NCBI GenBank assembly: GCA_009779265.1
Contig: WREP01000004.1
Coordinates: 1 to 64,000 of the forward strand
Reading direction: 5' to 3'
From: Betaproteobacteria bacterium
GTDB taxonomy: Bacteria; Pseudomonadota; Gammaproteobacteria; Burkholderiales; Rhodocyclaceae
DNA length: 64,000 nucleotides
A program made the position numbers and the translations under genes. Shown here one piece after another: positions 1 through 64,000 of this stretch (its first letter is position 1; each line of letters opens with the position of its first letter). The notes under the pieces were generated by a model, which did not search any database, was not told the DNA's origin, and saw only the letters and a list, made by a program, of their open reading frames with translations.

Positions 1-122
1 CCCAACTGCAATTCGCCATCGTGGAAAAAAGACGGGGACGTCAATGTCCCCGTGTCGTCAAAGCCCGACCAAAACGCTACACCGTCCGCTCCATGACAAA
101 AGAGCCTTAACTGAACGGCATT

Positions 123-143
123 GAGCGTTGCGCTCCCTTTTTT
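123..143 (+). terminator. weak candidate terminator for a gene left of the window
   Basis: Short hairpin GAGCG-TTG-CGCTC followed by a run of six T on the plus strand. A second hairpin with 8-bp arms (ACGGGGAC/GTCCCCGT, positions 32-53) lies upstream without a T run. These are the only structures seen in the first 164 bases, which hold no gene. They would end a plus-strand gene outside the window; the stem is only 5 bp, so this is tentative. Confidence 0.3.
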
Positions 144-164
144 GCCGTGTGTGGTGACAGGTTT

Positions 165-752
165 TCAGCCGGCGAAATTGGCTTCGGCGAAGGCCCAGTT
201 CACCAGGTGGTTGAGGAAGGTTTCGACAAATTTCGGGCGCAGGTTGCGGTAGTCGATGTAATAGGCGTGTTCCCAGACGTCGATGCAGAGCAGCGCCTTG
301 TCGCCGGTGGTCAGCGGGGTGCCGGCGGCGCCGGTGTTGACGATGTCGACCGAGCCGTCGGCCTTCTTGACCAGCCAGGTCCAGCCGGAGCCGAAATTAC
401 CGACGGCGGCAGTCTGGAAGGCTTTCTTGAATTCGTCGAGGGAGCCCCATTTGGCATTGATGGCGGCGGCCAGGGCGCCGGCGGGCGCGCCGCCGCCATT
501 CGGCTTCAGGCAGTTCCAGAAGAAGCTGTGGTTCCAGACCTGGGCGGCGTTGTTGTAGATGCCGCCGGCCGGGGCCTTTTTGACAATGGCTTCGAGATCG
601 AGGTTTTCGTACTCGCTGCCCTTGATCAGGTTGTTCAGGTTGGTGACGTAGGCTTGATGATGCTTGGCGTGGTGGTAGTCGAAAGTCTCGGCCGACATGT
701 GCGGGGCGAGGGCGTCCTTGGCGAAGGGCAGGGCGGGCAGTTGATGTTCCAT
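165..752 (-). CDS. sodB: Fe-type superoxide dismutase SodB
   Basis: Converts superoxide to oxygen and hydrogen peroxide in the cytoplasm. The 195-residue length is normal for the Fe/Mn family. All four metal ligands are visible: His27 (FDYHHAKHH), His75 (WNHSFFW), Asp158 and His162 in the DVWEHAYY signature. The run AAVGNFGSGW is typical of the Fe-specific branch, though metal choice is an inference. The ATG is preceded by GGAG at a good distance. It lies 42 bases downstream of xseA on the same strand, so the two may be cotranscribed. Confidence 0.96.
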   Translation of the reverse strand: MEHQLPALPFAKDALAPHMSAETFDYHHAKHHQAYVTNLNNLIKGSEYENLDLEAIVKKAPAGGIYNNAAQVWNHSFFWNCLKPNGGGAPAGALAAAINAKWGSLDEFKKAFQTAAVGNFGSGWTWLVKKADGSVDIVNTGAAGTPLTTGDKALLCIDVWEHAYYIDYRNLRPKFVETFLNHLVNWAFAEANFAG

Positions 753-794
753 GGGGAGTCTCCGTTATCTTATGCGGGGTGGAAATAAAAAATT

Positions 795-2153
795 CTAGTC
801 CGCTTTGTCGGCGGCTACAACCTGATCGACGGTGACCCGGGCGGCGCCGCGGGCGAAATCGAGGCGTAGCGCGGCGCCGGCTGTCAGTTTGCCGGCATCG
901 CGCACGGCCCGGCCATTGGCGTCGGTGGCCAGGGCGTAGCCGCGCGCCAGGACGGCATGCGGGTCGAGTTGGCGCAGACTGCCGGCGAGCGCGTCGAGCG
1001 TCGTCCGCCATTGCGCGAAATGCCATTGCTGCTGCCGTTGCAGCCGCTGGCGCAAGGCGTCGAGCGCCGCGCCGCGTTCCGCCGGGCGAAGGCGGGCGGC
1101 GTGCAGGCGGTGAAAGGCGGCTTCTGCGCGCAGGCGCTGGTTGTCGCTGGCGCGGCGCAAAGCCTGCCGCAAGCGTTGGGCCAGGGCGTGCAGATGGTCG
1201 CGCCGCTGCGCCAGGCGCTCGGCCGGATGGCGCAGGCGGGCGGCCAGCCCGTCGAGCCGTTGTTGCCGGTCGCCGAGGGCGCGTTCGGCATGCCGTTGCA
1301 ACTGCCGCTGCCCATGTGCCAGCCCGCGCAGCAGGGCGGCCTGTTCGGGGGCGGCCAGTTCGGCGGCGGCGGTCGGCGTCGGGGCGCGCAGGTCGGCGGC
1401 GAAGTCGGCGATGGTGAAGTCGGTTTCGTGGCCGATGCCGGCAATGACCGGCGCGCTGGCGGTGCGGATGGCGCGGGCGACGCTTTCCTCGTTGAAGGCG
1501 CGGAGATCTTCGAGCGAGCCGCCGCCGCGGCAGAGCAGGATGAGATCGGCCCCGGCGACGGCGGCGAGGGCGGCGGCGATGCGCTGGCCGGCGTCCTCGC
1601 CCTGCACCGGCGTCGGATAGAGGTCGATGGCGAGCCAGGGGGCGCGCCGGGAGAGGGTGCTGAGCACGTCCTTGAGCGCCGCCGCCTGCGGGCTGGTGAC
1701 GATGGCGATGCGCCGCGGCAGGGCGGGCAGCGGCCGCTTGCCGGCGGCGGCGAAGAGCCCTTCGGCCTCCAGTTGCGCCTTGAGGCGCAGGAACTGCTCG
1801 TACAGCTCGCCCTGACCGGCGCGGCGGATGGCTTCGACGGTCAGTTGAAATTCGCCGCGCGGCTCGTAGAAGGAGACGAGGGCGCGGACTTCGACCTTCT
1901 GGCCGTTTTCCGGACGCCAGCCGAGCAGTTGCGCCCGGCTGCGCCACATCACGCAGCGCGCCTGGGCGTCGGCGTCCTTGAGCGAAAAATAGACATGGCC
2001 GGAGGCGGCGCGAGTGAGGTTGGAAATTTCGCCGGCCACCCAGGTCAGCGGAAAATTGACCTCCAGGCAGGCGCGCACCAGACGGTTGAGATGGGAAATA
2101 GGAAGAACGGCGGGGAGAACGGTTTTGTCGACGGGGGGAGGGCTGGCGTTCAT
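795..2153 (-). CDS. xseA: exodeoxyribonuclease VII large subunit
   Basis: Large subunit of exonuclease VII, a single-strand-specific exonuclease used in repair; it acts with the small subunit XseB, which is not in this window. The 452-residue product starts with an N-terminal OB-fold segment (PISHLNRLVRACLE, VAGEISNLTRAASGHVYFSL), then the catalytic core (VTSPQAAALKDVL, RGGGSLEDLRAFN, GIGHETDFTIAD), then a long coiled-coil. I chose the ATG at 2153 (MNASPPPV) because family homology begins just after it; an in-frame upstream start would add 17 residues without homology. Followed by sodB. Confidence 0.94.
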   Translation of the reverse strand: MNASPPPVDKTVLPAVLPISHLNRLVRACLEVNFPLTWVAGEISNLTRAASGHVYFSLKDADAQARCVMWRSRAQLLGWRPENGQKVEVRALVSFYEPRGEFQLTVEAIRRAGQGELYEQFLRLKAQLEAEGLFAAAGKRPLPALPRRIAIVTSPQAAALKDVLSTLSRRAPWLAIDLYPTPVQGEDAGQRIAAALAAVAGADLILLCRGGGSLEDLRAFNEESVARAIRTASAPVIAGIGHETDFTIADFAADLRAPTPTAAAELAAPEQAALLRGLAHGQRQLQRHAERALGDRQQRLDGLAARLRHPAERLAQRRDHLHALAQRLRQALRRASDNQRLRAEAAFHRLHAARLRPAERGAALDALRQRLQRQQQWHFAQWRTTLDALAGSLRQLDPHAVLARGYALATDANGRAVRDAGKLTAGAALRLDFARGAARVTVDQVVAADKAD

Positions 2154-2227
2154 CCGGCGATTGTAACGCCCTGTAACGCCCGTCCCGCCGGCACTTGCCG
2201 CCAATTTGCCGTTGGTAATACTAAAAT

Positions 2228-2355
2228 ATTGTTTTTAAACAATTTTTAATGTGTGCCTTGTTTTTTGGCAGGGTAAGAAAAAGCCTTTGCCGGATAGGGT
2301 TTAGCGCATCTGATGACAGTAGATTCACAGACTTATCCACAGCTTTTGGGGATAA
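2228..2355. promoter_or_regulatory. AT-rich inverted repeat plus three DnaA-box-like 9-mers
   Basis: The 290-base gap between xseA and exbB contains an AT-rich palindrome (ATTGTTT-tt-AAACAAT, 2228-2243). It then has a perfect DnaA box TTATCCACA at 2333-2341, flanked by a 7/9 match AGATTCACA (2321-2329) and an inverted 8/9 match TGGGGATAA (2347-2355). The sequence match is direct. Binding by DnaA, as a regulatory or titration site, is inference. Confidence 0.5.
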
Positions 2356-2443
2356 ACGCTTGGGGTCGCGGCAATTTGTCGCTTGCCGCTGGGGTTCCGT
2401 GAGGGCAGAATTCCGGTCTGCTTTTCCAGCGAAGGATATTTCA

Positions 2444-3052
2444 GTGTTTGCTATCGTTCAGGCTGCCGGTTGGCCCATCTGGCCCTTGCTGCTGGCCTCC
2501 ATCATTTCTGTCGCCCTGATCATCGAGCGCCTGGTTTCCCTGCGCCGCGCCCGGGTCGTGCCGCCGGGGCTGCTGCAACAGGTGGTCCGCGAATTCCGCC
2601 GCGACGCCGACAACGGCAAGCTGATCACCGAGCTTGAACGGCATTCGCCGCTCGGCCGCGTGCTGGCGGCCGGCCTGCGCAATGTCAATAATTCGCGTGA
2701 AGTGATGAAGGAGTCGATCGAGGAGACCGGCAATATCGTCGCCCACGAACTGAACCGCTACCTGACCACGCTCGGCACCATCGCCTCGATCAGCCCGCTG
2801 ATGGGCCTGTTCGGCACGGTGATCGGGATGATCGAGATTTTCGGCTCGCAGGCGCCGGGTACCGGCAATCCGCAGCAACTGGCGCACGGTATCTCGATCG
2901 CGCTGTACAACACCGGCTTCGGTATTTTCATCGCCATTCCAAGCATGATTTTCTGGCGTCACTTCCGCGCCCTGGCCGACGGTTTCGTCGTCGAAATGGA
3001 GCACCAGGCGGTGCGTCTGGTCGAGTACATGCACGGCGACCGGAAGCCATGA
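2444..3052 (+). CDS. exbB: ExbB/TolQ-family proton channel protein
   Basis: Inner-membrane stator that, with ExbD, uses the proton motive force to energise TonB or a related system. The 202-residue product has a first membrane segment near residues 10-28 (WPLLLASIISVALII) and the conserved pair of helices after residue 110 (TLGTIASISPLMGLFGTV, then GISIALYNTGFGIFIAIP). I chose the GTG at 2444 because it follows GAAGGA at 7-base spacing; upstream in-frame codons give no family sequence. It overlaps exbD by four bases (ATGA) and heads an exbB-exbD-lpxK chain common in betaproteobacteria. Whether it serves TonB or another partner cannot be told here. Confidence 0.9.
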   Translation: MFAIVQAAGWPIWPLLLASIISVALIIERLVSLRRARVVPPGLLQQVVREFRRDADNGKLITELERHSPLGRVLAAGLRNVNNSREVMKESIEETGNIVAHELNRYLTTLGTIASISPLMGLFGTVIGMIEIFGSQAPGTGNPQQLAHGISIALYNTGFGIFIAIPSMIFWRHFRALADGFVVEMEHQAVRLVEYMHGDRKP

Positions 3053-3465
3053 AATTCCAAAGCAGGCATTCCCGGGAAGAGCCGGAAATCAACCTGGTGC
3101 CGATGATTGACGTGCTCCTGGTGATCATCATTTTCCTCATGCTGACCACCACCTACTCGAAATTCTCCGGCCTCGAAATCAACCTGCCGACGGCCGATGT
3201 CAGCAAGCAGAACGAGCAGCCGAACGAGATCGACGTGGCGGTGACCTCCAGTGGCCAGATTCTCATCGACAAATCGCCGCTGGCGGCGGTCGACGTTGCG
3301 GCCATCGCCGAGGCTCTGCGCCGCGCCGCCGGCGAGCGCGCGGACCCGCTGATCGTCATCAACGCCGACGCCAAGGCCACCCACCAGAGCGTCATCGACG
3401 TCATGCAGGCGGCGCAGCGCGCCGGTTATCCGCATATTTCCTTCGCCACCCAGACGCCACGCTGA
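3049..3465 (+). CDS. exbD: ExbD/TolR-family biopolymer transport protein
   Basis: Partner of the preceding ExbB. This 138-residue protein has one N-terminal membrane helix with the proton-carrying aspartate in the signature NLVPMIDVLLVIIIFLM, and a periplasmic domain ending in the usual DPLIVINADAKATHQSVIDVM region. The start codon lies inside the exbB stop (ATGA) and the stop overlaps the lpxK start (TGATG), showing translational coupling of all three genes. Confidence 0.93.
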   Translation: MKFQSRHSREEPEINLVPMIDVLLVIIIFLMLTTTYSKFSGLEINLPTADVSKQNEQPNEIDVAVTSSGQILIDKSPLAAVDVAAIAEALRRAAGERADPLIVINADAKATHQSVIDVMQAAQRAGYPHISFATQTPR

Positions 3466-4463
3466 TGTTTGCCCGCTGGTTGCAGCGTCAATGGTTCGAG
3501 CAACGCCGGCTGACGCCGGCGTTGTGGCTTCTGCTGCCGGCGGCGGCGTTGTTCTGGCTGCTGGCCTCCTTGCGACGGCGACTGATCGCGCCGCAGCGCT
3601 TGCCCGTGCCGGTCGTCGTGGTCGGCAACATCACCATCGGCGGTTCCGGCAAGACGCCGCTCGTTCTTTGGCTGGCCGAATGCCTGCGCGAACGGGGCTG
3701 GCGGCCCGGCATCGTCAGCCGGGGTTACGGCAGTGCGGGCGCCACGCCGCGCCCGGTCGACGCCGCTTCGTCGCATGCCGAGGTCGGCGACGAGCCGTTG
3801 CTGCTCGTCCGGCGCGGCAGCGCGCCGGTCTGGGTCGGTCGCGACCGGGCGGCAGCGGGCCGTGCCTTGCTCGCCGCTCATCCGGAAGTCGATCTGCTGT
3901 TATGCGACGATGGCTTGCAGCATTACCGGCTGGCGCGCGATGTCGAACTGGCTGTGTTCGATGGTCGCGGCGCCGGTAACGGTTGCCTGCTGCCGGCCGG
4001 GCCGCTACGCGAACCGCTGGCGCGGCTGCGCACGGTCGACGCGGTGATTTGCAATGGCGCCGTCGATCCGCGCCTGCGGGCCAACACCCGGCGCTTCGCC
4101 ATGCACTTGCGACCGGGGCCGTTTTATCGCCTCGACCGGCCCGATCTCACTTGCGCGGCGGAAGAACTGGCCGGGCGGCGGCTGCACGCCCTGGCCGGCA
4201 TTGGCGACCCGGAACGCTTTTTCCGCACCCTGGAGGCGCTTGGCCTGGATTTTTCCCGCCATCCCTTTCCCGATCATCATGCCTATAGCGCCGCCGACCT
4301 GGCTTTCGCCGCCGCCGGCACGCTGCTGATGACCGAGAAGGATGCGGTAAAATGCGCCGCATTGACCGCCCGCGAGGCGTGGGTGTTGCCGGTCGAGGCC
4401 GAATTGCCGCTGGCGCTTGTCGAACTCATTGAGGAGAAAATCCGTGGACGCCCGCTTGCTTGA
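3465..4463 (+). CDS. lpxK: tetraacyldisaccharide 4'-kinase LpxK
   Basis: Phosphorylates the 4' position of the lipid A disaccharide precursor at the inner membrane. The 332-residue product has a hydrophobic anchor at about 18-35, the P-loop [12 protein letters not shown] at 54-65, and the LpxK motifs [20 protein letters not shown] and FPDHHAY. Its 3' end overlaps the following small Trm112-like gene by 20 bases, so translation is coupled. With kdsB downstream the cluster supplies lipid A and Kdo steps of LPS synthesis. Confidence 0.95.
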
Positions 4464-4617
4464 CATCCTCGTCTGCCCGATTTGCAAGGGCAATCTCGAT
4501 TACCGCAAGAGCGAGGCCGAACTGGTCTGCAAGCCTTGCCGCCTGGCTTTCCCGATCCGCGATGGCATCCCGGTAATGCTCGAGGACGAGGCCCGCCAGT
4601 TGCCGCCCGAAGCATGA
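4444..4617 (+). CDS. Trm112/YcaR-like zinc-ribbon small protein
   Basis: A 57-residue protein of the UPF0434/Trm112 family, known in bacteria as the small gene between lpxK and kdsB. It shows two Cys pairs of a rubredoxin-like zinc knuckle (CPICKGNL and CKPCRLAFP) and the conserved ending [12 protein letters not shown] chose the GTG at 4444 ([12 protein letters not shown]) because it follows GAGGAG, matches the family start, and the upstream ATG would add unrelated residues. It overlaps lpxK and kdsB. Its bacterial role is not firmly known; eukaryotic Trm112 activates methyltransferases. Confidence 0.9.
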
Positions 4618-5399
4618 ACGCGGGCGCGCCGGCCTTCAAGGTCGTCATTCCGGCGCGTTATGCCTCGACGCGCCTGCCGGCCAAGCCGCTGCTCGACCTC
4701 GGCGGCAAACCGATGGTCGTTCGCGTCGCCGAGCGGGCGCGCCTTTCCGGCGCCGAGGAAATCTGGGTCGCCACCGACCATGCCGAGGTGTATGCCGCGG
4801 CGGCGGCGCATGGCATCACCGCGCTGATGACCCGCGCCGACCACGCCACCGGCACCGACCGCCTGGCCGAAGTGGCGGCCCTGCGCGGCTGGCCGGCCGA
4901 CGCCATCATCGTCAATGTCCAGGGCGACGAGCCGCTGATCGAGCCGGCGACGATCCGGCAAACGGTGCGCCAACTGGCCGCCAGCGGCGCCGACATCGCC
5001 ACGGTGGCGCACCCGGTTGCCGATGCCGCCGAGTTTTTCAATCCCAACGTGGTCAAGGTCGTCTGCCGCGCTAATGATGACGCCGCCTGGTTTTCGCGGG
5101 CGCCGATTCCCTATGCGCGCGACCATTTCGCCCGCGCGGGCGACACGCTGCCAGCGGACTTTCCGGCCTATCGCCATGTCGGCCTCTACGCCTACCGCGC
5201 CCATTTTCTCGCCGCCTATGCCGGCCTCGCGCCAGCGCCGAGTGAACAGTTCGAGTCCCTGGAGCAGTTGCGCGCGCTCTGGCACGGCTACCGGATCAGC
5301 GTGACGCTGATCGACGCAGCCCCGGCGCCGGGCGTCGATACGCCAGAAGATGCCGATAGAATGCGTAAACTGTTTGACCGGGAAGGAAATACCGGGTAA
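4614..5399 (+). CDS. kdsB: CMP-Kdo synthetase (3-deoxy-manno-octulosonate cytidylyltransferase)
   Basis: Activates Kdo with CTP for transfer to lipid A. The 261-residue product carries the family motifs [17 protein letters not shown] at the N-terminus, [31 protein letters not shown] and HVGLYAYR. The ATG at 4614 overlaps the stop of the Trm112-like gene (ATGA). It closes the exbBD-lpxK-trm112-kdsB chain; adk follows after 90 bases. Confidence 0.95.
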
Positions 5400-6143
<744 letters not shown>

Positions 6144-6153
6144 AGGAGTAGTA

Positions 6154-7413
6154 ATGGCGGTAAAAAATGCCTTCTATGCACAATCTGGGGGCGTTACCGC
6201 CGTCATCAATGCCACGGCCTGCGGCCTCATCCAGGAGGCCCGCCGCCATCCCGACCGGATCGGCAAGGTTTTTGCTGGCCGCGACGGCATCATCGGCGCC
6301 CTGACCGAAGATTTGATCGACACCAGCTTCGAATCCGACGCCGACATCGCCCGCCTGCGCCACACGCCGGGCGGCGCTTTCGGCTCCTGCCGCTACAAGC
6401 TGAAAAGCCTGGAACAGCACCGCGCCCAGTACGAGCGCCTGATCGAAGTATTCCGCGCGCACGACATCGGCTATTTCTTCTACAACGGCGGTAACGATTC
6501 CATGGATACCGCCTGGAAGGTCTCGCAGATATCCGAAAAAATGGGTTATCCGGTGGTTTGCGTCGGCGTGCCCAAGACCGTCGACAACGATCTGCCGCTG
6601 ACCGACTGCTGCCCGGGCTTCGGCTCGGTGGCCAAGTATGTTGCCACCTCGATCCGCGAGGCCGGTTACGACGTGGCCTCGATGGCGCGCACCTCGACCC
6701 AGGTTTTCGTGCTCGAAGTGATGGGCCGCCACGCCGGCTGGATCACCGCCGCCTGCGGTCTGGCCAGTGAAAAGGTCGGCGAGCCGCCGCATATCCTGCT
6801 CTTTCCCGAAGTACCCTTCGATCCGGAGCGTTTCGTGGCCCGCGTCGATGAATGCGTCAAACAGTATGGCTACTGCACGGTGGCCGTATCCGAAGGGCTT
6901 TCCGATGCCAATGGCAAGCTGATTGCCGAGATGGGCAGCAAGGATGCCTTCGGCCATGCGCAATTGGGCGGCGTCGGCCAGATCGTCGCGCAACTGGCCA
7001 AGGATCGCCTCGGCTACAAATACCACTGGGCGCTGGCCGACTACCTGCAACGCGCGGCCCGCCACCTGGCCTCGCGCACCGACCTCGAACAAGCGCACGC
7101 GCTGGGCGTCGCCGCCGTCGATATGGCGCTGCGCGGCAGAAATGCCGTCATGGCCACCATCCGCCGCCTGGCCGACGCGCCCTACCGCTGGGAAATCGGC
7201 GAGGCGCCGCTGGCCGATGTCGCCAATGTCGAGCGCAAGATGCCACCAGAATTCATCAGCGCCGACGGCTTCCACATCACCGACGCCTGCCGGGCCTATT
7301 TGCAGCCCCTGATCGAGGGCGAGGAACCGCCGCCTTTCCGCGCCGGCCTGCCCGACTATGTGCGTCTGAAAAATATTGCCATAACGAAAAAACTAGAAGC
7401 TTTTGCCGTGTAG
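6154..7413 (+). CDS. pfp: pyrophosphate-dependent 6-phosphofructokinase
   Basis: Reversible phosphorylation of fructose 6-phosphate with PPi in glycolysis/gluconeogenesis. The 419-residue product shows the PFK core: N-terminal QSGGVTAVIN, the phosphoryl-donor loop YNGGNDSMDT, the catalytic region PKTVDNDLP, and MGRHAGWITA. An Asp follows the GGN of the donor loop where ATP enzymes have Gly, and PKT replaces the ATP-type PGT; both mark the PPi-using type. An AAAGGAG ribosome site precedes the ATG. It is 25 bases upstream of hppA, a pairing also known from methanotrophs, so both enzymes likely share control of the PPi pool. Confidence 0.92.
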   Translation: MAVKNAFYAQSGGVTAVINATACGLIQEARRHPDRIGKVFAGRDGIIGALTEDLIDTSFESDADIARLRHTPGGAFGSCRYKLKSLEQHRAQYERLIEVFRAHDIGYFFYNGGNDSMDTAWKVSQISEKMGYPVVCVGVPKTVDNDLPLTDCCPGFGSVAKYVATSIREAGYDVASMARTSTQVFVLEVMGRHAGWITAACGLASEKVGEPPHILLFPEVPFDPERFVARVDECVKQYGYCTVAVSEGLSDANGKLIAEMGSKDAFGHAQLGGVGQIVAQLAKDRLGYKYHWALADYLQRAARHLASRTDLEQAHALGVAAVDMALRGRNAVMATIRRLADAPYRWEIGEAPLADVANVERKMPPEFISADGFHITDACRAYLQPLIEGEEPPPFRAGLPDYVRLKNIAITKKLEAFAV

Positions 7414-7438
7414 TTTCTTTAACCGAGGGGGGTCGTAG

Positions 7439-9484
7439 ATGTCTGAAGCATTGCTGTTGGCGCTGGCTTGCGCCGTGGTTGCCGTTCTCTATGGCTGGAT
7501 TTCCAGCCGCCAGATTCTCGCCTTGCCAGCCGGCAACGCGCGCATGCAGGAAATTGCCAAGGCCATCCAGGAAGGGGCGGCGGCTTATCTGAGCCGGCAG
7601 TACAAGACCATTGCCATGGTCGGCGTGGCCATCGCCATCCTTATCGCCATCTTTCTCGGTATCGGCACCGCCGTCGGTTTCGTCATCGGTGCCGTGCTTT
7701 CCGGCGCCGCCGGCTTCATCGGCATGAACGTTTCCGTGCGCGCCAATGTGCGTACCGCCGAAGCGGCCCGCGGCGGCATCGCCCCGGCCCTCGGCGTCGC
7801 CTTCAAGGGCGGCGCCATCACCGGCATGCTGGTGGTCGGTCTCGGCCTCTTCGGCGTTGCCGGTTACTACGCGCTCTTGCCGCTTTTCGGCCTGTCCCAG
7901 GATCAGGCGCTGCACGCCCTGATCGGTCTGGCCTTCGGCTCCTCGCTGATTTCCATCTTCGCCCGTCTCGGCGGCGGCATCTTCACCAAGGGCGCCGACG
8001 TCGGCGCTGACCTGGTCGGAAAGGTCGAGGCCGGCATTCCCGAGGACGATCCGCGCAACCCGGCGGTGATCGCCGACAACGTCGGCGACAACGTCGGCGA
8101 CTGCGCCGGCATGGCCGCCGACCTGTTCGAAACCTATGTCGTCACCGTGGTGGCGACCATGGTGCTCGGCGCGCTGACCCTCAAGGGTCTGTCCACCGAT
8201 CTCGGCGCCAACCTGATCCTCTATCCGCTGGCGCTCGGCGCCGTCTCCATCATCGCCTCCATCGTCGGCTGCTATTTCGTCAAGACTTCCGATGGCGGCA
8301 AGATCATGGGGGCGCTGTACAAGGGCCTGATCGTCGCCGGCGTGCTGGCGCTGGCGCTTTACTATCCGGTCACCGCCTGGCTGATCGGCGCGGGTGACGC
8401 GGCGGCCGGCATTACCACCGGCAGCATGTTCCTTTGCTCGATCATCGGTCTGGTGCTGACCGCGGCCCTGGTCTGGATCACCGAGTACTACACCGGCACC
8501 GAGTACGGCCCGGTCAAGCACGTTGCCTCGGCCTGCCAGACCGGCCACGCGACCAACATCATCGCCGGCATCGGCGTTTCGATGAAGGCTTGCGCCCTGC
8601 CGGTCATTTCCGTCTGCCTGTCGATCTGGGCCGCCTATACGATCGGCGGCCTGTACGGCCTGGCCATCGCCGCCACCTCGATGCTGTCGATGGCCGGCAT
8701 TGTCGTCGCCCTCGACGCCTACGGCCCGATCACCGACAATGCCGGCGGCATCGCCGAGATGTCGGAATTGCCGCCCGAAGTACGCAATGTCACCGATCCG
8801 CTCGACGCCGTCGGCAACACCACCAAGGCGGTAACCAAGGGCTATGCCATCGGCTCCGCCGGCCTTGCCGCGCTGGTGCTCTTCGCCGACTACACGCACG
8901 GTCTGGAAGCGGCCGGCGCGACGGGCATCAGTTTCGACCTCTCCAACCACATGGTCATCATCGGCCTCTTCATCGGCGGCCTGATTCCCTACCTCTTTGG
9001 CGCCATGGCCATGGAAGCGGTCGGCCGCTCGGCTGGCGCGGTGGTGGTCGAGGTGCGCCGCCAGTTCAAGGAAATTCCCGGCATCATGGAAGGCACGGCG
9101 CGCCCCGATTACTCGCGGGCGGTGGATATGCTGACCGTCGCGGCCATCAAGGAAATGATGATTCCGTCCATCCTGCCGGTTGCCGTGCCCATCGTCGTCG
9201 GCCTCCTGCTCGGCCCGCAGGCGCTCGGCGGTCTCCTCGTCGGCACCATCGTCACCGGCCTCTTTGTCGCCATTTCGATGACGACCGGCGGCGGTGCCTG
9301 GGACAACGCCAAGAAATACATCGAGGACGGCCACTTCGGCGGCAAGGGTTCGGAAGCGCACAAAGCTGCCGTCACCGGCGACACGGTGGGCGACCCCTAC
9401 AAGGATACGGCCGGCCCGGCGGTCAACCCGCTGATCAAGATCATCAACCTGGTGGCCCTGCTGATCGTGCCGCTGATTGTCTGA
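7439..9484 (+). CDS. hppA: K+-independent H+-translocating membrane pyrophosphatase
   Basis: Integral membrane pump coupling PPi hydrolysis to proton export. The 681-residue, roughly 16-helix protein has the substrate motif [11 protein letters not shown], the acidic motif DNVGDNVGD, and the C-terminal DNAKKYIE plus [15 protein letters not shown] signature. The sequence [10 protein letters not shown] has Lys where K+-dependent enzymes have Ala, so I assign the K+-independent class. Directly downstream of pfp and followed by a strong terminator at 9502, it probably forms an operon with pfp. Confidence 0.96.
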
Positions 9485-9501
9485 AATCATCCGGAATAGC
9501 G

Positions 9502-9529
9502 AAAAAGGCGGCTGCGGCCGCCTTTTTTT
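9502..9529 (+). terminator. rho-independent terminator after hppA
   Basis: Perfect 11-bp stem AAAAAGGCGGC/GCCGCCTTTTT with loop TGCG and a T run, 18 bases after the hppA stop. It separates the pfp-hppA unit from the secretion genes. Confidence 0.9.
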
Positions 9530-9693
9530 ATTTTCCGGCGGCATTTCTTCCGCCACTTCCCTACCAGTTTTGCCGTTTTGTTGAATTTTCCTGCCTTGGC
9601 TGACTTCCTTTTCGCGAATGTGAACAATTTCGTATAACATCGTCGCCGCAGCACGCTAGAATGAATTGATTTTGCTAAGTGTATGAGGAAAGC

Positions 9694-11859
9694 ATGAGCG
9701 ACGCGGCGGACATTGGCGTTTCCGGATTGCGGGAGGACGTGATTCATCACGATCCGCTGCTCGATTGTCTGGTCGAATTGACGCGCATCCACGGCCGGCC
9801 AAGCACGCGGGCGACCTTGTCGGCCGGCCTGCCGCTGGAGCAGGGCGTGCTGACGCCTGCGCTGTTCGCCCGCGCGGCCAGCCGGGCGGGCCTGGCGGCC
9901 AAGCTGGTGCGGCGGCCGCTGGAACGCATCGACGAACTACTGCTGCCGGCCGTGCTGCTGCTCAAGGGCAATGAAGCCTGCGTGCTGCTCGGCTGGGACG
10001 AGAGCGGCGAAAATGCCCGGCTGCTGTTTCCGGAAACCGGGCAGGGCTCGGTCGTGCTCGGTCGCGGCAAATTGCTGGCCCGCTATACCGGCATCGTCAT
10101 CTTCGCCCGGCCGCATTTCCGTTTCGACCGGCGCACCCCGGAGGTCGGCCAGATCAAGCAGCGGCACTGGTTCTGGGGCGCCTTGCTCGACCAGCGGCAG
10201 GTTTACCGCGACGTGCTCGGGGCGGCCCTGCTGATCAGTGTGATGGCGGTGGCGCAACCGCTGTTCGTGATGAATGTCTATGACCGGGTGGTGCCCAACC
10301 GGGCCTTCGAGACCCTCTGGGTGCTGGCTCTGGGCGTGATGCTGGTGATTGCCGTCGATTTGACGTTGCGCCTGTTGCGCAGCCGTTTCATCGACCTCGC
10401 CAGCAGCCGCATCGACATTCAGTTGTCGGCCCGCATCATGGAGCGCGTCCTCGGCATCCGCCTCGAATCGCGGCCACAGGCGGTCGGCGCTTTTGCGGCC
10501 AATTTGCGCTCCTTCGAGACGGTGCGCGACTTCATTACCTCGGCCTCGGTGACGGCCTTGATCGACCTGCCTTTCGCCCTCTTGTTCGTGCTGGTCATCG
10601 CCCTGATCGCCTGGCAGATGATCATCCCGGTGCTGGTGGCGATTAGCTGCGTCATCATCTACGCCTACATCGTGCAGGCCAAGATGCACGCCTTGTCGGA
10701 AACCACCTACCGCGCCAGCGCCTTGCGCAACGCCACCCTGATCGAGAGCCTGACGGCCCTGGAGACGATCAAGACACAGGGCGCCGAGGGCGGCATGCAG
10801 TCGAAATGGGAGAAGTCGGTGGCCTTCACCTCGCGCGTCGGCAACCAGATGCGTTTCCTGTCGGCGACCGCCACCAATGGCGTGATGGAAGCCCAACAAC
10901 TGGTCAGCGTTTGCGTCATCATCCTCGGCGTGTATCTGATCGGCGACGGCAAGCTCAGCATGGGCGGGCTGATCGCCTGCAACATGCTGGCTTCGCGGGC
11001 GGTGGCGCCGCTCGGCCAGATGGTCGGCCTGCTCATGCAGTTCCACAATGCCAAGGTGGCGCTGACCTCGCTTGAGGATGTGATGACCAAGCCGGTTGAG
11101 CGGCCGGACGAGGAAGCCTTCGTGCATCGCCCTGATCTGCGCGGCAACATCGAGTTCCGCGATGTCGATTTCAACTACCCGAACAGTTCGGTGGCGGCCC
11201 TCAAGGGATTCAATTGCCGCATCAATGCTGGCGAGAAAGTGGTCATCATCGGCCGCATCGGCTCCGGCAAGACGACCCTGCAAAAGCTCCTGCTCGGCCT
11301 CTACCAGCCGAGTGCCGGCGCGGTGCTGGTCGATGGCGTCGATCTGCGCCAGCTCGATCCGGCCGACCTGCGCCGCAACATCGGCTACGTTTCCCAGGAC
11401 GTGACCCTGTTCTACGGCACGCTACGCGAGAACATCGCCATCGGCGCTTCCTACGCCGACGACGCCAGCATCGTCGCGGCGGCCGAGGCGGCGGGCTTGG
11501 CCGAATTCGTCAATCGCCATCCGGACGGTTTCGACATGATGATCGGCGAGCGCGGCGATTCCATTTCCGGCGGCCAGCGCCAGGGCATCGCCATCGCCCG
11601 GGCGCTGTTGCTCGATCCGCCGATTCTGCTCCTCGACGAGCCGACCAGCGCCATGGATTTCTCCTCGGAACGGCAGTTCAAGGAGCGTCTGCGCCAAGTG
11701 GCCGCGACCAAGACGGTGCTGATCGTCACTCACCGCAACAGCCTCCTCGATCTCGCCACCCGCGTCATCGTTGTCGATGACGGTCGCGTCGTTGCCGACG
11801 GCCCGCGCGATCAGGTCATTCAGGCGCTGCAAAGCGGCCGTATCGGGAGGGCGTCATGA
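9694..11859 (+). CDS. type I secretion ABC transporter, LapB/RTX type
   Basis: Inner-membrane exporter/ATPase of a type I secretion system. The 721-residue product has an N-terminal C39-peptidase-like domain (about 1-150) that I judge degenerate, because the Cys of an active C39 site is not visible. A six-helix transmembrane domain spans about 165-450. The ATPase has Walker A GRIGSGKTT near 519, signature ISGGQRQ near 623 and Walker B ILLLDEPT near 643. I chose the ATG at 9694 over one 15 bases upstream because GAGGAAAG precedes it. It overlaps the adaptor gene by four bases. No RTX or adhesin substrate lies beside it. Confidence 0.88.
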   Translation: MSDAADIGVSGLREDVIHHDPLLDCLVELTRIHGRPSTRATLSAGLPLEQGVLTPALFARAASRAGLAAKLVRRPLERIDELLLPAVLLLKGNEACVLLGWDESGENARLLFPETGQGSVVLGRGKLLARYTGIVIFARPHFRFDRRTPEVGQIKQRHWFWGALLDQRQVYRDVLGAALLISVMAVAQPLFVMNVYDRVVPNRAFETLWVLALGVMLVIAVDLTLRLLRSRFIDLASSRIDIQLSARIMERVLGIRLESRPQAVGAFAANLRSFETVRDFITSASVTALIDLPFALLFVLVIALIAWQMIIPVLVAISCVIIYAYIVQAKMHALSETTYRASALRNATLIESLTALETIKTQGAEGGMQSKWEKSVAFTSRVGNQMRFLSATATNGVMEAQQLVSVCVIILGVYLIGDGKLSMGGLIACNMLASRAVAPLGQMVGLLMQFHNAKVALTSLEDVMTKPVERPDEEAFVHRPDLRGNIEFRDVDFNYPNSSVAALKGFNCRINAGEKVVIIGRIGSGKTTLQKLLLGLYQPSAGAVLVDGVDLRQLDPADLRRNIGYVSQDVTLFYGTLRENIAIGASYADDASIVAAAEAAGLAEFVNRHPDGFDMMIGERGDSISGGQRQGIAIARALLLDPPILLLDEPTSAMDFSSERQFKERLRQVAATKTVLIVTHRNSLLDLATRVIVVDDGRVVADGPRDQVIQALQSGRIGRAS

Positions 11860-13373
11860 ATCCCCAGCAACCACCTGCCAATGCCGGGCCGGGAAATCCA
11901 CCCCAGCGCGGAGCGCCCACCGACCCTGCACGGATACCCAGTCCTGACCAGAAGCCCGGTTCTGAAAAGGGTCACGGTTTTGCGAAGACGCTTGCTCTTG
12001 CCAAGGCGCTTGCTTCCAACAAAGCGCCCGACCCCGGCAATACGCCTGCTCGCCCGCCGAGCCGCGAGGAGAGCGAAAGCCTCGATTTCGCTACCGACGC
12101 CGATCTCGCCATATTGCGCCAGGAGCCGCTACGGGCGCGGATGCTGCTGCGCATCATCGGTATCGTCGTCGTCGTCTTCATTTTGTGGGCTGCCGTGGCG
12201 CAGCTCGACGAAGTGGCGCGCGGCGAGGGCAAGGTCATTCCCTCGCGCCAGGTACAGGTGCTGCAAAGTATCGACGGCGGCCTGGTGGCCGAGATCCTGG
12301 TGCAGGAGGGCGACATCGTGCAGCCCAATCAGTTGCTGATCAAGATCGACGAAACGCGCTTCGTCTCCTCGGTCAAGGAGAACCAGTCGCAGGCGCTGAC
12401 CCTGATGGCGCGAGTGGCGCGCCTGCGGGCCCTGTCCGACGGCAAGGATTTCGTGCCGCCGCCGGAAGTGCTGGCGGCGGAGCCGGAAATCGTCGAGCAG
12501 GAGCGTCAGATATACAACGCCAAGCGCGAAGAATTGCAGGCCAAGGTGTCGATTGCCAAGCAGCAGTTGGCGCAGCGTTATCAGGAACTGAACGAGGCGC
12601 AGGCGCGGCGCGCGCAGGCGGCGCAGGGTCTGGAACTGACCGCGCGCGAGTTGGCGGTGACGCAGCCCCTGATCAACTCCGGCGCCGTTTCCGAGGTCGA
12701 ACTGCTGCGCCTGGAGCGCGACGTTTCCCGGTATCGTGGCGAGCGCGACATGGCCTCGGCCCAGATCACCCGGGTTCAGGCGGCGATCGGCGAAGCCCAG
12801 CGCAAGATCGACGAGGTCGAGCTCTCCTTCCGTAATGACGCCGGGCGCGAATTGTCCGAAGCCGTCGGCAAGCTCAGTAGCCTGACCGAAGGCGGCGTGG
12901 CCCTGTCCGACCGGGTCAAGCAATCGTCCATCCGCTCGCCGGTCAAGGGCACGGTCAAGCGGCTCCTGGTCAATACCGTCGGCGGCGTCGTCCAGCCGGG
13001 CAAGGACATGATCGAAATCGTGCCGCTGGAAGACACGCTGCTCCTCGAAGCCCGCGTCCAGCCGCGCGACATCGCCTTCCTGCGGCCGGGTCAGCAGGCC
13101 ATGGTCAAATTCACCGCCTACGATTTTGCTGTTTACGGCGGCCTTGAAGGTACACTCGAACTTATCGGCGCCGATACCGTTACCGACGAGAAGGGCAATG
13201 CCTTTTACATCGTCCGTGTGCGCACCAACCGTCCGGGATTCGGCAGCACCAATCTGCCGATCATCCCCGGCATGGTCGCCGAAGTGGATATCCTGACCGG
13301 CAAGAAAAGCGTCCTCACCTATTTGCTGAAGCCGGTACTGCGTGCCAAACACGTAGCCCTCTCGGAGCGCTAG
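11856..13373 (+). CDS. HlyD/LapC-family membrane fusion protein of type I secretion
   Basis: Periplasmic adaptor linking the ABC exporter to an outer-membrane TolC-like channel, which is not encoded here. The 505-residue protein has an unusually long Pro/Ala/Lys-rich cytoplasmic N-terminus (about 1-90), one membrane helix near 96-116 (IIGIVVVVFILWAAVAQ), the lipoyl-like half motif ARGEGKVIPSRQVQVLQS, a long coiled-coil hairpin, then the second half motif RSPVKGTVKRLLVNT and a C-terminal beta-barrel. It starts inside the transporter stop codon. Confidence 0.9.
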   Translation: MNPQQPPANAGPGNPPQRGAPTDPARIPSPDQKPGSEKGHGFAKTLALAKALASNKAPDPGNTPARPPSREESESLDFATDADLAILRQEPLRARMLLRIIGIVVVVFILWAAVAQLDEVARGEGKVIPSRQVQVLQSIDGGLVAEILVQEGDIVQPNQLLIKIDETRFVSSVKENQSQALTLMARVARLRALSDGKDFVPPPEVLAAEPEIVEQERQIYNAKREELQAKVSIAKQQLAQRYQELNEAQARRAQAAQGLELTARELAVTQPLINSGAVSEVELLRLERDVSRYRGERDMASAQITRVQAAIGEAQRKIDEVELSFRNDAGRELSEAVGKLSSLTEGGVALSDRVKQSSIRSPVKGTVKRLLVNTVGGVVQPGKDMIEIVPLEDTLLLEARVQPRDIAFLRPGQQAMVKFTAYDFAVYGGLEGTLELIGADTVTDEKGNAFYIVRVRTNRPGFGSTNLPIIPGMVAEVDILTGKKSVLTYLLKPVLRAKHVALSER

Positions 13374-13375
13374 TC

Positions 13376-13987
13376 ATGCAACACTGGTTCATAGATCGTC
13401 AATCCACCGTCTTGCCGAACTGGCGCGAGGCGCTGCCGGAGGCTCGCTGTCTGGCCCGCGCCCAGCAGGCGGCGGCGATCGGCCCCGGCATCCTGTGGTT
13501 CCGCCAACGGGCCGGAGAAAGCGTCGGCGACGTGCTGCCCGCCGGCCCCTTGGCCGCCGGGCAGCACTGGGTGCTGCTCAGCGACGAACCGAGCGATGCC
13601 ACCGTGCTCGCCGCCCTGACTGCCGGCGCCGCGGCCTGCTGCAACAGTTATGCGGCGCCGGAAGTGCTGCGCCAGGTGGCGCTGGTCGTCGCCAACGGCG
13701 GCCTGTGGGTTGGCCGGAGCCTGCTCGGCCGGGTTGTCGGCGGCAGCGCCCGCATTCTCGAACGGCAACGCAAAGCCGCGCCGGCCGACAACTGGTCGGC
13801 GCGGCTGAGCGAACGCGAAATCGAGGTTGCCAAGCTTGTCGCCGCTGCCGCCAGCAACAAGGAAATCGCCCGCCGGCTCGATATTTCCGAGCGCACGGTC
13901 AAGGCTCACCTGACCTCTGTTTTTGAAAAACTCCACCTGCGCGATCGTCTGCAACTCTCACTGCGCGTCAACGGCCTGTCACTCTGA
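13376..13987 (+). CDS. LuxR-family regulator with degenerate receiver-like domain
   Basis: Transcription regulator of 203 residues. The C-terminus (about 143-195) is a clear LuxR/NarL helix-turn-helix: LSEREIEVAKLVAAAASNKE then IARRLDISERTVKAHL. The N-terminal part resembles a response-regulator fold (LAALTAGAAACCNSYAAPEV resembles the end of a receiver domain) but no phospho-acceptor Asp in the normal context is visible, so phosphorylation is doubtful. It begins two bases after the secretion adaptor gene and is probably cotranscribed, suggesting it regulates the secretion system or its unseen substrate. Confidence 0.82.
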   Translation: MQHWFIDRQSTVLPNWREALPEARCLARAQQAAAIGPGILWFRQRAGESVGDVLPAGPLAAGQHWVLLSDEPSDATVLAALTAGAAACCNSYAAPEVLRQVALVVANGGLWVGRSLLGRVVGGSARILERQRKAAPADNWSARLSEREIEVAKLVAAAASNKEIARRLDISERTVKAHLTSVFEKLHLRDRLQLSLRVNGLSL

Positions 13988-14021
13988 CGCGGCGGCAGTT
14001 CGCTCGCGGTCGCGCTCCGGC

Positions 14022-14720
14022 TTACTTGAGTTCTGCCGCCAGGTGCGCGACGCAGGGAATGTGGATGCTCTTGCCGTCTACCTCGATCAGTCCGAGAGAG
14101 CTCAATTCGTGCAGGATGCGCGAAAAATGTTCCTGCGTCAGACTGAGGCGGGAGGCGATGACGCCCTTGGTCACCGGCAACTCGATGACGACGTCGTCGC
14201 GGTGCTGGTCGGCCTCGGGAATTTCGTGCAGCAGGTAGCCGATGATGCGCTGCTTGCCGGATAGCAGCGAGTAGCTTTCGACATCGAGCATCAGTTGGTG
14301 CATGCGCATCGCCAGGCCGGCGAGCATCTTGCGCCCGAATTGGGGATCTCCCTCCAGCTCGGCGAAAATGGCGGCTTTCGGCACATGCAGCAGGAGCGTG
14401 TCGTTCAGGGCCTGGGCTGAAACCACATGCGGCTTGTCGAGAAACATGACCGCCTCGCCGAAACTATGTCCCGGCTCCATGATCTGAACCACCTTCTCGA
14501 TCCCTTGGGTCGAGGTGAAGAAAAGCTTGACCCGCCCGTAGATCACGATGTGGAAGCCATTGCTGGGGTCGCCGCGATAAAAGAGTATGTCGCCTTTCTT
14601 GCAGCGTATTTCTCGCGCTGTCCGGGCAATCAGCGCCATATGATCCGAGTCCAGGCCATTGAATAGCGCAATGCGACCCAAATGGGCTTCAATGTTGATC
14701 GAGTTTTGCTCTGCCCGCAC
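14022..14720 (-). CDS. Crp/Fnr-family transcription regulator (Dnr-like), paralog 1
   Basis: 232 residues: N-terminal cyclic-nucleotide-binding fold ([30 protein letters not shown]) and a C-terminal winged helix ([20 protein letters not shown]). No N-terminal Fnr cysteine cluster is present, so it is more like Dnr/NnrR-type NO- or redox-linked regulators than oxygen-sensing Fnr; this is inferred from family and context. It is closely similar to the regulator at 43942 downstream of the nor genes. An FNR-type box (14784-14797) lies 64 bases upstream of its start. Confidence 0.88.
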
Positions 14721-14783
14721 ACAGCCTCCTCGTCACTGCTGACAAAGAGCGAGTCACGGCGACCCGCTCCCGCGATGCCAATT

Positions 14784-14797
14784 TTGACATCCATCAA
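14784..14797. promoter_or_regulatory. FNR/Dnr-type box
   Basis: TTGACATCCATCAA matches the consensus TTGAT-N4-ATCAA with one mismatch. It lies between the divergent Crp/Fnr gene and miaA. It may serve autoregulation of the regulator gene; functional assignment is inference. Confidence 0.6.
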
Positions 14798-14836
14798 ATA
14801 TATCATGCTTGCGCAAGCCGGAAGCGCCGGGCGATC

Positions 14837-15811
14837 ATGCTAGCATTCGCCGCCATGATTTCCCCGCCGCTACCCCCCGCCATCCTGCTCATGGGCCCGA
14901 CCGCCTCGGGCAAGACCGCCGTGGCCCTGGCCCTGGCCGAGCGTTTTCCCGTCGAACTGGTCAGCGTCGATTCGGCGCAGGTTTTCCGCGACATGGATAT
15001 CGGCACGGCCAAGCCGGATAGCGCGACGCTGGCCCGCCATCCGCACCGCCTGATCGACCTCATCAGCCCGGAAGAAAGTTATTCGGCGGCGCGTTTTCGC
15101 ACCGACGCGCTGGCGGCGATGGCCGAGATCGCGGCGGCCGGCAAGGCGCCCTTGCTGGTCGGCGGCACCATGCTCTATTTTCGCGCCCTGCTGCACGGCC
15201 TGGCCGATCTGCCGCAGGCCGACGCCGCCTTGCGTGCCGAGATCGACGCCGAGGCCGCCGAACGGGGCTGGCCGGCGATACATGCCCGCCTCGCCGCGCT
15301 CGATCCGCTTACCGCCGCCCGCCTGCATCCGACCGACAGCCAGCGCCTGCAACGGGCGCTGGAAATCTGCCTGTTGAGCGGCCAGCCGATGTCGGAACTG
15401 CTCGCTGCCAGCGCGCGTCAGGCGCCGCCCTGGGATTTTCTCAGCCTCGCCCTGCTGCCTGGCGACCGTGCCGCGCTACACGCGCGCATCGCGCGGCGTT
15501 TCGATGCCATGCTGCTGGCCGGCCTCGACGACGAACTCCACCGCCTGCGCCAGAAATACACGCTCAACCTGAACCTGCCGTCGATGCGCTGCGTCGGCTA
15601 CCGCCAGATGTGGCAGGCGCAGGAGGGTCTGCTATCGCGCCCGGAAATGCGCGAGCGCGGCATTTATGCCACGCGCCAACTGGCCAAGCGGCAGATTACC
15701 TGGATTGGCAATTCCTTCACCGCCGAGCGCTTCGACTGCCTGGCGCCCGATCTGGCCGATCTCGTCAGCCGCCGCGTCGATGGCTTTCTCACCGCAACGG
15801 CGCCAGGCTGA
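14837..15811 (+). CDS. miaA: tRNA dimethylallyltransferase MiaA
   Basis: Adds the dimethylallyl group to A37 of tRNAs reading UNN codons. The P-loop GPTASGKT is at residues 20-27, followed by [18 protein letters not shown], the prenyl-acceptor region [16 protein letters not shown], and the tRNA-binding region [11 protein letters not shown] and [12 protein letters not shown]. Length 324 is normal. Start is uncertain: ATG 14837 or the ATG 18 bases later (MISPPLPP); neither has a strong Shine-Dalgarno. Convergent with the zinc-ribbon cluster. Confidence 0.94.
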
Positions 15812-15825
15812 GCCGGCATCGGGAG

Positions 15826-15853
15826 AAAAAACCGGCGCCACATTGGGCGCCGG
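15826..15853 (-). terminator. rho-independent terminator, minus strand
   Basis: Stem CCGGCGCC/GGCGCCGG with a 6-base loop, followed on the minus strand by TTTTTT. It lies 22 bases past the stop of the membrane zinc-ribbon gene and ends that minus-strand cluster. Confidence 0.85.
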
Positions 15854-15874
15854 GAGCAATGCTTTTGGCGGCGC

Positions 15875-17125
15875 TTACGTGAGCTTGTAGCCGCAGTTGC
15901 CGCAGAACCTGTCGTCGGGCGTCACGGTTTCGTGGCAGCCGGGGCATGACAGAGCTTGCTGCTGATCTGCATCGCGCCGATCCTGTTCAGCTTCCGCCAT
16001 GGCCCCAGCCTCGGCCTCCAGCCGGGCCGCTTCCCGTTCCGTGGCCTCCTGTTCGGCCTTGCGCCGCGCGGTTTCCTCGGCGGCCAAGCGGGCTTCTTCC
16101 TCTTCGGCTTTGCGGCGCGCCGCCTCCTCGGCCTTCGCGGCCCGCGCCTGCTTGACCTGCTCGGCGGCGGCCACGGCGCGGTTCCTGGCGTCCTCGGCGC
16201 GCTGGCGCACCGTGCCGATAAGACCGTCGAGCGCGCCTTCGGCATCGGCGGCGTCCACGCCTTCCCGTACCTGCAAGTACACCAGATTCATGCCCATAAT
16301 CATGACCTGAACCATGAGCGCGCCGACGACCATGAACATGGCGGCAAGCCCCAGAACCAGTCCCGCCATGTTGCCGCCCGCGAACATGCCGATCAGGGAA
16401 GAAACATTGCCGCCGCCGCCGATGATGGCCGCCGCCATGGCGGTCAGGGCGAGACTGGCGGGCACAAGGCCGGAAAAGAGCAGCATGCTGATAATGCCGA
16501 TGATGATGTAGAGCACCAGTTCAAGCAGCACCACCTCGACCAGCCGCTGGCGCGCGATGCCCAGCACATTGGCCAGGGCCGCCTTGAATGTCAGGCCGCT
16601 CCAGACCGCCGGGGCGAACAGCGGATAGATGACCCAGAACAGCGCCACGAGGGCCGCGCCCGCCGCCAGCACCAGAAGGGGATGGACGACGAAGGCGAGA
16701 ATGGCGCCAAGCGCGGGAATCTTGCAGAGCAAGTAGAGCAGCGCCGCCACGAGCATGAAGGCGATGACCGCGATCAGCAACACGACCGCGAACAGCAGGA
16801 ACTTGGGAATGCAGGCCAGACCGAAGGTGAGGGCGTCGCCGAACGAGCGCGCCGGCTCGTTCCTGGCCTTGTCCATAAGCATGACGCCGACGGCGGAAAT
16901 GCCGCCCATGACGACGATCGCGGCGGCCAGGGCGAAGATCAGGACGACGATGCCGCCCGTGAAGCCGCCGATGGCTGTGCCCAGCAACTGGCCGACCAGG
17001 ATGACGGCAAAGGCCAGCAACAGGGTGAGAAAACCCAGCAGCATGGGGCGCCACTGGGTCATGCCCTCGCCCGCGCGCGCCAGGGTGGCGAAGCGGACTT
17101 CGCCGAGAATCTGATTTGCTGCCAT
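15875..17125 (-). CDS. multi-pass membrane protein with coiled coil and C-terminal zinc ribbon
   Basis: Unrecognised 416-residue protein. Residues about 28-285 form six or more hydrophobic segments with Gly- and Ala-rich spacing; about 290-380 is a highly charged Ala/Glu/Arg coiled coil (repeated AEEAARRKAEEEEARLAAEE-like sequence); the end is a single zinc ribbon CPGC-x10-CGNCGYKL. It is last in a three-gene minus-strand cluster with a lipoprotein and a second zinc-ribbon membrane protein, and is followed by a strong terminator. Function unknown; the arrangement suggests an envelope complex with cytoplasmic zinc-ribbon contacts. Confidence 0.8.
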   Translation of the reverse strand: MAANQILGEVRFATLARAGEGMTQWRPMLLGFLTLLLAFAVILVGQLLGTAIGGFTGGIVVLIFALAAAIVVMGGISAVGVMLMDKARNEPARSFGDALTFGLACIPKFLLFAVVLLIAVIAFMLVAALLYLLCKIPALGAILAFVVHPLLVLAAGAALVALFWVIYPLFAPAVWSGLTFKAALANVLGIARQRLVEVVLLELVLYIIIGIISMLLFSGLVPASLALTAMAAAIIGGGGNVSSLIGMFAGGNMAGLVLGLAAMFMVVGALMVQVMIMGMNLVYLQVREGVDAADAEGALDGLIGTVRQRAEDARNRAVAAAEQVKQARAAKAEEAARRKAEEEEARLAAEETARRKAEQEATEREAARLEAEAGAMAEAEQDRRDADQQQALSCPGCHETVTPDDRFCGNCGYKLT

Positions 17126-17167
17126 ATTCCGTCCCCCGTGAATGAAATGATGAAGCGCCGGTTGCGC

Positions 17168-17773
17168 TCAGGGCTGAAGCTGCCCGCTGATGGGGCCCGG
17201 CTGGATGGTGTAGCGCTCGCTGCCCGCCGCTAGCGTGCGGTCGACGTTCTTGCGCACCGCCACGGGCTTGCCGCTCGCGGTCTGGGTCGTGCCGGTGGCG
17301 GTGTTGACGCGGCGGGCACGGACATCGGCCTCCGCCTGATCGACCACGATGCTGGACGAACCGCGGCTGTCGGCCAGTTCATTGGCCAGATTCTTCAGCG
17401 CCTCCATGGCGCGCGTGTATTCGGGACGGCTCTTGGCGGCCAGCGGCAGGGTGACGCTGACGGATTCCAGCGCCTGCATCTTGCGTTTTTGCTCGCTTTG
17501 GCCGTCGCTGATCTCGACATCCGCCAAACGCACGTTGCCGGCCACGGCGCGCTGGCCTGACGGCAGACCTTGCATGGCGCTTACAGCCTGCTCCTGGGCC
17601 GCGCGCGCCTGCTGGATCTCATGATCGAGAACGGCCTGTAACTTGCCGAAACGTTCGTCCTGCGTCTGACAATCACGCGACAGCTTGCAACTCAGGTTGT
17701 TGGAGGCGTTCTCCAGCGTGGCGCAGCCGCCGACGAGCAGGGCGGCGCAGGTGATCAGAGTGAGATATCGCAT
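17168..17773 (-). CDS. predicted lipoprotein with helical domain
   Basis: 201-residue exported lipoprotein of unknown function. The signal peptide MRYLTLITCAALLVGGC ends in a lipobox (LVGGC, Cys17). The mature part begins with two more cysteines (SCKLSRDC) that could form a disulfide, then a Gln/Glu/Ala-rich helical stretch (residues about 40-130), and a C-terminal region ending in SERYTIQPGPISGQLQP. It is the middle gene of the zinc-ribbon cluster; the genes lie 42 and 70 bases apart on the same strand. Confidence 0.75.
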   Translation of the reverse strand: MRYLTLITCAALLVGGCATLENASNNLSCKLSRDCQTQDERFGKLQAVLDHEIQQARAAQEQAVSAMQGLPSGQRAVAGNVRLADVEISDGQSEQKRKMQALESVSVTLPLAAKSRPEYTRAMEALKNLANELADSRGSSSIVVDQAEADVRARRVNTATGTTQTASGKPVAVRKNVDRTLAAGSERYTIQPGPISGQLQP

Positions 17774-17843
17774 GGCAGGCTCGGGTCATGGGCGCCAAGG
17801 CGCGGCCCGCTTGGGCCGTTTTCTGGCGCGGTAAGGTTGGCGT

Positions 17844-18557
17844 TCAATCCAGCAAATCGTTCAATGTGGGCTTGGGTCGGTTTTGCGGGGGCGGGTTGGG
17901 TTGCGCCGGTCTGCTGGCGGGCGGCGCCGGCTCGGAAGCGGATTCGGACGGTAACGCGCTCGGAGGCTGCTCGGGCGTCGCGGCAGCGACGGGCGTCTTG
18001 TCCTGTTCCGCCTTGCCCTGTTCCTTATCCTGTTGCGAAATGGCGTTGCCGCTGGGGGCCGTGTCGGTCGGGCTGGCGGATTGATCCGGCTTGCGCGCCA
18101 GGAACAGGCCGCCAAGGCACACGACGATCAGCAGCGCCGCGATGAGGGCCCATTTGATCCAGGGCTGGCCGCCCGCAGCGCCTGCGCGGCTGTTAGAAAC
18201 CGTGCCCTGTTGCGCGTAATCAAGCGGCGGGGTCGCCACGGCAGAGGCAGCGGCATCCGGCGTGCTGCGCGGATCGGCTGCCGGCGCTGCGATTACAGGC
18301 GGCGCAGCGGCAAGCGGCGCAGCGGCAAGCGGCGCATCGGCCAGCGGCGCATCGGCCAGCGCGGGTGCGGCTGGCGGAAAAGTGTTTCCGCATTGCGGGC
18401 AGAATTTGGCCTGCGGTTTGCACAGCGCATGGCAATGGGCGCAGGACTTCTCGTCGGCGTCGACTTGCGGCGTCGGCGCGGCCTGCCGGGCAGCGCCACA
18501 ATGGTTGCAGAACTTGGCGGTTACAGCGATGGGATTGCCGCACTGTGAACAATTCAT
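17844..18557 (-). CDS. double zinc-ribbon single-pass membrane protein
   Basis: 237-residue protein of unknown function. The N-terminus carries two zinc ribbons (CSQCG-x9-CNHCG and CAHCH-x9-CPQCG). Then comes an Ala/Pro-rich linker containing a five-residue repeat (APLAD/APLAA), one membrane helix (WALIAALLIVVCLGGLFLA) and a Pro/Ser/Glu-rich tail ending in PTLNDLLD. I start it at the ATG at 18557 because the first zinc ribbon begins at once (MNCSQCG); the upstream in-frame ATG adds 16 residues. First gene of the cluster, downstream of purM on the same strand. Confidence 0.78.
   Translation of the reverse strand: MNCSQCGNPIAVTAKFCNHCGAARQAAPTPQVDADEKSCAHCHALCKPQAKFCPQCGNTFPPAAPALADAPLADAPLAAAPLAAAPPVIAAPAADPRSTPDAAASAVATPPLDYAQQGTVSNSRAGAAGGQPWIKWALIAALLIVVCLGGLFLARKPDQSASPTDTAPSGNAISQQDKEQGKAEQDKTPVAAATPEQPPSALPSESASEPAPPASRPAQPNPPPQNRPKPTLNDLLD
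18301..18360. repeat. four tandem 15-bp repeats inside a coding region
   Basis: Four contiguous 15-bp units: two copies of GGCGCAGCGGCAAGC then two of GGCGCATCGGCCAGC. They encode the APLAA/APLAD repeat in the linker of the double zinc-ribbon protein. Repeat number could vary by slippage without breaking the frame. Confidence 0.9.
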
Positions 18558-18677
18558 TTTTGTTGGCCTAAAAGCTGCGAACTGCGAACTGCGGAGTACT
18601 GCCAAGCGTGTCGATCCGAAACTTGGCTATCCTACTCTTGCTGGTCTTGATCCGGCAAGATCAAGGGTTGGCGGCAA

Positions 18678-19730
18678 TCAGACCACCAAAGTCTGCGCTT
18701 CGTCGCCCTGACGCGCCCTGATGTGGCCGATGCGATAAACGCTTTCGCCCTGGGCCGCGAGTTCGGCCATGGCCGCCTCGGCATCGGCTGCGGCGACGAC
18801 CAGCGCCAGACCGATGCCGCAATTGAAGACGCGGTGCATTTCGTTCTCGGCGACCTGGCCTTCGGCTTGCAGCCAGTCGAACAGCCTGGGGCGCGGCCAG
18901 GCGGCCTTGTCCAAATCGGCCACGGTATTTTCCGGCAGCACGCGCGGCAGGTTTTCGAGCAGGCCGCCGCCGGTGATATGGGCCATGCCCTTGATCGCCA
19001 CCTTTTTCAGCGCCGCCAGCACCGGCTTGACATAGATGCGCGTCGGCGCCATGAGCACGTCGGCCAGGGTGCGCGCTTGGCCGTCGACCTCGTCGAACGG
19101 AGCGTTAAGGTCGGGCTGGGCGCGTTCGATGATCTTGCGCGCCAGCGAATAGCCGTTGGAATGGGCGCCGGAAGAAGCCAGGCCCAGCACCACGTCGCCC
19201 GGGGCGATGGATTTGCCGTCGATGATCCGCGATTTTTCGACGACGCCGACCGCGAAGCCGGCCAGATCGTATTCGCCGGCCGGGTACATGCCCGGCATTT
19301 CCGCCGTTTCGCCGCCAATCAGCGCGCAGCCGGCCAGTTCGCAGCCCCTGGCGATACCGCTGACGACCGCCGCGGCGGTGTCGACATCGAGCTTGCCGCA
19401 GGCGAAATAATCGAGGAAAAACAACGACTCGGCGCCCAGCACCAGGATGTCGTTGACGCTCATCGCCACCAGATCCTGGCCGACGCTGTCGTGGCGGTTG
19501 AGGTCGAAAGCCAGCTTGAGCTTGGTGCCAACGCCGTCGGTTCCCGACACCAGCACCGGCTCCGCATAGCGTTTGGGCACCTCGAACAGGGCGCCGAAAC
19601 CGCCGATGCCGCCGAGCACGCCGTCGCGCAGCGTCTTTCGGGCAAGCGGTTTGATGCGGTCGACCAAGGCATCGCCCGCGTCGATATCGACACCGGCGTC
19701 GCGGTAGGAGAGGGGGGATTTCACGGTCAT
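18678..19730 (-). CDS. purM: phosphoribosylformylglycinamidine cyclo-ligase PurM
   Basis: AIR synthetase of purine biosynthesis: FGAM plus ATP gives aminoimidazole ribonucleotide. The 350-residue product has the family landmarks [47 protein letters not shown], the Gly-rich [12 protein letters not shown], and [13 protein letters not shown]. No other pur gene is adjacent. It is upstream of the zinc-ribbon cluster on the same strand with a 120-base gap and no strong terminator between, so read-through is possible. Confidence 0.96.
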
Positions 19731-19798
19731 GTCGGGCAGGTCAAGGTGCTGAAAAGACGGATTTTACCCGAAAGCGGGGTGGCGCCTTTCCGCATTGA

Positions 19799-19822
19799 CG
19801 GTAATGGGCTTTTCAATTACCG
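19799..19822. promoter_or_regulatory. inverted repeat at the toxin-antitoxin promoter
   Basis: CGGTAAT and ATTACCG arms of 7 bp with a 10-base spacer, 36 bases upstream of the antitoxin start. A weak promoter (TTGACG at 19795, 17-base spacer, TACCGT) overlaps it. Such operators are typical sites of antitoxin autoregulation; binding is inferred. Confidence 0.45.
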
Positions 19823-19857
19823 TTCGGCTTATCGGATTGATTTTCATGGAGCCTGTC

Positions 19858-20124
19858 ATGTCATCGCTCACGATCACGGCCAAGGGCCAGGTCACGCTGA
19901 AGCGGGATTTGCTGCAACATCTCGGCATCAAGCCTGGGGAACGGGTCGATTGCGAAAAGCTGCCCGGCGGCGAGTTGCGGGTACGGGCGGCAAGGCCGAC
20001 CGGCACCATCGACGGCTTTATCGGGCTGTTAGCCGGCAAGGTGAAAATGGAAAAACCGCTGACCATCGAGGAAATGAATGACATCGCGGCAGCAGGTTGG
20101 GCCGGTGAGTTGAATGACAAATGA
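19858..20124 (+). CDS. AbrB/MazE-type antitoxin (VapB-like)
   Basis: 88-residue antitoxin with a swapped-hairpin AbrB DNA-binding domain at the N-terminus (LTITAKGQVTLKRDLLQHLG, then IKPGERVDCEKLPGGELRV) and an acidic C-terminal tail that would wrap the toxin. I chose the ATG at 19858 because GGAG sits 6 bases before it; an ATG 12 bases earlier lacks that. Its 3' end overlaps the PIN toxin start by four bases, the standard antitoxin-toxin arrangement, and an inverted repeat upstream fits autoregulation. Confidence 0.87.
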   Translation: MSSLTITAKGQVTLKRDLLQHLGIKPGERVDCEKLPGGELRVRAARPTGTIDGFIGLLAGKVKMEKPLTIEEMNDIAAAGWAGELNDK

Positions 20125-20519
20125 AAATCACCGCCGATACCAATGTGCTGGTCCGCGCCATTCTGCAAGATGATCCGGCGCAGTGCCGCGCCGCCTGCAA
20201 GCTGCTCAGGGAGGCAAGCCTGATCGCGGTTTCGTTGCCATCCCTGTGCGAATTGGTCTGGATACTGCGGCGGGGCGCGAAGCTGGCGAAAGAGGATATT
20301 TTTTCCGCCATCCAGGCGTTGCTCGCTAGCGAAAACGTGGTTATGAACCGGCCCGCCGTTGAGGCCGGGTTGGCCCTGCTGGAGGCCGGTGGCGATTTCG
20401 CCGATGGCGTCATGGCGCACGAAGGCAAATGGCTGGGCGGCGAAATTTTCGTCTCGTTCGACCGGCAAGCGGTCACCTTGCTGTCGCGGCGCGGAGAAGC
20501 GGCGCACTTGCTGTCCTGA
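20121..20519 (+). CDS. PIN-domain toxin (VapC-like ribonuclease)
   Basis: 132-residue PIN nuclease, predicted toxin of the preceding antitoxin. The acidic metal-binding residues are visible: Asp6 (ITADTNVLVRA), Glu44 (LPSLCELVW), Asp92/Asp95 (GGDFADG) and Asp114 (SFDRQAV). RNA target is unknown. Starts inside the antitoxin stop codon region. Confidence 0.9.
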   Translation: MKITADTNVLVRAILQDDPAQCRAACKLLREASLIAVSLPSLCELVWILRRGAKLAKEDIFSAIQALLASENVVMNRPAVEAGLALLEAGGDFADGVMAHEGKWLGGEIFVSFDRQAVTLLSRRGEAAHLLS

Positions 20520-20534
20520 TCGCCGGGTGCGGAA

Positions 20535-21422
20535 ATGTCGCTTGTGGGATTCTCTGATTCGCTACTGGCCGCCGTCGGCGCTGCCATCGGCGCGGCGACG
20601 GGGCGGGCTTTTGTGGCGCGGGCGGCGACGCCGGTCGTTGGGGGCGATATCAACACGGCCTACCGCCTCGATGGCGCGGATGGCGCGCGCTATTTCCTCA
20701 AACTCAACGAAAAACGGCGGCTGCCGATGTTCGTTGCCGAGGCGGCAGGGCTGGCGGTTCTGGCGGCGGCGGGCGCTGTGCGCGTACCGGCGGCGATTGC
20801 CCACGGTTGTGCCGGGGGGCGCAGCTTTCTCGTGCTGGAATATCTGGAATTCACCGCCCACGGCAATGCGCGCCTCTTGGGTGAACAACTTGCCGCGTTG
20901 CATCGCTGCACCGCCGGGCGTTTCGGTTTTGACCATGACAATTTCATCGGCTCGACGCCGCAGGCCAACGGCTGGCGCGACAACTGGATCGACTTCTGGC
21001 GTGAGCAGCGCCTCGGCCCGCAGTTGCGGTTGGCGGCAGGTTATGACGAGTCGCTGTGCACTCTCGGCGCGGCGCTGCTGGCGCGGCTGCCGGATTTCTT
21101 CACCGATTACGAACCGCGGGCTTCGCTACTGCACGGCGATTTGTGGGGCGGCAATCATGCCTTTACGGCGGATGGCGCGCCAGTCATTTTCGACCCCGCG
21201 CCCTATTACGGCGACCGCGAAAGCGATCTGGCGATGACCGAACTGTTCGGCGGCTACGAGCCGGATTTCTACGCCGCCTATCACGCCGCCTGGCCGTTGC
21301 ACCCCGGTTATGCCCGGCGCAAGATGCTGTACAAGCTTTACCACATCCTCAATCACGCCCATCTGTTCGGCGGCGGCTACGCGCGTCAGGCGGAGACGAT
21401 GATGCGGACATTGCTGACCTGA
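20535..21422 (+). CDS. fructosamine kinase family protein
   Basis: Predicted to phosphorylate fructosamine/ribulosamine adducts on proteins or amines, a deglycation step. The 295-residue product has the FN3K kinase-like fold: VVGGDINTAYRL, catalytic HGDLWGGNHAF near residue 200, and the metal-binding DPAPYYGDRESDLAM. Length and motifs fit the bacterial YniA/FN3K group. It starts 15 bases after the toxin gene; the functional link is probably only proximity. Confidence 0.9.
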   Translation: MSLVGFSDSLLAAVGAAIGAATGRAFVARAATPVVGGDINTAYRLDGADGARYFLKLNEKRRLPMFVAEAAGLAVLAAAGAVRVPAAIAHGCAGGRSFLVLEYLEFTAHGNARLLGEQLAALHRCTAGRFGFDHDNFIGSTPQANGWRDNWIDFWREQRLGPQLRLAAGYDESLCTLGAALLARLPDFFTDYEPRASLLHGDLWGGNHAFTADGAPVIFDPAPYYGDRESDLAMTELFGGYEPDFYAAYHAAWPLHPGYARRKMLYKLYHILNHAHLFGGGYARQAETMMRTLLT

Positions 21423-21456
21423 TTTACCGCACTTTCCCGGTATCATGGCCGCCATC

Positions 21457-22161
21457 ATGAAAATCCTCATCGTCGACGACGAGCCGGCCATTGCCGATAC
21501 CCTGGCTTACGCGCTGCGGGGCGAGGGTTTTGCTTGCGAGCACTGCCTCCTCGGCGGTGCGGCGCTGGACAGGCTGGCGGCGGGGGCGGGGGATTTCGCG
21601 CTGGTCGTGCTCGATGTCGGCCTGCCGGACATGAGCGGTTTCGATGTCTGCCGGCAACTGCGCCGCCATTCGGATATTCCGGTGCTTTTCCTTACCGCCC
21701 GCGCCGACGAGGTGGATCGCATCGTCGGGCTGGAACTGGGCGGCGACGATTATGTCGCCAAGCCTTTCAGTCCGCGCGAGGTGGTATCGCGCATCCGCGC
21801 CATTCTGCGCCGCCTGCGCCCGGATAACGGGCAGCCCGCCGCCAGCGGCAAACCGGCGGAAACGGATGGCAAAGCGGGCGGCCGTTTCGCCGTCGACCGC
21901 GCCGGTCTGCGCATCGCCTTCCACGGTTGCTGGCTCGACCTGACCCGCTACGAATACCTGCTACTGGCGCTGCTGCTCGAACGGCCGGGGCGCGTCCTGT
22001 CGCGCATGCAGATCATGGAGGCGGTCTGGCAGGACGGCGGCGACAGTCTGGAACGCACCGTGGATACGCATATCAAGACCCTGCGCGGCAAGCTGCGGGC
22101 GGTGCGCGACGAGGACGTGATCCACACCCATCGCGGCCTCGGCTACAGCCTGAGCGGATGA
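21457..22161 (+). CDS. creB: response regulator CreB
   Basis: OmpR-type regulator of the CreBCD regulon (carbon source/envelope and beta-lactam-linked responses in enterics and pseudomonads). The receiver domain begins MKILIVDDEPAIADTLAYAL, with phospho-acceptor Asp in VVLDVGLPDMSG and Lys in AKPFSPRE; the C-terminal winged helix ends RTVDTHIKTLRGKL...HTHRGLGYSL. I take the ATG at 21457 since the domain starts there; an ATG 12 bases upstream is possible. creC follows after 7 bases, and the CreB target gene creD with a matching binding site lies at 26.5 kb. Confidence 0.9.
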   Translation: MKILIVDDEPAIADTLAYALRGEGFACEHCLLGGAALDRLAAGAGDFALVVLDVGLPDMSGFDVCRQLRRHSDIPVLFLTARADEVDRIVGLELGGDDYVAKPFSPREVVSRIRAILRRLRPDNGQPAASGKPAETDGKAGGRFAVDRAGLRIAFHGCWLDLTRYEYLLLALLLERPGRVLSRMQIMEAVWQDGGDSLERTVDTHIKTLRGKLRAVRDEDVIHTHRGLGYSLSG

Positions 22162-22168
22162 TCGCGCG

Positions 22169-23596
22169 ATGAATATCTCCATCCGCCTGTTTTTCGGCTT
22201 TTTCCTGATTGTCGGGCTGGCCGCCTGGTTCGTGCTTAATATTTTCGCCCAGGAAAGCGAGCCGGGCATTCGCCAGGCGACGGAGGAAACCCTGGTCGAC
22301 ACCGCGCAAGTGCTGGCCGAAATGGCGGCGCCCGATCTGGCCGCTGGCCGCATCGCGGATGGCCCCTTCGCCGAGGCGGTGCGCGAAGCCCTGCAACGCC
22401 GGCTCCAGGCCAAGATTTTCGAGGTGCTCAAGGAAAGCGTCGATCTGCGCATCTACATCACCGATGCCAAAGGCATCGTCGTCTACGATTCGAAAGGCGC
22501 CGCCGTCGGCGAGGATTTCTCGCGCTGGCGCGACATCGTCCGCGCCCTGCGCGGCGAGTACGGTGCCCGCCAGACGCGCGACAACCCGGACGACCCGATG
22601 ACCTCGGTCATGCACGTGGCAGCGCCCGTCGTCTACCAAGGCGAGCGGATCGGCGCGCTCTCCCTGGCCAAGCCGATGTCGTCGCTGGTTCCCTACATCG
22701 AGCGCGCTGCCGACCGCGTCAAGTCTTCCGGGCTGATCCTGCTGCTGGCGGCGGCGGCTATCGGCCTCTTGTTCACCTTCTGGCTCGGTTGGTCCATCGA
22801 CCGTCTGCGCGATTACGCCCGCGCTGTCGCCAGCGGCCACAAGGCCGAAGCGCCGACCGGCGGCGGTCGGCAGTTGTCGGAACTGGCCCGCGCCCTGGCG
22901 ACCATGCGCGAAAAGCTCGAAGGCAAGCAGTACGTCGAGCGCTATGTGCAAAACCTGACGCACGAGATGAAAAGCCCGCTCACCGCCATTCGCGGCGCCG
23001 CCGAAATTCTCGCAGACGACCCGCCTGCCGAGGATCGCCGCCGCTTCATCGGCAGCATCGCCGAACAGACGGAACGCCTGCAAGCGACCATCGAGCGCAT
23101 GCTGATGCTGGCCCGCGTCGAGCAATTGCAGGCGCCGGAAGGCCAGGAGACGCTGTTCCCGGCCAATCTGCTCAACGATTGCCTGGAACTGCGCCGCCCG
23201 GCCCTGGCCGCCCGCAGCTTGCAGGCCGAAATGCGCCTCGACGACAACCGGCCGATCCGTGGCGACGCTTTTTTGCTGCAACAGGCGCTGCTCAATCTGC
23301 TCGACAATGCCATCGAATTCTCGCCCGACGGCGGTGTCATCGAACTCGTCATCCGTTCACGCGGCGACATGGTCGAATTCGCTATTCGCGACCACGGCGA
23401 AGGCGCGCCCGATTACGCCCTGGAACAGTTGTTTACCCGCTTCTATTCGCTGCCCCGGCCCGCCACCGGCAAAAAAAGCAGCGGCCTCGGCCTCGCCCTG
23501 GTCCGCGAAGTCGCCCGCCTGCACGGCGGCGAGGCTGCATTCGCCAACCACCCGGAAGGCGGCGGCGAGGTCAGTTTCCGCATTCCGGCGGGTTGA
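22169..23596 (+). CDS. creC: sensor histidine kinase CreC
   Basis: 475-residue membrane kinase partner of CreB. First membrane helix near 5-27, a periplasmic sensor domain to about 185 (contains DLRIYITDAKGIVVYDS as in CreC), second helix near 192-210, HAMP region, phospho-acceptor His in LTHEMKSPLTAIRG, and the ATPase boxes NLLDNAIEFS, DHGEGAPDY and GLGLALVREVA. Signal unknown. Downstream lies a convergent gene after 10 bases. Confidence 0.92.
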   Translation: MNISIRLFFGFFLIVGLAAWFVLNIFAQESEPGIRQATEETLVDTAQVLAEMAAPDLAAGRIADGPFAEAVREALQRRLQAKIFEVLKESVDLRIYITDAKGIVVYDSKGAAVGEDFSRWRDIVRALRGEYGARQTRDNPDDPMTSVMHVAAPVVYQGERIGALSLAKPMSSLVPYIERAADRVKSSGLILLLAAAAIGLLFTFWLGWSIDRLRDYARAVASGHKAEAPTGGGRQLSELARALATMREKLEGKQYVERYVQNLTHEMKSPLTAIRGAAEILADDPPAEDRRRFIGSIAEQTERLQATIERMLMLARVEQLQAPEGQETLFPANLLNDCLELRRPALAARSLQAEMRLDDNRPIRGDAFLLQQALLNLLDNAIEFSPDGGVIELVIRSRGDMVEFAIRDHGEGAPDYALEQLFTRFYSLPRPATGKKSSGLGLALVREVARLHGGEAAFANHPEGGGEVSFRIPAG

Positions 23597-23606
23597 AGCC
23601 CAGCCC

Positions 23607-24572
23607 TTACGCCGCCGCGCCGTCATCCAGGCAATACAACCGCGCGCCGGGATGGACGCGGGAGAGTTGGCGGTTTTCCTTGTCGGCGAGCAGGAAGTCG
23701 GGCCATTCGGCATTTCGCCTGAAGCAGAAGCGGCGCGGCAGATCGGTGTAAAGCGAGCGCGGCGGCAGACGCTGGGCGATGCGCTTCAACAGGCGGCCGC
23801 TGTCCTCGCTGTGGTAGTAGATGACGCGCAAGCCCAGTTCGTCGCGCAGGAAGGCGATGGCCGCCCAGAGCATGGCTTCGGCCCAGATCGGGCGGTATTG
23901 CTCGCCGACGTGGCGGCAGTAGTCGAGCGTCGGGCGCAGGGGCAGTTGACAGCCACGGTAGGAAATCGCGGCGTCGGCGGCGGCTCCGGCGTGGCGTTTC
24001 AGTAGCCAGCGTTCGAGATCGGCGGCCCGGCGCAGCCAGTCGGTCTGGATTTCCTCGATCAGCGCGCTGCCGCTCGCCCAGTCGAGGTCGATGCGCGCCC
24101 AGGCGAGCGTGTGGCGCTGGCGGGCGACGGGATGGCCGTAGAACTGGAACAGATCGTCGTTCGCGCCAAGGCGGCGGTAGCGCTGCGCGTGCTCGTGGTT
24201 GAAGTTGAGTTGCAGGACGAGATTGACGCCGGGGCGCGAAGTTTGCTGGTGACGCCAATCGGCGCGGCGCTCGTCGCCCCAGGTTGCCAGGGTGAGGATG
24301 AAGGCGGCTTGGGCGGCGTCGTAGTCGCTGGCGGCGAGTACGGCGTCGTCGAGGGCAGGGCCGCAGCCGGCGAGGATGTTTTTGAGGCGCGGCTTTTCCA
24401 GCAGGCCGGCGTAGGCGGAACGGCGCAGGGCGGCGACCGGCGCGCGCCGGCCCGGCTGCCGGCGGCAGTAGTGGCGCAGGAGGCCGATGCCGTAGCGGTC
24501 ACGATAGTAGGGATAGACGGTGCGTTCGCCTTGCAGGCAGGCGATGATTTCGTCGGCGAGTTGACGGTTCAT
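23607..24572 (-). CDS. conserved unknown protein with EIQTDW motif, rtcB operon
   Basis: 321-residue cytoplasmic protein I cannot name. Central segment FQFYGHPVARQRHTLAWARI leads to ALIEEIQTDWLRR, similar to the EIQSDW motif I know from polyvalent phage proteins; afterwards AMLWAAIAFLRDELGLRVIY and RRFCFRRNAEWPDFLL. Rich in Arg, Trp and Tyr. GGAG precedes its ATG. It is third in the minus-strand rtcB operon, after rtcB and a 64-residue gene, suggesting a role with RNA ligation or repair. A 45-codon ORF with a strong AAGGAG overlaps its 5' end in another frame (24499-24636), perhaps for translational coupling. Confidence 0.75.
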   Translation of the reverse strand: MNRQLADEIIACLQGERTVYPYYRDRYGIGLLRHYCRRQPGRRAPVAALRRSAYAGLLEKPRLKNILAGCGPALDDAVLAASDYDAAQAAFILTLATWGDERRADWRHQQTSRPGVNLVLQLNFNHEHAQRYRRLGANDDLFQFYGHPVARQRHTLAWARIDLDWASGSALIEEIQTDWLRRAADLERWLLKRHAGAAADAAISYRGCQLPLRPTLDYCRHVGEQYRPIWAEAMLWAAIAFLRDELGLRVIYYHSEDSGRLLKRIAQRLPPRSLYTDLPRRFCFRRNAEWPDFLLADKENRQLSRVHPGARLYCLDDGAAA

Positions 24573-24657
24573 GGATGACTCCGGGGAATGCGGTAAGGGA
24601 TAGCGAACTGCGCGGTGTCTTGGGCAGGGCGGTCATGGTTTTCTCCTTGGTAAAAAG

Positions 24658-24852
24658 TCAGTCAACTTCAAATTCGGCCAGATCGCCGGCAAGCAGCGCC
24701 ACCAGCGATTGCTGGGTGCGCTGCCGCGCCTGCTGGCGGACGGCCTTGCGGGTGTTGCCGTGCGGCCCGGCGCGGCGGGTCAGGCCGGGCACCAGCAACG
24801 GATTGCGCGGTCGGCTTTGCGGCAGGATGAGAGTGAGGGTTTTACGGGCCAT
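24658..24852 (-). CDS. small basic protein of the rtcB operon
   Basis: 64-residue protein of unknown function. The first 45 residues are rich in Arg, Lys and Gln (PQSRPRNP, TRRAGPHGNTRKAVRQQARQ), the last 15 are acidic/hydrophobic (ALLAGDLAEFEVD). It starts three bases after the rtcB stop, with AAGGGG overlapping the rtcB end, so it is coupled to rtcB. The basic N-terminus would suit RNA or protein contacts; that is inference. Confidence 0.65.
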   Translation of the reverse strand: MARKTLTLILPQSRPRNPLLVPGLTRRAGPHGNTRKAVRQQARQRTQQSLVALLAGDLAEFEVD

Positions 24853-24855
24853 CGC

Positions 24856-26064
24856 TCACCCCTTGACGCAGAGGACTTGTTTCAGGGTATGGACGATTTC
24901 CACCAGATCGCGCTGGTTGTCCATGACCTGATCAATGTCCTTGTAAGCCGCCGGGATTTCGTCCACCACGCCGCCATCCTTGCGGCACTCGATCCCCGCC
25001 GTCTGCGCTTCCAGGTCGAAGCGGGAAAAGCGCCGCTTGGCGGCGCTGCGGCTCATGCGCCGGCCGGCGCCGTGAGAGCACGAACAAAACGATTGCTCCT
25101 CGCCCAAACCGCGCACGATGTAGGAACGCGCCCCCATGCTGCCGGGAATGATGCCCAATTCGCCCGCCCGCGCCGAAATGGCGCCCTTGCGGGTGATGAA
25201 CAGGCCTTCCCCGAAATGTTGCTCGCGGGCCACGTAATTGTGGTGGCAGTTGATCGCCTCGCCGTCGAGACGGAAAGGCGGCAACTTCGTTTTCAGCACG
25301 TCGAGCACGGCGGCCAGCATCTGCTGGCGGTTGAGCAGGGCGTAATCCTGCGCCCATTCCACCGCCGCCACGTAATCGTCGAACAGTTCCGAACCCTCGC
25401 TGAAATAGGCGAGATTGCGGTCCGGCAGACGAATCCGGTGGCGCTGCATGTCTTTTTGCGCGGCGGCGATGAAGTAACGGCCGATGACGTTGCCGATGCC
25501 GCGCGAGCCGGAATGCAGCATGATCCAGACGCGATCCGTCTCGTCCAGGCACAGTTCGATGAAATGGTTGCCGCCGCCCAGCGTGCCGATCTGACAGAGC
25601 CAGGTTTCGTTGAAGCGGCGCTGCATTTTCATCAGCCCCGGATGCCTGCCGACAATGGCATCCAGCCGCGCGTCGAGCGAGCGCCCGGCACGCTGCAAGG
25701 CGCTGCCGCGCATACGGCTGGCGGCGTGCTGTTCGAAGCCGCACGGCACCGCGCCCTCGATGCCCAGGCGCAGGGCGCGCAGGGTATCGGGCAACTGCCC
25801 GGCAGAGAGCGAAGTGCGCACCGCATTCATGCCGCAACCAATGTCCACGCCGACGGCGGCCGGGATGATCGCCCGCCGGGTCGGAATCACGCTGCCGACG
25901 GTGGCGCCGGTGCCGGCATGCACGTCCGGCATCGCCGCGACGTGGCCGTGCACGATAGTCAGCGATGCCACATTCAGCAGTTGCTGGATGGCCTCGGTTT
26001 CGATATCGCGCGTCCATACCTTGACCGGGACGCGCCCTTTGTTCAGTTCAATTTGAATGCCCAT
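24856..26064 (-). CDS. rtcB: RtcB-family RNA ligase
   Basis: GTP/Mn-dependent ligase joining 2',3'-cyclic-phosphate or 3'-phosphate RNA ends to 5'-OH ends. The 402-residue product has the metal-site motifs MPDVHAG (His49), VGVDIGCGMN (Asp74, Cys77), LGGGNHFIEL, MLHSGSRG, and the guanylylation histidine in SHGAGRRMSR near residue 330. The ATG at 26064 follows AGGA and fits the family start (MGIQIELNKG); an upstream in-frame start adds 19 residues. No rtcA, archease or rtcR is in the window. It heads a three-gene minus-strand operon inserted between creBC and creD. Confidence 0.93.
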   Translation of the reverse strand: MGIQIELNKGRVPVKVWTRDIETEAIQQLLNVASLTIVHGHVAAMPDVHAGTGATVGSVIPTRRAIIPAAVGVDIGCGMNAVRTSLSAGQLPDTLRALRLGIEGAVPCGFEQHAASRMRGSALQRAGRSLDARLDAIVGRHPGLMKMQRRFNETWLCQIGTLGGGNHFIELCLDETDRVWIMLHSGSRGIGNVIGRYFIAAAQKDMQRHRIRLPDRNLAYFSEGSELFDDYVAAVEWAQDYALLNRQQMLAAVLDVLKTKLPPFRLDGEAINCHHNYVAREQHFGEGLFITRKGAISARAGELGIIPGSMGARSYIVRGLGEEQSFCSCSHGAGRRMSRSAAKRRFSRFDLEAQTAGIECRKDGGVVDEIPAAYKDIDQVMDNQRDLVEIVHTLKQVLCVKG

Positions 26065-26135
26065 GATGGATTCCTGGATGCTGCTTGAATCGGAATCCGG
26101 GCGGCGGCAAGGCCGCGTCAACCGCCGGTGGAAAA

Positions 26136-26168
26136 GAAAAACCCCGGCAGTTGGCCAGGGTTTTCTTT
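26136..26168 (-). terminator. terminator-like hairpin in the rtcB leader
   Basis: On the minus strand, AACCCTGGC pairs with GCCGGGGTT (one G-U) around a 5-base loop, followed by TTTCTTTT. It lies between the 11-codon leader ORF and rtcB, 70-100 bases upstream of the rtcB start. As a true terminator it would cut transcription before rtcB, so it is a possible attenuator; it is also roughly symmetrical and could act on the plus strand. Confidence 0.5.
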
Positions 26169-26220
26169 CCCGGCCCGGATTCGCTTGACAGCGCGTTCCG
26201 GGCGACGACTCGCCTGCGGC

Positions 26221-26256
26221 TCAGCGCTGGAAAACCTCGTTGGCAATGGCAGGCAT
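26221..26256 (-). CDS. possible 11-residue leader peptide upstream of rtcB
   Basis: ORF of 11 codons, MPAIANEVFQR, with an unusually good ribosome site: TAAGGAG six bases before the ATG. It lies 157 bases upstream of rtcB, between a candidate promoter and the terminator-like hairpin. No amino acid run suggests which supply it could sense. It could be a leader peptide or a chance ORF. Confidence 0.35.
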   Translation of the reverse strand: MPAIANEVFQR

Positions 26257-26299
26257 GTCGTACTCCTTAGGGTGAATTGGGTGAATGAAACGAAGCGCC

Positions 26300-26328
26300 A
26301 GTGTCGCGTGTGAATACGACAGGGTCAA
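26300..26328 (-). promoter_or_regulatory. candidate sigma-70 promoter for the rtcB operon
   Basis: Minus-strand TTGACC (26323-26328), 17-base spacer, GACACT (26300-26305; three of six -10 matches). The direction and distance suit the leader ORF and rtcB. TTCAC pairs with N4 spacing (26271-26285 read on the minus strand) follow it. Confidence 0.4.
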
Positions 26329-26364
26329 GTGAGGGCGGTCGCCGGAGTGGCGCACGAACAACAG

Positions 26365-26384
26365 ATGTTGCATAGGCGCAACAT
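26365..26384. promoter_or_regulatory. operator-like palindrome upstream of the rtcB promoter
   Basis: ATGTTGC and GCAACAT, perfect 7-bp arms with a 6-base spacer, 37 bases upstream of the candidate -35 box. The protein that binds it is unknown. Confidence 0.45.
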
Positions 26385-26462
26385 ATTGAGGATTGGCCGC
26401 CTCAGCCGCTGGAACGGATGAACTTCTACACCTAACCGGACACCAATCAGCCACCGCTTATC

Positions 26463-26488
26463 TTCACCCCCACTTCACACAACTTCAC
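26463..26488 (+). promoter_or_regulatory. CreB binding site (cre-tag) upstream of creD
   Basis: TTCAC-CCCCAC-TTCAC fits the known cre-tag TTCAC-N6-TTCAC exactly; a third TTCAC follows after 5 bases, and a TTCGT half after 6 more (26495). It lies 69-94 bases upstream of the creD ATG. The rest of the 492-base gap 26065-26556 holds the rtcB leader elements listed above; nothing else was recognised there. Confidence 0.8.
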
Positions 26489-26556
26489 CGCCGCTTCGTC
26501 ATGCCCTCACCCGGCGGCGCGAGAGTGCTCGCGTCATTTCAACCGGGGAGTGCATC

Positions 26557-27876
26557 GTGGACCGCAAGCTGATATTCAAGATTCTCGCCATCGTCGGCCT
26601 GAGCTTTTTGCTGCTCGTGCCGCTGATACTGATCGAGGGGCAGATCGCCGAGCGCAGCATGCGCCAGGATGAGGTCGAGCGCAGCATTGCCAATGGCGCG
26701 GCGGGGCCGCAGACGCTGGTCGGGCCGGTGATTCAGTTGCGCTACCGCAAGCGCGTGACGGAAACCCGGCGCGACGAGGGAAGCAAGCGGCCGGTGACGA
26801 CGACGAGAATCGTCCGGTACAGCCAGGTGTTTTCGCCGGAAACCCTGAGCATCGCGGGCGAAGCCAGTGTGGAGACGCGCCAGCGCGGCATTTATCAGGC
26901 CCGCCTGTTCCATCTCGATGCGGTCATCGCGAGCGATTTCAAGGTCAGCGTGCCGGCGGCCAGCGCCATCGAGCAGTTGCTCGATGCCGAGGCTGTGCTG
27001 ATTCTCGGTGTGTCCGATCCACGCGGCCTTGCCAATGATCCGGAAGTGCGGATCAACGGCCAGCCCCATCGCTTCGGCACCGACTGGGCGGCGGAAGAGT
27101 TGCACTCGAAGCAGTTGAGCATTCCGCTCGGGCCGCTGGAACTGGGCAAGACCTACGATTTCGCGGTCAGTTTCCCCCTGCAACTGACCGGCACGTCGCG
27201 CCTCTCCATCGCGCCGGTCGGCGATAGCAACAGCATCCGCCTCAAGTCGGCCTGGCCGCATCCCAATTTCGGCGGGCGCTTTTTGCCGCGCGAACGCAGC
27301 GTTGGCGACGACGGTTTCACGGCCCGCTGGGAAATCTCCCATCTCGCCCGCGATTTCACTGAAACGCTCAATCAGCACAGCGGCGAGTCGTTGTCGGTGG
27401 ATTTCATCGACCCGGTGAATATCTACCTGCAATCGGAACGGGCGGTGAAATATGGCGCGCTGTTCATCGTGCTGACCTTCGCCGCCTTTTTCCTCACCGA
27501 AGTCCTGCGCCGGGCGCCGATCCATCCACTGCAATATCTGCTGGTCGGCCTCGCGCTCGCCATCTTCTTCCTGCTGCTCATCGCCTTTTCCGAGCACATG
27601 GCCTTCGCGGCGGCCTACGGTCTGGCGGCGGCGGCCTGCATCGGGTTGATCGCCTGGTATCTGGCCGGGGCGCTCGGCGGCTGGCGGCGTGGCGCGGCCT
27701 TCGGCGCCGGCCTGAGCGGCCTCTACGGCGTGCTCTACGGCGTCCTGTTGTCGGAGGACAACGCCTTGCTCATGGGCAGCCTGCTGCTTTTCATCGCCCT
27801 TGGCGCTGTCATGTTCACCACCCGTCGGCTGGATTGGTACCGATTGAGCCAGAACGCGCCGGAGCGGGCGCAATGA
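26557..27876 (+). CDS. creD: inner membrane protein CreD
   Basis: 439-residue protein of the CreD family, the main target of CreBC, linked to envelope stability and stress. One N-terminal membrane helix at about 7-26 (VGLSFLLLVPLILIEG), a large periplasmic domain to about 300 (contains LVGPVIQLRYRKR and AWPHPNFGGRFLPRER, both typical), then about five C-terminal helices. A GGGGAG ribosome site precedes the ATG and a cre-tag lies upstream. It is separated from creBC by the rtcB operon. The next gene overlaps by four bases. Confidence 0.93.
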   Translation: MDRKLIFKILAIVGLSFLLLVPLILIEGQIAERSMRQDEVERSIANGAAGPQTLVGPVIQLRYRKRVTETRRDEGSKRPVTTTRIVRYSQVFSPETLSIAGEASVETRQRGIYQARLFHLDAVIASDFKVSVPAASAIEQLLDAEAVLILGVSDPRGLANDPEVRINGQPHRFGTDWAAEELHSKQLSIPLGPLELGKTYDFAVSFPLQLTGTSRLSIAPVGDSNSIRLKSAWPHPNFGGRFLPRERSVGDDGFTARWEISHLARDFTETLNQHSGESLSVDFIDPVNIYLQSERAVKYGALFIVLTFAAFFLTEVLRRAPIHPLQYLLVGLALAIFFLLLIAFSEHMAFAAAYGLAAAACIGLIAWYLAGALGGWRRGAAFGAGLSGLYGVLYGVLLSEDNALLMGSLLLFIALGAVMFTTRRLDWYRLSQNAPERAQ

Positions 27877-29189
27877 GCGGGCTGGCGTTTTGCCGCGCCC
27901 CGGCGTGGCGCTGGCCCGGGCGGGCTGGCGCGGCGCTGCGGGCGAGGTTGTTGCCGACGCTTTTACCTGTACTCCTGCTGCTGCCGGCCTGGTATTACAA
28001 GCACCCGTTGCTGTTCGCCTGGCGGCATCTGGAAGCGGCGCTGTGGCTGATTTTGCCCGGCGTCGCGCTGTGGCGCTGGCGGCGTTTGGGATGGCTGCCC
28101 CGCATCCTGCTCGCCGCCGCGCTGCTGCTTGCCGGCGGTCAGGAAATCGTTTGGCGCTGGCAGCGCGAGGCCGTGCTCGCCGCCGGACCGGCGATGCGGG
28201 CCGTGGGCCGGCATTTTGTCGTCGGTTACACCGATTTCGCCGAAGTCGCCGAGCTGGCGGAGAAAGGACTGATCGGCGGCGTCTACCTCACGCAGCGCAA
28301 TATCCGTGGCCGCGACTTCGCCGCAGTCCGCGACGAAATCGCCGCCTTGCAGGAACGCCGCCGCCGGGCCGGGCTGCCGCCGCTGCTTGTCACCGCCGAT
28401 CAGGAAGGCGGGCGCATCAACCACCTCTCGCCCCTGCTCGATCGCCAGCCGCCGCTGTCCGAACTGGCGCAGGCGGACGATCCCGGCGCGGCGGCGCGGC
28501 GCTACGGCCAGCGTCAGGGAACGGCGCTGGCGGCGCTCGGCGTCAATCTCAACTTCGCGCCGGTGGTCGATTTGAAGCCAGCGGAGCGGACGGAAGATGA
28601 TCTGTTCAGCAACATTCCGGCCCGCGCCATCAGCGCCGAGCCGGAAAGCGTTGCCGTCATCGCCGCCGGTTATCTGGACGGCCTGCAAGCCGCCGGCGTG
28701 CGCGGCACCCTGAAGCACTTCCCCGGCCTGCGCCGGGTCGACCGCGATACCCATTTGCTTGCCGCGCATCTCGCCGCCAGCCCGGCCGAGATGGCCGCCG
28801 ACTGGCTGCCCTTCCGCGCTCTGGCCGGTCACGCCGGTAGCGCCATAATGCTCGGCCATGTGACGCTGGACGCCCTCGACCCCGAGCGCGCCGCCTCGCA
28901 TTCGCCCGCCGTCGTCGCCGGCCTCTTGCGGCGCGACTGGGCCTACGACGGCATTCTGCTCACCGACGACCTCAACATGGGCGCGGTCTACAACCTCGGC
29001 ATCGGCCAGGTCGCGGCACAAGCCCTGGCCGCCAGCGTTGACCTCGCCCTGGTCAGTTACGACCCGCGTCAGCTCTACCGGGCGCTGTACGGCGCGGCAA
29101 CGGCCTTGCAAGATGGCCGCATCACTCCGGCAACGCTGGCGGAAAGCGAGCGGCGGCTGGCAGGGTTTTTCGTGGCGGAGCCGCGTTGA
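27873..29189 (+). CDS. membrane-anchored glycoside hydrolase family 3 (NagZ-like)
   Basis: 438-residue protein with an N-terminal hydrophobic region of two to three helices (residues 25-85), then a GH3 barrel: VTADQEGGRINHL, LGVNLNFAPVVDL, KHFPGLRRVDRDTH near 280, and the nucleophile loop LLTDDLNMGAV near 363. The usual KHFPGHG has become KHFPGLR, while the DTH pair of the NagZ-type acid/base is kept. True NagZ is cytoplasmic and lacks the membrane part, so substrate is uncertain; a muropeptide-type beta-N-acetylglucosaminidase is possible. Starts inside the creD stop (ATGA). Confidence 0.83.
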   Translation: MSGLAFCRAPAWRWPGRAGAALRARLLPTLLPVLLLLPAWYYKHPLLFAWRHLEAALWLILPGVALWRWRRLGWLPRILLAAALLLAGGQEIVWRWQREAVLAAGPAMRAVGRHFVVGYTDFAEVAELAEKGLIGGVYLTQRNIRGRDFAAVRDEIAALQERRRRAGLPPLLVTADQEGGRINHLSPLLDRQPPLSELAQADDPGAAARRYGQRQGTALAALGVNLNFAPVVDLKPAERTEDDLFSNIPARAISAEPESVAVIAAGYLDGLQAAGVRGTLKHFPGLRRVDRDTHLLAAHLAASPAEMAADWLPFRALAGHAGSAIMLGHVTLDALDPERAASHSPAVVAGLLRRDWAYDGILLTDDLNMGAVYNLGIGQVAAQALAASVDLALVSYDPRQLYRALYGAATALQDGRITPATLAESERRLAGFFVAEPR

Positions 29190-29190
29190 T

Positions 29191-29219
29191 TCCCTCGCCC
29201 CGCTTCGCGGGGCGAGGGA
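29191..29219. repeat. dispersed palindrome, CCCTCGCCCCGC family
   Basis: Perfect 13-bp arms around TTC (TCCCTCGCCCCGC/GCGGGGCGAGGGA), directly after the GH3 stop. Two related palindromes occur at 31419-31445 and 31508-31533. No T run follows, so it is a repeat rather than a clear terminator. Confidence 0.8.
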
Positions 29220-29317
29220 GATGCGTCGGGCGCGGGCGGTGCGCCCTCTGGTAAAATCGCCCGTCCGAAATTTCCGGCGCCACAACGATTCGGCGCCGCC
29301 CCGTGGAGAACACCCCG

Positions 29318-30592
<1,275 letters not shown>

Positions 30593-30627
30593 GACTGGTA
30601 TAAGGCTTTGCAGTGCACATCAGTGCC

Positions 30628-30720
30628 GTAGGATGGGTGGAGCGTAGCGAAACCCATCACCCCAACTTTCCAAATCAACGCCAGGCAACGATGGGTTTTG
30701 CTGATGCTCAACCCTCCTAC
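30628..30720. repeat. inverted pair of 31-bp GTAGGATGGGT elements
   Basis: GTAGGATGGGTGGAGCG...AAACCCATC (30628-30658) faces an inverted relative (30690-30720). This is a common dispersed bacterial repeat type beginning GTAGGATGGGT; it fills the tyrS-hda gap. Confidence 0.8.
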
Positions 30721-30736
30721 TCCGCTGAATTTCCCC

Positions 30737-31390
30737 ATGCGCCAACTGATCCTCGATCTGCTGCCGGATAGTCCGCCGTCGCTGGACAATTTTGTGGCCG
30801 GCGGCAATGGCGAGACGCTGGCCGCGCTGACCGGGTGGCTGGCGGGCGTCTGGCCGGATACGTCTTTCTGTCTGGTTGGCGAGCCCAGTAGCGGGCGCTC
30901 GCATCTCTTGCTGGCGAGCGATTTTTGCTATGCCGATGCCGCTGCCAATCCGAGCCTCGACGGCGTGAGCGGCGAGGCGGCGCTGGCGGTGGATAACGTC
31001 GATCGGCTCGACGCGGCGGGGCAGGTGGCGCTGTTCGCCCTGTTCAACCAGATCAAGGCCGGCGGCGGCCGGCTGCTGACCGCCGCGCCGCAGCCGCCGG
31101 CACACCTGGCGTTGCGCGAGGATTTGCGCACCCGCCTCGGCTCCGGTCTGATTTACCGCCTGCGCCCCTTGACCGATGCCGAAAAGGCTGCCGCCATCGC
31201 CGCCCAGGCCAGCGAGCGGGCGCTGCGGTTGCCGCCGGAAATCATCGCCTACCTGCTGCGCCACGCCGCGCGCGACATGCGCGCGCTGTCGGCGCTGGTC
31301 GTCGCCCTCGACCGCTACACGCTCGAACAGAAACGCCCAGTCACGCTGCCCTTGCTGCGCGAACTGCTGACAATGGAAAATGGCGCATGA
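30737..31390 (+). CDS. hda: DnaA regulatory inactivator Hda
   Basis: DnaA-related protein that, with the DNA-loaded sliding clamp, stimulates hydrolysis of DnaA-bound ATP. The 217-residue product starts with a clamp-binding motif (RQLILDLLP), followed by a AAA+ core with the P-loop variant VGEPSSGRSHLL, Walker B-like ALAVDNVDRL, and sensor region REDLRTRLGSGLIY. I chose the ATG at 30737 because the clamp motif begins there; upstream codons overlap the repeat. Confidence 0.88.
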   Translation: MRQLILDLLPDSPPSLDNFVAGGNGETLAALTGWLAGVWPDTSFCLVGEPSSGRSHLLLASDFCYADAAANPSLDGVSGEAALAVDNVDRLDAAGQVALFALFNQIKAGGGRLLTAAPQPPAHLALREDLRTRLGSGLIYRLRPLTDAEKAAAIAAQASERALRLPPEIIAYLLRHAARDMRALSALVVALDRYTLEQKRPVTLPLLRELLTMENGA

Positions 31391-31418
31391 ATTTTGCTGT
31401 TTTTCCGCCACTCTAATT

Positions 31419-31533
31419 CCCTCGCCCCGCATGGCGGGGAGAGGGTTAGGGTGAGGGGCGGTGCGTCGGGGCGAATAATTATTCGCCCCTACATCCCCCC
31501 ACCCCGGCCCTCTCCCCGCAAGCGGGGCGAGGG
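31419..31533. repeat. composite palindromic repeat between hda and the HAD gene
   Basis: Two related palindromes (CCCTCGCCCCGC...GGCGGGGAGAGGG at 31419-31445, CCCTCTCCCCGC...GCGGGGCGAGGG at 31508-31533) flank a perfect 22-bp palindrome centred on AATAATTATT (31468-31489). Together they form a mobile-repeat-like unit with no coding capacity. Confidence 0.8.
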
Positions 31534-31553
31534 AGTCATTACTCTCTCCGACC

Positions 31554-32222
31554 ATGAATCTTGCCCTTTTCGACCTCGACAACACCCTTCTCGCCGGCGA
31601 TTCCGATTACGAGTGGGCGCAGTTTTTGATTTCTCGCGGCGTTGTCGACCGCGCCGTGCAGGAAGCCAGAAATAACGCCTTTTACGAGGATTACAAGGCC
31701 GGCACGCTCGATATCGACGCTTTTCTTGACTTTCAGTTGCAGCCGCTGGCGCGGCAGCCGCGCGCGGTGCTGGATGTTTGGCACGGCGAGTTCATGGTCA
31801 GCCGCATCCGCCCGCGCATGACCGCCGCCGCCCGCCGACTGGTGGCCGGGCATCTGGCCAACGGTGATTTGTGCGCCGTGGTCACCGCCACCAATAGTTT
31901 TGTTACCGGCCCGATCGTCCGCGAATTCGGCATTCCGCACCTGATCGCCACGGTGCCGGCCGCCGACATGGCGCGCGGCGCCTTCACCGGCGCGCCGACC
32001 GGCGTGCCCGCCTTCCAGGGCGGCAAGGTCGTCCGCGTCGAAGCGTGGCTGGAAAGCCTTGGCCTGTGGTGGGGCAGTTTCGGCGAAAGCTGGTTTTACA
32101 GCGATTCGCACAACGATCTGCCGCTCCTGGGCAAGGTCAGCCAGCCGGTGGCTGTGGACCCGGACGATGCCCTGCGCGACCACGCTGGCAAGATGCGCTG
32201 GAAAATCATCTCGCTGCGGTAA
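31554..32222 (+). CDS. HAD-family phosphatase, SerB/CicA-like subfamily IB
   Basis: 222-residue hydrolase. Motif I FDLDNTLLAGDSD at the N-terminus supplies the two catalytic aspartates, motif II is VVTATNS, motif III Lys is probably in FQGGKVVR, and motif IV is FYSDSHNDLPLL. This group dephosphorylates small phosphomonoesters such as phosphoserine or homoserine phosphate; the substrate here is not determined. Located between hda and pcnB, a frequent order in betaproteobacteria. Confidence 0.88.
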   Translation: MNLALFDLDNTLLAGDSDYEWAQFLISRGVVDRAVQEARNNAFYEDYKAGTLDIDAFLDFQLQPLARQPRAVLDVWHGEFMVSRIRPRMTAAARRLVAGHLANGDLCAVVTATNSFVTGPIVREFGIPHLIATVPAADMARGAFTGAPTGVPAFQGGKVVRVEAWLESLGLWWGSFGESWFYSDSHNDLPLLGKVSQPVAVDPDDALRDHAGKMRWKIISLR

Positions 32223-32299
32223 AATCCGCGTTTTCCGCGACCGGGCGGCGGGGTGACCCCGACGCCGGGCAGGAGCCTCTTCCTTATCTTCACCCATCC

Positions 32300-33655
32300 G
32301 TGATCCGCAAATTCATTTCCCGCGTTTTCAGCGGCAAAAAAGCCCGGCCCGGCTCCCATGAGCCGGCGGTCATCCCCGTTTCCACCCACGGCATTACCCG
32401 CGACCGCATCAGTTCGGGCAGCCGCCGCGTCTGCGCGACCTTGCAGGAGGGCGGGCACAAGGCTTACGTCGTCGGCGGCGCCGTGCGCGATCTTTTGATC
32501 GGCGCCGAGCCGAAGGATTTCGACATCGCCACCGACGCCACGCCGGAGGAGGTGCGCCGCGCCTTCCGCCGCGCCCGCATCATTGGCCGGCGCTTTCGCA
32601 TCGTCCATGTGATGATGGGGCAGGAGCAGATCGAGGTCACCACCTTCCGCGGCCAGCTTGGCGAGGATACGAAAAAGGACGAGCACGGCCGGGTGCTGCA
32701 CGACAATGTGTTCGGCAGCCACGCCGAGGACGCCGCCCGCCGCGATTTCACCGCCAACGCGCTGTACTACGATCCGAGCAGCGAGGCCATCATCGACTAT
32801 CACCACGGCGTCGGCGACCTCAAGGCGCGCACCCTGCGCATGATCGGCGAACCGCGCGGTCGCTACCGCGAAGACCCGGTGCGCATGCTGCGCGCCGTGC
32901 GCCTGGCGGCCAAGCTGGGACTGTCGATCGCGCCCGAGGCGCGCCAGCCGATCCGCGACATGGCGGTGCTGCTGGAAAACGTGCCGGCCGCCCGCCTGTT
33001 CGACGAGATGCTCAAGCTCCTGACCTCCGGCCACTCGGTCGATTGCGTCACCCAGTTGCGCGACGAGGGGCTGCACCACGGCCTCTTGCCCATGCTCGAC
33101 GTGATCCTCGAACAGCCGCTCGGCGAAAAATTCGTCATGCTGGCGCTGGCCAATACCGACGAGCGCGTCCGCCACGGCAAGGGCACCTCGCCCGGCTTCC
33201 TCTTCGCCGCTCTGCTCTGGCACGAGGTGCTGGCGCACTGGGAAAAGATCAAGGCCGCTGGCGAAATGAAAATCCCGGCGCTGTTCCAGGCCATGGATGC
33301 GGTGCTCGACGTGCAGGGCGAAAAGCTCGCCATCACCCGCCGCATCGCCAGCGACATCAAGGATATCTGGCTGCTCCAGCCGCGCTTCGAGCAGCGCGCC
33401 GGCAAGCGCCCCTACGGCCTGCTCGAACAATCGCGTTTCCGCGCCGGTTACGATTTCCTGCTGCTGCGCGCCGCTGCCGGCGAGGTGGACGGAGAAATTG
33501 CCGACTGGTGGACCCGCTTCCAGGACGCCGATGGCGAGGAGCGGGCGCGCATGCTGCTGCCGGAACAGGCTGGCGACAAGAAACGCCGTCGGCGGCGCAA
33601 AAAGCCGGCTGGTGCCAGCACTCCCGCCGACGCCCCGCCGCCCGACGCCGCATGA
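32300..33655 (+). CDS. pcnB: poly(A) polymerase I PcnB
   Basis: Adds poly(A) tails to RNA 3' ends and so promotes decay. The 451-residue product has the nucleotidyltransferase motif VVGGAVRDLLIG near 58 and the catalytic pair DFDIAT near 73, RRARIIGRRFRIVHV, DAARRDFTANALYYD, GEPRGRYREDPVRMLRAVR, and a basic C-terminal tail (KKRRRRRKKP) typical of PcnB and not of CCA-adding enzymes. I chose the GTG at 32300 (VIRKFISRVF) as this matches the family start; no strong ribosome site is visible. Overlaps folK (ATGA). Confidence 0.92.
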   Translation: MIRKFISRVFSGKKARPGSHEPAVIPVSTHGITRDRISSGSRRVCATLQEGGHKAYVVGGAVRDLLIGAEPKDFDIATDATPEEVRRAFRRARIIGRRFRIVHVMMGQEQIEVTTFRGQLGEDTKKDEHGRVLHDNVFGSHAEDAARRDFTANALYYDPSSEAIIDYHHGVGDLKARTLRMIGEPRGRYREDPVRMLRAVRLAAKLGLSIAPEARQPIRDMAVLLENVPAARLFDEMLKLLTSGHSVDCVTQLRDEGLHHGLLPMLDVILEQPLGEKFVMLALANTDERVRHGKGTSPGFLFAALLWHEVLAHWEKIKAAGEMKIPALFQAMDAVLDVQGEKLAITRRIASDIKDIWLLQPRFEQRAGKRPYGLLEQSRFRAGYDFLLLRAAAGEVDGEIADWWTRFQDADGEERARMLLPEQAGDKKRRRRRKKPAGASTPADAPPPDAA

Positions 33656-34128
33656 GCCTTGCCTACGTCGCGCTCGGGGCCAATCTCGGCGACCCGGCCA
33701 GCACGCTCCGCGCCGCCTTCGGCGTCCTCGCCAATCTGCCGGCCAGCCGCGTCCTCCGTTGTTCGTCGCTGTACCGCACGGCACCGGTTGGCCTTGCCAG
33801 TCAGCCGGATTTCATCAACGCCGTCGCCCTGCTTGAGACGACCCTGGCGCCCGCGCAACTGCTGGCCGAACTGCTCGCCATCGAGGCACGCTTCGGTCGT
33901 CGGCGCGGCGAAAAAAACGGCCCGCGCAGCCTCGATCTCGACCTGCTGCTCTACGACGATTGCCAACTCGATCTGCCGGGGCTGATTCTGCCGCATCCCC
34001 GCCTGCATCTGCGCGCCTTCGTTCTGCGCCCCCTGGCCGAGATCGCCCCCGATCTGCGCCTGCCCGGCCGCGGTCGCCTCGCCGCCTGGCTGCCGGCGGT
34101 GGCGAACCAGGGCGTCGTCCGCCTATGA
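33652..34128 (+). CDS. folK: 2-amino-4-hydroxy-6-hydroxymethyldihydropteridine pyrophosphokinase
   Basis: HPPK of folate biosynthesis: transfers pyrophosphate from ATP to the pterin. The 158-residue protein has ALGANLGDPASTLRAAF, SSLYRTAPVG, QPDFINAV, the catalytic region GPRSLDLDLLLYDD, and LPHPRLHLRAFVLRPL. It starts within the pcnB stop codon (ATGA). The order pcnB-folK-panB is common in this class. Confidence 0.95.
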   Translation: MSLAYVALGANLGDPASTLRAAFGVLANLPASRVLRCSSLYRTAPVGLASQPDFINAVALLETTLAPAQLLAELLAIEARFGRRRGEKNGPRSLDLDLLLYDDCQLDLPGLILPHPRLHLRAFVLRPLAEIAPDLRLPGRGRLAAWLPAVANQGVVRL

Positions 34129-34172
34129 GCCTTTTCGGCCGACATATCCCGGCCATCGGGTAGACCTTGGTA

Positions 34173-34201
34173 TTGACAGTGGCCGCGCCCTTCGTCATTT
34201 T
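34173..34201 (+). promoter_or_regulatory. candidate sigma-70 promoter for panB
   Basis: TTGACA, 17-base spacer, CATTTT, 91 bases upstream of the panB ATG in the 163-base folK-panB gap. The -35 is perfect, the -10 weak. Confidence 0.4.
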
Positions 34202-34291
34202 TACATCCCCCAGCTACTCAAGCTGGATACCCAGTGGCCCGCCCTTTGCCTCATGGGCGCCGTCTATTTCGTCTTTCGGAGCTGATTTCCC

Positions 34292-35110
34292 ATGTCCGTG
34301 GAAACCATCACCCGCCGCCTGACCCAGGCCGACCTCGCCAAACGCCATCAGGCGGGCGAAAAAATCGTCATGTTCACCTGCTACGACGCCAGTTTTGCCC
34401 GTCTGCTCGACGGCGTTGGCGTCGAGGCGCTGCTCATCGGCGATTCGCTGGGCAACGTCATCCAGGGCCACGACACCACGCTGCCGGTCAGCGTCGCCGA
34501 CATCGCCTACCACACTGCCGCCGTCAAGCGCGGCAGCGAGCGCGCCTTCATACTCGCCGACATGCCTTTCGGCAGCTTCCAGGAATCGCCGCAACGCGCC
34601 TTTCGCAACGCCGCCGCGCTGATGGCCGCTGGCGCCCAGATGGTCAAGCTCGAAGGCGGCCGGGAAATGGCCGCCACCGTCGAATTCCTGGTGCAGCGCG
34701 GCATTCCGGTCTGCGGCCATATTGGCCTGACGCCGCAGTCGGTGCATGCCCTGGGCGGCTACAGGGTCCAGGGCAAGGGCGAGGCCGCCGCACAGCGCCT
34801 CAGGGATGATGCGCTGGCGCTGCAACAGGCCGGGGCGACGATGCTCGTGCTCGAAGCCATTCCCGCTCCGCTCGCCGCCGCAATCACGGCCGATCTGGCG
34901 ATCATCACCATCGGCATCGGCGCCGGCCCGGACTGTTCCGGCCAGGTCATGGTGGTGCACGACGCCTTCGACATCCCGCCCGGCAAAAAAGCCCGCTTCG
35001 TGCGCAACTTCATGGCCGAAGGCGGCAGTCTCGCCGCCGCTGCCGCCCGCGCCGTCGCGGCCGTCAAGGACGGCAGCTACCCCGGCCCGGAGCATACTTA
35101 CGCCGGCTAA
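34292..35110 (+). CDS. panB: 3-methyl-2-oxobutanoate hydroxymethyltransferase
   Basis: First committed step to pantothenate: ketopantoate from ketoisovalerate and methylene-THF. The 272-residue product shows [20 protein letters not shown], the metal-site [19 protein letters not shown], and [22 protein letters not shown] precedes the ATG. panC and panD follow further downstream, with a DUF4139 gene inserted between panB and panC. Confidence 0.96.
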
Positions 35111-35161
35111 ATGGCTGCTATGCTCCAGCATTGCTGACTTCCCTTGCTGCGAGGAAACATC

Positions 35162-36790
35162 ATGCCTCTGCCATCATCCCGCATCCTTCTGCGCTGCCTG
35201 GCTGCCGCCCCCATTGTCCTGGCCGTCCTGCCTGCCTCGGCGCACGCCGATACTGGCGCCTCGCATGTGGCGCGCGTCACGGTCTATCCGGGCAGCGCCA
35301 CGGTGGAGCGCGTGCTGCGCCTGGCCCCCGGCGCGCGGCAGGCCAGCTTCGCCTGCCTGCCCGCCGGACTGGACGCGGCCAGCCTGCAAGTGAATAGCGA
35401 TGCCAGCGTGCGCGTGGGCGAGATCGCGCTGCGCCAGCAGACGCGCGAGTTGCTGGGCAATGCCTGCATCAGCCCGCTGGAAGAGCGCATCCGCGTGCTG
35501 GAGAATCAGATTGCCGCCCTCCAGGCGGAAAGCGCCGGCATGGATTACGCGCTGATCTACCTGAAGAGCTTCGAAAACGCCGGCAGCGGCGCTGACGCCA
35601 AGCCCAGTTCAGCGGCGCAGATCGGCGCCACCGTGGCCGCGCTGCGGCAGAACGCCCAGGCCTCGCTGACGCGCCAGCACCAGCTCAAGCGCCAGCAGGA
35701 GGCGCTGGAGCGCGACCTCAAGCCCCTGCTGGCCGAACGCGATCGCGTCGGCAGCGGCGAGGCGCGCGTCAGCGTGGTGCAGGTCTCGCTCGCCGCGCCG
35801 CAGGGTGGCGAACTGCGTTTGACCTATCAGGTGCGCGGTCCCGGTTGGCAGCCCACTTATCGCGCCACGCTCGACAGCGCCACGAAAAAGCTGCGCCTGG
35901 AGCGCCAGGCGCTGGTGGCGCAAAACACCGGCGAGGACTGGGAGGGCGTGCAACTGACCCTGTCCACCGGCCAGCCCGGCGCCGCCACGCAAGGGCCGCT
36001 GCCGTGGCCGTGGCGCGTGGGGATCGCGCCGCCGGTCGTCGCAGCGCGCGCGCAATACGATGCGATGCCGATGCCGGTTGCGGCGCCCGAGGCGGCAGCT
36101 CCGGCGATGGATAATCGTCTGGCGAAACAGCCGCCCGCCGACGATATGCCCCGCTTCGACGTCAGCATTTCCGAAAGCGGCTTCGCTACCGAATTCGCGG
36201 TGCCGCAGCGCATCAGCGTGCCAGCCAATGGCCAGCGCATTACCCTGGCGCTGGGCGAACAGGCGCTGGAGGCGCGCCTCGTGGCACGCACTTCTCCGCT
36301 ACAGGACGCCAGTGCCTATCTGGTGGCCGAGGTCGCGCCGCCACCCGGCGTGTGGCCGGCGGGGCCGGTCAATCTGTACCGCGATGGCGCCTACGTCGGC
36401 AGCGGCCGCTTCGACCCGGCGCAACTGGCGCGCAACGGCTTGTCTTTTGGCCGGGACGAATTGCTCAATGTGCGCGTCGAGCGGCCGGAACGCACCGACG
36501 GTACGGGCGGTTTCATCGGCAATCGCAACGAACGCCGCGTCAGCCGCGCATTTACCGTCGAAAACCGGCACCGCGAGGCCATTACGCTGCAAGTGCTGGA
36601 CGCCGCGCCGCTATCCGAGCACCAGGATGTGCGCGTCGAATCGCGCTTCCAGCCCGAACCCAAGGACAAAAGCTGGCGCGAGCAGCCCGGCACCGTGCTC
36701 TGGGAACAAGGGCTGGAGGCCGGCGCCACGCAGCGCTTCAGTGCCGAGCACCTCATCACCTGGCCGAAGGATGCGCGACTGCGCGATTGA
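35162..36790 (+). CDS. DUF4139/MuiA-type exported protein
   Basis: 542-residue exported protein of the mucoidy-inhibitor-A-like family, function unknown. Signal peptide MPLPSSRILLRCLAAAPIVL...ASAHA, then a DUF4140-like N-terminal domain (VARVTVYPGSATVERVLRL), a coiled coil (LEERIRVLENQIAALQAE; QHQLKRQQEALERDL), and the DUF4139 beta domain (LTYQVRGPGWQPTYRATLD, VAQNTGEDWEGVQLTLSTG). I chose the ATG at 35162 because GAGGAAA precedes it and the signal peptide starts there. It interrupts the usual panB-panC neighbourhood. Confidence 0.87.
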   Translation: MPLPSSRILLRCLAAAPIVLAVLPASAHADTGASHVARVTVYPGSATVERVLRLAPGARQASFACLPAGLDAASLQVNSDASVRVGEIALRQQTRELLGNACISPLEERIRVLENQIAALQAESAGMDYALIYLKSFENAGSGADAKPSSAAQIGATVAALRQNAQASLTRQHQLKRQQEALERDLKPLLAERDRVGSGEARVSVVQVSLAAPQGGELRLTYQVRGPGWQPTYRATLDSATKKLRLERQALVAQNTGEDWEGVQLTLSTGQPGAATQGPLPWPWRVGIAPPVVAARAQYDAMPMPVAAPEAAAPAMDNRLAKQPPADDMPRFDVSISESGFATEFAVPQRISVPANGQRITLALGEQALEARLVARTSPLQDASAYLVAEVAPPPGVWPAGPVNLYRDGAYVGSGRFDPAQLARNGLSFGRDELLNVRVERPERTDGTGGFIGNRNERRVSRAFTVENRHREAITLQVLDAAPLSEHQDVRVESRFQPEPKDKSWREQPGTVLWEQGLEAGATQRFSAEHLITWPKDARLRD

Positions 36791-36834
36791 AAGCGCCCGC
36801 CGCGCAGCGGGACAGCCGTCAGCCTTACAGATAA

Positions 36835-37668
<834 letters not shown>

Positions 37669-37787
37669 CTCCCTTTTCAGCGCAGCGATGCTCGATTGCG
37701 CTTGCCGTATGACAAGTACTGCCTGCACGTACTCGATTGATCTGAAAATGAAATGAACGCCTTCCCGACGTGCCATAATTACCGCCA

Positions 37788-37815
37788 TTGACAGGGGTGA
37801 TAGTGCCGTTACAAT
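37788..37815 (+). promoter_or_regulatory. sigma-70 promoter of panD
   Basis: Perfect TTGACA, 16-base spacer, TACAAT (five of six). Expected transcription start near 37822, giving a leader of about 26 bases. This is the best promoter match seen in the window. Confidence 0.75.
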
Positions 37816-37847
37816 GCGCTTCCCCAACTTCCTGGATGAGCAAAGCC

Positions 37848-38231
37848 ATGCAGAGAATGATGCTGAAATCCAAGTTGCATCGCGTGACGACCACTCACGC
37901 CGATTTGCATTACGAGGGTTCCTGCGCCATCGACGAGGACCTGCTTGAGGCCGCCAATATTTGCGAGTACGAGCAGATCGACATCTGGAACGTCAATAAC
38001 GGCGAGCGTTTCACCACCTACGCCATCCGCGCCGAGCGCGGTTCGGGCGTCATCTCGGTCAATGGTTCGGCGGCCCGCCGCGCCGCGCCTGGCGACATCC
38101 TCATCATCGCCACTTTCGCCGTCTACAACGAGATCGAGCTGGCCCGGCACGAGCCGGATCTGATCTACGTCGATGGGCGCAATCGCATCGTCCGCCGCGG
38201 CCACGATATTCCGGTGCAAGCCGCCGCCTGA
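37848..38231 (+). CDS. panD: aspartate 1-decarboxylase
   Basis: Pyruvoyl enzyme making beta-alanine for PanC. The 127-residue proenzyme has the self-cleavage pair Gly24-Ser25 in [12 protein letters not shown], exactly where the family has it if translation starts at the ATG at 37848 ([13 protein letters not shown]); upstream in-frame ATGs would shift this. Own promoter upstream, terminator downstream. Confidence 0.95.
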
Positions 38232-38259
38232 CCCGCTGCCGCGCCGCGAAGACTCATGC

Positions 38260-38287
38260 AAGCCCGCCATCGGCGGGCTTTCTTTTT
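38260..38287 (+). terminator. rho-independent terminator after panD
   Basis: Nine-bp stem AAGCCCGCC/GGCGGGCTT, loop ATC, then TCTTTTT, 29 bases after the panD stop. It isolates the pan genes from the nor genes. Confidence 0.9.
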
Positions 38288-38327
38288 GGCTGTTCCGATG
38301 ATCCTGTATTTTTTTGCTGTTTCAAAT

Positions 38328-38341
38328 TTAGCGGACATCAA
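38328..38341 (+). promoter_or_regulatory. FNR/Dnr-like half-conserved box upstream of norC
   Basis: TTAGCGGACATCAA: the right half ATCAA is perfect, the left half TTAGC has two mismatches to TTGAT. Its centre is about 42 bases upstream of a plausible start near 38376 (with AATAGCAT as -10), the class II activator geometry. A weak but well-placed site for a Dnr-like regulator. Confidence 0.45.
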
Positions 38342-38406
38342 AGCTCCACCTGATAACTCGGGAATAGCATCGCCCCGCCAGACTATTTTCGAAAGGGGGA
38401 AAAACG

Positions 38407-38835
38407 ATGAGTGGCGAGTTCACCAAATCGATGGCGCGGAACATTTTCTACGGGGGAACGGTATTTTTCTTCCTCCTGTTCTTGGCGCTGTCATTCGATA
38501 CCCATTCGCAACTGCCAAAGCGGGACATGCGGGACAACATTGACGCAAAAGTCACCGAGGGCAAGAAGCTATGGGAAGTCAATAACTGCATCGGCTGCCA
38601 CACCCTGCTGGGCGAGGGCGCCTATTTCGCGCCGGAGCTGGGCAACGTGGTTGTCCGCTATGGCGAGGAAGGCACCAAGGCCTTCATTCAGGCCCGTCCG
38701 AAGGAGGGTATCCCGGGCCGCCGCAGCATGCCGCAGTTCAACTTCGACGACGCGCAACTGGACGCCATCGTGGCCTTCCTGAAGCACGTCAATTCGGTCA
38801 ACGCCGCCAACTGGCCGCCCAACGACCAAGGCTGA
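38407..38835 (+). CDS. norC: nitric oxide reductase cytochrome c subunit NorC
   Basis: Electron-entry subunit of the respiratory NO reductase, which turns two NO into N2O. The 142-residue protein has an N-terminal membrane anchor (residues about 13-30), the haem c motif C61-IG-C64-H65 (NNCIGCHTLLGEGAYFAPEL), and an axial-Met region GRRSMPQFNF. Start is supported by a purine-rich GAAAGGGGGAAAAACG leader. It is followed 18 bases later by norB. Confidence 0.95.
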   Translation: MSGEFTKSMARNIFYGGTVFFFLLFLALSFDTHSQLPKRDMRDNIDAKVTEGKKLWEVNNCIGCHTLLGEGAYFAPELGNVVVRYGEEGTKAFIQARPKEGIPGRRSMPQFNFDDAQLDAIVAFLKHVNSVNAANWPPNDQG

Positions 38836-40227
<1,392 letters not shown>

Positions 40228-40250
40228 ACCGGATTTTTCCGGTAACACCC

Positions 40251-40282
40251 AAAGCGCGAATCGCAAGATTCGCGCTTTTTTC
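40251..40282 (+). terminator. rho-independent terminator after norB
   Basis: Twelve-bp stem AAAGCGCGAATC/GATTCGCGCTTT, loop GCAA, then T run, 23 bases past the norB stop. It separates norCB from norEFQD, allowing different expression levels. Confidence 0.9.
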
Positions 40283-40372
40283 TTGCCTGCCCGTCAGCCC
40301 TGTTCCTTTCCGGGAATGGCATCCCCATCGGCTTCTTGGGGCATATCAAATCCCTGGCCGGAGGCCGCAGCT

Positions 40373-40972
40373 ATGATCCCCGCCATGACCGAAGCGACGA
40401 CCTCTCCCGCCCCAAATCAGCCGCGCCTGCCCGGCGATTTGGCGATCTGGATTTTCATCCTCGCCGAGATGCTCGTTTTCGCGGTGTTTTTTACCGCCTA
40501 CGCTTTCGCTCGGGCCAAGGATCCGGCCTTGTTCAACGAGTGCCAGATGACGCTGGATCGCAACGCCGGGGCGATCAATACCTTGCTCCTCGTCACCGGC
40601 TCGTGGTTTGTGGTGCTGGCGGTGCAGGCGGCGCATCGTGACGACAAGGCGGTGATAGCGCGCCATGTCGCGCTCGGCATGTTGTGCGGCGCCGGCTTCC
40701 TGGGCGTCAAGGTGGTTGAGTATGCCGCCAAGTTTGGCGCCGGCATTTCGCTATCGACCAACACCTTCTACATGTTCTACATTTCCCTGACCTTCTTTCA
40801 TTTCATGCACGTCATCCTCGGCATGGTCATCCTGTCGGTCATCTGGAACCAGGCCCGCAAAGGCGCCTATGGGCGCGAGAACTGTCATGGACTGGAAAGC
40901 GGCGCCGCCTACTGGCACATGGTCGATCTTTTGTGGATCATTCTTTTTCCCCTCGTTTATGTGATGCGCTGA
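40373..40972 (+). CDS. norE: NorE, cytochrome c oxidase subunit III-like protein
   Basis: 199-residue, five-helix protein of the CoxIII family that accompanies NO reductase; its exact role is unclear, probably assembly or activity support. Motifs: GDLAIWIFILAEMLVFAVFF, MTLDRNAGAINTLLLVTGSW, FYISLTFFHFMHVILGM, AAYWHMVDLLWIILFPLVY. I chose the ATG at 40373 because GGAGG lies 8 bases upstream; ATG 40385 is also possible. A half-conserved FNR box (40336-40349) is too close to act as a normal activator site for this start. Overlaps norF (TGATG). Confidence 0.9.
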   Translation: MIPAMTEATTSPAPNQPRLPGDLAIWIFILAEMLVFAVFFTAYAFARAKDPALFNECQMTLDRNAGAINTLLLVTGSWFVVLAVQAAHRDDKAVIARHVALGMLCGAGFLGVKVVEYAAKFGAGISLSTNTFYMFYISLTFFHFMHVILGMVILSVIWNQARKGAYGRENCHGLESGAAYWHMVDLLWIILFPLVYVMR

Positions 40973-41241
40973 TGCTCAAGGTTCTGAAAAATCCCGCCCA
41001 CCGCGCCTGGCTGGTGCTCATCGTCGCCACCGGCATCACCTGGTACCTCGGCGAGATCGGCGCCTATGGCACCGCCGCCATCGTCGCCATGCTGGTCATC
41101 GCCTTCATCAAGGGCCGGCTGGTCATCCTCGATTTCATGGAATTGCGCACCGCCCCGTGGCTCTGGCGCATCCTGCTCGAAGGCTGGCTGATCGTCGTCG
41201 GCGGCCTGATCCTGCTTGCCTACTGGATCTCCCTCAAATGA
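40972..41241 (+). CDS. norF: NorF small membrane protein
   Basis: 89-residue protein with three hydrophobic segments (WLVLIVATGITWYLG, TAAIVAMLVIAFIKGRLV, LIVVGGLILLAYWI), of the cytochrome c oxidase subunit IV-like/NorF group. It starts inside the norE stop and ends inside the norQ start (ATGA), so it is part of the norEFQ unit. Needed for full NO reductase activity in other denitrifiers; mechanism unknown. Confidence 0.85.
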   Translation: MLKVLKNPAHRAWLVLIVATGITWYLGEIGAYGTAAIVAMLVIAFIKGRLVILDFMELRTAPWLWRILLEGWLIVVGGLILLAYWISLK

Positions 41242-42020
41242 GCGGGCTGCCCTTCTACGAACCCGCCGGCAACGAAATCGCGCTATTCGAGCATGCCTTT
41301 CGCCAGCGCCTGCCGCTTCTCATCAAGGGGCCGACCGGCTGCGGCAAGACGCGCTTCGTCGCGCACATGGCAGCGCGCCTCAAGCTGCCGCTGTACACCG
41401 TCGCCTGCCACGACGACCTGACCGCCGCCGATCTGGTTGGCCGCCACCTGATTTCCGACAGCGGCACCTACTGGTGCGACGGCCCGCTGACTCGCGCCGT
41501 GCGTTCCGGCGGTATTTGCTATCTTGACGAAGTGGTCGAGGCGCGCAAGGACACCACCGTGGTGCTGCACCCGCTGGCCGACGACCGCCGCATCCTGCCC
41601 ATCGACCGCACCGGCGAAACCCTGGCGGCGCCGGACGACTTCATGCTGGTCGTCTCCTACAACCCCGGCTACCAGAATTTGATGAAGGGTCTGAAACCCT
41701 CGACCCGCCAGCGTTTCGTCTCGATGCGCTTCGACTTTCCCGCAGCCGAACGCGAAATTTCCATCCTGATCGGCGAAACCGGCTGCGACGCCGATCTCGC
41801 CAAGCGTCTGGTCGGCATCGCCCATGCCTTCCGCGCCCTCAAGGATCGCGACCTGGAAGAAGTCGCCAGCACCCGCCTCCTGGTCTATGCCGCCAGCCTG
41901 ATCAAATCGGGCTTCGACGTCAGCGCCGCCTGCCGCGCCGCCCTGGTCGAAAGCCTGACCGACGAGGAAGAAACAGCGGCGGCGCTGATGGAGATCGTCA
42001 ATGCCACCTTTGGGCGATGA
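41238..42020 (+). CDS. norQ: NorQ, MoxR-type AAA+ ATPase
   Basis: 260-residue ATPase thought to insert or activate the non-haem iron of NorB with NorD. P-loop IKGPTGCGKTRFV near residue 33, Walker B ICYLDEVVEARKD, sensor 1 VVSYNPGYQNL, Arg finger region PSTRQRFVSMRF. The start overlaps the norF stop. norD follows after 40 bases. Confidence 0.94.
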   Translation: MSGLPFYEPAGNEIALFEHAFRQRLPLLIKGPTGCGKTRFVAHMAARLKLPLYTVACHDDLTAADLVGRHLISDSGTYWCDGPLTRAVRSGGICYLDEVVEARKDTTVVLHPLADDRRILPIDRTGETLAAPDDFMLVVSYNPGYQNLMKGLKPSTRQRFVSMRFDFPAAEREISILIGETGCDADLAKRLVGIAHAFRALKDRDLEEVASTRLLVYAASLIKSGFDVSAACRAALVESLTDEEETAAALMEIVNATFGR

Positions 42021-42060
42021 TCCGGTTTTACGATGAAAACCCGCGAAGCAAGCCGCTGAT

Positions 42061-43896
42061 ATGGAAGAATTCGTCGGCAAGCTCTGGCACAACTGGGTCA
42101 CCAAGGCCGCGGGGGGCTATTATCCGGCGGCCGCGGTCAAGCTGGCCGAGGTGGAAAAAACCGCCGGCATTCTCTTTCGCGCCTTTGGCGGCGATCCCGG
42201 CCTGAAAATCGGCAGCGCCACGACGGAAGCGCATGGCGCGCGGCGCCGTTGGCTGCAACGTCTGGCCGGCAGCAACGAAAGACAGGCGCTGGCCCGGCGC
42301 GACGCGGAAACCCTGCGCCTGCCGCCGGAAATCGCCGTTTTTCCCGAAGCCGCGCTGAACCGCGACCTCTACCTGTGGCTGGCCGCCCAGGCGGCTTGCG
42401 ACGTGGCGCCGCGGCAGCCGTGGTTCATCCGCAACCAGCGGGCCAGCCTTGCCGCCCTCAGCCGCTTCCCCGGCCTTGCGCCGCGCTACGAGCGTCTGGT
42501 CGCCGCCCATCTGGCTGCCCGTATCACCCCGGAACGAGAAGACGAAGCGGCGCAGGAAAGCGCCATTCGCCAGGCGCTGCTGCAACCCGGCTCGGCCGCG
42601 GGACTACCGCCGCTCTATTCGCGCCAATCGCGGCCGCCGCAGCCGGTGCCGCTGTGGCTTATCGCCGCCGAGGAAAATCTGGCCGCCGGTCAGGTCGCCG
42701 ACCCCGACGCCGATTTGCCGCCGGAAAGCGGCGCCCGCGCCGAGGCGACGCCGGACGCGCACAAGGCCGAACAGGTCGAGGCGCCGGACAACAAGAATCC
42801 GACCCTGATCATGTTCCGCGCCGAGAGCCTGCCGACCTGGGCGGAATACGTGCGCGTCAATCGCGCCTACGACGACGAGGAGGATTCCAAGGCCCGCGAC
42901 ACCGCCCGCGATCTCGACAAGCTTTCGCTCACCCGCGATGGCGAAACCGCTGTCTCGCGCGTCCGCTTCGATCTCGACCTGCCTTCGGCGGCGGAGGACG
43001 ACACGCCCATCGGCCCCGGCATCGCCCTGCCTGAATGGGATTACCGCAAGGCGCTCCTGCTCGAACGGCACTGCCAGTTGCAGCCGATGATCGCCCGCGA
43101 CGCCGGCTGCCAGCCCCTGCCGCCGGAATTGATCGCCACCGCCAAAAAGTTGCGCGGCCAGTTCGCCGCGCTGGCGCCGCAGCGGCGCTGGCTGAAAGCG
43201 CAGCCGGACGGCGCCGAGTTGGATGTCGACGCCTGCGTGCGCAATCACGCCGACCGCGCCTGCGGCCACACGCCGCAGACTGGCGGTTATCTCGCCCAGG
43301 CCCGTTGCGAGCGCGACCTTGCCTGCCTGTTGCTGGCCGATTTGTCGATGTCCACCGATGCCTGGATTTCCGACACGCACCGCATCGTCGACGTCATCCG
43401 CGATTCCCTGCTGCTTTTTTCCGAGGCCCTTACCGCCACCGGCGACCGTTTCGGCATTTACGGCTTTTCCTCCCTGCGCCGGCAAAACATCCGCTTTCAT
43501 CTGCTCAAGGAGTTCAGCGGCGCCTACGATGCCGCCGCCCGCGCCCGCATCCTCGCCATCAAGCCCGGCTTCTACACCCGCATGGGCGCGGCCATCCGCC
43601 AGTCCGCCCTGATTCTCGGCGAGCAGCCAGCGGCCCGCCGGCTGCTGCTCATCCTCACCGACGGCAAGCCGAACGACCTCGACCTTTACGATTCGCGTTA
43701 CGGCATCGAGGATACCCGCATGGCGGTGCACGAGGCGCGGCGCCAGGGCCTCACCCCCTTCTGCGTCACCATCGACCGCACCGCTGGCGCTTACCTGCCG
43801 TGGCTGTTCGGGCCGGCGGGTTTCTGCGTCATCCGCAAGCCGGAAGAGCTGCCGCGCCGCTTGCCGCTCCTCTACGCCCAATTGACGAGAGATTAG
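42061..43896 (+). CDS. norD: NorD, von Willebrand factor A domain protein
   Basis: 611-residue partner of NorQ in NO reductase activation. The N-terminal two thirds are NorD-specific; the C-terminal VWA domain begins near residue 425 with the metal-site motif LLADLSMSTDAW and contains GDRFGIYGFSSLRR and LLILTDGKPND. No signal peptide, so it is cytoplasmic, as expected for a MoxR-VWA pair. Confidence 0.93.
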   Translation: MEEFVGKLWHNWVTKAAGGYYPAAAVKLAEVEKTAGILFRAFGGDPGLKIGSATTEAHGARRRWLQRLAGSNERQALARRDAETLRLPPEIAVFPEAALNRDLYLWLAAQAACDVAPRQPWFIRNQRASLAALSRFPGLAPRYERLVAAHLAARITPEREDEAAQESAIRQALLQPGSAAGLPPLYSRQSRPPQPVPLWLIAAEENLAAGQVADPDADLPPESGARAEATPDAHKAEQVEAPDNKNPTLIMFRAESLPTWAEYVRVNRAYDDEEDSKARDTARDLDKLSLTRDGETAVSRVRFDLDLPSAAEDDTPIGPGIALPEWDYRKALLLERHCQLQPMIARDAGCQPLPPELIATAKKLRGQFAALAPQRRWLKAQPDGAELDVDACVRNHADRACGHTPQTGGYLAQARCERDLACLLLADLSMSTDAWISDTHRIVDVIRDSLLLFSEALTATGDRFGIYGFSSLRRQNIRFHLLKEFSGAYDAAARARILAIKPGFYTRMGAAIRQSALILGEQPAARRLLLILTDGKPNDLDLYDSRYGIEDTRMAVHEARRQGLTPFCVTIDRTAGAYLPWLFGPAGFCVIRKPEELPRRLPLLYAQLTRD

Positions 43897-43941
43897 TCCC
43901 GATGTGGTATTGCTGGCGTACTAAGCAAATGGGAGCATTGT

Positions 43942-44670
43942 ATGTTTCGATCCCCTAGACAATCCATGCAGTCACATCCGCCGGTCAATATCGAAGCCCT
44001 GCTCACCCATGTGCCGTTGTTCAACGGCCTGGTGCCCGAGGAAATCGGCCGCATCGCCAAGTCCACGCGGGAAATTCACGCCAACAAGGGCGACATCCTG
44101 TTCCACAAGGGCGACCCCTGCAACGGCTTCCACCTTCTGGTCTACGGCCAGATCAAACTGGCCCTGACCTCGGTTCAGGGCACCGAAAAAGTGGTCGAAA
44201 TCCTCGGTCAGGGTCAGAGCTTCGGCGAGGCGCTGATGTTCATGGACAAGCCCTACATCGTTACCGCTCAGGCGCTGACCAGCTCGTTGTTGCTGCATGT
44301 GTCGAAAGCGGCGATTTACGAAGAACTGCAACGCGACCACACACTGTGCCGCAAAATGCTGGCCGGCATGGCCATGCGCCTGCATCAGTTGATGAGCGAT
44401 GTCGAATCCTATTCCCTGCACTCCGGCAAGCAGCGCATCATCGGTTACCTGCTGCGCGAGTTGCCGGACGAAATGCCGGAAGATTCCGACAGCGCCCAGG
44501 CCATCATCACGCTGCCGACCAGCAAGGGCATCATCGCCTCGCGCCTGAACCTGACCCAGGAACATTTCTCGCGCATCCTGCACGAACTCATCAGCCTCGG
44601 CCTGATCGCCGTCGAAGGCCGCAAAATCCACATTCCCTCGGTGGCACGACTGCGCCTGCACGAAAGCTGA
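43942..44670 (+). CDS. Crp/Fnr-family regulator (Dnr/NnrR-like), paralog 2
   Basis: 242 residues with the cyclic-nucleotide-binding fold (NKGDILFHKGDPCNGFHLLV, GQSFGEALMF) and winged helix ([20 protein letters not shown]). No Fnr-type Cys cluster is seen. Position 45 bases after norD strongly suggests the NO-responsive regulator of denitrification. It is highly similar to the regulator at 14022-14720. The ATG at 43942 has GGGAG upstream; an in-frame ATG lies 24 bases on. Convergent with the RegB-like kinase. Confidence 0.9.
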   Translation: MFRSPRQSMQSHPPVNIEALLTHVPLFNGLVPEEIGRIAKSTREIHANKGDILFHKGDPCNGFHLLVYGQIKLALTSVQGTEKVVEILGQGQSFGEALMFMDKPYIVTAQALTSSLLLHVSKAAIYEELQRDHTLCRKMLAGMAMRLHQLMSDVESYSLHSGKQRIIGYLLRELPDEMPEDSDSAQAIITLPTSKGIIASRLNLTQEHFSRILHELISLGLIAVEGRKIHIPSVARLRLHES

Positions 44671-44684
44671 GCGACGCCGCCAGA

Positions 44685-45956
44685 TCAGTCCTGGAGCGAG
44701 GAAACGGTTCGCGGCAATTCGATACGAGCCAGGGCGCCGCCTGCGTCGGGATTGCTCAGGTGCAACTTGCCGCCGAGTTGTTCGATGGCGGTGCGCGTCA
44801 GCAGAAGACCGACGCCGCTGCCGCCGGCGTGCGCCGGCAGGCCGCGTTGTCCACCGTTTTCTAGCACCGTCGGGGGAAAGCCGGGGCCGCGGTCGCGGAT
44901 GTCGATGCGCAATTCGCCGCTGTCCCAGTCGAGGCGGATATCCAGCGGCTGCGGCGTGGCGTTGGCGGCATTGTTGAGGAGATTGAGCAGGGCCTGTTCC
45001 AGGCGCGGGTCGGCGATGATGGTCGGGGCCGGGCCGTCGGCGGCGACGATCAGCCGGCTGGCCGCTTGCGGCCGGATCGCATGCCAGTGCTGGCGCAGGC
45101 TCTCCAGCCAGCGGTCGGCCGCTTGCAGCGGCGGGCTGGCGAGGCGTTCGGCGCCGGCCCGGCGCGACAGGCCGGTGATGATTTCCTTGCACACGGCGAT
45201 CTGCCGGCGCAGCAGCTCGATATCCTCGCGCGCCGCCGCCGGCAGGCTGGCGTCGGCGACCAGTTCGCCAGCCAGAAGACTCATGGTCGCCAGTGGCGTA
45301 CCCAGTTCGTGGGCGGCGCCAGCGGCCAGGGTGCCCATGGCCAGCACCCGCTCGTCGCGCAGCGCCTGTTCGCGGGCGGCGGCCAGTTCGGCGTCGCGCT
45401 GGCGGATCTGGCTGGTCAGGCGGACGACGAACCAGGCGATCATGGCCGCCGAGACGGCGAAGGTCAGCCACATGCCGATCAGGTGCAGTTGCGTCGCCCG
45501 TGCCGCGTCTGACACCGGCAGCGGCATGTAGAAGGCCAGCAGTAGCGAATAGGCTGCGACGGCAATGGCGCCGGTAGCGAATACGCAGGGAACCGGCAGG
45601 GTCAGCGCGGCGATGGCCAGCGGCGGCAGCAGCAGCGAGATGAGCGGATTGGTGGCGCCGCCGCTGAAGAACAGCAACGCCGACAGGGTGGTGATGTCGA
45701 GCAACAACTGGCTGAACAGTTCGCCGGAGGAGGCGTGCGTGGCGCGGCGCAGGCGCAGGGCGGCGAGGAGATTGAAAACGGTGGCGACGGCCAGCACCGC
45801 GAACAATGGCGCTCGCGGCAGGGGGATGGCGAGCAGGGCGGGAGCGCCGACGGCCAGCGCGGCCGTGGCGGCGAGGACGATCCAGCGCGAGGCGACCAGA
45901 CGCCGCAGACTGGCCCGTTGATCGACGCCGTCGGCGGCGCAGGAAAAAAATCGCAT
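44685..45956 (-). CDS. RegB/PrrB/ActS-like redox sensor histidine kinase
   Basis: 423-residue kinase with six membrane helices (about 25-180). It has the quinone-linked signature GGATNPL (99-105), phospho-His216 in AAGAAHELGTPLATM, the redox-box cysteine Cys256 in RRQIAVCKEII, and ATPase boxes NLLNNAANA and DRGPGFPP...GVGLLL. These are hallmarks of the RegB family, which adjusts respiration and denitrification to redox state. The cognate RegA is not next to it in this window. Confidence 0.88.
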   Translation of the reverse strand: MRFFSCAADGVDQRASLRRLVASRWIVLAATAALAVGAPALLAIPLPRAPLFAVLAVATVFNLLAALRLRRATHASSGELFSQLLLDITTLSALLFFSGGATNPLISLLLPPLAIAALTLPVPCVFATGAIAVAAYSLLLAFYMPLPVSDAARATQLHLIGMWLTFAVSAAMIAWFVVRLTSQIRQRDAELAAAREQALRDERVLAMGTLAAGAAHELGTPLATMSLLAGELVADASLPAAAREDIELLRRQIAVCKEIITGLSRRAGAERLASPPLQAADRWLESLRQHWHAIRPQAASRLIVAADGPAPTIIADPRLEQALLNLLNNAANATPQPLDIRLDWDSGELRIDIRDRGPGFPPTVLENGGQRGLPAHAGGSGVGLLLTRTAIEQLGGKLHLSNPDAGGALARIELPRTVSSLQD

Positions 45957-46126
45957 CCCGGGATTATCCCGGAAACGGCGCTCGCATGGCGCTCACGCTG
46001 GCTGTAGGGGGTGATGTGCGTCAATTTATGGCGGCCGGGGCGATGTGATAATGCAAGCCCGTTCGTTGACGGACAATCCTTGCCGCTCAATGAAACGATG
46101 ATCACCACCATCCAGGAGACGAAGGA

Positions 46127-46438
46127 ATGAAACGCCTGTGCCTGACGATGATCTGCGCCCTGCTGCCGGCGGCGTTGGCTTGGGCCGACGACGAGATGCC
46201 GGAGATCGAGAAAATCCGTTTCTGCCAGCGTTTCCGCGACCATGCGGTGATGGCCCTGTACAACCGCGACGGCGGCACGCCGATGAAGCTTTACGAAGAA
46301 GATGGCAGCAACGGGCCGCGTATCGCCAATGTCATCATCCGCCGCATCTACGCAGACCAGCAGATCGACACGCCGAAAAAGGCCGAAACCTTCAGCCGGG
46401 CGACCTGCAGGGAAATGATGGGCGTCACCGGCGACTGA
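46127..46438 (+). CDS. small exported protein of unknown function
   Basis: 103 residues with a clear signal peptide (MKRLCLTMICALLPAALAWA, then DDEMPEIE). The mature domain has two cysteines (RFCQRFRDH and RATCREMMG) that could pair. A GAGACGAAGGA ribosome site precedes the ATG. No family recognised. A hairpin CGGGCGC-GCG-GCGCCCG follows at 46458 without a T run. Confidence 0.7.
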   Translation: MKRLCLTMICALLPAALAWADDEMPEIEKIRFCQRFRDHAVMALYNRDGGTPMKLYEEDGSNGPRIANVIIRRIYADQQIDTPKKAETFSRATCREMMGVTGD

Positions 46439-46628
46439 AACCGCTGGCTTCGAGAATCGGGCGCGCGGCGCCCGGGCGGCGTTGCGGGCAATTTTCCAGC
46501 GTCTTGAGGCGAGCGCAGGATCTTTACAATTCGGGCTATAAATAATACATAAATTACACATTTACGCGATTAAGTGGCACAAACTGAGTTTTACAATAAA
46601 ATCACCAAAAAACTCATGCGGTGCTGCT

Positions 46629-47066
46629 ATGTCGCCAATGAACCCCGTTTTGGCCAAAATATTGTCCCTGATCGGTGAAGCCCATGCCCGCAACGGCAAT
46701 GGACAACTGCGCCGGCTTGAAGTCGGCGATCTTATCTACGAGGGCGAATCCGTCATCAGTACCGACGCCTACCAGGTCGTGCTGCGGCTGGCCGATGGCA
46801 GGCAATTGAACGTGGCGCCGGGCGATACCGTGCGCATCGATGCCGAGGTGGCCGGCGAATACAAACCCGGTGTCACCGATAGCATGGTGATTGGCGATGC
46901 CGGGTTTTTGCAGGGTATCGGCGAAGCTCTCACCCGTGGCGGCGATTTCGATCCCTGGCTGGAAACCCTGATTACCGGCAATGCCGATCCGATTGGGGAA
47001 GGGAGCGACTTCGGCGAATTGCTGCGCCTCATCGAAGCCGTCGACCGCTCACTCACTCGCGCGTAG
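46629..47066 (+). CDS. orphan adhesin retention-module protein
   Basis: 145 residues resembling only the N-terminal retention module of LapA-type giant adhesins: LSLIGEAHARNGNGQLRRLE, VGDLIYEGESVISTDAYQV, VLRLADGRQLNVAPGDTVRI. In full adhesins this beta-rich plug is followed by a cleavable linker and thousands of residues of repeats and a C-terminal secretion signal; here the protein stops after a helical tail (LLRLIEAVDRSLTRA) and the next gene is on the other strand. No strong ribosome site; upstream 100 bases are AT-rich. Either a truncated adhesin or a stand-alone module related to the type I system at 9.7 kb. Confidence 0.7.
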   Translation: MSPMNPVLAKILSLIGEAHARNGNGQLRRLEVGDLIYEGESVISTDAYQVVLRLADGRQLNVAPGDTVRIDAEVAGEYKPGVTDSMVIGDAGFLQGIGEALTRGGDFDPWLETLITGNADPIGEGSDFGELLRLIEAVDRSLTRA

Positions 47067-47109
47067 TACCGGCGCGGCGCTGAAAAAGGCGTGGCCGATA
47101 CCCGTCCGC

Positions 47110-47658
47110 TCAATAGAGGCCGGGAATGAAGCGGCGCGTGCGGCGCATGTAGTTGGCGTATTCGGCGCCAAAGTAGGCGAGACATTCGCGCTCATCCGCC
47201 AGCGCGGTAAGCCATAGACACAGCGAAGCGAAGGCAGCCAGCAGCGACCCGGCGAGGCTGGGCGCGTGCAAGTAGGCGCCCCAGGCCAGCGCCAGCAGGG
47301 AGGCATACATCGGGTGGCGGATATGGGCGTAGATGCCGCTGGTAACCAGACGGGTGGTTTTCTCGAAGGTGTACAGTGTGGCATCGTCGCGTTCTTCGGC
47401 TACCCGGCCGGCGCGTTTTAGTTGTAGCAGGCCCAGGCACACCAAGGTCAGACTGAGCAGCATCAGTAGCCGGGCAAAGAACTGGTGCAGCGAATCAGGG
47501 TTTTGTCCCCAAGGCTCGTGATTGAGGATGAACAGGCCGAGAATCGCCTCCAGGGCGAAGAAGCGGTAGAAGCCGTGAGTACCGGGGACGCGCAGGGAGC
47601 GCCAGGAAAGCCAGATATTGGCGGCGGTGCCGGCCAGGAAGGCCATCATCCCGGCCAT
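47110..47658 (-). CDS. isoprenylcysteine carboxyl methyltransferase-family membrane protein
   Basis: 182-residue membrane protein with about five hydrophobic segments and the ICMT/PEMT signature LVTSGIYAHIRHPMYASLLAL followed by the C-terminal pair DERECLAYFGAEYANYMRRT and RRFIPGLY. Predicted S-adenosylmethionine-dependent methyltransferase; substrate unknown in bacteria. Last gene of the minus-strand yafS-rnhA-dnaQ-apeB operon, four bases after apeB. Confidence 0.85.
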   Translation of the reverse strand: MAGMMAFLAGTAANIWLSWRSLRVPGTHGFYRFFALEAILGLFILNHEPWGQNPDSLHQFFARLLMLLSLTLVCLGLLQLKRAGRVAEERDDATLYTFEKTTRLVTSGIYAHIRHPMYASLLALAWGAYLHAPSLAGSLLAAFASLCLWLTALADERECLAYFGAEYANYMRRTRRFIPGLY

Positions 47659-47662
47659 CGCT

Positions 47663-48964
47663 TTAGGCCGCGAAAGCCGCCGTCAGCGCGGCGATCATAT
47701 AAGCATGGTCGAGCGTGCCGGCGCTTTCGCGGATGCTGTGCATGGCCCATAGCGGCGCGCCGACGTCGACGCTGGCGATGCCCAGGCGGGCGGCGACGAT
47801 CGGGCCGATGGTGCTGCCGCAGCCGAGATCGGTGCGATGGACGTACTGCTGGCAGGGAACGCCGGCCCTGGCGCAGCAAGCCATGAAGCGGGCGGCGCTG
47901 GCGGCGCTGGTGCTGTAGCGCTGGTTGGCGTTGTGCTTGATGACCGGCCCGGCATTGACCAAGGCGTGGTGGTCCGGCTCGTAGGCGGCGGGGAAATTGG
48001 GGTGACAGGCGTGCGCCATGTCGGCGCTGATGAAAAAGCTTTGCGCCAGCATCCGCCGCTGATCCTCGGCGTCGAGTCCGGCGGCGGCGGCGAGCCGGGC
48101 GACGACATCGGCGACGAAGCTGCCGCCGGCGCCGATGGCGCTTTCGCTGCCGGCTTCCTCGTGGTCGAACAGGGCCAGCGCGCAAGTGCCGCGCGACGCG
48201 GGCGCGGCCAGCAGGGCGCTCAAGGCGGCATGGCAGGAAGCCAGATTGTCGAGTCGCCCGGCGGCGATGAATTCGCCGTCGCCGCCCCAGAAAGCGCTTT
48301 TTTGCGTGTCCCAGGCGAGCAGTTCCCAGGTCAGCAGATCGGCGGGATCGGCGTCGAGCCGATCCGCCAGCAGTTGGCGAAAGCGCGCCTCGGCCTCGGC
48401 GCCGTTGGCGGCGACGCCGAGCAGCAGCGGCAATTCGGTCTGTTTGTTGAATTTGAGACCGCTTTCGTTGGCCTCGCGATTCATGTGGATGGCCAGATTG
48501 GGCAGGCGCAGCAGCGGTTCTTCGAAGCGCAGCAGGCGGCTGGCGAAGCCGTCACCGGCGCGGACATTGACGCGGCCGGCCAGCGCCAGGTCGCGGTCGG
48601 CAAAAGTGGCGAGCAGCGGGTTGCCGTAAACCTCGACGCCGAGGCGCAGCATGCCGGACGCTTCCGCGGCCGGTTGCGGCTTGAGGCGCAAGCCCGGCGA
48701 ATCGGTGTGGGCGCCGATCAGGGTCATGCCGGCGGCTGCGCTGGCATCCGTGCCGACGATGAAGGCGATCAGCGAGGAACCGCCGCGCGTCGTGTAATAG
48801 CGTCCGCCGGGCGTCAGCGCCCAGCGGGCCGCCTCGTCCAGCCGGCTAAAGCCAGCCGCTTGCAGGCGCCGTTCGCATTCATGCACGGCATGCCAGGGGC
48901 TGGGGCCGGCGTCGATGAAGTCGAGCAGATCCTGCGCCTGGGCGCGGGTGGCGGCGCTATTCAT
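47663..48964 (-). CDS. apeB: M18-family aminopeptidase ApeB
   Basis: 433-residue cytoplasmic zinc aminopeptidase. Metal-site motifs: GAHTDSPGLRLKP (first His/Asp), ALFDHEEAGSESAIGAGGSF (Glu pair), SADMAHACHPNF, and GPVIKHNANQRYSTS with DLGCGSTIGPIVAARLG at the C-terminus. Prefers acidic or neutral N-terminal residues in relatives. Overlaps dnaQ by four bases. Confidence 0.93.
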   Translation of the reverse strand: MNSAATRAQAQDLLDFIDAGPSPWHAVHECERRLQAAGFSRLDEAARWALTPGGRYYTTRGGSSLIAFIVGTDASAAAGMTLIGAHTDSPGLRLKPQPAAEASGMLRLGVEVYGNPLLATFADRDLALAGRVNVRAGDGFASRLLRFEEPLLRLPNLAIHMNREANESGLKFNKQTELPLLLGVAANGAEAEARFRQLLADRLDADPADLLTWELLAWDTQKSAFWGGDGEFIAAGRLDNLASCHAALSALLAAPASRGTCALALFDHEEAGSESAIGAGGSFVADVVARLAAAAGLDAEDQRRMLAQSFFISADMAHACHPNFPAAYEPDHHALVNAGPVIKHNANQRYSTSAASAARFMACCARAGVPCQQYVHRTDLGCGSTIGPIVAARLGIASVDVGAPLWAMHSIRESAGTLDHAYMIAALTAAFAA

Positions 48965-49689
48965 GCCTTGTTTCCCGGTGGCTGGCCGGCGTCGGCGGCC
49001 AGCCAGACGCAGGCGCCCTTCGATTCCTTGTCAATGGCGGCCAGGATGCGCTCGTGCTCGGCCACTTCGTCAGTGTCGGCGCGGCGCACCAGGAGCGGCT
49101 TGCGCTGGCGGATTTGGCCATTGGCGTCGAGCTGCGGGCGCGGCGCGGCGTCCGGTTCGATCATCAGGCTGTTCTGGCCGCGCGTCATGGCCAGGAAAAC
49201 CTCCGCCAGCAACTCGGTGTCGAGCAGGGCGCCGTGCAGGGTGCGGCTGGAATTGTCGATTTCGTAGCGTTCGCACAGCGCGTCGAGGCTGTTGCGCTTG
49301 CCCGGGTGCATTTCCTTGGCCAGCTTCAGCGTGTCGGTGACGCCGTTGCAGAGGGTTTCCACCGGCACGCGGTCGAGGCGGCGCAACTCGGCGTTGAGAA
49401 AGCCGAGATCGAACGGGGCATTGTGGATGACCAGTTCGGCGCCGTTGATGAACTCAAGGAACTCGTCGGCGATGTCGGCGAATTTCGGCTTGTCGGCGAG
49501 AAAATCCAGGGTGATGCCATGCACCTGCTGGGCGCCGAAGTCGATCTCGCGCTCGGGATTGAGGTACTTGTGCAAATGGCGGCCCGTCAGCCGCCGATTG
49601 ACCATTTCCAGGCAGGCGATTTCGATGATGCGATGGCCCCGGTTGGGATCGAGGCCGGTGGTTTCAGTGTCGAGCACGATCTGGCGCAT
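48961..49689 (-). CDS. dnaQ: DNA polymerase III epsilon subunit (proofreading exonuclease)
   Basis: 242-residue 3'-5' exonuclease of the replicase. ExoI motif VLDTETTGLDP, ExoII HNAPFDLGFLNAEL, ExoIII-epsilon HGALLDTELLAEV are all present. After residue 185 lies a Q-rich/charged tail with the probable clamp-binding LMIEPDA region. I chose the ATG at 49689 (MRQIVLDTETTG), one base from the rnhA stop, as the longer frame adds 18 unrelated residues. Confidence 0.95.
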   Translation of the reverse strand: MRQIVLDTETTGLDPNRGHRIIEIACLEMVNRRLTGRHLHKYLNPEREIDFGAQQVHGITLDFLADKPKFADIADEFLEFINGAELVIHNAPFDLGFLNAELRRLDRVPVETLCNGVTDTLKLAKEMHPGKRNSLDALCERYEIDNSSRTLHGALLDTELLAEVFLAMTRGQNSLMIEPDAAPRPQLDANGQIRQRKPLLVRRADTDEVAEHERILAAIDKESKGACVWLAADAGQPPGNKA

Positions 49690-49690
49690 G

Positions 49691-50152
49691 TCAGTTTTCA
49701 CAGCCTTTCTGCAATTCATCAATGCCGCGATTCGCCAGCGCATCGGCGCGTTCGTTTTCCGGGTGGCCGGCGTGGCCCTTGACCCAGATCCATTCCAGCT
49801 TGTGCTGGCCGGCCAGGCCGTCGAGTTCCTGCCACAAGTCGGCGTTTTTCACCGGCTTCTTGTCGGCTGTTTTCCAGCCATTGCGCTTCCAGCCGTGGAT
49901 CCATTCGCGGATGCCCTTGAGCACATATTGCGAATCGGAATAAACGCGCGCCGCGACCGGACGTTTCAGGGCGGCCAGGGCGCGGATGGCGGCGGTCAGT
50001 TCCATGCGGTTGTTGGTCGTTTCCCGCTCGCCGCCCCACAATTCCTTCTCCTGCGCGCCGCGGCGCAAAATGGCACCCCAGCCGCCGGGGCCGGGGTTGC
50101 CCCGGCAGGCGCCGTCGGTGAATATTTCGATGTTCTCGTTAGCCTCGGTCAT
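49691..50152 (-). CDS. rnhA: ribonuclease HI
   Basis: Degrades RNA of RNA-DNA hybrids. The 153-residue product shows the four acidic catalytic positions: [15 protein letters not shown] (Asp), NRMELTAAI (Glu), VYSDSQYV (Asp), and [10 protein letters not shown] (Asp). Its start overlaps the yafS-like gene by 14 bases; dnaQ follows, the classic rnhA-dnaQ order. Confidence 0.96.
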
Positions 50153-50915
50153 AACTTTTCTTCTGCACGGCGGGGCGTAGCGCCTTGGCGGCGATGGTCT
50201 GGGCGCGCCATTTTGGGGTGATCAGGCGCATGCCGCAAGTGCGCTTGATCGCCCGCAAAATGTAGACGCCGCCGGAAAAACTCCACCAGCGGCTACCGGC
50301 GTTTTCCATGAAATGCCAGCGGCGCAGCCACTTTTCCTGGGTCAGCGGCGGGGCGTAGCAGCCGAGCGTGCCGCGGTCGATCTCGAAGCCGAGCAGGCGC
50401 AGCCAGTCCTTCAGGCGGTTCAGCGACAGATAGGCACCGTTCCAGGGGAAATCGCCGCCGCGTCTGAAGCGGCGCTGCATGCCCCAGAGCGACAGCGGAT
50501 TGAAGCCGATGATGACGACTTGGCCCTCGGGAATCAGGATGCGTTCGATCTCGCGCAGGATCAGGTGCGGATCGTCGCTGAATTCGAGCACATGCGGCAG
50601 CACCGCCAGATCGGTGCTGTGCGCGGCGAAGGGCAGGGCGTTCAGGTCGCAGACGACATTGGCGGCGTATTTGCCGACCCGCTCGCCGACCGTCTGGCGC
50701 AGCGGAATGCGGCTGGCGCGCAGGAATTCGCATTGCGGCAGGCCGATCTGCAAGGCGTGGAAGCCGAAAATGTCGACCACCGCCGCATCCAGTTCGCGCT
50801 GTTCCCAGTCGAGCACATAGCGTCCCTGGGGCGAGCGCAGCCAGGCGTCGAGGCCGGGAATTGACTTCCGGCGGCGGCCGCTCGATAGTTCCGGCATGTT
50901 TGAAATTTCGTTCAT
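50139..50915 (-). CDS. SAM-dependent methyltransferase, YafS-like
   Basis: 258-residue class I methyltransferase-like protein. Weak motif I region in [13 protein letters not shown], followed by [20 protein letters not shown] and [21 protein letters not shown], characteristic of the methyltransferase-11 group; the order gloB/yafS/rnhA/dnaQ is the same as in E. coli. I start it at the ATG at 50915 ([10 protein letters not shown]) because AAGG lies 5 bases upstream; an alternative ATG at 50897 shares its CATG with the gloB start. Substrate unknown. Confidence 0.85.
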
Positions 50916-51651
50916 TCCCGCCTTCAAGGACAATTACATCTGGCTGCTGCGCCGCGGCCGCCAGGCGGTCGTCGTCGATCCGGGCGATGCCGGGCCGGTG
51001 CTGGCGCGTCTGGCGGACGACGGCCTCGAACTGGCCGGCATTCTCGTCACGCATCATCATGCCGACCATCAGGGCGGCATTGCCGAACTGAGGGCGCGGC
51101 ATCCGGCGCCGGTTTTCGCTCCGGCAGACGAGTCTATCACAGGCCGCAGCGAGCCTCTCCACGGCGGCGAAAGCCTCACCCTGCTCGACCAGGTGGTGCG
51201 CGTACTCGCCGTTCCCGGCCACACCGCCGGGCATCTCGCCTATCTCGTTGACGACCGGCTGTTTTGCGGCGACACGCTTTTCGGCGCCGGCTGCGGCCGC
51301 CTCTTTGAAGGCACGCCGGCGCAAATGGCGGCCTCGCTGGACAGCATCGCGGCGTTGCCGCCGGCCACCCTGATCCACTGCGCCCACGAATACACCGAAG
51401 CCAACCTGCGCTTCGCCCAGGCCGTCGAGCCGGATAATCCCGACATCGCCGCGCGCGTCGCGCAAGTCGCCCAACTGCGCCGCGCCGGCCAGCCCAGCGT
51501 GCCATCCACCCTGGCCGAAGAACTGGCGACCAACCCCTTCCTGCGCTGCCGTCAGCCGGCGGTCATCGCCGCCGCCCGCCAGCACGGCGCGGCGGACGCT
51601 TCGCCCGTCGCCGTATTCGCTGCGCTACGCGCCTGGCGCAATGGCTTTTAG
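50896..51651 (+). CDS. gloB: glyoxalase II (hydroxyacylglutathione hydrolase)
   Basis: Hydrolyses S-lactoylglutathione to lactate. The 251-residue metallo-beta-lactamase-fold enzyme has the dinuclear site THHHADHQGG, VPGHTAGHLAYL, FCGDTLFGAGCGRLFEGT and the glutathione-binding HEYTEANLRFA. The ATG overlaps head-to-head with the divergent methyltransferase gene. The C-terminal stop overlaps the convergent membrane protein gene by four bases. Confidence 0.94.
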   Translation: MFEISFIPAFKDNYIWLLRRGRQAVVVDPGDAGPVLARLADDGLELAGILVTHHHADHQGGIAELRARHPAPVFAPADESITGRSEPLHGGESLTLLDQVVRVLAVPGHTAGHLAYLVDDRLFCGDTLFGAGCGRLFEGTPAQMAASLDSIAALPPATLIHCAHEYTEANLRFAQAVEPDNPDIAARVAQVAQLRRAGQPSVPSTLAEELATNPFLRCRQPAVIAAARQHGAADASPVAVFAALRAWRNGF

Positions 51652-52046
51652 CGGCAGATAGTCGAGAAGAAGAACAAGCCGGTGATGGCGATGATGGCGG
51701 CGAGCAATCCCCAGGCGCCGCCGCGGATTAGCGCCCAGCGGGCCTGATAGGTGGCGCCGCGGCGGTTGAACTGGATGTAGCGCTGTACTTCGCCCAAGCT
51801 CAGCACGGCGGTGAACAGGAAGAAAATCATGCCGCCGAAGAGGCCGATGATGAGGCCGTTGTTGAGCTGGCGGCAGGCGTGGGAAAAGATGCCCAGTTCG
51901 CTGAGTTTGGAGTCGGTCCACAAGGCCATGCGCCCGAGGTGGTAGGCGAGGGTGACGAACAGGCCGAGCAGGACGATGACGACCCAGGTTTCCCAGTGCC
52001 GCAACTGGGCCAGGCCACGTTTGAATTTCTCGATGATCCAGATCAT
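51648..52046 (-). CDS. small membrane protein of unknown function
   Basis: 132 residues with three hydrophobic segments: ETWVVIVLLGLFVTLAYHLG, GLIIGLFGGMIFFLFTAVLS and GLLAAIIAITGLFFFSTI. No family recognised. I start it at the ATG at 52046 (MIWIIEKF) because the upstream frame reads into the repeat element. The region directly upstream is the MITE-like element at 52065-52247, whose flanking direct repeat begins at this start codon, so the native promoter may have been displaced. Confidence 0.75.
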   Translation of the reverse strand: MIWIIEKFKRGLAQLRHWETWVVIVLLGLFVTLAYHLGRMALWTDSKLSELGIFSHACRQLNNGLIIGLFGGMIFFLFTAVLSLGEVQRYIQFNRRGATYQARWALIRGGAWGLLAAIIAITGLFFFSTICR

Positions 52047-52064
52047 GAACGTCTTATGATGCGT

Positions 52065-52247
52065 AGGGCAACCGCATGAATGCTGACGCCATAAAAACCA
52101 CCCCTCCCCGACCCTCCCCTCCGGGCTGCGCCCGCAAGGGAGGGGGCCAGGCTTGCAGCGCGCGCCGGTTTTCTCCCTCCCTTGCGAAGCAGGGGAGGGT
52201 CGGGGAGGGGTTGTCGGCCACGACAACGGTATTCATGCGATTGCCCT
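52065..52247. mobile_element. MITE-like non-autonomous element with flanking direct repeat
   Basis: 183-bp element with terminal inverted repeats AGGGCAACCGCATGAAT (52065-52081) and ATTCATGCGATTGCCCT (52231-52247), 16 of 17 matching. Inside is a nested perfect 20-bp inverted repeat beginning CCCCTCCCCGACCC (52101-52120/52191-52210). A 17-bp direct repeat TGAACGTCTTATGATGC flanks it (52046-52062 and 52249-52265). No coding capacity for a transposase. Confidence 0.75.
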
Positions 52248-52326
52248 GTGAACGTCTTATGATGCCGCGATGCGGATAGCATTGCTGTGTTAAATTGTGA
52301 AACCACCCTTTCGTCTATAGATTAGC

Positions 52327-55300
52327 ATGGCACAGGTTTCGGCAAACATGGGGGACGATGCCGGGCGTCCCGGATCGCGGATGAAATGGTCGCGCGCCAA
52401 GCGTTTCGGCGCATGGTTGCTGGCGCTGTTCGTGCTGTTTGGGCTGGTCGGTTATTTCGCCGGGCCGCCCTTGGTCAAATACCTGCTGGTCAAGCAGTTG
52501 TCGCAGCACTTGCATCGCGAGGTCAGCGTCGATGCCGTGGCCATCAATCCCTATGCGCTGTCGGCGCGCGTCGATGGGCTCGCGGTGCATGCCGCCGATG
52601 GCCGCGAGGTGGCGGCTTTCAAGTCACTCTTTGTCAATCTGTCCTCCGCCTCGCTGTTCAAGGCGGCGCTGATCGTCGATGCCATCCGCCTCGATGGCCT
52701 GCGCCTCGAAGTCGTACATGAGGGCGACGGACGCTACGATATTTCCGATCTCATCGACGAATGGACGAAGCCGAGCGATGAGCCGTCGACCATGCCGCGC
52801 TTCTCGCTGAACAATATCGAATTGACCGGCGGCCGCATCGTTTTCGACGACCGCCCGAAAAATCTGCGGCATGAAATGGCCGATATCGAACTGGCCCTGC
52901 CATTTTTGTCGAGCCTGCCCTATCAGGCGGAAATCGAGGTGGAGCCGCGTTTCTCGGCCAGCGTCGATGGCTCCCTGATCGACTTGCGGGGACGCAGCAC
53001 GCCATTCGCCGGGCAGCGGGAAAGCGAACTCGACCTCAAACTCGATGCCTTCGATCTGACCGTGCTCCAGCCCTATCTGCCGCTCTCGCTGCCGCTGCGG
53101 ATCGCGGCGGGTAAGCTCGATTCCAGTCTCACAATCGTTTTCAAGGAAGTGTCGGCGGAGGTTTTTTCCCTGGTCATGCGCGGCGGCGTCAAGCTTTCCG
53201 CGTTGACCCTCAACGAGGCCGGCGGTTCGCTGCTGCTCGGCTGGAATGAACTGGCCGTGGACCTCGACGAGGCCGACCTGATTAACCAAAAATTCGCCCT
53301 GCGCCGGGTGGCGCTCGACAGCCCGCGGGTCGGCCTGCGCGTTGATCGCCAAGGCGGCTTCAATGTCCTCAAGGTAATCGACCGCTTGGCCACCCCGCCG
53401 CCAGCGGCGGACGCGAAGGCGCCGACGCTGGCTTGGTCGCTCGGGGAATTCATTCTCGATAATGGCTTGGTATCCTGGCAAGACGAGTCGATGGCGCAGA
53501 CGATGAGCGGCGAGTTGCGCCAGTTGCAGCTCAAGGTCGGCCCTATCGACAGCCGGCTGGCCGAGCCGATCGAGATCAGTGAACTTGGCGGTCAGATCGA
53601 CTTCGGCGAGCGTTTCCGTAGCGAGGGGATAAGCGTCAAGGGGCTGCGCGTCGACTTGCCGAAGCAGCGGATCGAGATCGCCGAGATCGCCAACAGCGGT
53701 TCGCGGCTGCGCATGCTGCGCAACGGAGATGGGGGCATCGAGTGGATCAGTCCGCCGGTGCTGAAAACCAGCGATACCGGCCAAACCCAGGCGGCTGAAG
53801 CGCAACCGTGGACGGTGCATGTCGCGCGCCTGGACATCGACGATCTGGCCTTCCGCTTCGAGGATCGCGGCACGACGCCAACGGCGGTGCAGGAATTGAC
53901 CGGGCTGCGCCTTACCGGCGAGAACCTGGGCAATGAGAGCAAGGGGCAGATCAGTCTTGAAGGAAAGATCAACAAGCGCGGCAGCCTCAAGCTTGCCGGC
54001 AGCGTGCAGGCGCAACCCCTCGATCTGGCCCTGACGGTCGAGACGCAGGCCATTCCGCTGCTGCCGCTGCAAGCCTATTTTACCGAGTGGGTCAATGTCG
54101 AATTGAAGGCCGGCCAGTTCTCGAACCGGGGCGAAATCAGCCTCGCTCTCGACGGCGACGCCCTGAAAGCGGGCTATCGCGGCTCGGCGACGCTAGGCGG
54201 CCTGCAAGCGGTGGACAAGGAAAACAAGGCCGATTTTCTGCGCTGGAAATCGCTCTACTTCGGCGCCATCAATTTCCGCCTCGAACCACTGGCTATCGAC
54301 ATTGGCGAAATCGCGCTCAGCGATTTCTTCGCCCGCCTGATTCTCAACGACCAGGGGCGTCTCAATCTGCAAGACATCGTCCGCTCTGAAGCGGCGGAAG
54401 TGGCCGAACCGGCCGCCGCGAGCGAAGCGACGGCCCCGACCGAAGCGGCCAGTTCGCCGACGCCCATCAAAATCGCCAAGGTCACGCTGCAAAACGGCTC
54501 GGTCAATTTCGCGGACTACTTCGTCAAGCCCAATTACACGGTCAATGTCACCAAGCTCGCCGGGCGGATCACCGGCCTTTCTTCGGAAGAAGACAGCTTG
54601 GCCGATCTCGACCTGCGCGCCGATTATGCCAAGTCGTCGCCGGTGCGCATCGAGGGCCGGCTGAACCCGCTGGCTGCCAAGTCTTACCTCGATCTCAAGG
54701 CCAGCGTCAAAGGCGTCGACCTGACCGGCTTCTCGCCGTATTCCGGCAAATATGCCGGTTACGCCATCGAAAAGGGCCTCATGTCGCTGGATCTCGCCTA
54801 CAAGCTGGAAAACAAGCAATTGACCGCCGACAACCGGGTCTTCATCGACCAGTTCACCTTTGGCGAGCCGGTGGCAAGCCCCGACGCCACCACGCTGCCG
54901 GTCAATCTGGCGATTGCCCTGTTGAAGAACAATCGCGGCGAGATCAATGTCAATCTGCCGCTTTCCGGCTCGCTGGACGATCCGCAATTCTCGCTGGGTG
55001 GTCTGGTCGTGCGCGTCATCGTCAATCTCTTCGTCAAGGCCGTGACCTCGCCCTTCGCCCTCCTCGGGTCGATGTTCGGCAGCGGCGAGGAATTGTCGAA
55101 AATCGACTTCGAGCCAGGCCGGGCGCGGATCGGCGATGTCCAGGCCAAGACGCTGGAAACGCTGGCCAAGGCGCTTGGCGAGCGGCAGGGTCTGAAGCTG
55201 GAAATCACCGGCCTGGCCGACCTGGAAACCGACCGCGAAGGATTGAAGCAGGCGACCCTGGAGCGCCTGGTGCGCGCCGAGTGGCGGGCGGCCCAAGCCG

Positions 55301-55626
55301 AGGCGGAGCAGGCGGAAGCTGCCGGCGAAATGCCCGCCGCCGACTATCCGACCTACCTGACGCGGGCGTACAAAGAGGCGAAATTTCCCAAGCCGCGTAA
55401 TATGATCGGCTTTTTGAAAGACCTGCCGGTCGAGGAAATGGAAAAACTGATCCTGGCCCATACCGCGGTCGAGGACGAAGATATCCGGCAACTGGCCCGA
55501 CGCCGCGCCGAGAATGTTCAGGCCTGGCTGGTCAAGCAGGGCGGCGTGGCGCCGGAAAGCCTGTTCCTGGTGCCGCCGAAGGAGACAGCGGAACCGGGGG
55601 CGCGGGTTGATTTTGCGCTGAAGTAG
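52327..55626 (+). CDS. DUF748 / AsmA-like envelope protein
   Basis: 1099-residue protein with an N-terminal membrane anchor (about 28-50, FGAWLLALFVLFGLVGYFAG) and a very long periplasmic part made of AsmA-like repeats (LVKQLSQHLHREVSVDAVAI, SFNNIELTGGRIVFDD-type strands, INVNLPLSGSLDDPQFSLGG). Such proteins are thought to form lipid-conducting grooves between inner and outer membranes or to aid outer-membrane assembly. The C-terminus (after about 915) has an OmpA-like stretch KIDFEPGRARIGDVQAKTLE. Start uncertain: ATG 52327 or 52381 (MKWSRAKRF); neither has a strong ribosome site. Confidence 0.83.
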   Translation: MAQVSANMGDDAGRPGSRMKWSRAKRFGAWLLALFVLFGLVGYFAGPPLVKYLLVKQLSQHLHREVSVDAVAINPYALSARVDGLAVHAADGREVAAFKSLFVNLSSASLFKAALIVDAIRLDGLRLEVVHEGDGRYDISDLIDEWTKPSDEPSTMPRFSLNNIELTGGRIVFDDRPKNLRHEMADIELALPFLSSLPYQAEIEVEPRFSASVDGSLIDLRGRSTPFAGQRESELDLKLDAFDLTVLQPYLPLSLPLRIAAGKLDSSLTIVFKEVSAEVFSLVMRGGVKLSALTLNEAGGSLLLGWNELAVDLDEADLINQKFALRRVALDSPRVGLRVDRQGGFNVLKVIDRLATPPPAADAKAPTLAWSLGEFILDNGLVSWQDESMAQTMSGELRQLQLKVGPIDSRLAEPIEISELGGQIDFGERFRSEGISVKGLRVDLPKQRIEIAEIANSGSRLRMLRNGDGGIEWISPPVLKTSDTGQTQAAEAQPWTVHVARLDIDDLAFRFEDRGTTPTAVQELTGLRLTGENLGNESKGQISLEGKINKRGSLKLAGSVQAQPLDLALTVETQAIPLLPLQAYFTEWVNVELKAGQFSNRGEISLALDGDALKAGYRGSATLGGLQAVDKENKADFLRWKSLYFGAINFRLEPLAIDIGEIALSDFFARLILNDQGRLNLQDIVRSEAAEVAEPAAASEATAPTEAASSPTPIKIAKVTLQNGSVNFADYFVKPNYTVNVTKLAGRITGLSSEEDSLADLDLRADYAKSSPVRIEGRLNPLAAKSYLDLKASVKGVDLTGFSPYSGKYAGYAIEKGLMSLDLAYKLENKQLTADNRVFIDQFTFGEPVASPDATTLPVNLAIALLKNNRGEINVNLPLSGSLDDPQFSLGGLVVRVIVNLFVKAVTSPFALLGSMFGSGEELSKIDFEPGRARIGDVQAKTLETLAKALGERQGLKLEITGLADLETDREGLKQATLERLVRAEWRAAQAEAEQAEAAGEMPAADYPTYLTRAYKEAKFPKPRNMIGFLKDLPVEEMEKLILAHTAVEDEDIRQLARRRAENVQAWLVKQGGVAPESLFLVPPKETAEPGARVDFALK

Positions 55627-55709
55627 ACTGGCGTGTTCTTGATTTAAATGAGGAAATAGGGGGAAGACCTCCTCTCCTGTTTCCGCTCGTTTACGGCAAG
55701 GAGAGACAA

Positions 55710-57113
55710 ATGAGAGAAAGTTTGGTGCAGCGCGGCATCTCGCAGGTCAAGAAATTATGGACGACTGCTATGCCGCAAACGGCGGAAAAAGGCTTAAGCG
55801 AAAAGGAAGCCGAAAAAGTCCTTGCCCTGTTGCGCGATTGCGCCGCCAATCTTGGCGGTGAGGTATCGGCGCGGCAGCGTGCCGTGCGGCTGGGAGAGAT
55901 TTATCTGCATCTCAACGACACGGGCCGTAAGCACTTTCTCAGCCTGATCGTGCATGGCTTCAGCCCCGACCCGAAAAAAGTCGAAGCGGCGCACAACAAC
56001 TGGCAAAAGACCTTCGGCACTCCGGAGCAATGGAGCGCCGAAGCGGCGCTACGGGCAGCCTTGCGTTCACCCCGGCTGCGCATTCTCACGCAATTTAACG
56101 CGCTTCCGCAGGGGGTCAAATTCCTCGTCGATCTGCGCGCCGATCTTTTGCGCTACATGGAAGGCGACCCGGCACTGGCGTCGCTCGACCGCGAACTGGA
56201 AACCCGTTTCGGCGCCTGGTTCGATGTCGGCTTTCTAGAACTCAAGCGGATCACCTGGCACACCCCGGCGGCGGTTCTGGAAACGCTCATCCGCCATGAG
56301 GCGGTGCATGCAATCCAGTCCTGGACCGACCTCAAGAACCGCCTCGATTCCGATCGCCGCTGCTACGGCTTTTTCCATCCGCGGATGCCGGAAGAACCGT
56401 TGATCTTCGTCGAAGTCGCGCTGATCAACCAGCTTGCGGGCAACGTCCAGGATCTCCTCGACGAAAAAGCCCCGATTTTCGACGCCCAGCGCGCCGATAC
56501 CGCCATCTTCTATTCGATCTCGAACACCCAGGTTGGACTGCGCGGCGTCAGCTTTGGGCACTTCCTCCTGAAGCGCGTCATCGACGACCTCAAGCACGAT
56601 TTCCCGCGCCTGACGACCTATGCCACCCTCTCGCCGCTGCCGGAGCTATCCCGCTGGGCGAAAAACAACGATGCCGCATGGCAACACGCCATCGGCGACG
56701 ACGAACTGCAACGAATCGCCCAAGCCGCAAACATCAAAGCAGAGCGCAGCGCGGTAGCAGCGCTGCTGGAAACACCGGACTGGTTCGGAAATGAGAGCCT
56801 GAAACGCTTGCTTCAGACGCCGCTGACGAGGCTGGCGGCGAATTATCTCAATCAGAAAAGGATCGTGCGGGAAAAAGGTACGCGCCCGCTCGACCCGGTT
56901 GCCCGTTTCCACCTCGGCAACGGCGCCCGCGTCGAACGCCTCAATTACCTTGGCGACACGTCGGAAAAAGGATTGAAGCAGTCCTACGGGATGATGGTGA
57001 ATTATCTCTACGACCCGGACACCATCGAGCGCAACGTCGAGGCGCTCTTGCAGGAAGGAAAAATCGACCAAAGCGCCAGCGTGCGCCGTGCGGCGAAGGG
57101 CGTTGTTTCGTAG
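55710..57113 (+). CDS. malonyl-CoA decarboxylase
   Basis: Converts malonyl-CoA to acetyl-CoA and CO2. The 467-residue product fits the MatA/MCD family: LIVHGFSPDPKKV, WHTPAAVLETLIRHEAVHAI, EEPLIFVEVALI, SISNTQVGLRGVSFGHFLLK, FPRLTTYATLSPLPELSRW, and the C-terminal HLGNGARVERLNYLGDTSEK with SYGMMVNYLYD. GGAGAG precedes the ATG. No malonyl-CoA ligase or malonate transporter gene is adjacent, so the physiological substrate source is unclear. Confidence 0.9.
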   Translation: MRESLVQRGISQVKKLWTTAMPQTAEKGLSEKEAEKVLALLRDCAANLGGEVSARQRAVRLGEIYLHLNDTGRKHFLSLIVHGFSPDPKKVEAAHNNWQKTFGTPEQWSAEAALRAALRSPRLRILTQFNALPQGVKFLVDLRADLLRYMEGDPALASLDRELETRFGAWFDVGFLELKRITWHTPAAVLETLIRHEAVHAIQSWTDLKNRLDSDRRCYGFFHPRMPEEPLIFVEVALINQLAGNVQDLLDEKAPIFDAQRADTAIFYSISNTQVGLRGVSFGHFLLKRVIDDLKHDFPRLTTYATLSPLPELSRWAKNNDAAWQHAIGDDELQRIAQAANIKAERSAVAALLETPDWFGNESLKRLLQTPLTRLAANYLNQKRIVREKGTRPLDPVARFHLGNGARVERLNYLGDTSEKGLKQSYGMMVNYLYDPDTIERNVEALLQEGKIDQSASVRRAAKGVVS

Positions 57114-57128
57114 AGGCTTCATCATTAG

Positions 57129-57156
57129 GGAAATAGGGGGTCTGACCCCTATTTCC
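57129..57156. repeat. dispersed palindrome GGAAATAGGGG
   Basis: Perfect 11-bp arms GGAAATAGGGG/CCCCTATTTCC around GTCTGA, directly after the malonyl-CoA decarboxylase stop. A partial copy (GGAAATAGGGGG) lies just upstream of the same gene at 55652-55663. This resembles repeats often linked to REP-type tyrosine transposases; no transposase is present here. Confidence 0.75.
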
Positions 57157-57207
57157 TATCCAGTGGACGCACTGCGCGCGCCACGGATTTCAAGCGATAG
57201 GACGACG

Positions 57208-58545
57208 ATGAGTGAAACGATGGGGCTGGTCTTGGCGGCCGGCATGGGTGTGGTCATTCTGCTGCAAGCGGTGGCGTTGTGGCGTGGCCGCGATGCCGGC
57301 GCTGCCGCGGCGCGCCTGGAGGAGTTGCGGGCGGCGCTGGGGCAGGGCTTGGCGCGGCTGGAGCGCGAATTGCGCGAGGAATTGGCGCGTGGCCGGCGCG
57401 AGGATGCCGAGGCGGCCTTCCGCGACCGCGAGGAAAACGCCCGCTCGGCAACGCTCCTCAGCCAGACCTTGAGTACCCAGGTCGGCCAGTTCGGCGCCCT
57501 GCAAGCCGAACGCCTGGAAGCCTTCGCCCGCGAACTGGGGCGTTTTTCGCTCGGCCTCGACGAGCGTTTCGGGCGGCTTCGCGAGAGCGTCGAGGGGCGG
57601 CTGGCGGCGATTCAGAGCGACAACGCCAACAAGCTCGAAGAAATGCGCCGCACCGTCGACGAAAAGCTGCACGCCACCCTGGAGCAGCGCCTCGGCGAAT
57701 CCTTCAAGCTGGTCAGCGACCGGCTCGAACAGGTGCATCGCGGCCTCGGCGAAATGCAGTCGCTGGCGGCCGGCGTCGGCGACCTCAAGCGCGTGCTCAC
57801 CAACGTCAAGACGCGCGGCACCTGGGGCGAGGTGCAGTTGTCGGCGCTGCTCGAACAACTGCTGACCGCCGAGCAGTTCGCCGCCAACGTGAACACCCGG
57901 CCCGGCAGCAACGAGCGCGTCGATTTCGCCATCCGTCTGCCGGGCAAGGATGACGGCGCCATCGTTTGGCTGCCGATCGACGCCAAGTTTCCCATCGAGG
58001 ATTACCAGCGCCTCAGCGAAGCCCAGGAGCGCGGTGACCCGGCGGCGGTCGAGGAAGCGGCCAAGGCCATCGAGACGCGCCTGAAAAATGAAGCCCGCGA
58101 CATCCGCGACAAATACGTCGCGCCGCCGCACACCACCGATTTCGCCATGCTCTACCTGCCGATCGAGGGCCTGTATGCCGAGGCGCTGCGCCGACCGGGA
58201 CTGGCCGAAACGCTGCAACGCGATTTTCGCGTCAGTCTGGCCGGGCCGACGACGCTGGCGGCGCTGCTCAACAGCCTGCAAATGGGTTTTCGCACCCTGG
58301 CCATCGAGCAGCGCTCGGCCGAGGTGTGGGCGGTGCTTGGCGCGGTCAAGACCGAATTCGGCAAATTCGGCGAGGTGCTCGCCCATACCCGCAAGAAGCT
58401 GGACGAAGCGAGCAATTCCATCGGCAAGGCGGAAACGCGCACGCGCCAGTTGTCGCGCAAGCTGAAAGAAGTCGAGGCACTGCCGGCCGGCGTGGCCGAG
58501 CAGTTGATCGGCGTCGCCGATCTGGACGGCGGCGATGAGGAGTGA
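57208..58545 (+). CDS. rmuC: DNA recombination protein RmuC
   Basis: 445-residue protein of the RmuC family, which limits inversions at short inverted repeats and has a predicted nuclease fold. N-terminal membrane helix (residues 5-22), long coiled coil (about 30-190), then the core GVGDLKRVLTNVKTRGTWGE, RLPGKDDGAIVWLPIDAKFPIEDYQ, with the D-x-K of a PD-(D/E)XK nuclease in IDAKFP. I chose the ATG at 57208 (MSETMGL) preceded by AGGA, as upstream codons lie in the repeat and the previous gene. Overlaps the next gene. Confidence 0.92.
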   Translation: MSETMGLVLAAGMGVVILLQAVALWRGRDAGAAAARLEELRAALGQGLARLERELREELARGRREDAEAAFRDREENARSATLLSQTLSTQVGQFGALQAERLEAFARELGRFSLGLDERFGRLRESVEGRLAAIQSDNANKLEEMRRTVDEKLHATLEQRLGESFKLVSDRLEQVHRGLGEMQSLAAGVGDLKRVLTNVKTRGTWGEVQLSALLEQLLTAEQFAANVNTRPGSNERVDFAIRLPGKDDGAIVWLPIDAKFPIEDYQRLSEAQERGDPAAVEEAAKAIETRLKNEARDIRDKYVAPPHTTDFAMLYLPIEGLYAEALRRPGLAETLQRDFRVSLAGPTTLAALLNSLQMGFRTLAIEQRSAEVWAVLGAVKTEFGKFGEVLAHTRKKLDEASNSIGKAETRTRQLSRKLKEVEALPAGVAEQLIGVADLDGGDEE

Positions 58546-58945
58546 TCTGGAAGCGGCCTATCGGGCAACTACCTATCGCGTATTCTTGCCCGACGGCCCG
58601 CTCGACCTGCGCCTCGACCGCGCCGACGAGTGCCTGCGCCGCTGGCTGGCCGCGACGGGCTGCCGCTGCTTCGCCATCCTCACCGCCTGCAATCCCGGCT
58701 CACAGCCGCTCGGCAATGAGGCCAACGCCGAACGGCAGGCGCAACTCGAATGCAAGCTGCTCGCCACCGATTACGAACCCTTCGCCGGCGAAAACATCGC
58801 CGATGACGGCGTCTGGCCGGTCGAGGAAAGCTGTTTTGTCCCCAACCTGAAACCTGCCACCGCCCGCGCCCTGGCCGCCGATTTCGGCCAGAGCGCCATC
58901 GTTTGTGGCGAAAGCGACGGAGTGCCGCGATTGGTTTGGGTGTAG
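58535..58945 (+). CDS. DUF3293 family protein
   Basis: 136-residue cytoplasmic protein of unknown function; the pattern CFAILTACNPGSQPLGNEANA, EESCFVPNLKPATARALAADFGQSAIV is typical of DUF3293. It overlaps rmuC by 11 bases, so it is translationally coupled to it. Confidence 0.85.
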   Translation: MRSDLEAAYRATTYRVFLPDGPLDLRLDRADECLRRWLAATGCRCFAILTACNPGSQPLGNEANAERQAQLECKLLATDYEPFAGENIADDGVWPVEESCFVPNLKPATARALAADFGQSAIVCGESDGVPRLVWV

Positions 58946-58952
58946 TCGGTAT

Positions 58953-59030
58953 CCGTCATTCCCGCGCAGGCGGGAATCCAGTCTCAACCTTTCCGTACCT
59001 GCTGGATTCCCGCCTGCGCGGGAATGACGG
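58953..59030. repeat. dispersed ATTCCCGCGCAGGCGGGAAT inverted repeat
   Basis: Two perfect 29-bp arms (58953-58981, 59002-59030), each itself palindromic (CATTCCCGCGCAGGCGGGAA), separated by 20 bases. This is a common genome-wide repeat in proteobacteria; it fills the gap between the DUF3293 and XRE genes. Confidence 0.9.
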
Positions 59031-59063
59031 AGGATGGTGAGACTTGCTGCGATTGTCTTGGCA

Positions 59064-59414
59064 TCACAGCCGATCCTTCAGGCGCACGGCGATTTTCTGC
59101 ACCACGTCGACAATCATGGCCCGATCCGCTTCGGGCAGCGTCTGAAGAATCCGGGATATGAGTTCGGCCTGGTCGCCGTTTCTGGTACTGCAAGCGATCA
59201 GCAATTCGTCGATTCCGCAATCGTAGATATCAGCCAGTTCCGCCAGGCGCTGCACGGTGGGCATGGTGATTCCGCGCTCCATGCGCGAAACGGCTTCCGT
59301 GCCTATTTCAAGGGCTTCGGCCACTTGATCCTGGGTGAGTCCGCTGGCTTCCCGCCGTTGGGCCAGAGTGCGGCCAATACTTCTGAATAGTTCTCCGTGG
59401 CCCTCTGCTGGCAT
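59064..59414 (-). CDS. XRE-family transcription regulator
   Basis: 116-residue regulator. The Cro/C1 helix-turn-helix is RREASGLTQDQVAEALEIGT then EAVSRMERGITMPTVQRLAE; the C-terminal half is helical and probably for dimerisation. Upstream on the minus strand is a perfect TTGACA (59459-59464) inside AGTTG/CAACT arms (59452-59466), which may be its promoter and own operator. Likely controls neighbouring accessory genes; the target is unknown. Confidence 0.88.
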   Translation of the reverse strand: MPAEGHGELFRSIGRTLAQRREASGLTQDQVAEALEIGTEAVSRMERGITMPTVQRLAELADIYDCGIDELLIACSTRNGDQAELISRILQTLPEADRAMIVDVVQKIAVRLKDRL

Positions 59415-59621
59415 TGCTCATTCCTTGCGTTGCTGTCATTGCAACTCATATAGTTGCCTGTCAACTCAAAAAGATGAACATATGCTAGGGTTGAGTGTCT
59501 GCCTGAAAAGTTGACTCACGGGATGCCGCACTGCGTCTGATCCGTGGCATTGCCGGGTAGATCACCGAATCAACAAACAACGCAACAACTTCAACCAGCA
59601 CCACAACCGGAGGGAATCACC

Positions 59622-59945
59622 ATGCAGAAAAAATTCGCGTTTGCCGCGCTCGCAGTCTTGCTGGCCGCCTGTAGCGGCCCGTTGGATTACACAATTGCCG
59701 AATCGAATGAGCCGGAAAAGGCGAGAAAAATACTCGAAGCCTTGTCGCCGGAAGACAGGCAAGCCTTCCAGACCTACGTGGCAAACCACACCATGAAGGG
59801 CGATCTCGACTACAAGACGACCATCAAGGAAGCCGTCAAGATCGGCAAGACCGAGAAAAGCATGAATCCGATGGAAGCCTTCAGCGATGCGATGAACGAT
59901 GCGATGAAAGAAGCCATGAAAGAAGCCATGCCGCAGAAGCAATAG
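59622..59945 (+). CDS. small predicted lipoprotein
   Basis: 107 residues. Signal peptide with lipobox LLAAC (MQKKFAFAALAVLLAAC), then an all-helical mature part ending in a short repeat (SDAMNDAMKEAMKEAMPQKQ). A strong GGAGGGAATCACC ribosome site sets the start at 59622; upstream in-frame codons are untranslated leader. The 207-base gap before it holds the XRE promoter/operator region. Function unknown. Confidence 0.75.
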   Translation: MQKKFAFAALAVLLAACSGPLDYTIAESNEPEKARKILEALSPEDRQAFQTYVANHTMKGDLDYKTTIKEAVKIGKTEKSMNPMEAFSDAMNDAMKEAMKEAMPQKQ

Positions 59946-60007
59946 CATGCGGGATGCTGCTGGACATCGCCTCAGCCAGGCATAGCCCTGCTCCATAGGC
60001 CAAATCT

Positions 60008-60084
60008 GGCGCGGCGAAACCCACCGTTTTTCCGGACATTACGAAACGATTGTGGTTGTCACAAATGTCGGGTTTCGTCGCGCC
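60008..60084. repeat. inverted repeat GGCGCGGCGAAACCC
   Basis: GGCGCGGCGAAACCC (60008-60022) and GGGTTTCGTCGCGCC (60070-60084), 14 of 15 matching, 47 bases apart, in the 172-base gap between two lipoprotein genes. Resembles dispersed palindromic repeats. No T run. Confidence 0.5.
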
Positions 60085-60117
60085 TGTCCCCATGTCAAAT
60101 TTTCTGAAAGGAATATC

Positions 60118-60477
60118 GTGAATACCATCCCCGTGTTTTTTTCGTCAAGGCTGCGGACCATCATCATGCGGGCGCTTGGCCTTGTAATTATCTCTTTGTC
60201 GCTCGTGGCGTGTTCCGAAAGTGGACTCAGTGGAACTTACGAATCCGATGGCCCGGAAAAGTATAAGGTGAGAATCGAGTTTCGATCTGGCGACAAAGCC
60301 ATCTATACCGTAATGAATACAAGATCAGACGCCTCATACGTTATTGATGGGAAATATCTCATACTGCATGTCGATAACGACAGCTTTATTTTTGATATTC
60401 AGGACAATGGCAGTCTCGGCACGGATGGTCTGGTACTCAAAAAAGTACAGAGTAGCGGCAAAGCCACTGATAAATAG
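60118..60477 (+). CDS. small predicted lipoprotein, low-GC
   Basis: 119 residues. The lipobox LSLVAC follows a hydrophobic segment; the mature domain is a predicted small beta-sheet domain (GTYESDGPEKYKVRIEF, YVIDGKYLILHVDNDSFIF). I chose the GTG at 60118 because AAAGGA precedes it; an ATG at 60166 (MRALGLVI) would give a more standard signal peptide. Its codon use is clearly more AT-rich than the core genes around it, suggesting transfer. Confidence 0.65.
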   Translation: MNTIPVFFSSRLRTIIMRALGLVIISLSLVACSESGLSGTYESDGPEKYKVRIEFRSGDKAIYTVMNTRSDASYVIDGKYLILHVDNDSFIFDIQDNGSLGTDGLVLKKVQSSGKATDK

Positions 60478-60614
60478 CCGCGCGTGACGGGCATGAAATA
60501 CAAGGTACGGAAGCAGGCAGGCCGTATTGAGCGCAATGAAGCCCGGCGCTGCGAATCGGGACTTCAGTCAATCGCTGTTCAGGGTTAACGGACACAGATA
60601 AAGAAGGAGGGAGT

Positions 60615-61499
60615 ATGGAATCGGTTTTCGGTTTTTTGACCAGTCTGTTCTGGTTTGTCGTCGTGATCGTAGTGGTATTGAGCCTGATCGCGCTTAAATC
60701 CTACAATCGCTTGCAGGCGTTGGCGCAGAACTTGCGGGAGGCGGCCTCGAACACCGAGGTGGCGATCAGCAAAAAACTTTCGCTGATAAACCAGTTGATC
60801 GATCTGGTTCGCAATCACCAGGAATTCGAGCAATTCACACACCTGAAGCTGTCGTCCGACAACGCGGAAATGATGAGCAAGGCGTGGGCGCAAGCCGGTC
60901 AGGTACTCACCGCCATTCAGGGCATGGCGCAACGTTTCCCCGAATTGCGCACCAGCGGCCAATACGACAATCTGGCGCACAGCATCCAGGCCAGCGAGCA
61001 GGGCATCTCGGACGCACGGGAACGCTACAACGCCAATGTACGTACCTACAACACGGCACGCGCCAGCATCCCGACCGTGTTCGTTGCGCGTTACATGGGT
61101 TTTTCCGAGGCGCCTTTCCTGGAATTCGATCATTCCGGCGTTATGCAGGTGAACACGCTGCGCGATTTCAAGACTGGCGATAGCGAACGCTTGCAGCAGT
61201 TGCTGCAAAACACCGGGAACAAGATTGCCGAAGGCACCAAGGCATTGGCGAGCAGTACCGTGCAAGCAGGCCGGGCTTTACAGGAGCGGCTTCAGGATTT
61301 GACGCAAGTGGTACCGGATGACGCTGCCGCCGCCGAAGCGCCACGCAACTTTTTCCACATGATGCCAGGCGGTACGCCGCAAGGTCCGGTAAGCCTTGAG
61401 CAACTGCAAGCCATGTTTGCTGGCGGCGAAATCACGGAAGCCACCCAGGTTGCGCCGGCGGGTAGCGCGAGCTGGCAACCGATACGGGAGTATTTGTGA
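60615..61499 (+). CDS. LemA-family protein fused to a C-terminal GYF_2 domain
   Basis: 294 residues. N-terminal helix (about 8-27, FWFVVVIVVVLSLIALKSYN) and LemA domain with the usual ARERYNANVRTYNTARASIP and YMGFSEAPFLEFDHSG; function of LemA proteins is unknown. After a helical linker, residues about 245-294 match a GYF_2/DUF4339 domain (NFFHMMPGGTPQGPVSLEQL ... AGSASWQPIREYL), which binds proline-rich peptides in relatives. A GAAGGAGGGAG ribosome site precedes the ATG. Confidence 0.85.
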   Translation: MESVFGFLTSLFWFVVVIVVVLSLIALKSYNRLQALAQNLREAASNTEVAISKKLSLINQLIDLVRNHQEFEQFTHLKLSSDNAEMMSKAWAQAGQVLTAIQGMAQRFPELRTSGQYDNLAHSIQASEQGISDARERYNANVRTYNTARASIPTVFVARYMGFSEAPFLEFDHSGVMQVNTLRDFKTGDSERLQQLLQNTGNKIAEGTKALASSTVQAGRALQERLQDLTQVVPDDAAAAEAPRNFFHMMPGGTPQGPVSLEQLQAMFAGGEITEATQVAPAGSASWQPIREYL

Positions 61500-61608
61500 A
61501 ATTTTTGCGGATTTCTTGCCGCGCGGCAAAGCAATCCGGAAATGGCGGCATTTTCAGTAAAACCGCCCTGAATACCTTGCTACAGCAACCCACGGGGAGG
61601 AAAAAGAC

Positions 61609-61704
61609 ATGAAACGAAGCGCCTTGCTGGCCGTTATCGCCAGAGGCACCCTGTTGTCCGGCTGCGCCGACATGCAGTCGACCATCAATCAAGTAAAGGA
61701 GTAA
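61609..61704 (+). pseudogene. truncated duplicate of the lipoprotein gene at 62042
   Basis: 31-codon ORF beginning with a lipoprotein signal (ending LLSGCADMQST) nearly identical to the start of the 62042 gene, also sharing 27 bases of upstream leader with the CACGGGGAG ribosome site. It ends in-frame at TAA after INQVKE, where the paralog continues INQV/TSMSDLG. Its last bases (AAAGGAG) serve as ribosome site for the next gene. A decayed or broken copy; expression as a tiny lipopeptide cannot be excluded. Confidence 0.7.
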
Positions 61705-61707
61705 AAA

Positions 61708-61998
61708 ATGAGCGGAGCAAGAAAGATGCTTGAAATGCAGGCTAATGGGGGCGCTATTTTTGCGAAGGGGGTAAAATACTTTGGGTGGTTTTGCATTGTT
61801 TTAGGCGTTTTTCTCTGCATAACCATAATCGGAATTGCAGGGGGTATACCATGTATTGGCATGGGGATTTTTGCAATATATGGGTCAAAGTATTTGGCAA
61901 AACAGGCAGAAATGTTTAAAGAGGCGACGTCCGAGCAGGCAGAGATAATTGAGCACCAACTACGGCAAGCCCGTTCACAAAAGCAGAGCGACCAATAA
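61708..61998 (+). CDS. small membrane protein, low-GC
   Basis: 96 residues with two hydrophobic segments (YFGWFCIVLGVFLCITIIGI, GIPCIGMGIFAIYG) and a charged helical C-terminus (KQAEMFKEATSEQAEIIEHQ). Not recognised. The sequence is markedly more AT-rich than its neighbours and sits between the two copies of the duplicated lipoprotein start, so it probably came in by recombination there. AAAGGAG precedes the ATG. Confidence 0.65.
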   Translation: MSGARKMLEMQANGGAIFAKGVKYFGWFCIVLGVFLCITIIGIAGGIPCIGMGIFAIYGSKYLAKQAEMFKEATSEQAEIIEHQLRQARSQKQSDQ

Positions 61999-62041
61999 TC
62001 TGGTGCCCCTGCTATCCAGCAGCAATCCACGGGGAGAAAAA

Positions 62042-62707
62042 ATGAAACGACGTATCTGGCTGGCCGTCATCGCCAGCGGCATCCTGTTGTCCGGCTGCGC
62101 CGATATGCAGTCGACCATCGATCAGGTCAACACTTCGATGAGCGACCTCGGCAAGTCGCTTTCCACGGCTGGCTCCGGCCCCATCATCGGTTCTGCCGGG
62201 AGCAGCGGCACGCCCATCACGCAAACGAAGCTCGCGGGCGCTCTTGCCCGCTCGCCGTCGACCGATGGCCGCGCCCCGGAATGGCCGAAGATTGTAATCG
62301 TCAATCTGACTATCCCGGTCAAGCAAATTAATGAACCAGCGGGCTACCAATTTAAGGCGAACGACTGCATCACCTTCGACGCGATTATGTGGACTGATGC
62401 CTCGCACAACGAGAAATTCAAAAACCTTTCATTATGTGCCCCTGAAATGCCGGATAGCGGAAATACTTTTATGTCCTCATGGCAGTCATTTTCCATCAGT
62501 GGAAAAACCTCTGGACAAGTGCGCGGCGACGGCCCGACGCCACCCTACATGAAGTTGCCCAGCGATCAATTGATGAGCAACTGGATCGGTATGAACCGTT
62601 GGGGAATCTACTTTGTAGGTTCTCTGTTGAAAATCGTTGGCTATGACCCGCAATTCACCAAGGACGACCGCCGCTTCTGGGTAAAGAATACCGTGCGGGG
62701 GAATTAG
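62042..62707 (+). CDS. predicted lipoprotein, intact copy
   Basis: 221 residues: lipobox ILLSGC at the N-terminus, then a Ser/Gly-rich linker and a domain with VIVNLTIPVKQINEPAGYQF and two cysteines (NDCITFDAIM, LSLCAPEM). GGGGAG precedes the ATG at 62042; the in-frame upstream codons belong to the preceding gene region. Unknown function; a truncated copy of its start lies at 61609. Confidence 0.75.
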   Translation: MKRRIWLAVIASGILLSGCADMQSTIDQVNTSMSDLGKSLSTAGSGPIIGSAGSSGTPITQTKLAGALARSPSTDGRAPEWPKIVIVNLTIPVKQINEPAGYQFKANDCITFDAIMWTDASHNEKFKNLSLCAPEMPDSGNTFMSSWQSFSISGKTSGQVRGDGPTPPYMKLPSDQLMSNWIGMNRWGIYFVGSLLKIVGYDPQFTKDDRRFWVKNTVRGN

Positions 62708-62732
62708 AGCGTTATTGCTTCAAGACCGTACA

Positions 62733-62802
62733 GGATTGCTGCGCTCGCAATGACGCGCACTTCTGCGCCGTCATTGCGAGGCGCGAAGCGACGAAGCAAT
62801 CC
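62733..62802. repeat. dispersed CATTGCGAG...GAAGCAATCC inverted repeat
   Basis: GGATTGCTGCGCTCGCAATGACG (listed here only by ends: 62733-62755) faces a longer inverted relative (62769-62802) ending GAAGCAATCC. A widespread bacterial repeat type; no coding content. Confidence 0.8.
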
Positions 62803-62882
62803 AGCGGGGTTTGAACAAAAGTACTCCAGGCAATCGACTGCGTCGTGCCTGATAGCGAAACAACCGCAAAGGAGTTTGCCAG

Positions 62883-63377
62883 ATGAAAACATTTGCCCTT
62901 CTCGTTACCGCCCTGCTTTCCGCCACCGCGCTGGCGCAAACGCCCGCGCCCAATACTGGCGGCAAGACCACAGCAGCCTCCGGCGCGGGTAAGGCCCCGC
63001 CATCAGCCATGAGCGCCAAGACCAGAAAGCAGTTGGAACAGGTGCTCGAATGCAAACCGTTTTCAGCCAAACTCGACAAGGACGGGCAGGCGCTGTTCGA
63101 TAAGCTGTGGGCGGCAAATAAAGCGGTTCAGCTTCCCGAGCCGATCACCGTCTTTGGTCTGAGTACGAGCAAAGTCGAGTTTTCACAAGACGGTGACGTG
63201 TCCATGAGCCGCAGTTATCTGCCGGGCATCGGCTTGCAGCAGGCCATCAAGGCAGCCGGCCTCAAAGCAGACAAGAACGGGAACTACTCCCGGAGGACGA
63301 AAGTGGGAGATCTGACCGCCAGTGTCGAAAACGGCGAGACGACGCTGGATTGCATGGTTTCGGATTATTCAGAGTAG
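62883..63377 (+). CDS. exported protein of unknown function
   Basis: 164 residues with a signal peptide (MKTFALLVTALLSATALAQ) and a mature domain with two cysteines (QVLECKPFSAKL and LDCMVSDYSE) likely to form a disulfide. AAAGGAG lies 9 bases upstream of the ATG. No family recognised. Downstream to 63500 nothing coding is seen. Confidence 0.75.
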   Translation: MKTFALLVTALLSATALAQTPAPNTGGKTTAASGAGKAPPSAMSAKTRKQLEQVLECKPFSAKLDKDGQALFDKLWAANKAVQLPEPITVFGLSTSKVEFSQDGDVSMSRSYLPGIGLQQAIKAAGLKADKNGNYSRRTKVGDLTASVENGETTLDCMVSDYSE

Positions 63378-63500
63378 AAGCGTCGCCGCAGCCACGCGCT
63401 TCATGGGCGCACGCCCCGTTGGGCAAGGCGCGGGAGGCAAAGGAACCGCCCGGCTTGCCCGCAAGCGCGAACCCTGACCATCAGGCTGCGCCGCCGCCTC

Positions 63501-64000
63501 TCACCACAGCTTCCACCAGGCGCTCTTGCGTTCCAGGCCGGTTTCGTAGAAGCGGCTGCTGGGGAAGTTCTGGCGCAGCACGCGGTCGGCGTCGTCGCGC
63601 AGGTCGGTCAGGCCGAGTTGGTCGTAGGCGGTGATCAGGATGAACAACGCCTCTTCGACGGCCGGCGCGCGCGGATAGGTCTTGATCGCGTACTGGGCGC
63701 GGTTGGCAGCGGCGATGTAGGCGCCGCGGCGGATGTAGTAGTGGGCGACGTTGACGTCCTGCTGGGCCAGGGCGTTGATCAGATATTCCATGCGCTGGAT
63801 GGCGTCCGGAACGTATTTGCTGTCCGGGAAGCGGGTGGTCAGTTCGCGCAGGGATTCAAAAGCCTCGCGCGCCGCCTTGGGGTCGCGCTCGGCGAGGTTC
63901 TGCTCGCTGATGTAGCCGAGCAGGCCGAGATCTTCGTTGAAATTGATCAGGCCCTTGAGGTAATACACATAATCGATGGCCGGATGGTTCGGGTGCAGCT
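63501..64000 (-). CDS. bamD: outer membrane assembly lipoprotein BamD, C-terminal part (cut by window end)
   Basis: The gene runs off the right edge; the last 166 codons are present and their 5' end and lipoprotein signal are outside. The visible part has TPR-type helical repeats: LHPNHPAIDYVYYLKGL, DPKAAREAFESLRELTTRFP, QQDVNVAHYYIRRGAYIAAA, NRAQYAIKTYPRAPAVEEAL. BamD is the essential partner of BamA in outer-membrane protein insertion. Confidence 0.93.
   Translation of the reverse strand, partial: LHPNHPAIDYVYYLKGLINFNEDLGLLGYISEQNLAERDPKAAREAFESLRELTTRFPDSKYVPDAIQRMEYLINALAQQDVNVAHYYIRRGAYIAAANRAQYAIKTYPRAPAVEEALFILITAYDQLGLTDLRDDADRVLRQNFPSSRFYETGLERKSAWWKLW

Follow-up and report, generated by a model that had tools for sequence, protein, structure and literature searches.

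A putative three-gene rtcB operon and its upstream region

The window, a stretch of 64,000 nucleotides from a Betaproteobacteria bacterium (contig WREP01000004.1), carries on its minus strand an rtcB gene (24856..26064) followed by two genes for uncharacterised proteins, here P2 and P3. By family profile the 402-residue rtcB product is an RtcB RNA ligase, with predicted ligase activity: its residues 28-402 match positions 1-426 of PF01139 (E 2.2e-128; 429.6 bits against a cut-off of 27), a full-length match, while it misses the thresholds of the RtcB2 subtype (153.9 versus 271.8 bits for TIGR03073 and 184.1 versus 407 for NF007153). Three nucleotides past the rtcB stop codon begins P2 (24658..24852, minus strand), a basic protein of 64 residues with the core RNPxxxxPLMRKGGxHxKSxxAxR common to its family. 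P3 (23607..24572, minus strand; 321 residues, family motifs LIEEIQTDWxR and PPRSLYxxLPRRFCF) follows after a gap of 85 nt, which contains a second conserved Shine-Dalgarno (SD) motif and ATG; these open a 45-codon ORF that runs out of frame over the P3 start (24499..24636, minus strand) and is present in 11/11 beta loci examined. From this spacing we infer that rtcB, P2 and P3 form one transcript.

Upstream of the leader lie a sigma-70-like promoter, TTGACC-17-GACACT (26300..26328, minus strand; a consensus match only, with the -10 hexamer at 3/6), and an exact palindrome, TGTTGC-N6-GCAACA (26366..26383), a putative operator or activator site whose near edge is 37 nt upstream of the -35. The gene order, spacing and leader elements of the initial annotation were all confirmed, all on the minus strand, and its remark that none of the usual partners is present holds at this locus as to rtcA and rtcR. 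rtcA (PF01137) is absent across the whole genome assembly, which is 94% complete, and no divergent rtcR stands beside the window rtcB, the genome's RtcR (PF06956) being found only on contig C9 (24441-25013), where it adjoins a slipin gene and a second, divergent RtcB.

The leader can form a chain of mutually exclusive helices

The leader, also on the minus strand, opens with an SD motif (AAGGAG, 26263-26268) and a mini-ORF of 11 codons, MPAIANEVFQR (26221..26256); an SD-like motif with an ORF of 11-12 codons is present in 13/13 leaders of the same type (type A). Six arms, a', a, b, c, d and e, could form the alternatives a':a, a:b, b:c, c:d and d:e. Arm a' (26249..26261) covers the start-codon region and pairs with a (26205..26217), which lies 3 nt past the stop codon, at 12/13 pairs. 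The inner part of a (26210-26214) can instead pair with b (26201-26205), and an outer a:b helix (26189..26229) would join CAGCGC in the last two codons (26224-26229) to GCGCUG (26189-26194), with 6 bp in 7/13 type-A leaders and fewer in 6/13. Beyond these lie the b:c hairpin (26173..26203; GCCCGGA at 26197-26203 with UCCGGGC at 26173-26179), the predicted c:d antiterminator (26153..26175; GGCCGGG at 26169-26175 with CCCUGGCC at 26153-26160) and the d:e terminator with its T run (26137..26160; CCCUGGC at 26154-26160 with GCCGGGG at 26142-26148). The leader fold has a z of -5.2, and equal stability was reached in 0/200 shuffles.

The helix chain is conserved while its letters change

By an automatic rule, an SD, a mini-ORF and a terminator stand ahead of 25/31 rtcB genes having P2 or P3 within 1.8 kb, compared with 3/23 rtcB genes without P2/P3, mostly of the window's own family, and 10/343 control ORFs, which are long ORFs and not all surely genes. 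This count left out rtcB genes lying no more than 300 nt downstream of the end of a slipin gene or of P3, and those with less than 200 nt of upstream sequence. A type-A model gave five matches of at least 114 bits in 199 family genomes, all directly upstream of this rtcB type, the next best reaching 33 bits; at E 0.1 it matched in 102/199 genomes, the rest of these matches being weak (33 bits or less). Type-B leaders in this family escaped the model, and the L114 locus, whose rtcB is 83% identical, is without such a leader.

Within type A the predicted OFF structure is paired in 93.8% of cells, and seven cells, mostly in a':a, are altered on both sides; neither the pairing nor the number of double changes was reached in any of 500 shuffles, and slid versions of the structure pair 29-41%. 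At the a':a column pair 15/67 of alignment A3, CG, GC, UA, AU and UG all occur, and the a:b pair 65/81 is GC in 7/13 leaders and AU in 5/13, with both sides thus changed in 5/13. Arms c and d are paired in 100% of A3 cells (13/13 type-A leaders), and the b:c hairpin is nearly invariant within the type; with so little variation in b:c and in most of c:d, these helices show little covariation there. In other lineages b:c is built from other complementary pairs and c:d from other letters, and between lineages generally the leader letters and the peptide change while the chain of mutually exclusive helices stays.

We located the arms in 14 leaders, although not every arm was named in each and three arms of unequal length were merely located; those of equal length are fully complementary, save one mismatch each in a':a of the window's own leader and b:c of L107. 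Among the 25 of 34 leaders taken into the shuffle test for a':a, eight beat their shuffles singly (Fisher p 7e-9, related leaders being counted as independent). The summed energies of greedily chosen helix chains beat shuffles in only 19/29 leaders, a test that was given less weight because it missed arms plain by eye (for example in L037 and L102). From these comparisons, a predicted antiterminator that excludes the terminator is kept by evolution, and the comparative anatomy of the leaders supports the attenuation control proposed in the initial annotation.

Ribosome position and the proposed switch

When the positions covered by a ribosome were masked in folding, the antiterminator was likelier with the ribosome at the start codon than at the stop codon in 25/29 leaders and the order was reversed in two. 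Compared with free RNA, a ribosome at the start made the antiterminator likelier in 14/29 leaders and less likely in two. Against shuffles, the 20 representatives left after omitting nine near-copies from the 29 gave a combined p of 2e-5, a value that counts related leaders as independent and comes from a hypothesis formed on all leaders but five. The window's own leader was not significant (start minus stop p 0.56; S p 0.16), and neither were the four other type-A leaders tested against shuffles; in L034 and L116 the effect ran in the wrong direction. In the five later-found leaders, start exceeded stop in 4/5 and exceeded free RNA in the same four; singly none was significant for start minus stop (p 0.06-0.59), and one was for the stricter S. 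At equilibrium the full terminator dominates in every leader and ribosome state (0.9-1.0), and the proposed switch must therefore be kinetic.

We read rtcB-P2-P3 as an RNA-repair operon switched by a translation-sensing transcription attenuator, and give this reading, made from sequence and predicted structure, a probability of about 0.62. With no ribosome on the leader, a':a would form, then b:c and d:e, and transcription would stop. A ribosome that has completed the mini-ORF would cover a from the stop codon, again leaving b:c and d:e to terminate. If a ribosome is instead detained on the start codon or another early one, whether by its own damage, by a broken or uncharged tRNA or by an antibiotic, it would block a' and leave a free to pair with b; c, so released, would pair with d, and RNA polymerase would read into rtcB, P2 and P3, after which the expressed RtcB would seal broken rRNA or tRNA.

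The palindrome invites a different account, in which a transcription factor bound to TGTTGC-N6-GCAACA is the main control and the hairpin a constitutive partial terminator. With at most one mismatch, the palindrome is present between -107 and -118 relative to the leader at 9/28 leader loci with upstream sequence (L015, with 14 nt only, was set aside from the 29), namely the window, L010, L012, L013, L016, L018, L049, L112 and L034, all beta, and the exact copy in the window is the only one in its assembly. A promoter-like pair, TTGAC between -55 and -65 plus a hexamer resembling a -10, is present at 16/19 beta leader loci having upstream sequence. The conservation of the palindrome suggests an additional protein regulator; as the main control, however, such a factor is unlikely, since it would make the alternative helices unnecessary and since the gamma leaders and several beta ones lack the palindrome yet keep the mini-ORF and terminator.

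It is also improbable that the leader works by binding a ligand or protein (as a riboswitch, or in autoregulation by RtcB or P2), its mini-ORF being incidental or serving translation coupling only. The leader sequence is indeed highly conserved within type A, and P2, small and basic, could bind RNA, but by eye no aptamer-like sequence is conserved across lineages, through which the SD, mini-ORF and terminator persist, and Rfam returned no match in the window at the gathering threshold (best sub-threshold match in a relaxed search about 20 bits).

P2 and P3 as partners of RtcB

The 64 P3 loci were reduced to 58 by removing six redundant ones and to 46 by removing 12 with short flanks; 33/46 have RtcB no further than 3 kb from P3, a recurring co-occurrence that backs the view of the initial annotation that the genes form one unit. 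P3 is also found with RtcB2-PrfH, slipin genes and tRNA arrays, in orders that include RtcB-P2-P3, RtcB-P3-P2, slipin-P3-RtcB and RtcB2-PrfH-P3 (the last in L036, L040, L041 and L108). A P2-only search found P2 in 18/229 class genomes, with RtcB within 1.5 kb in 9/18 (including the window's own locus and one fragment), P3 without RtcB in 2/18 and neither nearby in 7/18. On the question of whether the homologues lie mostly away from rtcB, P3 thus favours a single unit and P2, split half and half, leaves the matter undecided. The sparseness of P3 (13/369 class genomes), the 6/46 P3 loci without any of the four partners and the 7/18 P2 loci just mentioned would suit a view of P2 and P3 as passengers, adjacent to rtcB through inherited order without common function; this is very doubtful, given that the association recurs in differing orders and with divergent RtcB types.

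Against Pfam, NCBIfam and PDB, P2 and P3, as proteins or alignments, gave chance-level matches at most; nothing above chance came from PADLOC with single P2 and P3 proteins or from PHROGs with P3, and P3 was found neither in plasmid and phage collections nor, by its profile, in viral contigs. Two guesses may be offered on function: P2 would probably be an RNA- or ribosome-binding protein, and P3, with its enzyme-like conserved pattern of E, Q, D, R, H and K, probably an enzyme that works on the damaged substrates of RtcB. Three likenesses were rejected: that of P2 to the rescue factor ArfA (P2 has no Pfam match) and, for P3, motif resemblances to the GNAT fold and to phage polyvalent-protein domains (no viral relative found). 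The chemistry of RtcB as an RNA ligase is established, and from it, together with the occurrence of P3 beside RtcB2-PrfH and tRNA arrays and the precedent of PA5471.1-armZ, we infer that the unit responds to RNA cleavage. Among the literature matches listed, none dealt with an rtcB-P2-P3 operon, and papers on PA5471.1 and TrcR turned up. Burroughs and Aravind reviewed RNA-repair systems in 2016 and may already have listed P2 or P3 among the neighbours, which leaves it uncertain whether the two are new in the vicinity of RtcB.

A proposed attenuator blind to the amino acid

We read the leader as sensing the position of the ribosome rather than one amino acid. Classical attenuation, with the mini-ORF sensing the charging of one tRNA such as that for the final Arg (19/20 beta leaders), was rejected as most unlikely, because the conservation of the Arg codon can be put down to its place in the paired CAGCGC segment, only L022 among the gamma-type leaders ends in Arg, no amino acid runs through the peptides of every lineage (MPAIANEVFQR, MYLVQQVNDFN, MPICFKQDNKK, MNQRLIHKI), and inspecting them showed no regulatory codons for one amino acid.

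A wider proposal, which we make tentatively and with somewhat less than even confidence, is that such leaders belong to a widespread class of attenuators, so far undescribed and blind to the amino acid, in which stalled early ribosomes report broken translation machinery and which is wired to an RtcB-P2-P3 repair complex. Selection would here act on the logic and not on the sequence, since the lineages rewrote nearly all leader letters yet kept the chain of exclusive helices. If the leader works as we read it, an operon without an adjoining RtcR would carry its own damage sensor, the ribosome needing repair would itself switch repair on, the PA5471.1-armZ case would be generalised, and two families absent from the databases searched would be placed in RNA repair and tRNA-array clusters.

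Comparison with known systems

In leader-peptide attenuators of the trp/his type, the position of the ribosome chooses between terminator and antiterminator; the window leader differs from them in having no regulatory codon run and no Rfam leader match at threshold. The rtcBA and rsr-yrlBA-rtcBA operons of E. coli and Salmonella, under RtcR-sigma54, likewise serve RtcB RNA repair and are induced by RNA damage (PMC7790460, in excerpt), whereas the window genome is without rtcA and the locus without rtcR, and a sigma-70-like promoter with the proposed attenuator stands in their place. The RtcB2-PrfH operon (PMC9223846; see also PMC1586002) differs in its two genes, both of which are missing from the window. 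At loci classed as RtcB2-PrfH the automatic rule found its three elements in 0/5, and by eye an SD with a short ORF precedes rtcB2 in 2/4 P3 loci (L040, L041) and 2/4 others (L151, L154).

In Anabaena, as excerpts of PMC10272220 describe, the trn tRNA operon, rtcB and a slipin gene are under the TrcR repressor, and translational stress turns on the tRNA array and rtcB. P3 relatives occur in similar slipin/RtcB/tRNA-array clusters, with the difference that Anabaena uses a protein repressor and the window, as proposed, an RNA attenuator.

The closest known case, going by excerpts of PMC12057347 and PMC13041342, is the PA5471.1-armZ-PA5470/prfH attenuator of P. aeruginosa. Ribosome-free window RNA is predicted to terminate, while deletion of positions 1 to 226 of PA5471.1 raises ArmZ; the ribosome-free states are not comparable, because that deletion may take the terminator too. 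The downstream genes differ, canonical RtcB with P2 and P3 in the window and ArmZ with PrfH in P. aeruginosa, and the leaders are likened by published description. Both have a short ORF in the leader of a gene of the RtcB family; in P. aeruginosa the attenuator is induced by ribosome-targeting drugs, the terminator forms once the ORF has been translated completely, and armZ is expressed when the ribosome stalls or meets an early stop codon (PMC13041342 for the last two).

The rtcB operon and its surroundings

In the window, rtcB (26064-24856, minus strand; 402 aa, PF01139 at E 2.2e-128) is followed on the same strand by the genes for P2 (24852-24658; 64 aa) and P3 (24572-23607; 321 aa), and is preceded by a palindrome, a promoter-like TTGACC-17-GACACT, the Shine-Dalgarno (SD) sequence AAGGAG, an 11-codon ORF (the mini-ORF) and a strong hairpin with a T run. 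The initial annotation had described this gene order and these upstream elements, and the observation is confirmed, since the genes and all the elements are present and the leader fold exceeds its shuffles (z -5.2, 0/200 as stable). A second strong SD, AAGGAGAAAACCATGA, with a small ORF lies out of frame over the P3 start (24636-24499, minus strand); the pair is kept in all 11 beta loci examined, has a hairpin 5' of it in several of them, and possibly exerts translational control of P3.

The operon is flanked by a response-regulator/sensor-kinase pair on one side and a CreD gene (PF06123) on the other, and is inverted between them (21445-27873) as if inserted; we take the surrounding cluster to be of the creBCD type. 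Close to this RNA-repair operon, a small ORF without Pfam match overlaps by 4 nt the gene for a PIN-domain protein (PF01850) after it (19795-20519, plus strand), a VapBC-like pair.

The palindrome, TGTTGC-N6-GCAACA (26366-26383), has a single exact copy in the genome, and 9 of 28 leader loci, every one of them beta, keep it in position. Judging from sequence, a regulator acting through it is a likely second layer of control. Elsewhere in the same genome (contig C9, 15500-27500), another, divergent RtcB is found with a slipin and a divergently oriented RtcR, and the genome therefore seems to hold two RtcB systems under two kinds of control, that on C9 being controlled separately. A tRNA-Met-like gene is predicted within the slipin frame of the C9 locus.

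Distribution and neighbourhoods of P2 and P3

Searched as single sequences at E 1, neither P2 nor P3 matched anything in Pfam, NCBIfam or PADLOC, and their alignments gave nothing beyond chance against databases. Relatives of P3 were found at 41 loci in a species-level genome collection, under record titles naming Beta-, Gamma- and Alphaproteobacteria, Desulfobulbus-like bacteria, Myxococcales, Cerasicoccus, Puniceicoccaceae, Saprospiraceae and Rhodothermia. On one contig titled Desulfobulbus (L011; L-numbers denote loci outside the window), P3 is 84% identical to the window's, pointing to a mis-binned contig or a recent transfer. A single-sequence search detected P3 in 6 of 101 genomes of the family, and profile searches detected it in 13 of 369 at class level and 2 of 398 at phylum level, with the window's genome counted each time; a P2-only search was positive in 18 of 229 class genomes.

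From 58 non-redundant P3 loci, we analysed the 46 with at least 2 kb upstream and at least 1.5 kb downstream. Counting same-strand genes up to 3 kb away, 33 of these had RtcB, 25 had P2, 10 slipin and 4 PrfH, and 40/46 had one or more of the four; anywhere in the genome, RtcB was found in 13 of the 14 P3 genomes besides the window's. Among 18 P2 loci, 9 had RtcB within 1.5 kb (one a fragment, one the window itself), 2 had P3 without RtcB and 7 had neither, and a profile search of wider stretches around these 7 still gave no RtcB. At L174 (5694-6083, minus strand) the C-terminal end of an RtcB frame, seen by eye, lies directly 5' of P2 with the remainder of the gene absent; P2 may here have outlived a decayed rtcB.

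RtcB-P2-P3 is the beta-group order; the gamma group and some beta loci have RtcB-P3-P2, and other loci slipin-P3-RtcB, slipin-RtcB-P3-P2 or RtcB2-PrfH-P3; in one RtcB2-PrfH locus (L040, 5992-6957) the P3 homologue is broken into two frames. ARAGORN predicted long tRNA arrays at slipin/RtcB/P3 clusters of unrelated bacteria, adjoining P3 (L038, 23 genes; L045, 17; L043, 13; L042, 11; L046, 9), 2-3 tRNA genes in L031, L047, L104 and L106, and 0-1 in the other 24 of 33 scanned loci. Part of the P3 family therefore lies in an RNA-repair/tRNA-array neighbourhood, given the tRNA genes and repair partners adjoining it. Next to slipin-P3-RtcB-P2 in L104 is a tRNA-like gene (8587-8659, minus strand) with anticodon TTA, which would read a stop codon.

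A leader conserved in plan

Conservation is strong from the SD to the T run in 13 beta loci (type A, the window's included). A covariance model built from these leaders gave five matches of at least 114 bits in 199 family genomes, all directly 5' of the same rtcB type; the next-best scored 33 bits. Some match exists at E 0.1 in 102/199 genomes, and the weaker ones resemble ordinary terminators. Other lineages have different letters on the same plan: an SD, an ORF usually of 9-16 codons (L102 has 26), arms that complement one another, and a terminator. Such leaders also stand before P3 operons without adjoining rtcB (L096, L097 and, with a shortened P3, L109) and before rtcB-P2 operons that lack P3 (L180-L184).

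One fixed rule detected the element at 25 of 31 rtcB genes having P2 or P3 on their own strand no more than 1.8 kb away, at 3 of 23 rtcB genes without them, and at 10 of 343 control ORFs taken from these loci; the rule overlooks L102, L111, L117 and L034, where leaders were seen by eye. The three rtcB genes bearing it without P2/P3 are those of L116 (75% identical to the window's), L118 (72%) and L035, where rtcB and the P3 and P2 genes lie on opposite strands, facing each other. No leader was found by rule or eye in L039 and L043, where P3 is 5' of rtcB, none by the rule in five loci classed RtcB2-PrfH, and none in L114, whose rtcB is 83% identical to the window's.

Naming the arms a' (start-codon region), a (directly after the stop codon), then b, c, d and e, the window's leader can form a':a (12/13 pairs), a:b (5 + 6), b:c (7), the antiterminator c:d (7, one bulge) and the terminator d:e (7). 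Within type A, a':a covaries, one column pair being CG, GC, UA, AU or UG, and one a:b pair is changed on both sides in 5/13. In a script lookup of quoted arms from 14 leaders, which did not name all five helices for each, equal-length arms were fully complementary save for single mismatches in the window's a':a and in b:c of L107; three unequal-length arms were located only, and the d:e position for L180 was a false first match. Against shuffles, a':a was singly stronger in 8 of 25 leaders (overall Fisher p 7e-9).

Ribosome position and the proposed switch

We then folded each transcript up to arm d with the RNA under the ribosome masked. Placing the ribosome at the start codon rather than the stop codon made the antiterminator more probable in 25 of 29 leaders, with the reverse in two; relative to free RNA, a ribosome at the start raised its probability in 14 and lowered it in 2. 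The start-minus-stop difference reached p <=0.05 against 100 spacer shuffles in 8 of 20 representatives (combined p 2e-5), the leaders being non-independent samples of which all except five had served to build the switch model. Neither the window's own leader nor any of the four other type-A representatives was significant, and L034 and L116 ran in the opposite direction. The five leaders found later agreed in direction in 4/5, none being singly significant on this difference and one on a stricter measure. At equilibrium the complete terminator prevails whatever the ribosome state, so any switch would be kinetic.

Between lineages the leader peptides share no amino acid past the start (Arg is the final residue in 19 of 20 beta leaders), and the mini-ORF should therefore report ribosome progress in general. 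Termination would be favoured in free RNA and with a ribosome at the mini-ORF stop codon, and read-through with a ribosome held close to its start, an arrangement that would fit an RNA-repair operon because damaged ribosomes or tRNAs would cause early stalls.

Comparison with known systems

The nearest experiment to the window's leader was done in P. aeruginosa. There armZ, reported to be RtcB-like and adjacent to prfH, is under the control of the PA5471.1 leader: complete translation yields the terminator, and expression follows from an early amber codon or from stalling involving codons 3 and 4 (PMC12057347, PMC13041342). Deletion of positions 1 to 226 raises ArmZ (PMC12057347, PMC13041342), a result uninformative on ribosome-free RNA because the terminator may be removed too. 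Visual inspection also showed an SD and short ORF 5' of rtcB2 in L040, L041, L151 and L154, and no such arrangement in L152 and L153; together with armZ, these four loci suggest that control through leader peptides may be widespread in the RtcB superfamily. Our reading, from sequence comparison, is that the window carries a predicted leader-peptide attenuator at canonical rtcB, apparently rewritten many times in evolution. Such attenuation is already known from armZ; here it would act on a canonical RtcB with two uncharacterised families, P2 and P3.
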